A stretch of DNA of 64,000 nucleotides. Origin: Paracyclopina nana. Taxonomy: Eukaryota; Arthropoda; Copepoda; Cyclopoida; Cyclopettidae. The notes under the pieces were generated by a model, which worked only from the letters and a program-made list of their open reading frames with translations, ran no database searches and was not told the origin of the DNA. Of the stretch, positions 1 to 64,000 are shown piece by piece. The stretch is taken from NCBI GenBank assembly GCA_019096065.1, contig JAGUCH010000009.1, positions 1,994,001 to 2,058,000 on the forward strand. The letters run 5' to 3'. The position numbers and the translations under genes were made by a program. Positions within the stretch are counted from its first letter, which is position 1; each line of letters opens with the position of its first letter.

Positions 1-117
1 TTAGTGGAGCAGCAGCAGAGAGGACAGCACAGCCAACTTTTTGTCCCTATTTATTGTTGTTGTTGCCACAACAATGATTATAATTGACTTTTCATTATTA
101 ATTAAGGAGATAATTAC

Positions 118-399
118 CTTATAGGCGCTAGTGAGCATAGCCTTGAGCGTACGGCCTTTATAAAGGCCTCTAAGGCCACCAACCAAAGCACCAACAATGC
201 AACCCACCTAAAAGTACGATACATCTAACCTTTTTTTATTAACCTGATAAAACATTGAGCTAACTTGCAAGTTTTTTGTGAGCACGTGGAAATGAAGCTC
301 CTGCCTGTAATATGGGATGTTTTTGGCCTCTTCGTCACTCAGTTTTGAGCCCAAAAACAGAGTTTTTAGCAGATTCTCCGTCATTGCGAGTTTGTACAC
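118..399 (-). CDS. small partial gene, unknown product (two exons visible)
   Basis: Two coding exons join in phase 0 on the minus strand: about 399 (or the Met at 384) to 265, and 207 to 118, with a 57 bp intron (donor GTTAGC, acceptor TTTTAG). A donor-like GTAATT follows at 117, so a further exon probably lies near or beyond the left edge. The first exon is hydrophilic. The second begins with a glycine-rich stretch (GCIVGALVGGLRGLYKG), which looks like a short membrane-inserted GxxxG helix followed by basic residues, reminiscent of small mitochondrial inner-membrane proteins. I do not recognise the family. If the second intron is retained, the frame stays open to a TAA at 1-3. Confidence 0.4.
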
Positions 400-879
400 A
401 AAGACCCTTTATTTTGAAGAGATTTAGCTGAATGTTGCTCCAGGTTGCACTTGCAGCTTTCGTTGTCCCCCTAACGGCCGATTTCGGAACTAGGCAACAT
501 CATCAGTGAAATGCAGCTAAATTATGGGCTCGAATTGTGATTGCTTGCGTTTCGTATCACGTACTAGCAATGTTGCAGCGCACAGTTTAAAAACAATTCC
601 AAAATGGCTGATTGATAGCATTACATTAGATATTCGACAAACAGGCTCCTCCTATTTGGATATTAGCATATGAGCCCTGCAAGAGTGATGATTCGGACGC
701 ATGGTGCCAATTTAGTGCAGGCATCCATGGATTAATCATTTTAAAGCAAACATTTTTCTCCTTACTTTGAGTGCAAACATAAAAAATATGCAGGACTATG
801 TAGCTTTAATTTATTTGATATGCAGCAATACAAATGCTTTTTATTCTTATGACTGCCAAACATAAATGTGATGCAATAT
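400..879. other. intergenic, nothing recognised
   Basis: About 480 bp of AT-rich sequence between two minus-strand genes. It must contain the 3' UTR of the EGF/kelch gene (TTTATT on the + strand near 812 is a possible poly(A) signal for it) and the promoter of the small gene to the left. I see no other structure. Confidence 0.5.
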
Positions 880-3458
880 TCAGGGTTGTATTGTGGTACT
901 TCCAAGCCAGTGGTAAAAGCAATTGGAAATAAAGCCTCTTGATCGGTCACTATTTGCAACATTGCCAGAAACAGCACTTTTCAACCAACATGTACCATCT
1001 GAGAGACCTCGAGTCCATAAGACACATCCACTGGTTGAGAAACAAAAGTCTGCGCACTCTTGAGGAGATCCAGTGATTTTATTGGTTATGTCATTCCCCC
1101 CATTATCGATACCATTTTCTATGCAAGCTGCCCACTGAGTGTTGTAGCAATCAAGGCTTGGAAAGTGAGTTGAGGAGATGACAGAGTAAGCATTCCAATC
1201 TTCATCTCCTCCCAATCTGGCATTATTATTTCTCGTCCATTGGTTGTTGTCCCAGTTCATGACATACACATGATTTGGACCCCAATTGCCAACATGTCCA
1301 CTCCACATGACCAATGTCCTTTATCAATTTTAAATGATAGTATAAAAACACTTGCTGTTAATGATTGAGGTTAATACTCACTTTCCTAAATAAGCAAGGT
1401 GCGGCATTTCGGCCCAATTTACAGGAAGACCGGGCATCGATACCCAATTTCCATCAATATTGCTCAAATCTAGATAGTGAACATGGTTTCTTCTACCGAC
1501 TCCTGAAGTGGCCCCACCAGCAACAACTATGGCTTGCCTTCCATCAGGAAAATATACTGGGGAGCAAGCTATGTCATAGGCTGCAATAGGCATTCGCCCC
1601 TTCAACAGAGTCCATGTCCTGGCTCTTGTATCATAAACGTAAGCTGTATCTAGACTAGTTGACTTGCAATTTTCCCCTCCCACCACAAACAGGCGATAGT
1701 CAACTGAGACGGCACAATGTCTATGAAGACCATATGTTTGAGGAAAACTAGGAGACCAAGCCCATGAGTTGAACTCAATGTCGTACTCTTCCATTGTTTT
1801 TTCGCAGGGATTCCCAGTCTCTGGTGTATTCTCTACTGGACTTCCACCAACATCTCCATTGACGCGATACCCTCCAAGAGCATATATTTTGTCATCAACA
1901 TAGTTTAGAGTCATATGTCTTCTGTACCGCATCATACTGGCCATTCCCTCATAGGCTTTTGTGTTAAGATTCAGCTTTCTGCACTCTCTGGATTCTCTGT
2001 TGCTTTTGTAATTGCCACCGCAAATAAAGAGGTAGTCATTCACATAGGCTGCCATTGAAATGAATCTATTATACTCCATATTTGGCAAACCATGGTTTTG
2101 ACATTTTGTCAATGAAGTCATTGGGTTGTCTTTATTTTTGGCATTTATCATGTACCACTGGAAGGAGCCACCTCCATTGATCACTGCAGCATCCACACAC
2201 TTGTATGATCCTGGCCAGTTGATGCATGCCATATCTGCCACTCCAGATTTTGCTCCAAATGTACAAGCATACATTCCACCAAGTGCACATTCATCAATGT
2301 CGCTGCACTTCACATAGGGATCACCTGTATAGCCTGGTCTACATACACATGAATGTGAACCAACCAAGTTTGTGCATGCGGTCCTCAATGCACATCCTGG
2401 AGCAGGGTTTTGCAAGCACTCATTAATGTCTGAGCAGCCAACATTGGGGACATGCTGCTGATAGCCGGCATTGCAGGGACAAGTGAATGAGCCAATAGTG
2501 TTTACACACTTAGCATTTGCGCCACAATATGGTATTCCTGTTCCATTTGCAGCACATTCATCAATATCCATGCAAAATCCATTGGCTAGGCACTCATAGC
2601 CAGCATTGCAATCAGCATTTGTCTCACAGCCTTCAACATTGTGATTGCATTTAGCGTCAGGTCTGCAGTTTCTAAGGCAGCAGTCATCATTAGTAGTGTA
2701 CTTAGCCAAAGTATTGTTTGGGTAAGTTGTCAAGGGGAAAAAGTTGCTGTTCAGGCAGCTTTTAGCGACACAAGATTGCCACGTTGGTCTTAAGCAATCA
2801 GAGTTGGTATCGCAATCTCCATCCCCTTGCGGACATGGATGCTCAGGGGTGCAGCGCCTTTCACAGCAATCATCGTTGCTATCCCATTGACCGCCAACCC
2901 TGTTAGCAAGTCCAGCTGTAAGGCAGTTGTTTGTGCCACACACAAAGCCACCTCCTTTGCAATCCTCATCTGAGCTACAGTCTCCCTCGTATAAATTACA
3001 CTGGTTGTCAGGCCTACAACAATCTGTACTTCCATAGCAATCCATTTTTATTTTTCCAACAAAGCTCAGGTCAAAATGAAATAACTGAAAATGGCAGACA
3101 AAACTTTTTCAAGAACAGGAATTGTATGTATATAGTTGAATATAGTTACGGTATTTTCAACATTAGGCTGTTCATCTTGAAGTAAGGTCAGGTTGGCAAG
3201 CACACACTTTTTTATACTTTTGTCGTACTGAAAACCATTACAACCACTTATTGTTTTAAATGATTGGCATACTGCACTGCATTCAATAATGGTATCAGCT
3301 ACATCAATATTAGTAAATTTAATAGCTGCATTCCAAGCAGTTGTTGAAATATTGTTTGTTCTCCCAAATAAGTTAGAAGAGCAAATTTTAGCCAATAAAA
3401 GAAAAATGCTTGCATGTTGAATGAAAGTCAACATTTTGTTTGCTAGGTTCTCTAGCAA
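880..3458 (-). CDS. secreted EGF / kelch / PAN-domain protein
   Basis: Three exons: 3458-3151 region ending at 3150, 3084-1382 and 1318-880 (phases 0 and 2), giving about 816 residues. A second Met at 3434 sits better in front of the hydrophobic signal peptide (LTFIQHASIFLLLAKICSS) and would give 808. After the signal come an N-terminal PAN/apple-like segment with paired cysteines; about three cysteine-rich repeats with DDCC...C and DC..N.DC spacing; at least three calcium-binding EGF modules (DIDECAANG, DINECLQNP, DIDECALGG); a block of kelch-type repeats (LGGYRVNG, VVGGENCK, VVAGGATSG), i.e. a beta-propeller; and a C-terminal PAN/apple module ending near a TGA at 880. This composition implies an extracellular adhesion or matrix protein. 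I do not know a named orthologue. The domain calls rest on motifs; boundaries are approximate. Confidence 0.8.
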
Positions 3459-4006
3459 CTCCTGATATAGTAAACAACTACATGGTCAAAGTACTGCATA
3501 CTGGTTTTCTTCTAAATTATTTAAACATAAGGTGTTCAATCATAAGCACAAAGTGGCAAAATCCTGCTAAAATATTAAAACCTAAAACAAGAATCCCAAG
3601 AAAAACAAAGTATAATGGTGGAGTTTTGATCCATTTATTTTCAAGTATGCTAATAATGAAGAGGTGCAAATGTTCAATGCTCTATAAGCATTTGCCTCGC
3701 AAAAGAGTAATGGTCAATTATGAGTAATTACCGAGCAATGTATTTATCATTGTAAATAGTCCAATAAAATGGGAAACGACCGGTCCATTCATCAAATCTA
3801 ATAATAAAAATGCACTGCACAATCTTTCAATTGTTCAATAAAAATTAACATATTAAATCAAACATTTTTTTTAATCGGGCTTATTTTACAATTTCAATCT
3901 GATCTGGTATTACTTTCCGCGAAATCGTCTGGTAACAACCCATACTAAATAACAAAACAGCTGTTATGACTCAGTGTTATCTCTCATTGACACAAAAATG
4001 TAAACA
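3459..4006. promoter_or_regulatory. divergent intergenic region, likely shared promoters
   Basis: 548 bp between the minus-strand EGF/kelch gene and the plus-strand RPS6KC1-like gene, which start in opposite directions. Both promoters should lie here. The sequence is AT-rich. I see no repeat or convincing TATA element. Confidence 0.4.
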
Positions 4007-6330
4007 ATGAGTAAAATGAAGAAGAAACGCCAATGGGTGCGAACTTTCGAGGTCAGCGAGGCCGAAAAGCATCCGAAAGGCCATATGATGTATACAGTGA
4101 CCTCAGTTTTATTTCCGGCCGGATTTCCGGAAGCTTCCACCAAACTAGTGACAAAGAAGCGATTCTCCGAGTTCCAAAAGTTGCACAAGATTCTAAGTCA
4201 AATTCACAAGAACTTGTACTTGTCCGGCCAAGTTCCGGATTTTCCAAAGACAAACTTTTTCTCAAGATTTGATCCGGCTGTCTTGGAAGATCGGCGATGC
4301 AAATGCCTCGAGCTTTTGGAGTTTGCAGCTCAGCATCCTCCGCTTTACAATAGTCAAGTTTTCCTCAACTTTTTCGCAACTGTTACTAGTCCTACTAACT
4401 TGGCCACCTCCGAAGAATGTATTGGCCAGCTTATGGAGCAGGGCCAGATCATGGAGGCTGCCATGGCCACGACAAATTTAGCCCGAGATCCCTCACCTGT
4501 CATGGAGCCTGAAGGTAGTGAGCATGTCGCTTGACAGTTACGTTTGTATGAAAATTAATTGTGGTTTCAGAGTCATCAGTAATAGCCATTGAGGACAAGG
4601 CAACTGAGGTCAATGAAGAAGATGCTCATGACAACGAAGAAATGCCCCGCTACTTAAATGAAGCAGCCAATGTTATTCGAAAAGCAATCGAATGTGAAGC
4701 TGATGAGCGATTTGATGAAAGCGTTGCATGCTACAGAAAAGCAATTGGTACCTTGCTCGAGTCCCTACCAAGAGACAAGTGTCTAAAACGACAAGCTTCG
4801 GTGAAACGAAGGATTTCGCAGTACATCACCAAAGCTGAGCAATTGACTAAGCTCACCAACAAATCGGAATCTGGATTTCCCCACTTGGAATTGTTTGGTG
4901 ATGTCAAGGATTTGAAACGTTATCAAGTTGAAAAAGTTCTTGGGGACAAAGTCCTGTTGGCCTCTGATCTTAAGCAAGATGGTGTGAGTGTGGTGATCAA
5001 AACTCTGCTTAAGTCAGCCACATTCAGCAGCACATCCAATTGCTCGAGGAGGAAATCCTACTTGCCCATAAACATAAAGTTTATGACGAGATTGAAGCGC
5101 TACTATGAAACAGATGAAGCCTTGATACTTGTCGTGGACCATGTGGCTCCTGGGAGGTTGTTTGACGTAGTCCATCCTTATTTGGTTGAAAAGGCCTCAA
5201 GGTTGTTCCCAAAGATGAGTTGTAACCAAAGATTTGCTGTCGTCACTCCAGACCCGGAATTCGATCGTTCAAGATCTGGCTCTGTCGAAGTTGATGAGAG
5301 CCACCGACAGTCCGATTCTGATGGTCAAGAGGATGACCTGGAAATTGTTTGCTCTCTCAAAATTGAAGATGAAGACGACTTCGACGAGGATGACGTCGAA
5401 ACGGAATTGCTCTGCCTCAACAAGGATGGAATTGAGAAGATCCAGTGTTTTGATCAAGACAAGCGAGAAAAGGAGAGGTTTGACATGCTCGAAGATCACA
5501 CCAAGGAAATTATACAAAAACGCCTACTGGATGATGATGCTGAGTATGTTACCTTCAAGACCAACTCGGACAGCAACATTTTCCAGAGCGTGCAAACCTC
5601 CAATTTGCTAGACGTGAAGATGTCATTTCGCAAGGGGAGTTTGAACCCTCTTAGCCCATTGATGCCATTACAGTCTGCTCTCTCATCCGCTCCTTTGTCA
5701 GCTGCAACTACCTCTACAGTATCACCCACGAGTCGACCCATTTCTCCTGCAATGCCCGATGAGGAGCATTTCCAGCTATCCTACATTATGCCCACTTTTG
5801 GTGGGCATGACCTCAAGAAATCCAAGATTTTGCCCATTTCTCTCTTGAAAAGTTGGACCGTACAACTCGTCAAAGTTGTCCTCGAGCTGCACTCCAAAGG
5901 CATTTTTGTGCAAGATTTGAATCCTTCCAATGTACTGCTGAGTGAAGATGGACAATTAACTTTGTCCTACCAATGCCAATGGAACATGGTCGAATCACAT
6001 CTGGATGTTCGAGCTTTAGATCAACTGTACTGTGCACCAGAAGTCCCTACGTTGGCTAGTCCAAGTCCTGGGGCAGATTGGTGGTCAGTAGGAGTCATTT
6101 TGTTCGAGCTGTACACAGGCTGGCCTTTGTGTGTCATCTTTCCTTCCGGCCTTCGGCCTCACTTTGGATTGCCTCTGGATTCATTTCAGGCAGCCTCCAA
6201 TGAAGAAGGGGAAGCTGAGCTCAAAGATCTAATTTCCCAATTCTTGAATCCCATCCCTGAGATGCGACTTGTTGCTCCCAATGACATCAAACAGCACAAA
6301 TTATTTCGTGGTGTTGATTGGAAAAATTAA
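4007..6330 (+). CDS. RPS6KC1: RPS6KC1-like PX-MIT-pseudokinase
   Basis: Two exons, 4007-4514 and 4571-6330 (56 bp intron, phase 1), encode about 755 residues. Residues about 8-125 form a PX domain (phosphoinositide binding; KRFSEFQKLHK and an FP..FF motif are visible). Residues about 197-265 form a MIT three-helix domain (YLNEAANVIRKAIECEADER). The rest is a kinase fold split by a long acidic, serine-rich insert. The catalytic loop reads QDLNPSNVLL instead of HRDLKPEN, and the DFG position reads LSYQ. APE (YCAPEV) and the DWWS motif of the activation segment and F helix are kept. The same pattern is found in vertebrate RPS6KC1/RPK118, which binds PI3P and sphingosine kinase on endosomes. Catalysis is therefore doubtful and a scaffold role is likely. 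Two Met codons lie close together (4007 and 4016); the first is used here. Confidence 0.92.
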
Positions 6331-6552
6331 GTCATGAAGTTTATAATTACCCATTAATTATTAAAAATGCTCATGCATAAAAGTTGTGATTTTGTTGACA
6401 TTCCAAATTAATAAAGTAACTCTGATTCAGAAGTAGAAGTAGCTAATTTGGTATTTGAAAAAAATCCAGGTATAGAAAAAAGGTTCACAGTGGCCGGCAA
6501 CACAAGTGGAAGAAAACGACGCACAATTTAAGCAGGCCGTTTGCCTAGGTGA

Positions 6553-8185
6553 ATGTCAGGCTCCAAGCAGATGTTGTCAATCATGAACATCCAGGAAAGA
6601 TTGCAAATGACCACTTCAAGACTTGACTCAAGTGGTCTTGACGGACTTAGAGGTCTCGTTTCTCTGCATATCATGCTGCATCATTCATTCTACCACTCTG
6701 ATTATGGATTCAGCATTTTTGGCCAGGTAAACTGAATCTTGAATTAAGAATTGATGTCAATATTCATCAAACACTTAGATTCACATGCCATTGTTCTTCT
6801 TGTTGTCTGGATTTTGCCTTGCTCTCAAATATGGACGAAGAGCTTACAAAGGAAGCACTTTTTGCTGCTGTTGCTGCACGGGCACCAATTATGGCCTGTG
6901 TGAAAAACAAGTTCCACACCAAGAAGAGGAAATCTTCAACTCACAAAAATTCTATTTCATGAGGATGAGCAGAATTCTGCCTGTTTACTACTTGTGCTTT
7001 TTCATAGCTTTACCCTTGATATTTCTTGGATATGGAGATTTCCCCAAAGATGACCTTCGACACATAGGATCTTGTGTGTTTGCCATTTTCTTCCAATCAA
7101 CCATTTTTATGGTCTCCGGATTTGGTCCAAACGGGCCTGGATGGACTGTTTGCACCCTCTTCTTTTTTTACTGGTTTTTCCCAGGGTACTAAAAATTTTC
7201 CCGCACGATCAACCCAAACTTTTCACAACGCCCTTAATTATTTGGTATCAATTTTGCAGTTATTTGGTTATGGCTCAAAAGAGATCAAACAAATGGCTGG
7301 CAATCTCCTTGGTGGCTCTCTTTTATGTCCAAGCAATCATTGGAACTCTCATCCATTCAATCGTCAACCGATATGACAATGGAGTCACTGCGTATTGGTT
7401 TGGAAGTGCTCACCCCCTCTCCAGGATTCCAGTATTCTTTATGGGAATACATGCGGGCATTCTCATATTGAGATTCTATAATGGAGACATTCATGCTGGC
7501 CAAGGTAGCTACTTATGATTTTCTCTAATGGCAGCTTTGAAATATTGCTATAACGTTAGCTATGGGACAGTTTTCTGAGACAAATTGGTTCCTTTCCCTT
7601 GTGGAAGATGCTTTCTTGCCAGTTCCTTGGATTAGAAAGCATTCCAGCCCCAAAAGTGTTGACGAGAAGGAAAAATCTTGGACAAGAAGGACTTACTTGA
7701 ATGTTTTTGTCTATACTGCATTTACCCTTATTTGTGCAGTTACTTCCACATTTTACATCATATCATTCAAGATTGGAAAGTACAAGAAAGAAAATGGGGA
7801 GCAAGAAGTCCCAGATGGAATGATAGCTATGTTTTGGTTGACCTTTTACTGCCAAATCATGTTTGTCCACCTCCAGCTCATGATTATAGTAGGATTGTGT
7901 AGCGATGGTGGGCGAAGCTGGATTAACAAATTTTTCAAGACGAGTGTGATGCAGTTTTTAGGCAGGATATCCATGTCATTGTACCTCGTACACCAACCAA
8001 TCATCTTTTGGATTTCTTGCTTTCTCCATGGACCTGCTGAGTGGATCAATGGGTCAAGAGCTCCCAATTCGGATTTCCCAGTTGAGTATTCGCCCTTGCA
8101 TTGGCTAATCTCCCTACTGTTGGCCATACTTATAACTAAATTCATCGAAGAACCAGCCAGAAAAAAGTTGCGACAATACATCTAA
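6553..8185 (+). CDS. acyltransferase-3 family multi-pass membrane protein
   Basis: Four exons, 6553-6726, 6779-7185, 7260-7504 and 7560-8185, join in phases 0, 2 and 1 and give 483 residues. The N-terminus carries the family signature LDGLRGLVSLHIMLHH (helix 1 with the conserved RG and His). It is followed by FFLLSGFCLAL and RMSRILPVYYLCFF, then about eight further hydrophobic helices, ending in the typical C-terminal IEEPARKKLRQYI. This is the acyltransferase-3 fold (OafA/NRF-6/NDG-4-like), which transfers acyl groups to substrates across a membrane. It lacks the N-terminal extracellular domain of nematode and insect nose-resistant-to-fluoxetine proteins, so it is a compact version; the substrate cannot be predicted. 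A cysteine run (CCCCCTG) sits in the first loop. It ends tail to tail with SERCA. Confidence 0.82.
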
Positions 8186-8814
8186 ACTCATATTGTGTTC
8201 CTTTATTTCTTGTACAAGGATTAGAAACATGGAATAAAAAAGATTAGTTTTATGCAGCCACAATCGTTGGCACTGGGAGATGATGATGATGGTTTTCAAT
8301 GAAAAAATCCTCTAAGTTGTTAAAAGTGTAGAAATATGATGGCTTCAATTGAGAAATGTTCAAATGCAGAAATAATTATTGAAGAGCTAAAAATTAATTT
8401 TTTGATCCTATTTTGTCACTTTCAAGTGAAAAAAGCGAAAAAGTTATTGCACAGCTCATCATCCCTGACGGAAAACCTTTTTCGTAGCTCAATTTATTCT
8501 ATGATACTTTGCAGACTCTCCCCTTAAATGCAAAAGTTTGAAAATGGATCAAGTACGCTCACAACAACATAATAAAAGCAAAACTTTCGGGAGTGCTATA
8601 AATGATGAATATCAAATGCATGTTACAATTATTGGCAAAATCCATCAATTTTGGATAAAACGATTCAATTTTGAAAATGCCTAATTCAAGAGATTATACA
8701 GAGAGGTGGGAAAGTGTTGGATGGATGGTTATGTAAGAATATTCTGCATACTTTTTCGCTGTCTTAACATTTGAGAGATGATTTCACTGTTCAGTATTTT
8801 TGATTGCTTCATTG
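8186..8814. other. convergent 3' region between acyltransferase and SERCA
   Basis: 629 bp containing the two 3' UTRs. AATAAA at about 8233 fits the acyltransferase transcript. Minus-strand poly(A) signals for SERCA are possible in the AT-rich stretch 8540-8800. No coding sequence or repeat recognised. Confidence 0.5.
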
Positions 8815-12224
<3,410 letters not shown>

Positions 12225-13318
12225 AGTGAGGCCGCTTTTAAACAGGTCACCAATTAAATCGTATGACGAGTGCTTCTGAAAAGAAGCAAGATCAAGGTTA
12301 TACCGCAACCGGTTCAGGTTTACTGCACAAAAAGCTGTGACCATGAAAGCATAAAAATGACCAAATTTCTATTGCGTATTGCATTAATTTTTACTGAATG
12401 TTAAGCAAAGTAAGTAAAACACTTCATTTTAAGAGGACTTTCCCTTACAATTCAGAAAAACTGGAAACTCTCTATCTAAATAGAATCTTTACCTTGCAAT
12501 CTATACGCAGCAAACAATGATTTGCAGAATTTAGGTCAACTTTAGATGAACACAAAACTGACCCAAAATCGTGAAAAATATTAGAAAGATGATGCAATAC
12601 AAAATAGAGAGTTTTGTGCCAAAAGCCGTGCACTGAAAATGGCTTGGACAAGACAAGTGTTGCCACGAGACTTCCGTTTTTCCGGCAAATTTAATTCACA
12701 ACAAAAAATCTGCTTACTTTATGGCCGGCGAAAGCTGTTGGATCGACTTTGACGCTCTGCGATTTAGCGACTTTTCTTCCCTTTGTTGTGAGTCAACAAA
12801 TTTCTGTCAAATAGGCAAGTTTAACTTCCACATTGATTTAAAGTTCCAACTCGATGATTGACTCGACTGATGACTGCGTTTCTTTATAAAATCTCATCGG
12901 ATACCCTGATATCAGTCAAAACTGCACGAAAAAAGCCTCATTTTGCCGCAGTTTCGGTTTTGAAAAAGTCAGCAGAAGCGCTGTGCGTGCTGGATCGATG
13001 TTGTGTGGTGCCGATTGTGGAGCTTCATGATTGGTCGCTTGCAATCGGCAAAGAAAACTTGACAGCCAATCAGAGACTGCCAAGAAGCAGAAGAGCGGGG
13101 AATTCAAAGTACAGAAAAGCCGTATTACGCAACCATGCCTTATGCCTCGTAATCCACTCGGGAAAGCCATGATTAATGCAATGAAATTGGATTTAAGTCT
13201 GAGTAAACGTTTTATGTCTCTTTAGAATATTCATAAGAATCACAGCAAAAAAATGGTGTACAATAGTATCTTCAAGGATGGAAATTAGTAGCAGTAATTG
13301 AAGAGATGCCAAGAAAGA
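12225..13318. other. intergenic between SERCA 5' end and Rab21 3' end
   Basis: About 1.1 kb holding the SERCA promoter and leader and the Rab21 3' UTR (AATATTCATAAG and neighbouring TTTATT-type signals near 13210-13240). CCAAT-type boxes occur near 13030 (GATTGG) and 13063 (CCAATCAG), which could belong to the SERCA promoter, but that is only a suggestion. No protein-coding exon is convincing. Confidence 0.4.
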
Positions 13319-14193
13319 CTAGTTGGATTGGACAGCATTGGGATCAGGTAGTCCTTCAGCAACGTTGGTCGTAGCTCCTGAACAACAGCCAGACTTTTGT
13401 CTGGGTTGATTTAACTGGTTGTCATCCACCACAGTGATCCCACCTCCACTGCTCGAGGAATTGTAAAAGCTGTGGGCGGACCCAGGTGTGTTTTTGGCCT
13501 TATCTTCAGCAACTGCCATCATTTTTTGCGACAAGTGAAGAAACATTTCCTCGATGCCTTGATTTAGCTTTGCTGAAGTGCTGAAATGCGCAGCTCCCAC
13601 CGATTTTGCATACCTAAAGGAGTTTACAAGATTCTTGAAAAAGAGTGTTTCAAGCAAATGTTTTGCCGAATGTTTAGCATTTTCACATTCTAATTTTAAG
13701 GGTAATTTCAACTCACTCTTCGGCTTGCTGAAGTGAAACGTGTCTTTGTTTTTCCAAATCAACTTTGTTGCCTGCTATCACCAAGCAAATGTCATTACCA
13801 AGCATCTTCCTCAACTCTTTCACCCAGTTCTTGACCTTGGTGAAGCTATCTGTGTCGGTGATATCATAGACCAAAACAGCTCCATTGGCATCTCGATAAT
13901 ATATCGGGCCCAAAGCATGAAATCTTTCTTGACCCGCAGTATCCCAAATGGACAGATTCACTCGTTTCCCGCGGAGATTGAGTTTTTTGGTTAAAAACGA
14001 CGCCTGTAATTAAGAGTCAGAGTGAAATTGGTGGCAAGACATTGTTGTTCGAATTTTCATTTACTTGGAGAGTTGTGATATGCTTGTCATTGAACCTGTC
14101 CTCGACGTAACGAAGGACACAGGACGTTTTTCCAACACAACCTTCCCCCAATAGGACAACTTTAAAGCTGCTATTTTGGCCAGCTGAAGCCAT
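13319..14193 (-). CDS. Rab21: Rab21 small GTPase
   Basis: Three exons, 14193-14065, 14003-13717 and 13613-13319, give 236 residues. GTPase motifs are intact: P-loop GEGCVGKT (16-23), switch I around HITTLQASFLTKK, switch II WDTAGQERFHALGPIYYRD, NKVD and TSAK. The GEGCVGKTS and ITTLQASFLTKKLN segments are diagnostic of Rab21 (early endosome traffic and integrin recycling). The expected prenylation cysteines are present (KSGCCSG), but the reading frame runs 20 residues past them before TAG, whereas Rab21 normally ends within a few residues of the pair. The start codon directly precedes the conserved FKVVLLGEG. It lies head to head with SINHCAF, about 1 kb apart. Confidence 0.95.
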
Positions 14194-15176
14194 AGTGTTA
14201 TTTTGGAATCGAGTTAAACTCCTATGAGAGTGGACGAAATCTTCAATTTAACCACATTGTGTTATCTACGTTGTTACGAGCCAAACACAATGACACACTG
14301 CTCTGAAAAACGGATCGAAATTCTAGAAGCAGTTGCATTACCTTGAAACTCGAAGTGAGCTTAGTCCATTCAAAGATCCACTTTTGAGGCTTAAATATCT
14401 AAGCAGAATAAATTATTTACTTTCCTCATGATTATGTCAATCGCAAACGACATATATAAACCTAATTGCGTTAATTACCTGACTTTGATGCCTTAAAAAG
14501 TGTAACAAAGTGACTGTCAAAATTGTGAAAACTAAGTTCGTCAAAATAAAGGGGGAATTTTTTATTGCGCCTTAATTCAAGATACTAAGCACTTTTTCTA
14601 TGCTTTACGAAGGCTGCATTATTTTCATCAATAATCGTATCTTTAATATTTTGTAAAAACAAGCGTTTAAGTCGTCAAATCATCATCGCCACTTTGTTTT
14701 GACTTACAACCGTGTCACTTCGAGGCACGGCCACGAGGTAAGCGTCACTTTGCAATCTTTATGACTTTCTTCACCTAGCATGCATTTATCGTTCGAAATA
14801 ATCCTGCAATTCAAAATTGAACGTACTCTCGACATGCTAGAGCGCTTGTCATTTCTCGAAAAGGGCGAAACCTGTCATAAAACGAAAAAATGCTTATTTT
14901 GACAGCCATGCCTTTGTTTTCGGTGGGCTTGGCGCGCTCACTAGCTCAGCTATGAGTTAAGCAAGAGCAGCCGGCCGGCACGTTCATGGTTTGCTTCAAA
15001 GAGATTCTTGACCTTTTCTTTTCGCGCTTTTTTAAACAACATTCTTTCAGCAAAACAACTGCTTGTTGTCAACATTTATGTTAGCGCGTAAGTCACAACG
15101 GAATTTTCTTCATTTTTTAGCCTGAATTTTGACTGTCATCGTCACTCATCAAATTCCTTTGTTTCAGGCACCAACT
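14194..15176. promoter_or_regulatory. bidirectional promoter region Rab21 / SINHCAF
   Basis: 983 bp between two diverging housekeeping genes. It should contain both promoters. The last part includes a probable 5' UTR intron of SINHCAF: donor GTAAGT at 15088, acceptor TTTGTTTCAG ending at 15167, ten bases before the ATG. A CG-rich patch near 14925-14985 (GGCGCGCTCA, GCCGGCCGGCACG) is the most promoter-like stretch. Confidence 0.5.
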
Positions 15177-15955
15177 ATGTTCAATTTTCACAAACCAAAG
15201 ATCTTTCGGTCGTCAAGTGGTTGCTGCATCTGCAAAGCTAAATCAAGCAGGTAATCATGACACTAAAATACTTTTTCTGAATGTTCTCACGCCGTATGTA
15301 TTCAATTAGCTCAAGATTCACTGACAGCAAGAGGTATGAGACCCATTTCGTTGGCTGCTTTGGACTAGAAGAATTGCGCACGGGCGAGATTTGCAATGCT
15401 TGCGTTTTGTTGGTGAAAAGGTACCAAAAATTGCCTCCAGGATCGACTCGACACTGGAGTCACATCGTGGATGCAAGGAAGAATTTGCTCAAATCTAAGC
15501 CAAGTAGAAAGTTCACCTCCAGTGCCTCTGGCATTCCACCTGATGAAAATGCGACCCCTGAAAAGAAAAAGCACGTGTACAAGAGCAAACGCAAAGATCT
15601 GATGGCTAGCAAACGTCAAAGGAATCCTTCATTGCCAGTGTCAGGGTTCCTTGACATGTCGAAATGGACCAAGTGAGTCCAGAAATTCTGGTTGCTGCTT
15701 TGTTAGAAAATTCACCCTTGTCTTACATTATTTTTCAGAGAAAAAGTCTGCTGTGGATTCATATTCAGAGGACCCCATGGAGAAGTGGCCATAGACCGCA
15801 AATTCCTGACTCCTTGCTCATCTTGCAAGCCAATTATCAAGACTGAGCCACTAGCTAACATTACGAACAACGGGGAATCTGAAGAAGACTCACTTATGGA
15901 TATGGAAAATAATGAGTATGACGAAGGCTTTTTTGACAGGCCAGTCCCTAATTAA
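15177..15955 (+). CDS. SINHCAF: SINHCAF (FAM60A), SIN3-HDAC complex subunit
   Basis: Three exons, 15177-15250, 15310-15672 and 15739-15955, give 217 residues. The N-terminus MFNFHKPKIFRSS..GCCICKAKSS, followed by SRFTDSKRYETHF..CFGLEELRTGEICNACVLLVKR, is the hallmark of the family, including the CxxC pairs of its zinc-binding module. Exon 3 carries the conserved C-terminal block beginning KVCCGFIFRGPHGEVAID with the PCSSCK cysteines. The protein is a nuclear component of the SIN3A-HDAC co-repressor. A 5' UTR intron is likely (15088-15167). The start is set by the conserved MF.F.KPK sequence. The linker between the two blocks is basic and poorly conserved, as in other animals. Confidence 0.95.
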
Positions 15956-16910
15956 TTCCGCGATATGTATAATATCCACTATGATACATTCCTTGCATCG
16001 CAACTACTTTATAGGTCCTTTTTTACATAGGAAAATTTAAGAGTGCTTTAACCATTTTCCGCCCTCAACAATACGAAGTATTGTTAACAACCAAAAAGCA
16101 ACTTGTGCAGTTTTTATTCCTCTGCATCTGTACGTCAGGAGAACCTTTTGTACCAAAAGAATGCTTCTTTTTTAGAGGATCTTCGAAGAGAATTTTCTAC
16201 ATCTTTTTTTGAGCAATTAGAAAATAAAAGCATGCTCTGAATTCTGGAGAAAAATCTGATCTACTCGCTGTCTAGGTATTGTCATTTTGTGTGGCTCATC
16301 AAAACCACTGAGTGGAGCTTACTCAAAGCAACTTGACACCCGCGCATTAATACTTAATGAGATACTTCTCGATTTTGGTCACCTTTCTTAAGCCTCATCT
16401 ATTAACCACAAAATGTTGATATGTTGGTGGGCAACTTTTAATTAACAATGAGAGCTTTCTCGATGATACAATGTTTCAAGAGAACTATGATTTCCATCAA
16501 GTTCATCTTTCAAATTGACTCTTGGCTAACCTTTAAAAGAAAACCCACATTCATCACTAACCTTACTGAGGAATAGAGTAATTAGGTTCCTTAGAAAGCT
16601 TTCTCTTTGATATGCAATTTATCATTGTTACTGTATGTGGGAAACTACTTAATTAATTCACAATTTCACCAAATTGCTAGCATTTTATTGAATCCTTTTT
16701 CTGCTCAACTATGTTAAAGCAAAGGCTTTGTACTTGAAAAACGTCCTGGTAAATTTCTCTTTAACTAAAAAAGTGGTTAGTTCTAGTGCCTCTTAATAAC
16801 TTGCTTCTCTTTGAGCTTGCTCTCTCTCGCGCTTCCTCCTCTCCATCTGAGCTGAAGGCACTTATTTAGGTAGAGAAACATAAAACATTAACGTAGAACG
16901 CTTAGCTGCG
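15956..16910. other. intergenic, nothing recognised
   Basis: 955 bp of AT-rich sequence between SINHCAF and the first nuclear receptor gene. It includes the SINHCAF 3' UTR (AATAAA near 16223 is a candidate poly(A) signal) and presumably the receptor promoter. A CT-rich patch (CTCTCTCGCGCTTCCTCCTCTCC) lies at about 16820-16850, just before the receptor start. Confidence 0.45.
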
Positions 16911-19693
16911 ATGGATCCCAAAAAAGTGTGTCAAGTCTGTGGTAGCTATGCAAAACCCAAAGAAATTTACTTTGCTCACTATGGTGGCATCACTTGCTTG
17001 AGTTGCAAGGCATTTTTCCGAAGAGTCATTCGAGAGAAGAAAAATCTGGAAGAATTTGAGTGCAAGACATCCGGACAATGTGATCTTCTCAACTCAAAAG
17101 GAGCAAAGTGCAAAAAGTGCAGATACTACCAATGCCTGAAAGCAGGTTAGTTAATGCAGCCTGTAATTGCTGGTTTTCTTGTGCTAAAGTATTTTTTTTT
17201 CAGGTATGCAGCCCAATTTGGTGCCAAATGAGGAGGAGAGTAAAAAGTTCACATTCCCCAAGAAGAATTGTGGAGGTTCAGCCAAGCTAAGGCTTACTTC
17301 GAAGACTGCAGCCTTGGATGAAGTGTTATGCAACTTCTCCACCTGCTGGATATTCAATGACAAGGCCACATCCTTAGTCATTGCTCACCAGATTCCCTTG
17401 TGGAATGCCAGCAGTACCCTGGCATTTTTGGACATTCTGGATATGCACGTGATGGCTACTGTTGCTTTCGCCCAGAAAAGCAGCACTTTTAACTGGCTGA
17501 GCATTCATGACCAAAGATTGCTACTGAATAACAATTCTAAGTTGTTCACTCAGTACATGATGGCAAAATACTTTTCAGCTGAAAATGGATTTGACCAACT
17601 TGTGTGGATCTTGGGCTCGAATTTGCCTCATCTAGGTGAGTTATCCAGCACATGAAATTATCTATTATATTATGCTATATGTTCTTTATTTCCATAGGCA
17701 ATGATGATCGCGCAAAGCTAGCATTCTTCACTTTTGATCAGATCAACTCAAATGGATGTCTAATACCCCTGGATAGACCAAATCAAATCAGAGCCTACAA
17801 GGAAAACTTGGAAGTGTTTAGGAGAATGTCCACTTTCCCCTCCATCTGCAATGCACCTATTGCCAGCTACCTTCTCTACTCATCAGGTCATTGGAGGCCT
17901 GAAGACCAAATGAGCCTGGGGGATCCATCCAAAGTGAAATCCATGAGCGACTTTTCTGCCGAACTGCTAAGATATGGATGTCAAGGTAACCAAAAGGAGC
18001 AGGAAGATCGCTTTTCACCTGCTTTCTTGCTCAAGCTTGCTCTGACACTACACAATTTGGATGAATGCATGGGTGCCAGCTCCCGAGGCACCTTTTCCCA
18101 TCATGGCAGGGAAGCGAGTAAAGAGGCTGCCAAAATGCCAAGTGATGTTTCAAATGATACTGGCAGCCATAAAATGTACTCATTCCTCATGGACACGATC
18201 ATGTCATCCTATGCGATGACTGATTTGGAGATGAATATTGATCACTTTTCTGAACATGGAGTGATTGCAGGACACCTAGGATCAACCTGGACGGCTGATC
18301 ATTCAGAGTCCTTCTGCCAATTGATCAATCACTTGCCTCAGTTCATTTCCAAGTTTGCCCATGACGACTCTTATTTTCTTAGCCTCTGCGGTGATGACCA
18401 AGCCTTGCTGCTGAGCAAAAATTCAGAACTGATTGTACAATATCATTTGGCAAGGTATTTTGGAGCTGTCAATGGACTTGATCAGCTCATTTGGGCTCTT
18501 GGCTCCCACTTGCCTCAATTAAGTAAGTTTCCCATACATAATATGAACCTTGGGCAAAGATGCCATTCAATATTCTTATTGCAGCCTTGCAGGAAATCCA
18601 GGGTTTGAACTGGATCTCCTTTGATACCATCAACCAAGATGGAAAGTTGATCAGCCTGAGCTGCACCATGGCCATTGAACAGTACAAAAAGTTGATTGAG
18701 CAAATCAATGAGCAGTGTGAATTTTCCCAATTTCACAATTGCTTTCTAGCCCACTACATCATATTTGCCACTTCTCATTGGACCATCGAGGAAGAAAGCA
18801 GGCTGAAAGAGCCCAAAAGAATCCAATGGATCAATGAAATGTCAGCCAAAATAATCAACCATGGCTGTAGGCATATGGATGCAATCCTGGGCCAAGCCTC
18901 TCTTGGTCAACTGGTGGCATCACTCAGTCAAATGGCTGAATTGAAAGCGAAAAATGACAAAATTGGCTATGCCTTGACAACTCAAAATCTCACTCCAGCT
19001 GAGCAAGATTGTATCAACCAGTGCTTGTCATTTCGAAAGAATGCAGAAGCATTGTATCAATTAGATGCCAACTTTGTTGGCTTAATGGTAGCATTTCAAA
19101 GAGGAGAGCACCACCTCAGACCTCAGTTGAACTTTTGTGGTACCAACATACAGCTTTCTCGTTTTGGAGTTGTCATTGACCAAGTTTTACCCCAATTGAA
19201 GGCAGCTGAACGCCACAGCATCGCAGTACTAACATGCCGAAAGGCTGCATTAATGCTTTTCTCCAAAATGGTTGAGCTCTCCACTTTCAGACTACAGCTG
19301 GAACTTATGGCAGCCTCACCAGACATTTTGGCCCAAACTTGGATTGATGACATCCCTCCTTTGTTAATGAATGAAATGTCCGGCTTTGCCTCTTTGATCA
19401 AAAAATTTGAGTGGAGGCTGATGAGCCAATTGAGAGGCTGCATCAACCAATTTCTTTCAACAAGGGAAATTATAATCCTTGCTGAATTTCTGATACTCAC
19501 TGGTGATGATGACAGCTCAGAAGTTGTGAGACTGAACCAGTTTTTGAGGGGCATCACTCTCAAAAAGTTGAGAGAAATGCATAAAGGAGAAGATCCACGG
19601 ATGAAATTGGCCATCTTCTTCCAAAACCTGTCTGAGTATGCTCAAGTGATGAGGAAATTCATGGAAGAATCCGATGTACAGAAGCCTCAATGA
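16911..19693 (+). CDS. nuclear receptor with one DNA-binding domain and three LBD-type domains
   Basis: Four exons, 16911-17145, 17204-17635, 17698-18522 and 18585-19693, give 866 residues. Residues 7-75 are a C4 zinc-finger DBD (C7, C10, C29, C32; C51, C57, C67, C70) with P-box CLSCKAFFRR. The gap between the second and third cysteine is 18 residues instead of the usual 13. A ligand-binding-domain core recurs. LBD-A spans about 105-350, with the helix 4-5 motif HDQRLLLNNNSKLFTQY. LBD-B spans about 383-625, with DDQALLLSKNSELIVQY, and each continues into INSNGCLIPL / INQDGKLISL and an H8-H10 block. A third, divergent domain, LBD-C (about 650-866), has the same helix pattern but no DQ. Introns 2 and 3 are both phase 1 and cut LBD-A and LBD-B at the same place, so exon 3 looks like the product of exon duplication. 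Ligand and targets are unknown. The paralogue at 32381 has two LBDs. Confidence 0.85.
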
Positions 19694-20045
19694 GTATTGT
19701 ATGTAACAGATTGTTCAGCTAAGCAAACAAACCAGTCTGCTCAAGTATATTGAATCCTCTCGATTTTGGGGTAACCGGGCCCGAGTTTGCTTGTGACCCA
19801 ACTCATGAGGTCCAATCGGCACTTGGGCCTTGAGATTCCGCAAAGTATTTTTTACTCATTGATAACTATAGGTGTGTTTTGCATTTTTCTTAGTTTTTCT
19901 TGAGCCATCATTTTTACCTCTTATATTCTTAGATTATGTCCGAATTACATGAATTGCGAGAGCCCTATTTAGCCTAGTGTGCTTGAAACAACGCTTACAG
20001 TTGTTGAAATCAATGTCTCACATTTATTCCATTTGCGTACGCACT
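19694..20045. other. convergent 3' region
   Basis: 352 bp between the 3' ends of the nuclear receptor (+) and the JHBP gene (-). No structure beyond probable 3' UTRs. Confidence 0.5.
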
Positions 20046-21095
20046 TCACAGGTACTTGGCAATAATCTTATGAAATTCACTCGTGACACTGTCAATCAAT
20101 AAAATCCTATTGGTTGCGATTATTTTTTCCCCCATAATATTGATGAGTGCGTTTATGGTGTTGCCTACAACGCCACCTCCCATTAAGTTTTGGAAATCAA
20201 AGTCAATGTCATCATACAAGACTTCCAGCTTTAAGTTCCGCATAGATAGTTGCCCTTTTTCTTCATCAAATAGTAAATAAGAGTGGGCTTTGAGTTTCAA
20301 ATTTGTTATATCAATAATGAAGAGGCCGTCTCCGCTCACAGGAATTAGGCTTAGTGCCGTCCCCTAGAAAAAGAGACATTTTCCAACATTACAGTGGCAT
20401 TAGATGTCTATGGCTCATTATCTTCCGCGTCTTTGATCGTAGCATGGTTGCGGTTGTTATCGGTTCTTATTTACTGACGAGGTTGCAATGTCAGTTAATA
20501 AGAAGCGATAACAACCGTAACCAAGTCACGATCAAAGACGCGGAAGATAATGAGCCTATGTTAAAAGACTTGCTTTCAAAGTGTATCGACCATCCAGTCG
20601 CAAACCGGTAGAGAGTGTTATGTTCAATTGCAGGTCTTTGAGCCCAAAATGTCTTGCCACTCTCAAATAGTTGATGCTCAAGTCACCAAGACCATAGGCT
20701 AGGATGTGACGTGCTTTCAGCTTGATATCATAGCCAGTTCCTTTTTCATCTATGTTCAGTTCAGCCTTGACTTTTTGCGGATCTGTCAACACCTGAGTGC
20801 CATCCAATTTGGGGTCTTTTACTTTAGCAATAAAGCTCTCAAAAAACCGTTGAATCTAAAACAAAATGCAAGATAGATTGCCTATAGAAGAATACAGAGT
20901 GATCTTAAACTATCTATCAAATACTGTTTTTTCCATTAGGATATCCCTGAAAGCTTGCTGTCCCTGTTGGCCAAATGAAGCATTTGTCCACGAGAGCTGT
21001 GGCATGTGCTCTGGCACATGCCATGATGGGTCTGCTCCAAATGCAACAGAGGCAAATAGCAGCATAATGCCACAAGAAAACGGCAAAGGCAGCAT
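20046..21095 (-). CDS. JHBP/takeout-family secreted lipid-binding protein
   Basis: Three exons, 21095-20925, 20855-20574 and 20363-20046, all in phase 0, give 256 residues, the usual length for the family. A signal peptide (MLPLPFSCGIMLLFASVAFG) is followed by an elongated beta-wrap protein with the family landmarks: LRLDGRYTLK joined to GTALSLIPVSGDG, the DITNLKLKAHSYL strand, the LMGGGVVGN loop and a final helix ending in HKIIAKYL. Members carry hydrophobic ligands such as juvenile hormone in arthropod haemolymph. Intron 2 (20364-20573) begins with GC (AAA|GCAAGT), a canonical GC-AG intron; the nearby GT would break the frame. That intron is mostly filled by a 145 bp foldback repeat. The N-terminal disulphide is not obvious. 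Confidence 0.8.
20412..20556. repeat. foldback hairpin element, copy 1
   Basis: 145 bp near-perfect inverted repeat from GGCTCATTATCTTCCGCGTC to its complement GACGCGGAAGATAATGAGCC, with a loop of about 10 bases (GAGGTTGCAA). Two further copies lie at 37656 and 37963. It is flanked by TAT on both sides, possibly a 3 bp target duplication. It sits inside intron 2 of the JHBP gene and occupies about 70% of it. It has no coding capacity, so it is a non-autonomous DNA element or hairpin-type MITE. Confidence 0.85.
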
Positions 21096-23234
21096 GTTTT
21101 ATTGACTAGTTCTTATTGAAACTTGAGACACAAAAGGCTTTTCAAAGAAACACACTTGTTCATCTCTTGTTGATCGGTGAATGACGCATAGGGCAATTTT
21201 GCTTCATTGCGATGTTATGCTCATAGGCCCCATGGAGGCACATTTGCCTGGAGCATGTAGATGAAAGGTCTGTAAGAAGTGCACCAGTCACAATGTTAAT
21301 AGGAAACCGGGATTGACAGCTTGGACGAACAGTAATCCCATAAAAAATGTGCATGTCTCAATGGAGGGAAATAATACGGATCCATAGGTTGCCAGTCTGG
21401 AATCATGGTTTTGCAAGAAGCATACTCGGACCGATTGCTTCGCAAGCCTTTGAGCGCATGGCCAACTATTCATGCTTCTCCATTTGCATTGCATAGGAGA
21501 TTGATCAAAGCCCTCGAAATGGCCTCGAAATGCTACTGGGCTGATCTGGAGGCCAACTTTTGGACCAAAGTGCAAAAACAAGTTATTTTTGGGCTAATTT
21601 TTGGGAATACAAAAATGGCCACCACTACAATTTGCCTGGCCATCCATTTAATATTTGTTCAGCAAATTATTAGTGGGTATATGGAGGTTTCCATGCAAAA
21701 TGGCCGCTACTGATCAAAACGGTTTTTCTCATTAAAACGTACTTGTCGATGATATGCTTTTGGTATATCTTTACCTTGCTGGAAAACCAGTTCAGCCAAA
21801 AGTCGAGCAGCTTTTTTATGGGCTTTGGCACTTTAATCTTTACTTTTAACCAAGATTTTCTTACCACAACGCAAGAAATAGAAAAGCTTTCTTTGCATTA
21901 TTAGTTTGCTAACATACACTGATTTCTAAAGACATGCTCTGATTTGGGCAGCAAAAAATAAGAGTGTCCACTTTCTGATAAACTCATAGGGACTCGGAGC
22001 ATAGTACTGTGCACTAGATGGCGTTAAATTCAGATGGCTTGACGTCATGTTCGCGTGATCGCAGATGCCCTATCGGCCATTTTGTACCAGAATTTGATCT
22101 CAATAAGAGCCATAAAGAGCCAGCTGAATAAATACAAGCAGCCACTTTTATTGCTTAAGCTGATCTGGTAGCACTTTTAATTGATGCACTAGCAAGCCCA
22201 AACGCCAGCATTAAAATTGGCTAAAAGTTGATTGTTTCGCAAACAAGAGCTTGCAAAATGGTAAGATGATAATAAGATGATAATATTTTTTTGGAGCTGT
22301 ACATAAATTGGGCTTGACAAAATGCCTCTTTTTTGAACAAATTAAGCAAAACTAAGAATTTTGCCATCCGAGATGGCATATGCAGGCCGCTTTCAGCCAT
22401 CTGAGAATTTACGCGCGCGATCTGATTTTTTAGACCATTTTCGCTTCAACAGACAGCTAGGGAATTCAACATGCATATAAAACCTGATCAAAACATACAT
22501 TTTACGCCATTAATATGACTTGTGCTGTCAAAAGCAAATACCTGCGTTGCAGCAAATCCATAGAACATAAGAAGGAGGAAAAGCAGAATTTAATTTCAAG
22601 TCTACCTACGCGCAAAATATTGAAACCATGTCTGCTTTCTATATCTTCACTTTCTTCAAGCTTTCAGCAAAGGTTCGACTGATGCAATAATCTAGACAAG
22701 ATATTTTATCTAAGTGAGATATCACAAAAAAGCAAAAAGTGTGCTATATCCAGAATGGCTCTGGTTTACTCAAAAGTGCGCAATTTCCAATATATTCTTG
22801 TAATTTTCGCATCAGACTCTATGTAATGCATGATAAAAATCTCAGTGGCTTATGCGTTAGCGTATTAAGTGCCATACCGTAAAAGTATGTGAGCATGTAT
22901 GTGTATGCTGCTAAACAAGCTTGGAGGCTCTCTCTTGCTCTTTAAAAGCTCTCCATAGGTAAAGTCTAGAAAATGGGCCCCTCTCTTTCTCTCCTCTCTT
23001 CTCCTGGATTCAGTTTATCATACCAGCCCCACTACGCAAAAATTTATTTGGCTACCTGTGTATCTCACGTGGCAAGTCCTACATCTCGGCCCTCTTTGCT
23101 CCTGTTGAGACCCACTGATTGACAAGTACTACATCACTAAAGAATCTTAAATTTGGCAATTGTGTGATGTCATCAAGTCCTGCAGCTCAAAAATATTTTC
23201 TCTAATGAATCTGGCAAGATAATCTTATGCCAGA
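21096..23234. other. intergenic, no gene supported
   Basis: 2.1 kb between the JHBP gene and element A. The open frames (for example 21405-21713) show no recognisable domain or splice-compatible continuation. A few GCCATTTTG-type phrases recur (21500-22390), similar to the repeat at 31.0-31.6 kb, but I cannot delimit an element. Confidence 0.4.
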
Positions 23235-23461
23235 TATTGTACTTTTGACTTCCTGGCAATCACTCTTTTACGCAACTAACTCTTTTCCTGCTTCCGCCTA
23301 ACAACACTCACTCTTATGATAGTGCCGTAACCTTGTGCGACAGATATATAAGCGCGAGTACTGCAATAAAGAAACAGATTTGATACTGACTTTGAGCTAG
23401 CAAGTTGTGCTCATTCCGGCTCGCCATAGTTGTAGGATCTTGGGAAGTCCAGGATACAATA
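23235..23461 (+). repeat. 5' LTR of element A
   Basis: 227 bp LTR with a TATATAA box at 23345-23351 and AATAAA at 23365-23370, very close together. No difference from the 3' copy was seen by eye. The outer boundaries are uncertain by a few bases because flanking bases extend the match. Confidence 0.9.
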
Positions 23462-23577
23462 TTGGTGGCATCTGACTTTTCGACCTCACGTCCTCGTTTT
23501 TAACCTGGGGGAGGGACTCTGCCCTTTTTGCTTGCTTGCAAAAGAGCAGACTTTGCGCCGGAATATAGTCAGTGTAT

Positions 23578-24666
23578 ATGCCTGGCTCAGGACGAGTTGC
23601 AGGTGAAGAAGACGTACCAGTGGAGCCTGGTAATCAAGAGGAGCCTGCGGGCAATTTGGATCAATTGGGCAGTCACAGCACTACTGCCATGGCCAACAGG
23701 GCAATCAAGGCAATCGATTTGCCTGAATTTTCTGGAGACCGATCGACGGACAAGCTTGGACCTCGAGCCTGGGTGACACGCATAGATCACCTGCGTACAA
23801 TTGTCAATCAAGGGGCTGCTGCTGCTGAACAACCCCGCTGGAGTGATGAAGCCACTGCAAGTTATGCAGCTTTGGCCTTGAAAGGCAAAGCAGGTCAGTG
23901 GTATAATATTTTGGCTGAGGAGAAGCGGACGCCCTCCACTTGGGAGGGGCCTAATGGATTGAAGAAGATTTTTCTTGCTCGTTTCCACCATGTGTGCACC
24001 TTGGCTGAAGAATCGGCAATTGAAGACTCCTTGGTACAGGAGCCTAATGAGACGGTCAAGGACTTCTTTGATAGGGTCAAAACTGGGACCCTGACCTTAA
24101 TGGAGAACTTCGCACCTTTGGAGAACACCCCCACCACTCTGGTTGCCGCGGGTAAACTGCCAGAGGTCCAGGAATTGGCGAAGAATGAGGCCTACCAATT
24201 TATGGTGAAGCGCCGATTTATACACGGGCTCATCAAGACTATCAAGTCGCAGGTTGTGGTCCAAGAATACACCAAGTTGGAAGATATAGTTGGCTTCGCA
24301 TCAAGAGTGGAAGCTTCATTTTCCAATGACAAGAAGGCTTCAGTACCACCACCAGAGGTTAATGCCATCAAGATTCAAGATAAGGAAGATCAACCGGCCC
24401 AACCCAAGAATCAAGAGAGCCTCGAAAATACAGTGGAGAAATTCATTGACCTTGTCAAGGGTCGCCTCGGGGAACGCAGACCACCTAGGACCTCCCAGGG
24501 TAATCGCCTTAAATGCTGGTATTGCGACATTCCAGGCCACCGAGAGACGGAGTGTTTCAGCAAGAAAAGAGATCAGAAGAACAATCTATATAAACCCAAG
24601 CCTGGAAGCAAGAGGGCCAGCGAAGGGAAGCAAGCTCATGAAGTTCAAGGTGATTTAAACTGGTAG
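23578..24666 (+). CDS. gag: gag of element A
   Basis: About 362 residues from the ATG at 23578. The N-terminal half has a capsid-like helical region (KAGQWYNILAEEKRTPSTW; FFDRVKTGTLTLMENF). The C-terminus has a CCHC zinc knuckle, CWYCDIPGHRETEC, followed by a basic tail, the nucleocapsid signature. The stop at 24664 is followed by the protease frame shifted by -1, suggesting programmed frameshifting or a separate start. The frame is intact. Confidence 0.88.
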   Translation: MPGSGRVAGEEDVPVEPGNQEEPAGNLDQLGSHSTTAMANRAIKAIDLPEFSGDRSTDKLGPRAWVTRIDHLRTIVNQGAAAAEQPRWSDEATASYAALALKGKAGQWYNILAEEKRTPSTWEGPNGLKKIFLARFHHVCTLAEESAIEDSLVQEPNETVKDFFDRVKTGTLTLMENFAPLENTPTTLVAAGKLPEVQELAKNEAYQFMVKRRFIHGLIKTIKSQVVVQEYTKLEDIVGFASRVEASFSNDKKASVPPPEVNAIKIQDKEDQPAQPKNQESLENTVEKFIDLVKGRLGERRPPRTSQGNRLKCWYCDIPGHRETECFSKKRDQKNNLYKPKPGSKRASEGKQAHEVQGDLNW

Positions 24667-24677
24667 GCGGCCGTCCC

Positions 24678-25592
24678 GTGCTCCAGCCGACGCGCCGCCC
24701 TGGTCTGGCCGCTTCAACATTCTCGATGCTACTCTCATACTTCACAACCATGACTGTAAGTCGACCTGTTACCAATAAACGGCCATTTTTGACTGTAACC
24801 TGCCACGGAGCAAACTTCAATTGCCTTTACGATACTGGTGCTAATATCAGCTTGTTGTCACGCACCGCCTTTAGAAAGATTCCCATTGACAAGAGGCCTC
24901 AAAAAGTGCTAACTGCATCCCCGCTAAGAGCTACCTGTGCGTCCGGTACGCCGCTGCGAATACTTGGACTTTATCAGCTGCCATGTGACATCAAAGGAAA
25001 ACAAACTCTGTGCGACTTTTATGTTTGTGACTCCTTAAATGTAGAAGGTATCCTGGGGGTGGACATTATCCATGCTGCTGGTTTACACTACGACCCCATC
25101 TCTATGGCCATTCACTACAAGAAAACCTCGCCAACTGCTGCTGTCGTCCACAATGACACTTTTTTGCCTGCCAGAAGCGTTGCAACTGTCAGACTGTTAA
25201 TTACCGATGAAGAACGCAAACGACAACCAAATTTTGAAGGATGTTTCAAGCTCAGAAATTACGAGGATTCCATGGTGTGCGCAGACGACTGCCTTCTTCA
25301 AACAGACGACTTTGGAATCGCTACTGTGAAAATCACCAACCCTGGATTGGAGCCCGCTACACTGAAGAAGGGGCTAAAAATTGGTGAACTCGTCAACATT
25401 GATTTATCAGATTTTGTACCGTTTAATGATGCATTTGCTTGTGTTTCCAGCATTTCTACTTCGGGACAGCCACCTAGGCATGATCCCATGGTGAAGGAGT
25501 ATATTAACAAGCATGCCAGACTTGACCACTTGACTCCTAATGAGCGTCAGAATTATTTAAAACTGGGAAGGGAACTGATCACAATGACATGA
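24678..25592 (+). pseudogene. pol: pol (protease part) of element A, truncated
   Basis: Protease with the catalytic triad CLYDTGANISLLS and the later GILGVDII flap/psi-loop motif, followed by about 150 residues of linker. The frame ends at a deletion junction near 25587: the next base pairs already encode the region downstream of the polymerase active site in another frame. No start codon is needed if it is made by -1 frameshift from gag. Intact up to the break. Confidence 0.82.
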
Positions 25593-26669
25593 TTGCAGGT
25601 TTGGAGGAATGCTTTGCGCGGCTTCGGAGAGCAAATCTGAAAATCAACCTCCCCAAGTGCTCCTTTGGAACTACTGAGTGCACTTATCTAGGCTTCACCT
25701 TAACACCTACGGGTTACCAACCCAATAAGAGGAAATTACAAGCCATAGAAGATGCTCCTCCACCTACCACTGTCCGTGAGATAAGGCAATTTCTGGGACT
25801 ATGCAATTTCTTTCGGTCCTGCATTCCAAGGTTTAGCAAGCACTCACATGCGTTATCACAGTTAACCTGCAAGGACTCAAGCTGGCGCTCTGGCCCTCTG
25901 CCCCCTCAAGCCTTACAATCTTTTCAGAACTTGAAGGAGCTTTTGTGTAGTGAGCCTGTGTTGGCTTACCCCAAGCCTGAGCTCGACTACCATTTATCTG
26001 TGGATGCGGCCCAAGGCTCTGTGGACAACAGCTTGGCTGGTGGACTGGACGCTGTGTTGATCCAGTACCAAAACAACGTGCCTAGGGTAATCAGCTATGC
26101 ATCAGTGAGTCTCCTGAAGCACGAGAAGAACTACACACCTCATCTACTCGAACTATTGGCTTGCACCTGGGCAATCGAACACTATGCTGTCTTCCTTACT
26201 GGAACCAAGTTCACATTGTACAGTGATCACAAACCCTTGGAGAAGCTCAACAAGACCCATACTCGCACACTTTCTCGCCTCCAGGACCTCATGATACAGC
26301 ATTCATTTACGGTCCAATATTGTCCAGGTGACAAAAATCCTGCTGACTTTTGTTCTAGAAATGTGCCCGAGGCCTTGCGCCAAATCAACGCCTGTGTGTA
26401 TGGGGTCTCTACAGAAGCCTTAGAGGATTTGGAAGTCATGAAGCAGCTGCAGAATTCAGACACGGTGCTTTCCGCTCTGATCGCCAAGATCAAGACCAAT
26501 TTGACGCCATCTACTCCCGAACTGAAGCGAATTGTGAATAGATATGCCAGACATTGTGAACTCAAAGATGACATCTTGCTGATAACAATTGGACAACTAG
26601 GCCGCCGGGTTATTTGTGCACCGGCTATATGCCAGGCTGACATCATTAGTGCTGCTCATGCTGCCGTTG
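25589..26669 (+). pseudogene. pol: pol (RT thumb, RNase H) of element A, lacking RT core
   Basis: Begins after the YxDD position of reverse transcriptase: ANLKINLPKCSF and YLGFTLTPTGYQ are the segment that normally follows it, then the RT connection (FLGLCNFFRSCIPRF) and RNase H (DHKPLEKL, NPADFCSRN). The fingers and palm with the catalytic aspartates are absent, so the copy cannot reverse-transcribe itself. The frame runs into the inserted transposon at 26670, within the integrase HHCC zinc motif (SAAHAAV). Confidence 0.85.
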
Positions 26670-27292
26670 CACAGTGGGCCACGGTGACCCTTCTTTCTCC
26701 ATTTCAGCCAAATTATGAAATCCAGTTTCAAACACTTTTTTATCTTAAAATAGTTCCAATGGGTTCTTGGTGATCAGAAATGACCATTTAAAAGGCTCTA
26801 AATTCAATTCGATTTGTGAATTCATGATCATTTTTGAGAAGCATCCCGAATTTGCTAAAAAAATCTAAGCAAAAAGAAATGTCAAAAAGTGGCTACAAAC
26901 TTCTACTGTTCCATTAGAACTATAATTTTTTTTGTTGAAGCCTTAAATTAGAATTAGTCTAAGTATTTTAGGTCTCAAGAGAACAGGATTTCATTAAAAA
27001 TAAGGGTCAAAATTGACCCAAAAAGATGAATCTTCTATTTGCATGTAAAACTAAACTAAATATTAGCAGAACTTTTAAAGTCCAAGGTTGTCCAACCCAT
27101 AACACTGTCAAATTGGAGAAAAAGTAATATGAACAGGGTTGGATTGCAAAAAAAGTGCGTGAATTTGCGTAAGACTTTGCTAGAAAGAGTCAAAAGTTCC
27201 AGTTTTACAGTAATTTGGGGGCTTTGCTAATGCGCTGCCGATTTGACGAAAAATAAGAAATGGAGGAAAATGCTTCAACGGGGCCCACTGTG
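26670..27292. mobile_element. Transib-like non-autonomous DNA transposon with CACAGTG ends
   Basis: 623 bp inserted in the integrase of element A. The termini are CACAGTGGGCC at 26670 and its complement GGCCCACTGTG ending at 27292. The terminal inverted repeats align without gaps over 36 bp (26670-26705 and 27257-27292) with 29 matches. A perfect 5 bp target duplication CGTTG flanks it (26665-26669 and 27293-27297). Removing the element and one CGTTG restores the integrase frame, which proves the boundaries. Ends starting CAC(A)(G)TG with 5 bp duplications are characteristic of the Transib superfamily, the relatives of RAG1; CACAGTG is the exact consensus heptamer of vertebrate recombination signals. 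No nonamer-like block was found at 12 or 23 bp spacing. The inside is AT-rich with no coding capacity. Confidence 0.85.
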
Positions 27293-28829
27293 CGTTGGCC
27301 ATAAAGGAGTTTACAAAACTTGTGAACGAATACGAGAACAATATTTCTGGCCGAATATGGTGGCCGACGTGGAAGAATACATTGGCTCATGCTGGAAATG
27401 TGACAAAAGCAAGCTAAAGTCACAACACCCCAACACTCCCTTAAACCCGCTATCACAACCTAGAGGGCCGTTTGAACGAGTGCACTGTGATCTCTTCGGA
27501 CCACTACGAACATCAGGTAGACAAAAGAAGTTTATCCTAGTCATCACGGATGCTTTCACAAAATATGCCGAATTTGTGGCATTGCCAGACAAGACTCCAG
27601 AGACAGTTAGCCGAGGCATTTTCAACAGGTGGATTTCGCGCTATGGATCACCATGCATTTTGGTAACCGACGGTGGTAAGGAATTTACAGCGAAGGTCAA
27701 TGATGAATTGTTCTCGCTACTGCAAATTGATAAGAAGAAAACTAGCCCCAGACACCCCCAAACTAACGCCGCAGCTGAAGTAATTAACAAGCATATCATT
27801 AGCTATTTGCAGAAAACGCTAGATTTGGATTCGACGCTTGACTGGGAAGAAATGTTACCAGCATTGCAACTGAGCTACAATGTGGGCGTTAGTAAAGCAA
27901 CAAAAATGAGCCCGTTCTTCCTTCTGTTCGGGGTACACCCCAGGACCCCATACATGGACCCAAATGTGGTAGACCACAAGTATTACGGTGATAGCTACAA
28001 AGACGAAATTGGAAAACGGCTCCAAATTGCACGACGAGTGGCCGCTGAAAACAACATTCACTACAAGGAGTTGTACACTGCACAGCACAATGCCAAGGTA
28101 AAACAAGAAGACTTTAGGGAAGGTATGCTAGTGTGGCTACACAGACCTGAATTACGCAAGATTAACCCTAAAATTAATTCGCCTTGGGAAGGCATGTATG
28201 TTATTGTGAGTCTGCAAGATGAGAATGCACTCATCCAACACATGCAGACAAAGAAAACAAGATATGTGCACAAAGACAGGTTGCGAATTTGCAAATCCGC
28301 AGCCAACATGCCTGGGCCTACTCAGTCAAGCGCCTTGCCCGACGACCCAAAGCCAGACGTCGCAACTCGTGCAGAAGAAAATGAAACGCACGCCTCAGAA
28401 ACAAAGTCTGGCTATATAAGGATTGAAGACGACGACATCACCATTCTTAACCCTCTGGCACCTCCGCCGCAGCCCATCCCGATCAAAACTGATACTGATC
28501 AAGAGTCTGCAACTGACTTCACTCGGCCTAACGTTAAAGAGGAACCACCAAGCCCAGAATCTGCTACTGATAATCAACCTACAGGGCTGTTTCAGCGGTT
28601 ACGGCAAGGTATTTCACCGTTATCTGATTTTGGTACCGAGCTAGGCAACCTGGTCGTCCCCCTCGACCCTGAAGTCCAACGCCAAGCCCGTTCCTATAAG
28701 AAGGCTACTGCTCCCACCGAACAACCCGCTACCACCCGTAGAGCTGCGGCTGCAAAGAATATTGAGATACAAGATCCAGTTTTACCTTCCAGGCCAGTTG
28801 AATACAAGAAATACACGAAGAAGAAATGA
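27293..28829 (+). pseudogene. pol: pol (integrase) of element A, severed from upstream part
   Basis: Starts at VGHKGVYKTC, in the HHCC zinc domain (H..., CWKCDKSK), then the catalytic core with D (CDLFGPL), D (TDGGKEF) and E (NAAAEVINKH), the DDE triad. The C-terminal region is about 240 residues long, proline-rich and acidic, and ends KKYTKKK. It is intact from the end of the inserted transposon to the TGA at 28827, which overlaps the env start codon (ATGA). Confidence 0.85.
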
Positions 28830-30589
28830 ACCTACACCTGTACTTTATCACTCTGCAACTTGTAGCAGACTTTGTGGCCACAGGGAGGGGATTGGCTGAA
28901 ACGCAGAACCCCACAACTCAGCTGTTGTCAAAAACTTCCAATACAGACTGGTCCCACTATGGATTCCAAAGGGCTGGCAAAGCCATGGTCTCGGTCCATT
29001 ATGGCCATATCTACATAAATGTCAATCTTCATAATCTCAAGGAATACTTTTCAGTTGCTCTGAACCTCCAGCTCCTCATCTCAAGCGCCGCCACTTCTAA
29101 AGCAAATGACTTAGTACTCCAAACTCTCATGGATCTTGTCAATGAACGCACTCGCCGAATGGAATTGAAGTACAACGATGTCGTTAGCTTCTATACGCTT
29201 TATTCAGACAACAACCAGGGCCCCAGACAGAAACGGTTCCTTGGTGTCCTCCTAGCAGGCCTCGCTGGTCTGGGCATTGGATCAACCCTATTCGGATTAC
29301 TTGACCAAGGAAAGATGGACAACCTTGCCAGAAACATCAACAAGCTGGGTTTCCGCCAAGACAAGATAATACACCTCCTTGGTAAGACTAATGAAAATGT
29401 CCGCTTAAACAGGGTAGACATTGCTAAACTAAGAGAAGCCTTGTCTGCTGTTTCCAACCTGGTAAGCAAGAACCAGCTAGAAATAGAAGTCACTGTTCTA
29501 GCCATGCAATCTGACCACATCCTTAGTCTGATTGAAAATAAGCTTGACTTGTATGTCGCTGCAGCAGCTGCCGGCGCCCGTCACAGACTTGCCCACGGCT
29601 TACTCTCTTACGAGGAGGCTTCCAGCTCCTTAAAAGTGGTCGCGAAGATGGCACGCAACAAGGGCTTACAGCCAATTGTTACTGACCCCCATTACCTATA
29701 CCAGCTTGAGACCTCCATAATCTTTGACGTGGACGGATTTAACCTACTTGTACATGTGCCACTTACCAATGAGGATCAGGTTTTGACACTCTATCGCTAC
29801 TTGCCCTTCCCCATTGAAATCACGCCAGGCCTAACTGTAGAAGTTCATCCAGAACATGACATGTTGGCCTTACACGAAGAATCCGGATCGCACTTTGAGC
29901 TATCCCACACGGACATCTCTATGTGTGAAAAGGTGCACGACTACTATATCTGTCCCCATATATCCTATCTGGCCAAAAGAAATCAGCCTTCCTGCGTAAT
30001 GTCCCTCTATCTTGCAGACCACAATCAAGCTTTAAAAACTTGTAAACTGGCAATACGGCAAGCTACCGATTGCATCCTTCCATTTGGGAACAACGAGTTT
30101 TCTGCTTTTACTGAGGATCCAACTTATTACCAACTGACATGCAGCAATGGCACCACGAAAACTAGCCAACTACACCACTTTCATCATTTCAAGTTAGAAG
30201 AGGGTTGCAATGTTGAGCTTCCACACTTCACGTTGTTTGGGGGCATAGAAATCAGAGTGGAGAAGACTATGGAAACCTACAAATGGAATGTCCCAATTCT
30301 CCAGCTTGGTCACAATATGTCACCAGACGACATTCTGAAGACTCTAAACCAGATCAACTCCACTTTACCTCCAACTGACCCACATTCTCTGGCTTTCCTC
30401 AAAAGCCATTTTGAACCAGTCACAACTTGGAATGAGACGTTAATCATCATTGCCATCGTTGCTGTCATCTCCCTAGTTTTGGTTCTCCTGGTCTACTCCT
30501 ACGCCTTCAAGAATTTCCGCGTAATGACTTTCTTCCGACAAACTAAAAATCAGGACCATGACCTAATTCCCAATAACGTCACCACCTAA
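28826..30589 (+). CDS. env: env of element A (errantivirus/baculovirus-F-like fusion protein)
   Basis: 587 residues, an uninterrupted frame overlapping the end of pol by 4 bp. An N-terminal hydrophobic signal is followed by an F2-like part, a furin-type site RQKR at about residue 130, and immediately after it a glycine-rich hydrophobic fusion-peptide-like stretch (FLGVLLAGLAGLGIG). Then comes a heptad-like helix region, a cysteine-rich ectodomain and a single C-terminal transmembrane helix (TLIIIAIVAVISLVLVLLV) with a short tail. This layout matches the class I fusion proteins shared by errantiviruses and baculoviruses. It is intact although pol is dead, so the protein could still be made from a suitable transcript. 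Confidence 0.82.
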   Translation: MNLHLYFITLQLVADFVATGRGLAETQNPTTQLLSKTSNTDWSHYGFQRAGKAMVSVHYGHIYINVNLHNLKEYFSVALNLQLLISSAATSKANDLVLQTLMDLVNERTRRMELKYNDVVSFYTLYSDNNQGPRQKRFLGVLLAGLAGLGIGSTLFGLLDQGKMDNLARNINKLGFRQDKIIHLLGKTNENVRLNRVDIAKLREALSAVSNLVSKNQLEIEVTVLAMQSDHILSLIENKLDLYVAAAAAGARHRLAHGLLSYEEASSSLKVVAKMARNKGLQPIVTDPHYLYQLETSIIFDVDGFNLLVHVPLTNEDQVLTLYRYLPFPIEITPGLTVEVHPEHDMLALHEESGSHFELSHTDISMCEKVHDYYICPHISYLAKRNQPSCVMSLYLADHNQALKTCKLAIRQATDCILPFGNNEFSAFTEDPTYYQLTCSNGTTKTSQLHHFHHFKLEEGCNVELPHFTLFGGIEIRVEKTMETYKWNVPILQLGHNMSPDDILKTLNQINSTLPPTDPHSLAFLKSHFEPVTTWNETLIIIAIVAVISLVLVLLVYSYAFKNFRVMTFFRQTKNQDHDLIPNNVTT

Positions 30590-30611
30590 ATCTTTTTACC
30601 ATGGGGAGGGA

Positions 30612-30838
30612 TATTGTACTTTTGACTTCCTGGCAATCACTCTTTTACGCAACTAACTCTTTTCCTGCTTCCGCCTAACAACACTCACTCTTATGATAGT
30701 GCCGTAACCTTGTGCGACAGATATATAAGCGCGAGTACTGCAATAAAGAAACAGATTTGATACTGACTTTGAGCTAGCAAGTTGTGCTCATTCCGGCTCG
30801 CCATAGTTGTAGGATCTTGGGAAGTCCAGGATACAATA
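30612..30838 (+). repeat. 3' LTR of element A
   Basis: 227 bp, no difference seen from the 5' LTR, preceded by the polypurine tract GGGGAGGGA. Confidence 0.9.
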
Positions 30839-31006
30839 CATATATAGCTAGATCATAAGTAGATCTCACTAGTAATAGATTTTATTGCATTTTCTGTCCC
30901 TTTAAGTCATGAGATAAAGTACTTGACAAAAAAACCATTACAAAATCAAGACTATTCCTGATTTTTTATTTTTGTCAACACTCAACGGATTCCTCAGCCA
31001 GCAGCT

Positions 31007-31640
31007 TGAATTCTGCCGAAATCAACTCGGAGCCGGCCATTTTGGATCTCGATCTTGCAAAAACTCAGGCGTCTGAGGTTGTTGAACATGAGGCTCAGCA
31101 ATCAGAGGCTTAACATGAGGCGGCTAATGAGGTAAAGGCAAGCTTGGCTACAATGGTGCCTCGAATTTTGCCAAAATTGACTCAGAGCCGGCCATTTTGG
31201 ATTTTGATCTTGCAAAAACTACAACAACTCAGGTATCTGAGGCTGTTGAGCAACTCTGGTGGTCTTGGACTAGACAAGTTGGATTGGAGGCCAAGGTCAA
31301 ATACGAGGACGAGGTCGTATTCGGGGAGGACAAGGCCGGTGAGGATGATGATGCAAGAATGGGCCGAGTTCAAGGGAGCCATCATGGACGACGACCCAGT
31401 GTTTTTGGCGCTCCCAATGAGCTACATTACTCAAGATGCGAAAATTGATGAAAACGACGCGGCCATTAATTGAAGTCCCGGGTTGCCGGCCATTTTGGAT
31501 CTTGTTCTTGGAAAAACTTGGACTTGCATCTGGGGGCCTCAAACGGCAAGCTCGGGGACTACGGCGACTTGAATTTTGCCAAAATCGACTCGGGAGCCAG
31601 CCATTTTGGATCTCGATCATGCAAAAACTTGGATTTTGGC
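31007..31640. repeat. degenerate repeat of a GCCGGCCATTTTGGAT unit
   Basis: Four diverged copies of a phrase of about 65-70 bp, AATTTTGCCAAAATCGACTC followed by GGAGCCGGCCATTTTGGATC and TCGATCTTGCAAAAACT, occur near 31007, 31158, 31480 and 31564. Spacing is irregular and intervening sequence differs. I cannot assign it to a known transposon. The short reading frames across it are not convincing as genes. The rest of 30839-32380, between element A and the second nuclear receptor, shows nothing recognisable except the expected promoter of that receptor. Confidence 0.6.
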
Positions 31641-32380
31641 AAAGACAAGCTAGGCAACTACGGAAAAGGCAACACGTAAACATTATCTATCTTATCACTT
31701 CATGGTAATAAACAAAATGAAATTGCATCAGCAAAGCATAGGTGGCCTAATTTGGGCCTAGAGCCCAAGGGGGAGGCTGGGCCTCTATAAATGTCTCTGG
31801 GGTTCTCACAAATAAAACTGTATCTATCTTATCATTATTATGCCAAATGCAGTAGAAAATTCTTCAAAAATGTCTTCACACCAATCTCATGTGATCTAGT
31901 ACAATTACACAACTACATCTCCAAACGCAGCTCATGCCACCCCGTTTCATAGATTTGAAATCTCAAACAGTTCACTTACTGCATCTCGCATCATTCTCAC
32001 ATGAAAAAGGTAGAAAAAATATGAGAAATCTCGCATCGGTGACTAACTATAAACTAACTGTTTTGTCACAATGGAGCGAGTAAAATTTAAGATGTAGGCG
32101 AAAAATTCACGAATGATTCTCAACGGATTCTCGCCCTTGGTGAAATTTTTTTGCGTAGTGGGGAGTTCTCCATAAAAGCTATTGAAGGCAATAATTATCT
32201 CGACCTAAATACGTAGTACGAACTGCCAGAGCATCATGGGTAGAGAAGAATTGAACTTATTGGAAGTGTGGAGGCACTGCTCTCTCCATTAGAAAGCTAC
32301 ATAAGAAATACAGCAGATCAGTAGTAGTACCTTGGCTGTAACTCATCAGGATCATCATCAAGGTCCAATTTCTCCTCGAT

Positions 32381-34437
32381 ATGGATCCTCGCAAGGTTTG
32401 CCAAATTTGCGGAGAGCATGCCAAGGCAAATAAGAGCTTTTTTGCCCACTATGGCGTGATTTGCTGCCTGAGCTGCAAAGCCTTCTTTCGCCGCATCCAC
32501 CAAGAGCAGAAGGATATCAACAGGTTGGTATGCAAAGGCTCTGGTACGAGTCAGTGTGACATCAGCTCAATGAAAAGGGGCAAATGTAAGCGTTGTCGCT
32601 ACTTCAAGTGCTTGGACAGTGGACTCAGGCCTGACCAAGTCCTGGATGAAGAGGAGAGGAAAAAGTTCACTTTTCCCCATAAGCAAAAGCCCAAGCGAAG
32701 CCAAAAAGCTCATGATTCTAATGACAAAAGTCCAGCACAATCTAGTGAAGAAGAAGGTTCACCGCCCAATGAGCCCCAGTTTGCCATCAAAGACATCATG
32801 GAGCATCTGCTAGCCAACAAAATGGAGTTGAGCTTGGATGAGGTGGAGGCCCAAGCTGTCATTGGAGCCCATTTGCAGACACAGTGGAGCATGGAGCAGT
32901 CGACTTTCTTCATAGGAATCTTGCGGAAGACCACTGCGGTCATGGCTGACTTTGCCATTGGCAATCAGTACTTGAACAGCCTCTGCAGTGAAGATCAGGA
33001 ATTGCTCTTGTGGAACAACTCTGAGCTGTATACCCAATACATCATGGCTCGATATTTTGGATCGGATTGTGGCCTCGACCAATTGACGTGGCTTATTCCA
33101 CCACAAAAGCTAAGTACGATCGAAAAGTACCATCTCAGTCCAATAATACATGGCTTTTTTTAGTGACATATGATCTAGTAGTAACCTGCCTAAACTTGCC
33201 TAGTTTACGCCAGCTGAATCAAGTGCTTTCTCTTTTTTACCAATTATATCTTGTTTTTCATTTTCTGTGAAAGCATTATGCGTGATAAAAATGGCAGCAT
33301 GATAAATGCATTATTTTTTTTGGCTTTTCAGCTCTATGGCAAATACAGCAGTTGGTGAAGGTGCCATTCGACCAAGTCAACTGCAATGGAGCCATCATTC
33401 CACTGGATCAGCCAAACATGATCCAAGGCTACAGCCAGTTGTTCTCGCTGATTCACAAGTACTTCAAGTACCCTCAACTTTACAATGGGGTCATCGCTTT
33501 CTACCTCCTTTTTGCCACCAATCATTGGCCGTCTCATGAACGTGAACGCCTCGTGGAGCTCAGGAGAGTCCAATGGATCAACGACCTGGGCAAAGATCTC
33601 ATCAACTTGGGCTGTCAGGGCTTGAGCATTGGGAGCAACCAATTGGACCAGCTGGTGTCGTCTCTCAAAACCATGGCTACCATAAGTTGCCACAAAAGGT
33701 TGTCCACATTGGCTGAAAATCTGGAGCTGCAGACAATGCTGGAGCACCAGGGAGAAAAGGAATGGCTGGCCACCAAATTGGACATCTTTCACGAAGCTGT
33801 CGTCACTGTCCAAGTGGATGGCAACTACATCCAAATGATCATGGATTTCAACTTTGGCGATTATGACCTGAGGCCACAAGTCTGCTTCTACACTGCAAAC
33901 GTGGTGACCAAGAGGTTCCAGCTTGTCATTGACAAGCTCCTGCCGTCCCTCGGATATGGAGAAAGAGTCTTGCTCAGCAAGTTCAACTTTCAAAGGGGAG
34001 CATTTGTTGGCTTTGTGCGCATGCTGGATGCCAAGACTTTCCAGGAGCAAATCGACTTCCTCACTGGATCCTGCTGTGTCATCCCTGGCGGTGAGCATAT
34101 GGAGCTACTCACAATGGATAAATACAATGGGAAGACCCCATTGTGCAAAAAGCACCAAAAATTCCATCTCAGCTCTCTGAGAAGATCCATTGGCATGTTT
34201 ATTGCCCAGAAGGACTTTTGGCTCCTGAGCACTTACATCGTGCTGCTTGATCATCCGGATAATCCCAAGGTGATCAGCTTGAAGAATCTTTTCCTCAGAA
34301 TCTTATGCAAGATGGTGCGAGAGAGGAAGGAGTACAAGAACCAAAATCCGGAGATGGTCGTCCACGAATTTTTCAAAAACTTGCATGATTACGCCTTGCT
34401 CCTCGCTTCAATCGCTCAGGAATTCGAAGGCGAATGA
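32381..34437 (+). CDS. nuclear receptor with one DNA-binding domain and two LBD-type domains
   Basis: Two exons, 32381-33113 and 33332-34437 (218 bp intron, phase 1), give 612 residues. The DBD (residues 7-77) has C7, C10, C29, C32 with P-box CLSCKAFFRR, again with an 18-residue first loop, and a second finger with a 7-residue D-box gap (CKGSGTSQC) against 5 in the paralogue. After a basic/acidic hinge comes LBD-1 (about 145-385) with EDQELLLWNNSELYTQY, the VNCNGAIIPL strand and a complete H7-H11 block. The intron falls at the same place and phase as introns 2 and 3 of the gene at 16911. A further region of about 215 residues has the helix 3-5 and helix 8-11 pattern of a second LBD (RFQLVIDKLLPSLGYGERVLL; FWLLSTYIVLLDHPDNPKV) and aligns with LBD-C of the paralogue. 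Ligand unknown. Confidence 0.85.
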
Positions 34438-35308
34438 ATTAAGGAACTGATCTGGAAAAAATGCCTCTGCATTGTATTACTCTTACATAAATATTCGGCG
34501 CAAATATGGTAATACATATACCTTGCATACAAATGCACAGTCGTGAAAATCGATAAAATCTGTACTTAAACTAATTTTAAAAGTGGTGCCAGTTCAAGTA
34601 TACATTTACTTTTTAAAGTTTTTCAAGCTCATTAAAGGCTTGCGCTTGTGATTGGAATGTTGAGAGTGGAGTCACGAAACCTTTGATGCATTCCCTTGGG
34701 ACGCTGAAAAAAAACTCACCAATTCTGCGAAGAAGTATGTCGTGCGAGGAAAGGGGCTGCAATATTGCAACATAACGCTTCAAAAGCAGGTTCTCCATTA
34801 GCGCACAAATCAAGAAGCTCTGGAGCTGATGTTTTTTTCGTCTAGTCAACAGAGAAATCTAAAGTTACATAGAGGCTTTTTTAACGTTTAATTTTCAAAC
34901 CATTCCTTGTTTGATGGCTAAAAGTGATTAAGTTTGCCATTTTACCTGAACAGAGCATTAATCAGGCTGACATGATTTAAGGGGCACAAGCAACAAGTCT
35001 TAGCTTCTCAAATCGGCTTTGATTAGATCACGATGTTGCTAACTCACCGAAAACTTCCTTTCATATTAGAAATAGAAGAAAATCGAAAACTGCAAAGAAA
35101 CAAGCATATCAATCAAGTAAATATGTGATTCCAATTCCATAATTCATAGCAAAGTAAGGGAAATGACAAATGACAAGCTGGTCCATATGAGACAAAAATA
35201 CAGCGCACTTTATTTGTCTATCACACGCATTATGCTTAACAATAACACATCTTGAGTAGTAGTCTTAAAGCCAAAATAACACGACAATTATGGTATTTAC
35301 GAGATGCC
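34438..35308. other. convergent 3' region; one doubtful small frame
   Basis: 871 bp between the receptor (+) and the GPCR (-). A 78-codon minus-strand frame at 34849-34613 has a protein-like composition but no domain I know and no continuation; I do not call it a gene. Otherwise only 3' UTR sequence is expected. Confidence 0.4.
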
Positions 35309-38300
35309 TTAGGCTTTCTTTAGCATGTCTGTGAATGCTTTGCGAAATGAGGAGCCCATGAAGAAGTAGATGGGAAAGTTTCCTGACGCGTTCAAAACTT
35401 GGAGCAATTTGACAATAGGTTGAATGTACAGAAACCACACTGGGATGCCCATCTTGCCTCGACTCATGCAATCCAAAATAAAGCTTGACATGGCTGCCTC
35501 ATAGCTGAAAATAAATAGTTTCTATTCATATATATCCTCACACCAATATTTAACATGTACGCTAAAAGCCTCTTTTTTTCAAGAGCTCTCCACTCTTTTT
35601 TGTAAGCTATGGCACGTAGATGAGCTTTTTTCGGTGGAATCTAACAGCCTTCGTTATATTTATGCTGCATATATGACGAACTTTCATTTTGACAGAAAAT
35701 TGCTTTGCAAAAGCTCATCGAAGCAAGAATTGGCCAATTTATAATGAAGTTCTTATGCAGCTTGAATAAGGTAAAATTTGCAAATTAGTTCCGAGCATGC
35801 GCATAGATGGCGCTTTTGTTTAGGGGGCCAATACGGCGCGCGGAAGCCGGGAAAAAGGCCATTTCACGGCTGATTTTCCTTGTTTGCTCATACTTTTGAT
35901 CCAAAGTCCTCAGGGATAATTCCTTGCGGACCCAAAAAAAAAAAAAAGAGTCTGTGCGACAGCTCGGAGATGGATTGATCTGATCCACAAAAGAATCTTC
36001 TTCTTAGTCTTTCACTTCAAACTTATAAAAATAGGAAGCTCAACAAGCAGCGCACTTTTCAATCAAAAACCTTCAAACTCGCAAGCTTTCATTTCCTGGT
36101 TGAAAACTGAAATTAAGCTAGCTTTGAATTGATGCAAAAATAGCATTATTAAGTACCTTGATGCAAACATTCTTGGGGCGTGACAAACGACGAACATAAT
36201 GACTGTGCAGACGAGTAAAACAGCCATGTTAGCCTCCCTTGATTGGGCTGCTGATTGAAGCTTTCGCTGGGCCACTGTGCGAGCTCTCTGGGTGATGGAG
36301 ACTCTTTTCTCGCTGCAATAAAAGCAAAAAGTAGCATAGGCTCTTCTTTAAAAGGTTTTGCAAACCTTGAGCAGAGCTTTCAATGTCATTCAGCTATAAC
36401 TTGGCAGAAGTATGCACTTTTCCTACTCTAGAATCACCCGCATGTCATGTGAGAAAAGCCTTGTTAAAAGAGGAGAAATGGGCTCTTTTCCTTGAGGAAA
36501 CATCAATTTTACTCTGCAATTTACATGACTGATGGGTGTAGAGGGGACGATAAAAAGCCATAAATAGCCACTAATCTTTGTCACTTGGTTTGTTTGGCAT
36601 TTCTACCAAGTGGGGCCTGTTGGCCTAGTATGAAAAAGGTCAAGTTCAACATCCGAGACATCAAATAAGAGCCTGATTTCCAAGACAAACAGACAAAGTA
36701 AGCTGAGAAGCTTGCTTCAAATACAAGTAAATTAAAGCATTATTATTACGAGGATTCCGAAGGAGGATGCAGTGAGGTGATCATGCCCGCACGAGGCTTT
36801 GCTGGAGATGTCCCAGTCTCCTTTTGATGGCAATTTTCCTCTTCAGCTTCCCTGTCACAATCTGGAGAAGATTGGCCAGAGTTCTGGTGACCACTCCCAT
36901 TTTTCTTCATATCCTTCAAAGGGATCATTTCAGCGAAATCCCCTGGGCCGACTCCGCAATCTGAAACAATGCAAAAAAATGTTTAGAAAAATGGTGAAGA
37001 AGGGCCTTCATTGCGGCCTTTGTTTTCTCAATTTACCACTTCTAGGGATTGTTTTTTACATGCTAATTTTGGGCGAAACCTAATGCTATGTATACCGTTT
37101 GTTCGCTCCAAATGAAAAAGGAGAAGAAAAGGGGAAAAAGTTAGGCAATGAAATGTAATTGCAAGAAGTTGAAGCTGATTATCCTGGAAAGTTTTTTCCT
37201 GCAAAAAATCAATCAATTTAATGGAGGAGATCCATTTATATAAAGAGAGGGAGAGAGAAAAAAGTTGAAATAATGAAGCCCATCAGGCTACAGCACCAAA
37301 ATAAATACACCAAACTTGAAAAGACATTCTAAATAACCTGCAATCGCAACAAAATGCACTTATGCTCTGACATTGGGATCGGTGCATTTGAGCCCTTAAA
37401 CCTTTTGTAAATTGAAGAAGTCATATTTGATGTTGTTGAACCCGAGAAAATCTAAGGATATTTTTACGTAGCAGGATTGCAAAGAAGCCTGCCAATTTTG
37501 GCGAAGAATGGCTTTGCCTCAAAAGTTGTGGCAAACAACACTGCATTCTATAGGCTACTTCTCGAACCATCAAAACAAAGCAGCAGCGCCACCAAGCGGC
37601 CTGAAGACAAAATAAACAATACAAAACTGTCTATAGAACCCGTAAACAAGTCAATGGCTCATTATCTTCCGCGTCTTTGATCGTAGCATGGTTGCGGTTG
37701 TTATCGGTTCTTATTTACTGACGAGGTTGCGATGTCAGTAAATAAGAAGCGATAACAACCGTAACCAAGTCACGATCAAAGACGCGGAAGATAATGAGCC
37801 CAGGTCTATCCTACCGGCGAATTATGTAACATTTTCGAGATCCGATCGCTGCCTGCAAAAGGCCTCCAATTTCTAATGAATCAGTTTTTCTCAATACTTT
37901 TTTTTCAAGGAGGGAATTTTGTCAAGCGTAACTTGTACATATGGGAAGAAACCACATATATTGGCTCATTTTCTTCCGCGTCTTTGATCGTAGCATGGTT
38001 GCGGTTGTTATCGGTTCTTATTTACTGACGAGGTTACGATGTCAGTAAATTATTGTAGTTTGACCATATTTTGCCAGGAAATTTGATTTTTCTGCTTTCA
38101 ATTTCTCTCTCAATTTCAGGCTGGCTTTTAGGCAAGCCCATGAATCAATTATAGGTGTTCCCAGAATAGCATTACTTATAAAAAGTGGCTAAACAATATA
38201 AAAAGATGGCTCTTTTTGGCCTGATTGACAAGCTATTTCGCGATCTCAGCGCGCAGACTGAAATATTAGCGTGGGTCGTAATTATGATTTTGATGAAACG

Positions 38301-41300
38301 AGCCAACTTATTTGGGAAAAAAATTGCTTGTTTTCGATAAGAGCGATTAGCGCAGAAAATCGCTGAGCACGGGCTGGCTTTTTACGACCTATTTAAATAC
38401 ATCCAGAGGCTATTTAAATACATTTTATGCTATGAGCTATTTAAATAGCGTGACTATACAAAACTTGCGAAAGACTAAGCCTCTATTTCCAACAATTTGA
38501 AACACGTTTGAGGCACGGGTCAGCTACGCTCACGCGATCATGACGTCACGTTCACTGAGCGGACCTCCTAAAATAGGGTGATAATAGAAGAGGCATATTC
38601 AGGCTGGTGGTGTGAGGCATAAATTTTGGTTGGTCGCGCTCTGCCGTGCGTTGGGAGGCAGTAACTAAAAGTGTTCATAATCTCTGTTCTGCTTTAATGC
38701 TGAATTGGTTTCACAGAAGAAACAGACACTACTCACTATTTTAAGCTTTTCACTTATATTGAACACCTATTTTTCACCATCTAGAATCAAAGATTTTGCC
38801 AATTTTTGCAAGAACTATTTGCAACATTGCTACTTTAAGGCTTGCTTTTTCCCAGTTTTTCCGTGCCAGTACAACAACTACAGCATGGCAATCATGAGTA
38901 CCAGAAAATTCTGTTTCCTCAACTTATTACAAGTTATGGCTAATTTGCTGAAAAATTGGCCATTTTTATTGAATCCACACCAGATGAACTTTTTTGTTTT
39001 GAACTCACACAGAGCAGAGCTACTAAAAGTAAGGCTATTTCTTCTGATTTGATCCATCATGCTCAGGTCTGGATATGATGTGACTCATGATCCAAAATTC
39101 CTTGACTTTCATGAATCTTACTCAAAATGGTACCAATCTGTTCCTTGAATCAATTGTACTATTACAAGCTCAAAAGCACTTTCTTTGCAATTTTGTTCCC
39201 AACAATTCCAAAAAACGTTTTGTTTGCTTTTAGTCAGAAGCGCTATTTTTACGAAATTGCTACGCGCGCTTACACGCACGCCAAAGGAACCAAAATTCCG
39301 CACCATCTATTGCATTTTGTTTGTCTTTTGTTCCCTATAGCGAAAATCGCCGATTCGCTTCCCTATTACAAAAGAGCCTTCATTTTTTAAAGGCCAAGAG
39401 AAAAATTGTAATTGGCCTAACAAGATTAGCAAAGCTTACTCGCTTTTTGGCAGCCAAAGGCGTACAAATTAACTTTGCTCAATGCACATATGTTATACAA
39501 CTACTAATGAGCAAGTTAATTTCTAGCTGCTCTTGATTTCAATTAGTTTACGTACTACGGACATCAATTAATTACTGTTCATGAAGTTTACTTTCTGAAT
39601 CATATTCCAAGAAAAAAATGCTGTAAGCAAGCTCAGCGGAAATTATTATGATTTCTGCGGGCTTTCCAAGCCCATAATGTACTGAGCTACGTAGATGAGA
39701 AGCAAAGAAAGCATAACGATGATTGAAGAGAAGGTGAATATGCTTTGAAACGTGTCGAATTGTCTGTCGGTGAGCTCAAATATGCGGAGTAAGCCGACAA
39801 CTCAGACATGGTGAAAAACTCTCCTGATAGCATAAGAAGTTAAGGAAAAGCTAGGAAAAGGCATTTAAGCGTGACGTCATTACACTTCATGACATCAAAG
39901 TAACCGTTTTCCTTCTAGTAACTTGACCCGCGCAAAAAACTTACTCAAAAAAGGAAATCCTCATTCATTCAAAGTGGTTGTTTGGATTTCATTATTCTTT
40001 GATACCTTTAAATGATTGCTATTAGAGTGTCAAAAAACAAGTTATGTCGGAGACCGAGCAGCGCTTTTTGGGGCCAATTTTGACACGCTTTTCAGCTACT
40101 TTGAACTAAAATTAAGCAGTTGAGCAGAGCCTTGGTTATCTTCTGCTTCTTTGCGACAAGTCTCCTTCATAGTCAACTTACGCACTGAAGTATCTTGCAT
40201 TGTTAGCTTAAATTAAGGAATTTGGAGAGCATCATGTGTTCCCATCAGAAGTAGCATAGTACTTATTTGGCAAGGCCTGGCTAAATTCTGACAGCTTTCC
40301 ATTGGTTGGTTGGTAGGTAGAGATCGATGGCTGTCACACGGACCAATGCATCAGTTGCTTTTTACTGGCTGCTGACTGCCTCCCTACGAGTTCAGCTTGG
40401 GACCGAGCAGCGTCTTTAGTGGCAATTTTTGTCATTTTGGTTGCTATGTTTTTCCCGTTTCTTCAATAAAAAATGAAATCTAACAATACAAAATGCCCAA
40501 AATGTGGCGCACTTTTAAAGAGCCAAAATTTTTGTTTTATTTTATTTAAGTTGGTTCTAAGTCGATCTGATTTTTTTGAAGCTGCTAGCGCTTGTCAAAA
40601 GACAATTTTTCTCCTTTCATCAAGGTGCTTTTCGTGCATTTTCCCAAGGAGTTAGGGGTGTACATGAACAGGACATTAATTTACCTGCTCCATTTTGTTT
40701 TGGCAGTGTGATTCTAACTGTGCAGCTGGGCTCAACTCCACCAATATCCGTTTCAGCAGCCTGCGCTTTATCTACGAGACGTTTATGTCTGTTGAGGTTT
40801 TTGCGCACTTTTTTGAGGCCTTGGAAAATGCGAATGCTGAAGAAAATGAGCGTTCCTAAAGGCAGGATCACAGTGGCAATTGTCCATATCCAATTGACAT
40901 ATCCAATTATGTAGATTCGATTAAGCCTCAGTTCAGTTGGGCCTAATTCAATCGTCTCGTCAATCACTGTGCAATTTTCGTCATAAATTGTCCTGAAGGG
41001 AAAAATGTTAGTGATGCTATTACTGCTAGCTACAAATTGGAAATGGAACTTGAGTTGTGGAGTAGTATTATAGGGGAACAAATTGCAGAAAAGATGAGCC
41101 AGTAATCGTTTTTGCGAGGAAACACTAATTAGGGTCTTGCAAGGGTCTTGCTAAAAGACAACAATAAAAATGCTTTCCATATAGAACATTATGGAGTGAG
41201 GCCTCAATATGCAATTCTAAGAATTCTAAGCCTATTTCGCGAGGGATAAAGTATCTATGCCACAAATCCCAAAAGGAGGCAATTTTTCAGTAAAACTAAG

Positions 41301-44300
41301 CTCTCTTGGAAAGCTCCATTTCTTATTTATTTTGGCTTACAAAGATGCAAATTATGTGCTGCAGTTTCGCATTAAACCACACTTTGAAAACATAAGCAAA
41401 ATAACCAAGTATTTATACCTTGCTCGCGAGTAGGCTTTCAAGTTAAAAACAAAGATTTTTTCACATTTTGCTACTTGAAACATTTTTGGATGTTTTTCAG
41501 CAGTGTTGAAGATTTGAGTAAAGAGCCAAGTTCATTTTCGCTGGTGATGAGGATGAGATAAAAGGGGAATGCATTTCCTGCGAGAAGAATGGAGGCAAAC
41601 TTACTTGATTTCAGTTTTGGTCTCAAAGAACCTGGGAATGTTGATGAGAAGCGCGGCTCCAATTGCGGGCACCGTGTAGTACAAATACCGATTGGACTGG
41701 GCGTTCATTCTATGGTAATTATGGGGGAAGCAGACGGCCAAATAACGCTCAATTGCCGTTCCTATCATCATGTAGATCGAGCCTGCCAACGTTATCCTGA
41801 AAACAACAACGTATTCGACCGAAGGAGAAAACAAATACATGATATGACACTCACCTGTACATGGGAAAATGAAACCAGGGAAAAGTCGAGACCAGGAAGT
41901 TGGGATAGTAATCCACGAAGGAGAGACGAAAGCTTTCCAAAATAGCGAAGATAATATGCAGCGAGTCGAACGAGACCAATCCTGGAATAACTTTTGTTTT
42001 AGCTTTGTGCCGAACTTGAATGAGTTAGCTTTCTAAGCAATCAATTTCCTTGTGGATTTTCGCACTGGTTGATCCACCTTTTTCCAAGAAAAATACATTT
42101 TTACTCCCAAGATGACAATTATGCTTTTCCGCATGGGTATACATTTTTTAACACCTTCATTGCTCCATAATTTTGCCAGCCTTTTTGGCAAATACTTGTG
42201 ATTCCCCAGGGTACACGCAGTTGCATCATTTCAGCTGTCAAGTAAAAATCATCAGACTTCATCACCAAATGGGGCTATTTTTTAATTTGCTGACCGCCAA
42301 TCAACACTGCCTGCTAGAGCTATGGCCCTGTTGACATGCGATTTTTTCTGCAAAATATCAGTACCTAAAGCCATGGTATTTTGCCAAATACCAACTATAA
42401 CAAGCAGCTGAACATGGCCTAACACTGCTGCGTGCTGTATCAAGTTTCGCAGTAGTTTGAGTAATTAGGTTGTAGGGGTTCGAACACTCTAAGACCTACG
42501 CGTTACACCTTACTAACTTATAGCTTATAAGACTCCATCTTAGTTGGAAGGATATATGTCGTCGAGCTGTTTGCTCGCGCATAGTCGTTTATTTACTGCT
42601 GTACAATTGTAGTGCTACCGCACGAGAGGAGGCAAGAGCGCAGGTGCGCAGGCTCGGGATCCTGCTACAATTTCCCCCTATTGAAGCGTGGCCGTGTCCT
42701 CACGGCGCAATGCTGGCACCCTATGTCGGGGGGATCCCGCGGCCGGAGGTACAGGGGAGATAGGTGGACCGGTGGTCGCTCCTCCTTCCATCGGTGACTT
42801 CAAGGGCGTCGAGGTCGCGGAGGCCACAGTATTGGGCGCCGGAGCCGAGGGAAGCACAGCCATAATGTAGTTGTGCATAGTCTCGTTCTGCCTCGCCAGC
42901 GCGTCGACCTGTGCCTGCAGGTTCCGGTAGAGGCCGTCTTGTTCTTTAAATAGAGCCTCCTTCATGCGTTGGCGGAATCCAGTCCGGCGGGGTCCATCGG
43001 TTTCTCCCGGTTCTGCGACCCCGTACTTAGGGGGTGCCCGTGTCCACCCGTGTTTAGCTTCCCGTAGATCGGCTCCACCAGCGCGTGGATCGTGGTGGTT
43101 TCATACGATTTGTAGAATGTCACGCCACCACTGATGAAAGTAGTCGTCGTGCATTTGTGATCCTTATCGAGCCCACCCTTGGAGAAGTATGACAGGGACA
43201 CGGGGGTATTGAGCGTGACTTGGACCTTCTTATTTTCCACCAGCAGGAAGCGTTTCTCGGCGGCGTCTCGGCAGGCTTGCGGCGTTACCAGGTAGGGCCT
43301 ATTTATGTCCGTCATTTGACTCCCATAACTGATGCTATCATATCCGCAGCAAGTAACTTCCCGCGATATGTGCACTCGGCACCGGTATGCCTTAACGGAG
43401 AGGGTCGAGGCCGTCTGCAGTACCTGAATCGTGATATTAACCGGCGACTGGTAAGAGCTGCGAATATCTTCACAGAGTTCAGGCTGGCTCAGGTCGATGG
43501 CTTCGTGCATGGCATCGGGGTGCGCGCAGTCATAGGTGGTGAACGAGGTCACCTTGGCGTCTGGGGTGTACAAATCGGCTGGTCGTGGTGACTGCCCCGG
43601 GAAGGCTGCTGCTTGGGCCACCTCGTTGAGGAGGATCCAGTAGCTGTATCCAAAGAAGACGAGGAGCATCAGCGTGGGACTGCACAAACAATGACCTGGA
43701 TGCATGGTGGACGACGTAGTACGTGGTGGTGAGCTAGTGTACACTTTATAAATTCCTTTCGCTAGGAGGTAGTTGGTTATTAACTCAGACTGCAAGAGAG
43801 AAGGTAAATGATTATTATACGCTTGTTTGTCTTGTTAGTGTTTGCGCCCGAATGTCATGGTTTATATAGCATGAGCATGTGTTAATAATGCAGTTATGAT
43901 ACATATGTGATGTGAAATATGGCATGAATGTGGCATAAATGTGTGTGCACCCCCCCAAACTTTGTCATGAGGGAGCAATATTGGTGCGTATGATAGCCTT
44001 TTTGCACTTGGTTTGTATTAGTCCTGGAACACGTCGTCGCACGTTTCTGCGGTAGCTGCTGACGGTGCCGATGATGATGTCGAGTGAGAGGCCTCTTTGA
44101 TCGGTGACGGAATGGACGGTCGAAGAGGTAGTGGCCGCGGTTCTAGCGGCGGGAGCAGATATCTAGTAGCTTGATGCACGGTTGGCGGGTTGTCTTGCAA
44201 ATGCTGCAGTGGCAACGTATCTTCGTCGGTCGTGCTTCTCCTGTCACCGCTGCGTGTTTTGGATCTAGACCGTTTGGTGACCGCCTCTGGTCCACCTAAG

Positions 44301-47300
44301 AATCTCTCGGTGTCAGCCTGCAACATTTCTGCATTTGATCGTCGTTTCCTTTTCACCACTGTGCTAGTGCGCCTGGGCTCATCATCGTCTGTAGGAGGGC
44401 TTGGCAGTTGCGGAGTATTCTGTGGAGACTCATTATCCGGTGTGGATGGGCGTTCATCCGGATCGGATTGGTACCGGGTGCAGTCGTACTCAGGTATCGT
44501 GGGGTCGTCGTTGAAGGCCGGGATGGGGTCATCTCGGGCTTCTGGGAACCCATATTCTCTGTCCGTCGGGGCCACCGCATATTCATAAGGTACGGCAAGG
44601 TCATTAGCGGGCTCCGCCGCGATTTCATGTGGTGGGTCCGCGAGGAATTCGGCGGATTCGTCACCTAACATGGACAGATCCAAATCCTCGGCCGGTGGTG
44701 CAGTAGACACGTTGCCTTGATCTTGGTCAGGTGGGATGTACAACTTAAGGCGGTCTACCGAGACAACCTGGTTCCGCGCTCGAGCCCAAGACGGGTCTGG
44801 TGCTATTTCGTAAGTGAGCTCGTTCACTCGTTTTTCAATTGTCCACGGTCCCGTCCAGAAGGTTTGTAGCTTCTTGGAGATGCGTGGAATAACCTTCGGG
44901 GTGAACAGCCACACTTTCTGTCCCACTACGAACGCACGCTTGTCCATGTGATAAGCCCGTCGTTGTCGCTCGATCGAGTTGGAGATGTTCTTCCTGGCCC
45001 ATTCATGCGCCAGTTGTATTCGCTCCTTCAGTTGCTTGGCGAATCGGCCTGCTTGCGTGGCCTTTGCTACAGCCGGCTGCGGGTCCCCAAAGATCAAGTC
45101 CAGGTTGGTCGACGGTTGGCGACCGAAAACCATTTCATATGGTGCCATGCCCGTGGAGCGGTTTTTGGTGGTACGGAGGACGAAGAGGGCGAAGGGAGCG
45201 ACCTCGGCCCAGTCCGCGTATCGACCTTTGACCATCTTCCTGATGAGCTCGTTGAGATCCCGATGCGCCCGTTCGACCGGGTTGCTGCGCGGGTTGTATG
45301 AAGGAGTAGTGGTGGCTTGTATCCCAAGGGCCGCGCATACTTCCCGCATGAGATGGGCCGTGAAATGAGTCCCTTGATCGGTGTGTAGTCTCTCTGGAAG
45401 GCCAAATCTAGGGATGATTTCGGTCGTCAAAAACCGCCACGGCTGTTTCAGCATCATTGGAAGCGCACGGGAAAGCTTCGATCCATTTGGTGAAGACGCA
45501 CTTAGCAGTGAACAAGTAGCGGTGACGGTTCGACGAAGGCTGGAACGGCCCTACGTAGTCGAGGCTCAAGATCTGGAACGGGTAGCCCGCGTAGTGCGAT
45601 TTGAGGGTGTGCAGCTGGTTCTTCTGGCCCGGCTTGGACCGCTGGCAAAGGAGGCAGGACTTGACGACTTCATCGGCCAGGCGCGTCATGCCTGGGAAGT
45701 AGAAGTGCTGAGCTGCCCTGTGGACCACGGAGTCGCGCCCTTGGTGTCCCATGGTGTCGTGTACGTGGCGGAGGCTGGCTTCCTGCCACTGGCGGGGCAC
45801 CACCAGTCGCGAGGTTTGCCTCTTCCGATCCAGCAAGCGAAGAGCACCTTGCCGATCCATGGTCATGGAACTTAGTTGTTCCAGTAGCACGCGACCTCGA
45901 GGTGATGCAGCGTTGAGGTTCTCCTGCGAAGGCGATTGTTTCAGTCGGACTAGCTGTCTCAGAAGGACCAGGTCGTCGTCCTCCTCCTGGGCCGCAGCCC
46001 ACGCTTCCGGCTTCGTGGGAATCAGCTTGAGATTAGCCACCCGGAAAAAGTCATCATCAGAGACGTCTGAGCTGATATGGTCACCCCGCTGTGCCAGGTG
46101 GGGCGCTCGGCTGAGGGAATCGGCGTTGCCGTGCTTCACTCCTGCCCGGTGTACCACTTCGAAGTCGTAGTTGGAGATGGTGTCGAGCCATCGGCCCAGC
46201 ATTCCCGTGGGCGCTTCCATGGAACGGATCCAGAGGAGGGCCCGATGGTCAGTGCGCAGGATGAAACGGCGGTGTTGCAGGTAATACTTGAATTGTTTGA
46301 TGAAAATTATTACGGCCACCAGCTCGCCCTGATTAGCGGAATAATTGCTTTGAGCGGCGTTCAGCTTCTTGGTGCCGTATAAGATGACTCTTTCCTTGCG
46401 ATCTTGGACTTGGGAGAGGACCCCCCCAACAGCCCTGTTTTCTTGTGAGAAATCCGTATCCAGGATGAAGGGGTTAGGCGAGGCGAAGTCCGGATAGGCC
46501 AGTACAGGCGCGGAGGTCAGCCTTTTCTTGAGCTCGTCGAAAGCGGCCCGGAACTCCGGGCTGGGTTGGAAAACATGGTTGTCGCTGGTGCCGTCGTCCT
46601 TGGAGAGCTTGTCCGACAGGGGCGCCGCGACATGTTGGTACTTTTCGATGAAGGATCGGTAATAATTGGCCTTGCCAAGGAAGATACGCAACTGCTTCCT
46701 GGTGTTAGGCAAGGGCCATTCACGGATGAGGTCAATGTAGGCTGGCATGACCTCGAGGCCCTGAGGAGTGACAACATGCCCCAAGTATGTCACTCTGGAT
46801 TGGAACAGGTGACATTTGGACGGCTTCAGCAGAAGTCCTGCTTTCTCGTGGGCCTGCAGCACCAGGCGCAAGTTGCGGAGGTGGGACTCGAAGTCGGTTG
46901 AATGGACCAAGCAATCATCGAGGTATGGCAGGGCAACGTCCCATGATATGCCCTCCAGAACCATCCTATTGAGGCGGCTGTATGTCTTGGGCGCATTGGT
47001 GAGGCCGAAGGGCATCTTGAGGAAGGCGTATGAGCCGTCCCCTGTGGAAAAGGTGGTCTTCTCCACGTCCTCTGCCCGAATGGGAACCACGTTAAAGGCA
47101 CCCACCGCGTCCAACGTCGAAAACACCGTGGAGCGGGCCAGTCGGCTGAGGTTGTCCCTGACGTCTCCGATGGGGTGTGAGTCGACTACAGTGGCCTTGT
47201 TGAGTTCCCTATAATCTACGCACCATCGCAGCGTGCCATCCTTCTTGCGGACGGGAACAAGAGGAGCGGACCACGGCGAAGTGATGGGCGTGATGACTTC

Positions 47301-50300
47301 TTCATCCAACCACTTCTGGATCTGTTCCTTCAGGGACGCCTCGAGGTTCGGATTGATGGGTCGCCGACGGATGTTGATGGGCTTCGTCCCAGGCTTGAGA
47401 TCTATGGCATGCTCGACCAGTGTGGTCTGCCCCGTGCGGCCGTCAAATGAAAAGGCTCCGACGTGGGCCGCGAGCAGGGTGGCAGCTTGAGCCAGCCGCT
47501 TGGGATTATCTTTGAGCATGTCGTTCTCGTTCAGCTTGAAGGTGTCGATGATAAGGTCAGCTTGCTCGTAGCGGCGCTTGGCATCGGACTCCGACTGCTT
47601 CCGGCTGGTACTGCGGGTGGTGGCCGGCGTGTTCACCGCGCGCACCGAGGGAGTAGCCTCGGTTCCGCTGGGGCCCTCGTCTTCTTCGTAGACACGGAGG
47701 GTGCCGTAGATCACTCCGCCCTTAAGGCGGAGCGGGTGATCCAGGGGGTTCAGCACCCCAACTGCCAGGCTGCCGCCGGCCCGCGGCTGGACCAGTGCAA
47801 CGTTCCAGGGCGCCAGCTGCGTCTGCGCGGCAAACTGGGGCCCTGCTTCGAGGGCGGCGGCCCGCGTGGACCCGTGGGGCCAGTGAGGGGCTACGGCGGC
47901 CACCAGGGTGACAGTGCGGGCTGGAATATTGACGGGCCGCAGAATCCGGATTTCGTACTCTTCCTGATCCTCAGCGGGTTGGAGGGCGCCCACCAGCGGG
48001 ATCTGCTTCCCGTGCACGCGCAGGGTCCCTTGGGAGTGGAGCTGGTCGATGCGGTGGTGGCTCAGGAATGGCCCTGACAAGTTGAAATCCATGGAGAGGT
48101 TTCGTACCACTGCGGGTCGGATAGAGAAGGAGTGAGGGTGATTACCCAGCTGCACTCGCAGTGGTTGCCGTAACTCCCCCAGGACCTGGAGGCGTTGCTG
48201 CGCGTGGGCGGTGCCCACCGCGGGCATGTCGAGCATGGGCCGGAGACCGTGTGGAAGAACTCCAAGTCGGCGAGCAAAATTCTCGGAGATGCACGTGCGC
48301 CAGCTGTTGCCGCTGTCGACCAGGGCCCTGGCTTTGATCTTGCCGATGCGGATCGGGACTTGGGCCATGAATCGTTGATGACTGGCGATGTGGTCGAGAG
48401 CTGCTAATATGGAGGAAGGTGAGGGGACCCGGCTGGAGCTCTCTACAACCGGGTCGAGTCGTTTCCCGGTGCCGCATCATCCGAGGCCTCGGATTCGGGT
48501 TCTTCCTTGGGCTTGGCCTCGTAGATTTCATTGACTCGAGGCTTTTTGTTCGACGAGCCTTGCCGATCGGAGGTCCTTTTCTGGTCGGAGGCGCGCCTTC
48601 GTCCTCGACCTCGGGAGCTCTGTCCTCGAGCCGCCTGGTCCTTGTTGAGGGAAGCTGCGTGAGCCCACTTGTCGATCTTGGAGTCGTAGCGGCCATTACG
48701 CTTGTCGGAGTCGAGGGTCCTGCATTCGCTCTTGCGATGACCCTTACGCTCGCAGTAGAAGCATACGACCGTGGAGTCGTCGCCGGCTCCGGGAATCATG
48801 GTGGCGACGCGGCCTTTACCTTGCCCCAACGACAACCAACATTCAGCTTGACTGGCAGCTTCCAAGGCGTCGGCCATGGTGGTGAATTTGTGTCCGGCGA
48901 TGCCCATGACCACATCCTTGCGGTGAAGCTTGGTCACAAACATACGGATCAAGTCGGGGTAGGTCTCGACCTCCTTGGCTAGCTCAGGCTTAGCGCGGAC
49001 GAAGATGCTGCGTAGCCTAGCGTGCCATTGGGGAATCCCTTCATCAGAGCGCTGATGGGCCGTTTCGAGGGCTATACGGGCCACCTGGGACGACGTAGCG
49101 GTGACGAAGAACCTCTCGTAGGCGTCGAGCAGGTGCTTGAGGGTGAAGCTTTCGTCCGTCAGGAGCAGATCTACCTCATTGATAGTACGAAGTGCCGCGC
49201 CCACCATGGCATGCTTGACCTCCAGTTTCTTGGTGGCCTCGGTATCCTTGGACCCCAAGAAGGTGGCTTCCACATGAAGGCGGAAGGTGAGCCACTTGTC
49301 CGCTTCCGTGTCCTCGAACTTTTCGAGTTTGCGCTTGCGCCCGGAACGAGCAGCGACGTTTTCAGCCTCGAGACGGCGGGTGTTGATCTCCAGGAGCCGT
49401 AGTTCGGCCTCCTGTTTGCGGGCCTGTGCATCCGCCTGCCGCTGGGCCTCCATGGACCTCAGGAATTGCAGCAGCATCGACTGCGACAGCCCCTCGGTGT
49501 CGGGGTTGGCGCCGGCGCCAGCCGGGTCAGTCTCAGTTGGTTGGTTTGGCGGATCCACCCTAGCCCCGGGCCCGGGGCGCGGCCTGGTCCCAGTGACGGT
49601 CTCAGCGGCCGATCCGTGGTTCCGTGGAAACCCAAGAGGGTCTAGGCCAGAACGGCTCCCGGCGGCGGCCCCGTGGGCCCCGAGGGTGCTTAAATCGGCT
49701 TCGAAGCGTTGTTGAAGCCCGGTGGGGTGGGGCCCCAACTCGTGGCTGTCTGGGGACGTCCCGAGCTCCTCGTTCGCAGAGGTGTGAGGAGGAGATCGTT
49801 CGACAGGCATGATGAGTGAGCGGCGGCTGCAGAAGCGAAAAGGGGTTGGCTTAAGGCCCTGGTGAAAGCAGGTGAATGAATATTTACCGAGAGTGGCGTA
49901 AAAAGCGCGAGAGCAGGGGTGTAACAACTTGGAGTGAATCCAAAGAACTGGGTCTTTTCCCCCTGGTACTCGATCTTTTATAGCCTCTCTCGTCCCCTGT
50001 GCAGCGACCGCTCACCCGCAGCATCCGCTGCATTTTTCCGACCCTCGGGTGATCGTTTTAGCATGGCAATTGAAATTGTTTGTGCGATCCGGTCCTCGAT
50101 AGGAGATTTTGACGATCGTAAAACAAGAAGGTTGTTTGGAGCGACTGCTGTGCATGCGAGGATAATGGCTTTTAGTGCGTTGACAGACAATCTCGATAAT
50201 TGCCTTGCACATGTGAAGCACAGCATGCAGCCCTCATAAAGGGGCCAGTTTTACGGCTTGTTTATTGGCGCTCTCTTGCCTCACTGCAAGATGGCCGATG

Positions 50301-53300
50301 CGTAAATTGCAGCAGCGGCAATTATGCGTTGAAATGCACTGAAATGGAGCGGCTCTGGCTCTGCCTCAGGGGGGGTCGCTGGCCCGCCCTGTGTGGCTTG
50401 GGCGACCGCGGCCTCGAGGCCGTCGATCGTGACGTGCGGGGGTGTGGCCGACCCGGCAGTTCGCTGCGCAGGTATTCGAATCGAATTGGGAGCATGAGAA
50501 TGAGCAAAGAATTGATCGTGTTGATCGAATTTGATTTATTAGCATTTGCGATGCATGTATAGTGACTAGCTCTCATATAGTGGCTCGTTGCACTCTTCTG
50601 CAGAGTGATGCAGCGCCGACTATGTAGCGCGCTTCCGGTGGCCCGGGGTAGATGGCCTCTTCTCAAGGCACCCCGGCCTCGACGCGGAAACGGTCCTGGT
50701 GTTTGGACCCAGGGGGCACAGCATCCGCACTCGGTGTCTCGGGGGACGACGCGGGTGGCGGGACCTGCTGCCCAAGTTACTCCCTCTCGTGAGCTTTTGG
50801 TAGCCTCAGCCACCGTAGCCTCAGCGAGGGTGAGGTTGATGTTCGTGGCATACTTTCAGCCGGAACGCACTAATATTGTTGCCTCCTCTTCCCGGTCTTA
50901 TTTGGTCGTTGTCGGAAACAACGACTTCCCCAGGGATGGAGGCGGGAGCGAAGGTGTCGCGTGTTTTGCGGTACTCGAAGAGTTGTCCTCAGCACCGCGC
51001 CAATTTTGTAGGGGTTCGAACACTCTAAGACCTACGCGTTACACCTTACTAACTTATAGCTTATAAGACTCCATCTTAGTTGGAAGGATATATGTCGTCG
51101 AGCTGTTTGCTCGCGCATAGTCGTTTATTTACTGCTGTACAATTGTAGTGCTACCGCACGAGAGGAGGCAAGAGCGCAGGTGCGCAGGCTCGGGATCCTG
51201 CTACAAGGTAATATGTGCTCCAAAGTTTAATCATCTTTGACACACACTTTTGAGAAATCTTCATGAAGCTCAAAAGTTAAATCAAAACTGCAAGAAATAG
51301 GCCTTTCAGCCTATATTAAAGGTCTAAAATTGAATTCCCATCAAATTAAAAAAGCAGCCATTGAGCTCTTTTCATAATGCACGAATAATAAGCTCCCTAA
51401 TTGTAATCTCAGCCAATTGGCTCAAGTATCACCTAAGCAAATGCAATTGTCGGATAATTTACAATCAGAAATGGAAGTCGAAGTAGACGTATTTTTATAT
51501 TAGGCTACAAAAAAGCCGTGTTTTAAGGCAACACACAGGGTAAGCGTTTTTATTTCATGGCATACTAACAACTATTTACCCCGTAAATTCTGCGGACAAT
51601 GCCTGTTTTACAAAGAAAAGCCTTCATTTGTACAAGACTTTTTAGATATATTTTTGAGGCAGTAGTAACTTTTCCTTTCTCTACTGGTAAAAAAAGTGGC
51701 ACTGGAGCAGATTTTCTGTCTCATTGAGTTTAGCAAAGTGACCTGACAACTAAGAAATTTTTTGCCCTTCCTAGGAAAAAAACCCTCTTTCAACCTCTAA
51801 TGTCGTTATTTATAAAAAGGCTTACAAAATACAAAGCTAGGGTATTTTTAGAGGTCATCAAGTTACAAGATAGGCCTTTTAAATTAGCCTTCTCTAGCTT
51901 TATGATAGGTAAGGAAGATCCTGCCTCGGAATCACCAATAGGAATGCATAATAACTTTGCCTGTGGTCAGACATTCTTCTTTAAATGACGTTGTGAACTG
52001 AGCAGAGGTCAAGCTTTGCCTTTCAAAAAGTTGACAACTACTTTTCTTTTGTTTTGTTTGCTTACGCTACTGTATTAACGATGTTGATCTTTCTCTTTTT
52101 CAAGCGATATTTGCTCTGCACACTGAAAATGTCATCTGTATGCTAATTTTACCTCGGGCTGAAATATCTACTCAGCCACAAGTGGAGACTAACATCATGT
52201 AAAATGCTCAGATGTATTTCTGCTTACAAAGCTGCTAAGAAATGATGAAAAATAATTATGCCACGTTAATAAAATCCTCCATTGTGCAATTGAAATGTAA
52301 TCAAGCTTTAATGTGCATACCTTAGATGGCACGTCGGGTAATCCTGGTTAAATCTAATGAAATGGTACTTAGCTGCAATCTCATATGCTCCTACTACTTT
52401 TTCGGTACAATTCCATGCAGTAGAGCGTATATGTATTTCGGGCTGAGTAATCGAATATAATGGCGGGATGGCAAGTAGTGGTACACTCGATTCCTACCAT
52501 ATTCTAATGGACTTGGTAAATACATAGTACGTGGTATATCCATCTACTCTTGTGTATCTACGCACTAAAGCCGAAAAACACGACTCAGAAATGTCCTATA
52601 GTAATGATAGATTGATAGAAAAGCTGATACAAATTGAGTGCTTTTATCGCCTTTAAATATTGCCTCCAAGTTGGGGAAAAACACAATATAAGCCCGGTTC
52701 CAACAATGAAAATCAGTATAGTATGAACACCTTACTATGTTCCATGTATACATAGCTCTGCTAAGAAACGTTTGCCTGCTGATGAAAAAAGTTGACGAGA
52801 TTTCGCGAATTGAAAAACTTTTTTCATAATCCTGATCACTTTGACTACGCGTTGCAGGCAGCCTGTTTCAGAGATTTTCGCACAGTTTAGTGGCAGCCCA
52901 ACACCAAAAAAAGTGCTCACAAATCTCAGAATCAGACTACAGTGGATGGCATCAAAAAAGGAGATGTTTGCGAGAGGTGCACTTTTGCATCAAAAGTGGA
53001 ACAAATAAAAGACAGTTTATTGCTTTTTTGCCATCGGATCAGGAGAAGGCGTGCGCTCTGACGTGCGCTCGCAACAGCTGACAGCTGGCAATGCTTACCT
53101 ATCAAAAGTCGGTTGAAGCAACTTTTCTTCATTTCTTTTTGGGCCAGAACGACAATGGCCAAAACGTTCCCCACCAGCCCCAAAATCCCGACCAGACAAA
53201 TGGCATATCCTCCGAAAATTTTCTCAAATTGGATGAAGCTTTTGGTCTGCTCTGGATTCATTGTGGCGTAGCATTGCGCTTCTTCGTCGCCTTCGTTTTG

Positions 53301-53441
53301 GGGCATCGAAAGGGGCGTGGTGTTGTGGGAGGCAAGGGGCGGGGCATCGTAGTAGTAGTCTTCAGTGGAAGAGTTCCACGCGTAATCGTAAATGGTTGGA
53401 GAAGGTCCACACCTCGACATCATCCAATCTAAAATTATCAT
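35309..53441 (-). CDS. class A (rhodopsin-type) peptide GPCR, FMRFamide-receptor-like
   Basis: Seven exons: 53441-53099, 41981-41855, 41796-41605, 40992-40685, 36960-36750, 36312-36157 and 35504-35309. Phases match at every junction and the product is 510 residues. Exon 1 encodes an N-terminus with N-glycosylation sites (NSST, NTT) and TM1 (GILGLVGNVLAIVVL). Exon 2 encodes TM2 and loop 1, exon 3 TM3 with ERY in place of DRY plus TM4, exon 4 loop 2 and TM5. Exon 5 is a long hydrophilic third intracellular loop. Exon 6 carries TM6 with FVVCHAPR, and exon 7 TM7 with NASGNFPIYFF in place of NPxxY, followed by a short tail. The CHxPR and N..NFPIY patterns resemble invertebrate FMRFamide/myosuppressin-type receptors; the ligand is inferred only. 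Intron 1 is 11.1 kb because it contains retroelement B; intron 4 (3.7 kb) contains two foldback copies. Confidence 0.88.
37656..37800. repeat. foldback hairpin element, copy 2
   Basis: 145 bp, same length as the copy at 20412 and differing by only a few bases (loop GAGGTTGCGA). It is a complete hairpin inside intron 4 of the GPCR gene. Flanks TCAAT and CAGGT give no clear target duplication. Confidence 0.85.
37963..38050. repeat. foldback hairpin element, copy 3, half only
   Basis: Left arm plus loop of the same family (GGCTCATTTTCTTCCGCGTC to GATGTCAGTAAAT), then unrelated sequence: the right arm is missing, so no hairpin can form. It lies 162 bp downstream of copy 2 in the same orientation. 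Confidence 0.8.
42471..42669 (-). repeat. 3' LTR of element B
   Basis: 199 bp; no difference seen from 51007-51205. On the minus strand it contains AATAAA (TTTATT at about 42589 on the +), which is in the sense of the host GPCR gene. Confidence 0.93.
42678..43795 (-). pseudogene. env: env of element B, internally deleted
   Basis: Starts at the Met at 43795 and runs through a hydrophobic signal/membrane segment (LMLLVFFGYSYWILL) and a cysteine-bearing ectodomain (CRVHISREVTCCGYDS). At about 43055 the sequence jumps to the region near the C-terminus. Compared with element C, about 1.45 kb is missing (C positions about 61069-62517), with about a dozen filler bases at the junction (CGTGTCCACCCG). 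The lost part includes most of the ectodomain and the membrane anchor. The remaining cytoplasmic end (coiled-coil region MKEALFKEQDGLYRNLQAQV) reads in a separate frame, 42965-42678. No functional envelope can result. Confidence 0.8.
44018..48368 (-). CDS. pol: pol of element B (protease, RT, RNase H, integrase) with one frameshift
   Basis: First part 48368-45408, second part 45457-44018. The protease has ALVDSGNSWRT (DSG). The reverse transcriptase is complete, including YLDDCLVHS. RNase H has LRTDHRALLW. The integrase has the HHCC module (HDTMGHQG...CLLCQRSK), D (LDYVGPF), then after a net +1 shift near 45430 the second D (TDQGTHF) and E (NPVERAHRDL), with a long proline/serine-rich tail. 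The upstream frame is open back into gag at -1, so a gag-pol frameshift is likely. The shift in the integrase is most simply a one-base insertion in GGCGGTTTTTGACG; it could also be a sequencing error. The matching region of element C is outside the window. Confidence 0.88.
48443..49810 (-). CDS. gag: gag of element B
   Basis: About 455 residues from the Met at 49810 (MPVERSPPHTSANEE); the open frame extends to 49927. It has a proline/glycine-rich N-terminus, a coiled-coil (MEAQRQADAQARKQEAELRLLE), a retrotransposon capsid region (FLGSKDTEATKKLEVKHAMVG; ERFFVTATSSQVARIALE) and a CCHC zinc knuckle CFYCERKGHRKSEC with a basic, RG-rich tail (RGQSSRGRGRRR). It overlaps the pol frame at -1. Intact. 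Confidence 0.88.
   Translation of the reverse strand: MPVERSPPHTSANEELGTSPDSHELGPHPTGLQQRFEADLSTLGAHGAAAGSRSGLDPLGFPRNHGSAAETVTGTRPRPGPGARVDPPNQPTETDPAGAGANPDTEGLSQSMLLQFLRSMEAQRQADAQARKQEAELRLLEINTRRLEAENVAARSGRKRKLEKFEDTEADKWLTFRLHVEATFLGSKDTEATKKLEVKHAMVGAALRTINEVDLLLTDESFTLKHLLDAYERFFVTATSSQVARIALETAHQRSDEGIPQWHARLRSIFVRAKPELAKEVETYPDLIRMFVTKLHRKDVVMGIAGHKFTTMADALEAASQAECWLSLGQGKGRVATMIPGAGDDSTVVCFYCERKGHRKSECRTLDSDKRNGRYDSKIDKWAHAASLNKDQAARGQSSRGRGRRRASDQKRTSDRQGSSNKKPRVNEIYEAKPKEEPESEASDDAAPGNDSTRL
49811..51006 (-). other. leader of element B
   Basis: About 1.2 kb between the 5' LTR and gag, unusually long. It contains the primer-binding region next to the LTR and probably packaging signals. 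Open frames here (for example 50813-50322) show no domain and are likely by-products of the GC-rich composition. Confidence 0.5.
51007..51205 (-). repeat. 5' LTR of element B
   Basis: 199 bp, no difference seen from the 3' LTR; adjoined on its outer side by the target duplication AGGT. Confidence 0.93.
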
Positions 53442-53784
53442 CTTTCATATATTATAGCATGGAATTTTTGCGCATGTTCACGAAAGCTTTTGACGGAAGT
53501 TTGGTTTTTTTGGCAACCTTCCTGATAGCTCTTTGTGAAAATGATCAAAGAGACATCTTTGGCCCTTGAATTCTTAAAATGTTTTCATATTTTCTGCTCC
53601 TAATCGGTGGCCCCAAGTTTCTCGCAAGAACTGTAAAATATACGTTCATCTCTATACTAGTTTGTGTCGCTTTTAAATTGCTGAACTCCTACACAAAATT
53701 AGCTTTGAAAATCTCATCAGGTTGCCACAATTTTAGAATATAGACCTTTTCTTCAGTCACTAGGGGGGAAACTAGTGACATTAA

Positions 53785-54280
53785 TGCCCTGTTCATCTAC
53801 TCTATTTTTTCGTAACTTTCTTGTCCTACCTTACGGAAAAAGTTGTCGTAACTCCACAAATTTCTATTAGCTGTCGTAGCTTGTAAGAACTAGCGTTATT
53901 TTAGCGATCCCTCTAGGATTGACTAAACTAATGCAACTTAGGAGAGAATTCACCGAAATGATTGACCTGGTAGAATGTTTTAGTCGGCCCTAGCAGGCCG
54001 GCTTTACTTGCAGCAAGCTTCATCCTTACGTTAGGACACACTAAACCAAAGGAAGGTTGCAAGTTTGCCCTTGAACAAAGGCAAATCCAAATTGATTTAG
54101 TCAACCCTAGCCATTATGTGCTTAACTTGACCAACGCGCTTGCCCAATTCGTACACTAACGACTGATCTTACGCTCACAGCGGCTCACTTAAGACAATTT
54201 TTGTCGCTATAGAATAACGAAAAATTTTCGTAAGACTGCTAAAGTTAAGACTGAATTTGTCGTTGTAGATGAACAGGGCA
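53785..54280. mobile_element. PIF/Harbinger-type MITE, TAA duplication
   Basis: 496 bp with terminal inverted repeat TGCCCTGTTCATCTAC / GTAGATGAACAGGGCA and flanking TAA on both sides (53782-53784 and 54281-54283). The subterminal regions are also roughly inverted (TCGTAACTTTC / GACAAATTC...GTCTTAC). No coding capacity. A 3 bp TWA duplication is typical of the PIF/Harbinger superfamily. It lies about 340 bp upstream of the GPCR start, so it may sit in the promoter region. Confidence 0.8.
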
Positions 54281-54283
54281 TAA

Positions 54284-54857
54284 GCGCGAGATAGGCCATC
54301 AATATTTGAATTTGCTCACCGTCAAAAAAGTAGTACTCAAAGTATTCCAAATCGTCCATAATGCTTTGCAAACAATCCTCAAATCACTATTGATCTTGCA
54401 TTGTGTGCAGTTTATTTATTATAGCCACTGGAGCATTTTGCGAGCCCAAATATGACAAGAAACTGAACCTGATTCTAAAGCTGTTCTCGTATGGAAGCAA
54501 CTTTATTTCTAAAAATCGTCATTCCTGCATCTAGTTTTATTAATGCAGAGGTGGCGCGTGCGCTAGTTTATTGGGCTGCATATCAAATTTCGCTTGTACT
54601 TACGATACTTGTTTTCAGGTCTGCCTATTAGATTCTAGCTTTGCTGACTGAGGCTGCTGCAGCCTCTGTCTGAGGTCAGCAAAGCCTCTGTGTAGTTAAG
54701 AGCGCGTACGCTACAAGAATCGGAGCTTTAGACGCTCGCAAAATCAAGAGGAGCGAGCTAAATAAAGAGAAACATCTGCTACAAGGAATACCTTTTTTAC
54801 TCTAACACTCGCCCCTTGGGTAAATCATTTATGAGTACTGCGAGAAAACAGGAAGAC
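54284..54857. other. spacer, nothing recognised
   Basis: 574 bp between two transposons. It includes a short inverted repeat around GCTTTGCTGACTGAGGCTGC / GCAGCCTCTGTCTGAGGTCAGCAAAGC (54634-54686), which may be a small hairpin. Confidence 0.4.
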
Positions 54858-55603
54858 GGGCATGGGTAAAGCGTTAAAACGATAAACCGATAAATCGCAA
54901 AATATTCGCACCTATGTTTGAATTTTTGCGTTTTATTTTCAGGGTCAATTTCTCGTTTTACTTTGGGGTAAAACGATAAAATGATATAGATATAAGATGC
55001 AGCTTCAATATTCTTAATTGAAAAATTCTTTAACCACGCCTAATGTTATATTTAGTATATTTTATCACTATAAGTGTCCTAACCTACCATTATATTGCTA
55101 TGTTAAAGTATTAAATGATTGTGGAATAGTTTTCTTGTGTTCCAAGATAGCTCATAACTATTGGCTTTCAGTGCTCTCATGACTAAATACATTGCCATAA
55201 GCTCAAAACTTTATATCAGAATGCTTTGCTAGCTATCATCTAGCTAAATAATTTTCTTTTTTGAGCTTGTATTTAGTTTTTTGTTGCATTACTCTTGGTA
55301 TTTCTGAAAAAAAGTGCAAAAAAGGATCTTGTCAACATGCCTATGCCCAGGATCTAGGGCATATAGTATACAGTAACAATAGAGCTATGGTATAGCAGAG
55401 TGAGCCTTTCAAATGGCAAACTAATTTCACTTTTGTAGTGTGATAAGAATAATTCCATTTTATCGTTTTACCCCAAAGTAAAACGAGAAATTGACCACCA
55501 AAATAAAGCGCAAAATTTCACACCTAAGCGCGAATATTTATCGTTTTCTCGATTTATCGCTTTATCTCTTTACCCATGCCGCAGGAGGGCATTACCCATG
55601 CCG
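54858..55603. mobile_element. MULE-like non-autonomous element with long TIRs and 9 bp duplication
   Basis: 746 bp. Inverted arms of about 125 bp (54858-54983 and about 55455-55603) share GGCATGGGTAAAG, GATAAATCG and the strongly conserved GGTCAATTTCTCGTTTTACTTTGGGGTAAAACGATAAAAT (positions about 54943-54982). A perfect 9 bp duplication CAGGAAGAC flanks it (54849-54857 and 55604-55612). Long TIRs with 9 bp duplications are typical of Mutator-like elements. The right end carries an extra tandem repeat of about 22 bp (GCAGGAGGGCATTACCCATGCC). No transposase is encoded. Confidence 0.78.
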
Positions 55604-55984
55604 CAGGAAGACTAATTTTTGCAAGCATTAGTAAAGCGCAGAATTCCCATAAGAACCAAACTTGTGAAACTGAACGAGGATGAGAAAAGTTGACGTTTTG
55701 CTCCGCTGCTTTTTAATTGGCGCGAAGATCGCACAACTCATGAATAATCAATCAAGGCTTAATCTGCAATTTTCCCCAAAAGCTCTAAATGAGCATGAAA
55801 CTCCGAAGCTGCCTAGCAACCCCAAAGCAAGCTCAGGCAAAAAGATGCCAATCAAGATTGCCAATATAACATACTTGCTGCAATATCTTTCCTCATCAAG
55901 AAAAGCCCAGATCATCTCTGAATTTTGGCTGAATCATGCGAGCCGTAATTGCGATCAAATAAATCACACTATTAAATAATTTTT

Positions 55985-56198
55985 GGCCGTTCTCATATTG
56001 CCGGAAAAAGCTAAGCTAAGATATAAATAGCTTAGCAAACGCTCAATAATCAGCTGCACCTTTTGAATGTTGAGTGAAATAAATGGATTGCGTTGCCTAA
56101 TTTCGCTCTCAACATTTGCAAAAAAGCAGCTGCGTTGCTTTAATTGTTGAGCGTTTGCTTAGCTTTTTTACCTTAGCTTAGATAATAAGAGAACGGCC
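55985..56198. repeat. foldback MITE with GGCCGTTCTC ends
   Basis: 214 bp inverted-repeat element from GGCCGTTCTCATATTGCC to GATAATAAGAGAACGGCC. The arms share AAGCTAAGC, TAGCTTAGCAAACGCTCAA and CAGCTGC. No clear target duplication. It ends only 7 bp from the next element, whose ends are closely similar. Confidence 0.7.
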
Positions 56199-56205
56199 AA
56201 TCATA

Positions 56206-56374
56206 GGGCGTTCTCATATTGCATTTTAGTTTAACCAAAACTGAAACTGGTTAGACCAAACTGACTTTTGTCCGGACAAAAGTCAGCATTCTTGTAGTGT
56301 TTAGTTTAACCAGAATCAGCGTGGTTTAACTAAAATCAGTTTTGGTTAGACCAAACTGCGATATGAGAACGCCC
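56206..56374. repeat. foldback MITE with GGGCGTTCTCATAT ends
   Basis: 169 bp element, GGGCGTTCTCATATTGCA to TGCGATATGAGAACGCCC, with several internal copies of GGTTTAACC / GGTTAGACC motifs and a perfect central palindrome CTGACTTTTGTCC-GGACAAAAGTCAG (about 56262-56287). It shares terminal sequence with its neighbour at 55985, suggesting one family. Confidence 0.75.
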
Positions 56375-56837
56375 TTATATCTGCAAGCCAAATCCTTCGT
56401 TAACTCTGCGCAAATGAGCCAAAGTTAAATTTCCATGCGCAGATTTCAACTCAAATTATGCTGATAGTTTTCCCCTACGTAAAAGTGAAATGGTAGTTAT
56501 AACTGTAAGGGTCTAATAAGCTAATTGAGAACCTACGCACATTGACTGGAAATGACAAATTGGCGCAACCAACTCGCCAAATTAATTTACTTTTTAAACG
56601 ACCAACTAAAACAACTGTTATAGGTTTGCATCTGAGTGATTGAAAATTCGCAGTCGGGCTGTTTTAAAATGAGCGCGATGCTCAAGATCATCTCTGTTAA
56701 AAAAATCTTACCAAAATAATAACCGTTAACCAAGACCTTTGACATCAAAATAAAAATCTTTGAAGTCAGTGAATTCTCAAAATTATTTACAAGCTTTTGG
56801 TTTATGTTTGATGACGTCACATGTGCAAATGCTCTTA

Positions 56838-57077
56838 TGCTGTGTTCATCTATAAAGGAAATTTTTTCCTTCCGTTAAATTGCGTTTTTCTTAAGCCTCC
56901 TATTTTAGTACTGATCATTATTATTCACTTTTGATAGCTTTAAGTAAACCACTTTTCCCGCCCCTTTTGGGCATATGACCTAGAGGTGTTTTGATTAATC
57001 AGAAGTACGAAAACTTAAGCATTTCGTTTAAGGCTGTCGTAAGATTTTAAGGAAACGAGGCGTAGATGAACACCCCA
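56838..57077. mobile_element. PIF/Harbinger-type MITE, TTA duplication
   Basis: 240 bp with terminal repeat TGCTGTGTTCATCTAT / TAGATGAACACCCCA and TTA on both sides (56835-56837 and 57078-57080). The GTTCATCTA core matches the 496 bp element at 53785, so both belong to one family of different internal length. Confidence 0.72.
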
Positions 57078-57080
57078 TTA

Positions 57081-57898
57081 ACGCCATCTATTGCTGGCCA
57101 CTAAACTATAATATTGACGTTAACATTGTTCCTTACTGTGTATTATGAGTTTTGGGCTAAAAGCTTTCTTTTTGCCTATTGTCACTCGGGAGCCACGTAC
57201 TACCTGCAGCAACATAATTGCCTTTTATTGTCAGTAGAATTTGCAGGTATCCATGCAATTTTCCAATAGAATTCTTAAAGTAAGAGTACATCTGCGATAA
57301 AACCCTCCAACAATTCTCAAAACTTTTGGGAAATAAGCAGTATCAGAATATTCTTGAAATTCAAAATCCACTCTAAACCAAACTTGTACAAAGAGACTGC
57401 ATATAACCACTCTCAATAACTTTTAAGAGAGAAAATGCAAAGCCTATCTGAATTTCAGCCTAAAGTCTTGCCTAAAGTGATAAGTTTCGAAGCATTAAAT
57501 AAGAAAATATTCAAGAATGTCAAAAGTGAAATCAATCAGAGATGGTACCTCTCAAATTACAGGGGAGTGTGCTCAAAATTACTCACTTCCTCCTTAAATT
57601 GCTCTCATAGTACGTATTTTAGGATATTTCTCAGTTTCCACTATACTCTTATCATACTCTCAAAAAAGGAAGTTTCTCAGCTTCCACTACACTCTCCTTA
57701 TATTGCTCTAATGTACTATTTTGCGATCTTGTTGGCATTCAACCTCAGATTATTCTATTTAAAAAAATATGTGTAATTTTCAACCAAACTGGTTGGATTT
57801 TACATAGAATTATGTGATTTCAGATAAAAAATATTTTTGATAAAATCATGCAAGTTAAGGCTTGATTCACCTGTGATGTTATGATCAAAATCACTGCA
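57081..57898. other. spacer, nothing recognised
   Basis: About 820 bp of AT-rich sequence. A diverged direct repeat TTTCTCAG(T/C)TTCCACTA(T/C)ACTCT occurs at about 57628 and 57672. The open frame at 57435-57776 has no recognisable domain. Confidence 0.4.
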
Positions 57899-58861
57899 GG
57901 CCGTTTGCCCCCGCCATTTGCCCCCAGCCATTTGCCCCTCGCCCAGTTGCCTCTTTAGACATTTGCCTCCCACCCTTTTGCCTTGTTTGACTTTTGCCTC
58001 ATTCCCGTTTGCCCCTCCCATTGGCCTTTTGGGACTTTGCCTCTTTCCCTTTTGCCTCTTTGGTTGTTTACCCTCCTCCCTTTTGCCTTTTATGTTGTTT
58101 GCCTGCTTGGATGTTTGCCCCCCCCCTTTTTGACTCTTTGGACGTTTGCCTCTTTGGACATTTGCCTCTTTGGACATTTGCCTCTTTGGACATTTGCCTC
58201 TTTGTGCCTATATTGAGGCAGACATGGCCATTATATCACACATATCACAAAATAACACCAAGCAGACTACGCAAGAACGTAGGCATGACTGTAATAATGG
58301 TTGTTGTTGGATTGCTGGATTTACTTCTGAATAGTGGTTGGCAAAGCTGAAAAAATGTTGATTTTGAGGCACTTCCCGGCCACGCAGTGAAAAAATCTTT
58401 GGTGTATTGGCAATCCCATGGGATCACTGAAGGGCCGAGCAACAAAAAATTTGGCTTAAATCAGCTAAAAAAACAATGCTTCACTTTTGCACTCTTGTAG
58501 GGTGCAAAGTGCCTTGCCCTTTATAAAAAATCAGTTAATTTCGAAACTTTTGCCAGTTAACAATGCATTGAGATAGCCATAAGGATTATATATCCATAGA
58601 GGCAAACGTCCATAGAAGCAAATGGCCAAATAGGCAAACGGTCAATGAGGCAAAGGGCCAAAGATCGAGGCAAAAGGGAGGGAAGCAAAAGGAAGGGGGG
58701 CAAAAGGAAGGGGGCAAACATCCTAAATGGCAAATGGGAGGCGGGCAAACGTCCAAAAAAGGCAAATGTCCAAAGTCCAAAAAGGCAAATGGTGGAAAGG
58801 CAAAAGTCCCAAAAGACAAATGGGACGAGGGCAAATGACGGAGGGCAAACGGCGGGGGGCA
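57899..58861. repeat. inverted arrays of a TTTGCC-based repeat
   Basis: The left arm (57899-58207) consists of degenerate units of about 15-20 bp built around TTTGCC(C/T)C, including four near-perfect tandem copies of TTTGCCTCTTTGGACA at about 58145-58204. The right arm (about 58592-58861) is the same array inverted (GGCAAA...). About 385 bp of unrelated sequence lies between. The outer ends correspond: GCCGTTTGCCCCCGCCATTTGCCC on the left, and the complement of GGGCAAATGACGGAGGGCAAACGGC on the right. This is either a transposon with repetitive inverted ends or an inverted minisatellite. The lysine/glutamine- or phenylalanine/proline-rich reading frames across it are repeat artefacts. Confidence 0.75.
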
Positions 58862-60522
58862 AAAGTCTCTGCTATGAACTAGCAATGTCTAAAGAAAGAC
58901 TTTTTATCAAAGTTTATTGCCTCTTTTTGTACAAGAATCGAAATAGGTCTAATCATTCAAAATAGACCAAACATGTTAATATAACGGTTACATTCTACCA
59001 TATTTTGACGTCTATGGGAAAAAAGATGAATTATTGCTCTGGACATGGAGCTTTTAAAGGCAAAATGCTCCATTTTTATTGAGTGTCAATGTTGATTCAG
59101 TATATGGATATTTATCTTCGGTTATCCTTGAAAATTACACAAAAGCACTACTTAAAAGCATATTAATTGACCTATGCAACCAAGCTTTGATTCGTAAAAG
59201 TTATAATATGCCCACCAAATTAAAGAACTGCCTAAATGCACGAGCCACAAAATAGCCAGAATCTATTACTGCATTTTTGCAATTGCAGCCATGCAATATT
59301 GCCCCCATCTTAATTGAATTTGCTATGCAAAAATATCCACAAAAGAGCATTTCCTTGTCGTCTGTGGAATTTCTACAATTTCTGCAGGAGCCAGATTGCC
59401 TGGTCGAAAGAAACAATTTGTACAAAATCTTTACCTTGTCAATAAGGTTTTGTTTCTTGATACTCGATAACTATTTCGTACCCAGGTAACCTAGCTTTTG
59501 TTCACCGTAACAGTTGGAATAACTCAGACTCTCAGTAACTCACGTGGACTCACTGATGTGCTAATTGTGATGGAACGAGTTTGAGCTCTGCTTGAAAGCT
59601 TGAAACTAAAACTCAGCTTGAGATACATAAGCAAAAAGCCTGGAATTGCTCGAACCAAATTTTGAAAAGCTTGAAACTTATAAAATGCAGTTTTTTGACG
59701 CTGCCAATGCAATGCAAAGTTCGAAAAAACTTGGCGCAAAAAAATTCAAAACTTAATCCTTTTTTCAATCAAAAGAAAAAGGGCTGATTTTAAAATCAGC
59801 AAATTCCTAAGGGAATGCAAAAGGGAATAGCAAAATCAATTTCAGTAATTTTTTGCTTTTTTGTGGTAATTTTGTCACATCTGGTGGACTACCCCACAAG
59901 ACATGAAGACAAATCATGGCTCTTTGAGAGCTTTTCGATATAGGGGGTCGTTAACTGAAAAGGGAACTTTGCTAATAGTTCTTCCTTTTTGAATTAGCGC
60001 ACCCCCATAGTGAAAAGATCTCAGAAGCCATGATTTGCTTAGCGGGGTAAATGCTACTAAAAAACGTTAAAAGCTTCAAATTTGAAATTCGAGCTTGAAA
60101 AAGCTTTATTATAATTTTCAAAATCTTGGGATCGCTCGAAAGTTTCCGGCTCTTTCCATCACTGGTAGCTATTGTTGGATCTCAGCTAGCTTAAGCAACT
60201 GCAGCAGCAGCTCAACTGGATTCGTGCGAGCTAAATGCAGCGTTACCAGATATGGCGCTTTTGCCGCTCAAGCGACTGTTTTAATGAAAATACTCTTGAA
60301 TTGGGAACAACAAGGTTTCTTACAAGTAGGATATTTGTGACGCAGATACTTCTGTACTTTCTTGCAACATCTTTTGGATTTTTGGAATGATGAAGAGTAC
60401 TTTAGTTTATCAAGTATTCAATGCATGAATAATGTTGAAGATGAAAAGTGGGAGAAAAGCATCTATAGTCTAGTTTATAAAATTGCAAGCACTTCTACGC
60501 ATGCAAATGCTGTTGGTTGGGC
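58862..60522. other. spacer with possible inverted-repeat remnant
   Basis: 1.66 kb without a supportable gene. Sequence near 59567 (GTGATGGAACGAG, then AGCTTGAAA phrases) and near 60070-60165 (the inverted phrases ending TTTCCATCAC) could be the two ends of an old hAT-like element of about 600 bp, but I cannot show a target duplication. Confidence 0.35.
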
Positions 60523-60721
60523 TGTAGGGGTTCGAACATTCTGAGACCTACGCGTTACACCTTACTAACCTATAGCTTATAAGACTCCATCTTAGTTGGA
60601 AGGATATATGTCGTCGAGCTGTTTGCTCGCGCATAGTCGTTTATTTACTGCTGTACAATTGTAGTGCTACCGCACGAGAGGAGGCAAGAGCGCAGGTGCG
60701 CAGGCTCGGGATCCTGCTACA
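60523..60721 (-). repeat. 3' LTR of element C
   Basis: 199 bp, TGTAG...CTACA, a few substitutions from the element B LTRs; same orientation. Confidence 0.92.
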
Positions 60722-63260
60722 ATTTCCCCCTCACGGCGCAATGCTGGCACCCTATGTCGGGGGGATCCCGCGGCCGGAGGTACAGGGGAGATAGGTGGAC
60801 CGGTGGTCGCTCCTCCTTCCATCGGTGACTTCAGGGGCGTCGAGGTCGCGGAGGCCACAGTATTGGGCGCCGGAGCCGAGGGAAGCACAGCCATAATGTA
60901 GTTGTGCATAGTCTCGTTCTGCCTCGCCAGTGCGTCGACCTGTGCCTGCAGGTTCCGGTAGAGGCCGTCTTGTTCTTTAAATAGAGCCTCCTTCATGCGT
61001 TGGCGGAATCCAGTCCGGCGGGGTCCATCGGTTTCTCCTGGTTCTGCGACCCCGTACTTAGGGGGTGCCTCGTCGTCATCCTCTTCGTCTCCGTCGCTGA
61101 GGGCGGCCAGGGGGTACGCCTCGGGTCCGTCTCGGTTTCGAGGTCGGCGCCTGCCGCGTGTTGGGGGTTGATCCTCGTCATCGTCGTCCCCGCCAGGGAA
61201 TAGGATCTGGTCGTGCCCAAGGTTGGTAAGCATCCGCCACGGCATCTCAACCATCAGGAAGGCCGTATGCCACAGAGCCAAGAACATCCACCAACCCAAT
61301 CCGCGCCGTCGGTACAGGATGATCATCCGGATGACGGCTCCGAGGATCAACTTGATCAGGCCGATGGTGATGAGAGTCCCTGTGAAGTAGGAGTAATACT
61401 TCCCCACTGAGCTGAAGAAAGGAATAATTGCGCTGCCGACATGATCCACCATTTGATCAATGTCTTCCTGCGTCCATAAGCGTAGTCGACCTGCTGCCCG
61501 TGATAAGCGAGTTGTGGAGCACGTTACTAGTGATAGTGTTCACCACGGCCTCCCGACTGCTAAACAAGTGGAGGTAGAGGATATGGTTAGCCCGTTGTTC
61601 CGCCGAGAACACTCCACCCCCTAGTCCTCGACTGATGTCGTAATGTCCGCTCCGGGGAGCCGCGTCCGACATGGGGTTGAGTTGCGTAGGGGCAATACAG
61701 GCGTGGATCTGGGGGTAGCGCACATCCACTGATTGTGGATCTTCCATTTAATCGGGGTGATGGAATCGCATGGGACCACGCTGGGCCGGTCAGTCAGCAC
61801 AAAGGAGAGAGGGTCCGCGAATCGTGTCTCGTTGTTCACCAGCACAGGAATCTCCTGCGTGCAGTTCGCAATAGACCTGGTGACGGCTTGCACCGGGTAG
61901 CAGGAGGTAACATAGGCTACAGCCCCGGCACGGGTGACTAGATGGCCTGGTCCGTGGCTATCCAGGGTGGCGTATGATGAGGAGCCAGAAGCCATACTCT
62001 GCAGCTTGGAGTGCAGGATCGCTCGTTCGTTCTTGCAAATAAGTTCCTGGAGGAACTTGAACCGGTCCTGGATATGCAGCGCATGCTGCGAATGCACAAA
62101 TGCCAGCTGTGTCTGTATGTTCGCACCGTCCATGTCCTCCGGGTGGAGGTACTTGGCTTGGAGGGTCCATCCCCGGGTCCCACGATCAAGACGGCGAAGT
62201 CGCGGAGCTGAGTGATGAACAGCCGCCGCTGGCACATGGACTGCACGCCCTTGAGGACGAATCCCGCGAACCGCGATTCTTCTTCGTGGGCAAGGAGGAG
62301 CAGGTCTCCTAGGTGACCCGCGTTGCCGCTGAAGCTGGACGAGTTGCGGTGAGGATACAGAATGGCCGGCCCCTTGTATACTTCGCTCAGTTCATCTTCG
62401 CAACGGGGGGTCTTGCGCTTAGGCCACACAATGGTGCCTTCGGCGTCGTCCTGCACGATCAAGTCCTGGAAGTTGGCTGTAAGGTGGTTGGAGAAGACCA
62501 CCCGCCCATTGGCCGGGTTTAGCTTCCCGTAGATCGGCTCCACCAGCGCGTGGATCGTGGTGGTTTCATACGATTTGTAGAATGTCACGCCACCACTGAT
62601 GAAAGTAGTCGTCGTGCATTTGTGATCCTTATCGAGCCCACCCTTGGAGAAGTATGACAGGGACACGGGGGTATTGAGCGTGACTTGGACCTTCTTATTT
62701 TCCACCAGCAGGAAGCGTTTCTCGGCGGCGTCTCGGCAGGCTTGCGGCGTTACCAGGTAGGGCCTATTTACGTCCGTCATTTGACTCCCATAACTGATGC
62801 TATCATATCCGCAGCGAGTGACTTCCCGCGATATGTGCACTCGGCACCGGTATGCCTTAACGGAGAGGGTCGAGGCCGTCTGCAGTACCTGAATCGTGAT
62901 ATTAACCGGCGACTGGTAAGAGCTGCGAATATCTTCACAGAGTTCAGGCTGGCTCAGGTCGATGGCTTCGTGCATGGCATCGGGGTGCGCGCAGTCATAG
63001 GTGGTGAACGAGGTCACCTTGGCGTCTGGGGTGTACAAATCGGCTGGTCGTGGTGACTGCCCCGGGAAGGCTGCTGCTTGGGCCACCTTGTTGAGGAGGA
63101 TCCAGTAGCTGTATCCAAAGAAGACGAGGAGCATCAGCGTGGGACTGCACAAACAATGACCTGGATGCATGGTGGACGACGTAGTACGTAGTGGTGAGCT
63201 AGTATACACTTTATAAATTCCTTTCGCTAGGAGGTAGTTGGTTATTAACTCAGACTGCAA
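60667..63260 (-). pseudogene. env: env of element C, broken by frameshifts
   Basis: Begins at the Met at 63260 with the same N-terminus as the element B env. The coding frame appears to change three times: near 62.1-62.2 kb, near 61.74 kb and near 61.45 kb, giving open pieces 63260-61938, 62235-61621, 61747-61457 and 61452-60667. The ectodomain has many cysteines (YRCRVHISREVTRCGYDS; CTQEIPVLVNNETR; VVPCDSITPIKW). The last piece holds a membrane anchor (TLITIGLIKLILGAVIRMIIL), a second hydrophobic stretch, an acidic cytoplasmic part and a coiled coil. It is unrelated by eye to the element A envelope; the cysteine pattern vaguely recalls glycoproteins of chuvirus type, a weak inference. The 21 bp loss near the polypurine tract also changes the C-terminus and lets the frame run into the LTR. 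Confidence 0.72.
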
Positions 63261-63486
63261 GAGAGAAGGTAAATGATTATTATACGCTTGTTTGTCTTGT
63301 TAGTGTTTGCGCCCGAATGTCATGGTTTATATAGCATGAGCATGTGTTAATAATGCAGTTATGATACATATGTGATGTGAAATATGGCATGAATGTGGCA
63401 TAAATGTGTGTGCGTGCACCCCCCCAAACTTTGTCATGAGGGAGCAATATTGGTGCGTATGATAGCCTTTTTACACTTGGTTTGTA

Positions 63487-64000
63487 TTAGTCCTGGAACA
63501 CGTCGTCGCACGTTTCTGCGGTAGCTGCTGACGGTGCCGATGATGATGTTGAGTGAGAGGCCTCTTTGATCGGTGACGGAATGGACGGTCGAAGAGGTAG
63601 TGGCCGCGGTTCTAGCGGCGGGAGCAGATATCTAGTAGTTTGATGCACGGTTGGCGGATTGTCTTGCAAATGCTGCAGTGGCAACGTATCTTCGTCGGTC
63701 GTGCTTCTCCTGTCACCGCTGCGTGTTTTGGATCTAGACCGTTTGGTGACCGCCTCTGGTCCACCTAAGAATCTCTCGGTGTCAGCCTGCAACATTTCTG
63801 CATTTGATCGTCGTTTCCTTTTCACCACTGTGCTAGTGCGCCTGGGCTCATCATCGTCTGTAGGAGGGCTTGGCAGTTGCTGAGTATTCTGCGGAGACTC
63901 ATTATCCGGTGTGGATGGGCGTTCATCCGGATCGGATTGGTACCGGGTGCAGTCGTACTCAGGTATCGTGGGGTCGTCGTTGAAGGCCGGGATGGGGTCA
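63487..64000 (-). CDS. pol: pol tail of element C (partial)
   Basis: Open frame corresponding to the C-terminal, proline/serine-rich tail of the element B integrase, ending in the same CDDVFQD. It is cut by the window end and nearly identical to B over the shared stretch. Confidence 0.85.
   Translation of the reverse strand, partial: DPIPAFNDDPTIPEYDCTRYQSDPDERPSTPDNESPQNTQQLPSPPTDDDEPRRTSTVVKRKRRSNAEMLQADTERFLGGPEAVTKRSRSKTRSGDRRSTTDEDTLPLQHLQDNPPTVHQTTRYLLPPLEPRPLPLRPSIPSPIKEASHSTSSSAPSAATAETCDDVFQD

Follow-up and report, generated by a model that had tools for sequence, protein, structure and literature searches.

The RAG1 core is believed to derive from the Transib superfamily of transposons, of which, to our knowledge, few members have been studied at the bench. 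In names such as Transib N1–N3, the letter N marks non-autonomous elements, i.e., those without a gene of their own. Elements N1–N3 of the malaria mosquito (named in PMC8355894) have Transib ends; the insert characterized here resides in another host and is likened to them by description. In another copepod genome, 262 DNA/CMC-Transib copies appear in a repeat table produced by automated annotation (PMC7878743). Hztransib, the Transib of Helicoverpa zea (6pqn and five further entries), has the catalytic residues D126, D225, and E436 (PMC6941560) and generates a 5-bp duplication (PMC1852546). A 5-bp duplication likewise results from RAG transposition (PMC6941560), the consensus heptamer of the V(D)J recombination signal sequence (RSS) is CACAGTG (PMC8289069), and CAC ends combined with 5-bp duplications are reported for ProtoRAG and other RAG-like (RAGL) transposons (PMC7204232, PMC8289069).

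The insert shares with these systems the 5-bp duplication and terminal inverted repeats (TIRs) that start with CAC, and the RSS-like heptamer CACAGTG is present at both of its ends. Unlike Hztransib, it lacks a transposase gene. Unlike the V(D)J RSS, its second box is T-rich and not ACAAAAACC, a nonamer that neither end contains within its first 44 bases, and there is no 12/23 pair. ProtoRAG and RAGL elements differ from the situation found here, as no RAG2-like gene exceeded the cut-off in this genome and its transposases match Hztransib. The insert is very probably a member of the Transib superfamily moved in a cut-and-paste manner by a RAG1-like DDE transposase encoded elsewhere in the genome. 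What is new here is a member of a known Transib kind, and its value comes from the youth of the family, from a candidate partner, and from the preference for certain targets. The titles and abstract openings found on Transib in connection with RAG1, copepods, crustaceans, MITEs, or target preference contained no description of the family.

Structure of the insert and its insertion site

The insert of 623 bp lies within an LTR retroelement in the window, i.e., the whole stretch of 64,000 nucleotides of Paracyclopina nana that was analyzed. The features are as follows:

23233..30838, + strand: host LTR retroelement with gag-like, RT/RNaseH, and integrase genes, a further ORF (28826–30589), and identical 229-bp LTRs
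26665..26669, no strand: target-site duplication CGTTG, left copy (direct reading; the insert is among the 50 of 52 copies with an exact duplication)
26670..27292, + strand: non-autonomous Transib-type element (MITE-like), 623 bp (ends, family, 35 empty sites)
26670..26705, + strand: left TIR with heptamer CACAGTG, GGCC, a variable stretch, and a T-rich box ending in CTCCATTTC
27257..27292, − strand: right TIR with CACAGTGGGCC, a variable stretch, and a T-rich box ending in CTCCATTTC
27293..27297, no strand: target-site duplication CGTTG, right copy (direct reading)

The boundaries were described as exact in an earlier note on this DNA, and the matching CGTTG at 26665–26669 and 27293–27297 can indeed be read directly from the sequence. 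The 11 bp CACAGTGGGCC are identical at both ends, from where the inverted repeat continues imperfectly to 36 bp. The inverted arms comprise 37 nt with 81% complementarity, the outermost pair falling inside the duplications; the 36-bp TIRs claimed earlier are therefore correct as an imperfect repeat. An autonomous Transib encodes its own transposase; at 623 bp and with no ORF of at least 120 amino acids contained in it, the insert is a non-autonomous member.

In a domain search of the host element, the RNaseH match lies on one side of the insert and the integrase zinc-binding match on the other. Together with one duplication the insert adds up to 628 bp (1 mod 3). Once 628 bp are subtracted, the ORF on the RNaseH side (25589) shares a frame with the one on the integrase side (27243), so that by coordinate arithmetic the proposed restoration of the integrase frame upon removal of the insert fits. 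The LTRs (229 bp; 23233–23461 and 30610–30838) are identical. No obvious short target duplication is seen beside them (window 23218–23232 and 30839–30853), and the ORF at 28826–30589 gave no Pfam match.

Empty sites in other host copies, which the earlier note had named as a check, were searched for using the 365 bases to the left and the 365 bases to the right of the site separately and pairing the matches by coordinate. The left flank yielded 37 matches in 36 host-element copies, one copy being split by a different insertion. The distance from the left to the right flank is 633 bp in the window copy and exactly 5 bp in the other 35 copies; the insertion therefore contributed 623 bp and one duplication of 5 bp. 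In the right-flank search, 40 of 81 candidates were scored, and four of these 40 matches had no left partner and were left out (two fragments and two relatives at 68–69%). All other host copies found via the left flank thus have an empty site. In another copy of the LTR element (C7:4325961–4327212), the left-flank region carries a different insertion of about 515 bp, at which four letters are repeated.

Copy number, target-site duplications, and age

The genome searched comprises 92 Mb in 10 contigs. Further copies with the same ends, as had been expected, were found in number: the 20-bp left end occurs 58 times exactly and 62 times with up to two mismatches (reversed-pattern control 0), the 28-bp right end 53 times with up to two mismatches (control 0), and all 40 scored matches of a DNA search with the insert (40 of 71 candidates scored) cover its full length (1–623). 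Both ends could be read in 52 copies, 30 and a further 10 from the DNA search and 12 by pairing left and right ends; this count leaves out 10 of the 62 left ends and one of the 53 right ends, for which no partner was recognized.

An exact 5-bp duplication flanks 50 of the 52 copies, the window copy included, and none of these 50 also fits a duplication of 6 bp. The two exceptions are L026, in which an extra G adjoins the duplication, and the diverged copy L118, in which four of five positions match. When left and right 5-mers were compared between different copies as a control, they agreed in 52 of 2450 pairs (2.1%), compared to 50 of 52 within copies. The proposed duplication length of 5 bp is thus upheld, and no copies with a consistent other length were found.

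Among 30 aligned copies (gaps ignored), groups of three to five are free of substitutions over 622–625 bp although they occupy different sites, which indicates a very recent spread; the two most distant copies are 6.9% apart. Between the window copy and its six nearest relatives, the difference is 1.3–1.4%. Because the LTRs of its host element are identical, these differences probably predate its insertion. The recent movement previously deduced from the LTRs therefore rests on identical sister copies as well.

Target-site preference

Among the 50 exact duplications, position 1 is C in 42, position 2 is A in 33, position 4 is T in 35, and position 5 is G in 40. The pattern YRNYR applies to 32 of 50 duplications versus 5.65% of the 5-mers in the window, and CANTG to 14 of 50 versus 0.50%. 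The symmetry extends beyond the duplication: Y at −3, present in 46 of 50, has its counterpart in R at +9 (44 of 50), as does the C that directly precedes the duplication (33 of 50) in the G that directly follows it (24 of 50). The preferred target is near-palindromic and built around CANTG. For such duplications, a GC bias was reported previously (PMC8289069). By hand count, YRNYR is found in just three of the 11 duplications of autonomous elements in this genome (CGCTG, CACCG, and CGGTG), which speaks against a target rule that is general for its Transibs.

Transib transposase loci and the candidate partner

Inverted CACAGTGGGCC pairs about 3 kb apart were fetched and translated, which led to two complete elements. 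Searched at the protein level, the genome yielded 25 matches, seven of them with stop codons, which were grouped as 12 Transib loci and two fragments. The catalytic residues D, D, and E are retained at all 12 loci, and both ends with a 5-bp duplication were identified at 11 of them, in a search that accepted exact 5-bp duplications only and was blind to other lengths. The best end pair per locus matched at 17–30 of 30 positions, the next pair at 12 at most. At C1:10235192 the duplication repeats letters of the tip and is ambiguous; the ends of the element at C7:3723403 could not be closed. These loci provide candidates for the autonomous transposase source that had been postulated for this genome, now or until recently.

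Of the 11 two-ended elements, seven carry CACAGTG at both ends, three CACAGAA at both ends (C5:4447753, C2:12309862, and C1:7132283; loci L052, L054, and L055), and one CACAGTG together with CACAGAG. The last letters of the heptamer therefore vary between lineages of one genome. Judged by eye, one type of end consists of the heptamer, about 14–17 further bases, and AAAAACTCGC-like letters (A-tract ends). In the insert and in the element at C1:2177476, a T-rich box occupies the place of the A-tract and is followed by CTCC. Both kinds of ends are two-box structures with the same type on both sides. A 12/23 arrangement was considered for the A-tract elements and rejected, since, judged by eye, the distance from the tip to their A-rich box is similar at the two ends and differs by no more than about 1 bp. 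Two element pairs are 96.3% and 99.7% identical (C3:10179254/C3:3750359 and C1:9566899/C9:3658495; L056, L057, L060, and L058); by their sequences, other Transib lineages in this genome also look recently active. Unlike C1:2177476, these paired elements have two long ORFs that are separated by a gap, perhaps an intron.

The element at C1:2177476–2180495 (3,020 bp) is flanked by the duplication CGCTG, which fits the target pattern of the insert family. It contains an open stretch of 703 amino acids (688 counted from the first Met). The predicted transposase matches Hztransib (6pqn, E 1.8e-59) over approximately 490 residues, the only distinct PDB sequence at E ≤0.001, and extends about 180 residues (from the first Met) ahead of the part matched to the solved chain. 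Counted by hand along the alignment (offset 17), its D287, D390, and E600 align with the catalytic D126, D225, and E436 of Hztransib (PMC6941560). The protein is 34–38% identical to the other eleven transposases, which are 53–99% identical among themselves, and its lineage is present as a single copy.

The 3′ TIR of this element agrees with the left TIR of the insert at 30 of 40 positions, and the similarity amounts to 81–85% over 54–55 bp. Its 5′ TIR is a poorer match (27 of 40), and no end of the ten other elements compared exceeded 20 of 40 positions. The similarity between the insert and C1:2177476 stops after about 54 bp at one end; short shared ends with an autonomous element are usual for MITEs. 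Transib/RAG1-core D-D-E transposases do exist in this genome, one of them between ends similar to those of the insert, and it is from these ends that we infer the C1:2177476 lineage to be the probable enzyme source of the insert family.

Orphan tips and neighboring genes

The 11-bp tip CACAGTGGGCC occurs 229 times in the genome (reversed control 25). As a family marker on its own it was rejected, because 67 of the 100 places listed (229 in total) belong elsewhere, i.e., outside the listed family ends and outside two CACAGTGGGCC-tipped autonomous elements in the listed part. For none of 18 orphan tips read with longer flanks was a partner end with an exact 5-bp duplication in reach. A G directly precedes the tip in 31 of the 67, YRNYR precedes it in eight, and positions 24–26 are A in 30, 30, and 32 of them. 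AAAA within positions 20–30 was counted in 14 of 67 orphan tips versus five and two in two control stretches. Judging by these letters, some orphan tips may be ends of further Transib families; L160 looks like a diverged relative of the insert family, and several tips in coding-looking sequence are probably due to chance. L045 and L048 are further examples of orphan tips. Two outward-facing pairs about 360 bp apart were seen at L041 (interior 927–1287) and L042 (interior 833–1181), with no shared interior or duplication by eye.

Elsewhere in the window, nuclear-receptor-like ORFs were noted by eye at 17652–19693 and 32381–34437, the latter with a C4 zinc-finger-type start at 32381. The occurrence of related ligand-domain-like ORFs in two places, as read from the translations, suggests a local expansion. 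A calcium-ATPase ORF at 9103–10914 has matches of up to 89% identity among the best 120 of 7671, including the copepods Tigriopus californicus (82%) and Lepeophtheirus (83%).

Discussion

The Transib-type reading of the insert is supported by independent copies, empty sites, the duplication length, and transposase genes, and the observation made in the earlier note is confirmed as a whole. Two of its points need to be narrowed. Of the proposed Transib/ProtoRAG class, the Transib part is retained rather than the ProtoRAG/RAG-like part. The heptamer CACAGTG is identical to that of the RSS, as claimed, but is not decisive alone as a class marker, given the three Transibs that end in CACAGAA.

CAC tips occur in more than one superfamily, so by themselves they are not exclusive and would also suit CACTA or Chapaev elements, or a chance pairing of repeats. 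Both of these superfamilies have duplications shorter than 5 bp, whereas 50 of 52 copies have exactly 5 bp; with the 35 empty sites and the same type of tip on elements that contain Transib genes, such an origin is hardly conceivable. No matching element of another superfamily, which had been named as potential counterevidence, surfaced in the DNA and pattern searches, which were not aimed at other superfamilies. A RAG-like transposon of the ProtoRAG/RAGL type, carrying genes for RAG1L and RAG2L, would likewise account for CAC ends and 5-bp duplications, which are described as common to RAGL transposons (PMC7204232). Such an assignment is nevertheless very improbable, as the best RAG2 match reached 15.2 bits (cut-off 21, E 0.35) and thus no RAG2 match exceeded the cut-off in six frames without introns, a search of uncertain sensitivity in which none of 14 control genomes was positive. 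With RAG1 (PF12940), one transposase piece reached 17.8 bits, below the cut-off of 25, and C1:2177476 gave no match; the solved relative of the candidate transposase is Hztransib. The missing RAG2 match therefore argues for Transib rather than for a ProtoRAG or RAG-like transposon.

Within the Transibs, the mover of the insert might have been another lineage of this genome, one with A-tract ends, or a close relative that has since been lost. Several other elements have the CACAGTGGG tip in common, two of them are 99.7% identical, so that this lineage was recently mobile too, and the single-copy state of the C1:2177476 lineage leaves room for a closer relative, lost or unfound, as the true source. 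Beyond the tip, however, the other elements agree with the insert at no more than 20 of 40 positions compared to 30 of 40 and 26 of 40 for C1:2177476, and they have A-rich AAAAACTCGC-like letters where the insert and C1:2177476 have the T-rich box. We therefore regard a different mover as unlikely and retain the C1:2177476 lineage as the probable enzyme source.

The host LTR element would have landed first, its integrase being interrupted later by the 623-bp element. Its homologs Hztransib and RAG1 suggest that the enzyme would nick beside the CAC tip, form a hairpin on the flank at excision, as reported for Hztransib, and join the freed ends into the target with a 5-bp stagger (PMC6941560, PMC8355894, PMC11844651). 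The target would be symmetric and bend at two pyrimidine–purine steps. In RAG strand transfer, the target is described as kinked twice, 3 bp apart, within the 5-bp site (PMC11844651), and by analogy pyrimidine–purine steps at the places of the kinks would ease such a bend. The target rule would thus suit the double-kinked target described for RAG.

We tentatively consider a Transib system that is active today, in which a deeply divergent single-copy lineage powers the burst of a MITE family and recognizes a symmetric target, about 13 bp long (Y n n C - C R N Y G - G n n R); we would rate this as possible but somewhat short of an even chance. If true, Hztransib would be joined by another tractable RAG1-type transposon, whose target rule would be sharper than the reported GC bias. 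With a young family, identical copies, dozens of target sites, and a candidate transposase that is uninterrupted, RAG1-type end recognition would become testable without RAG2.
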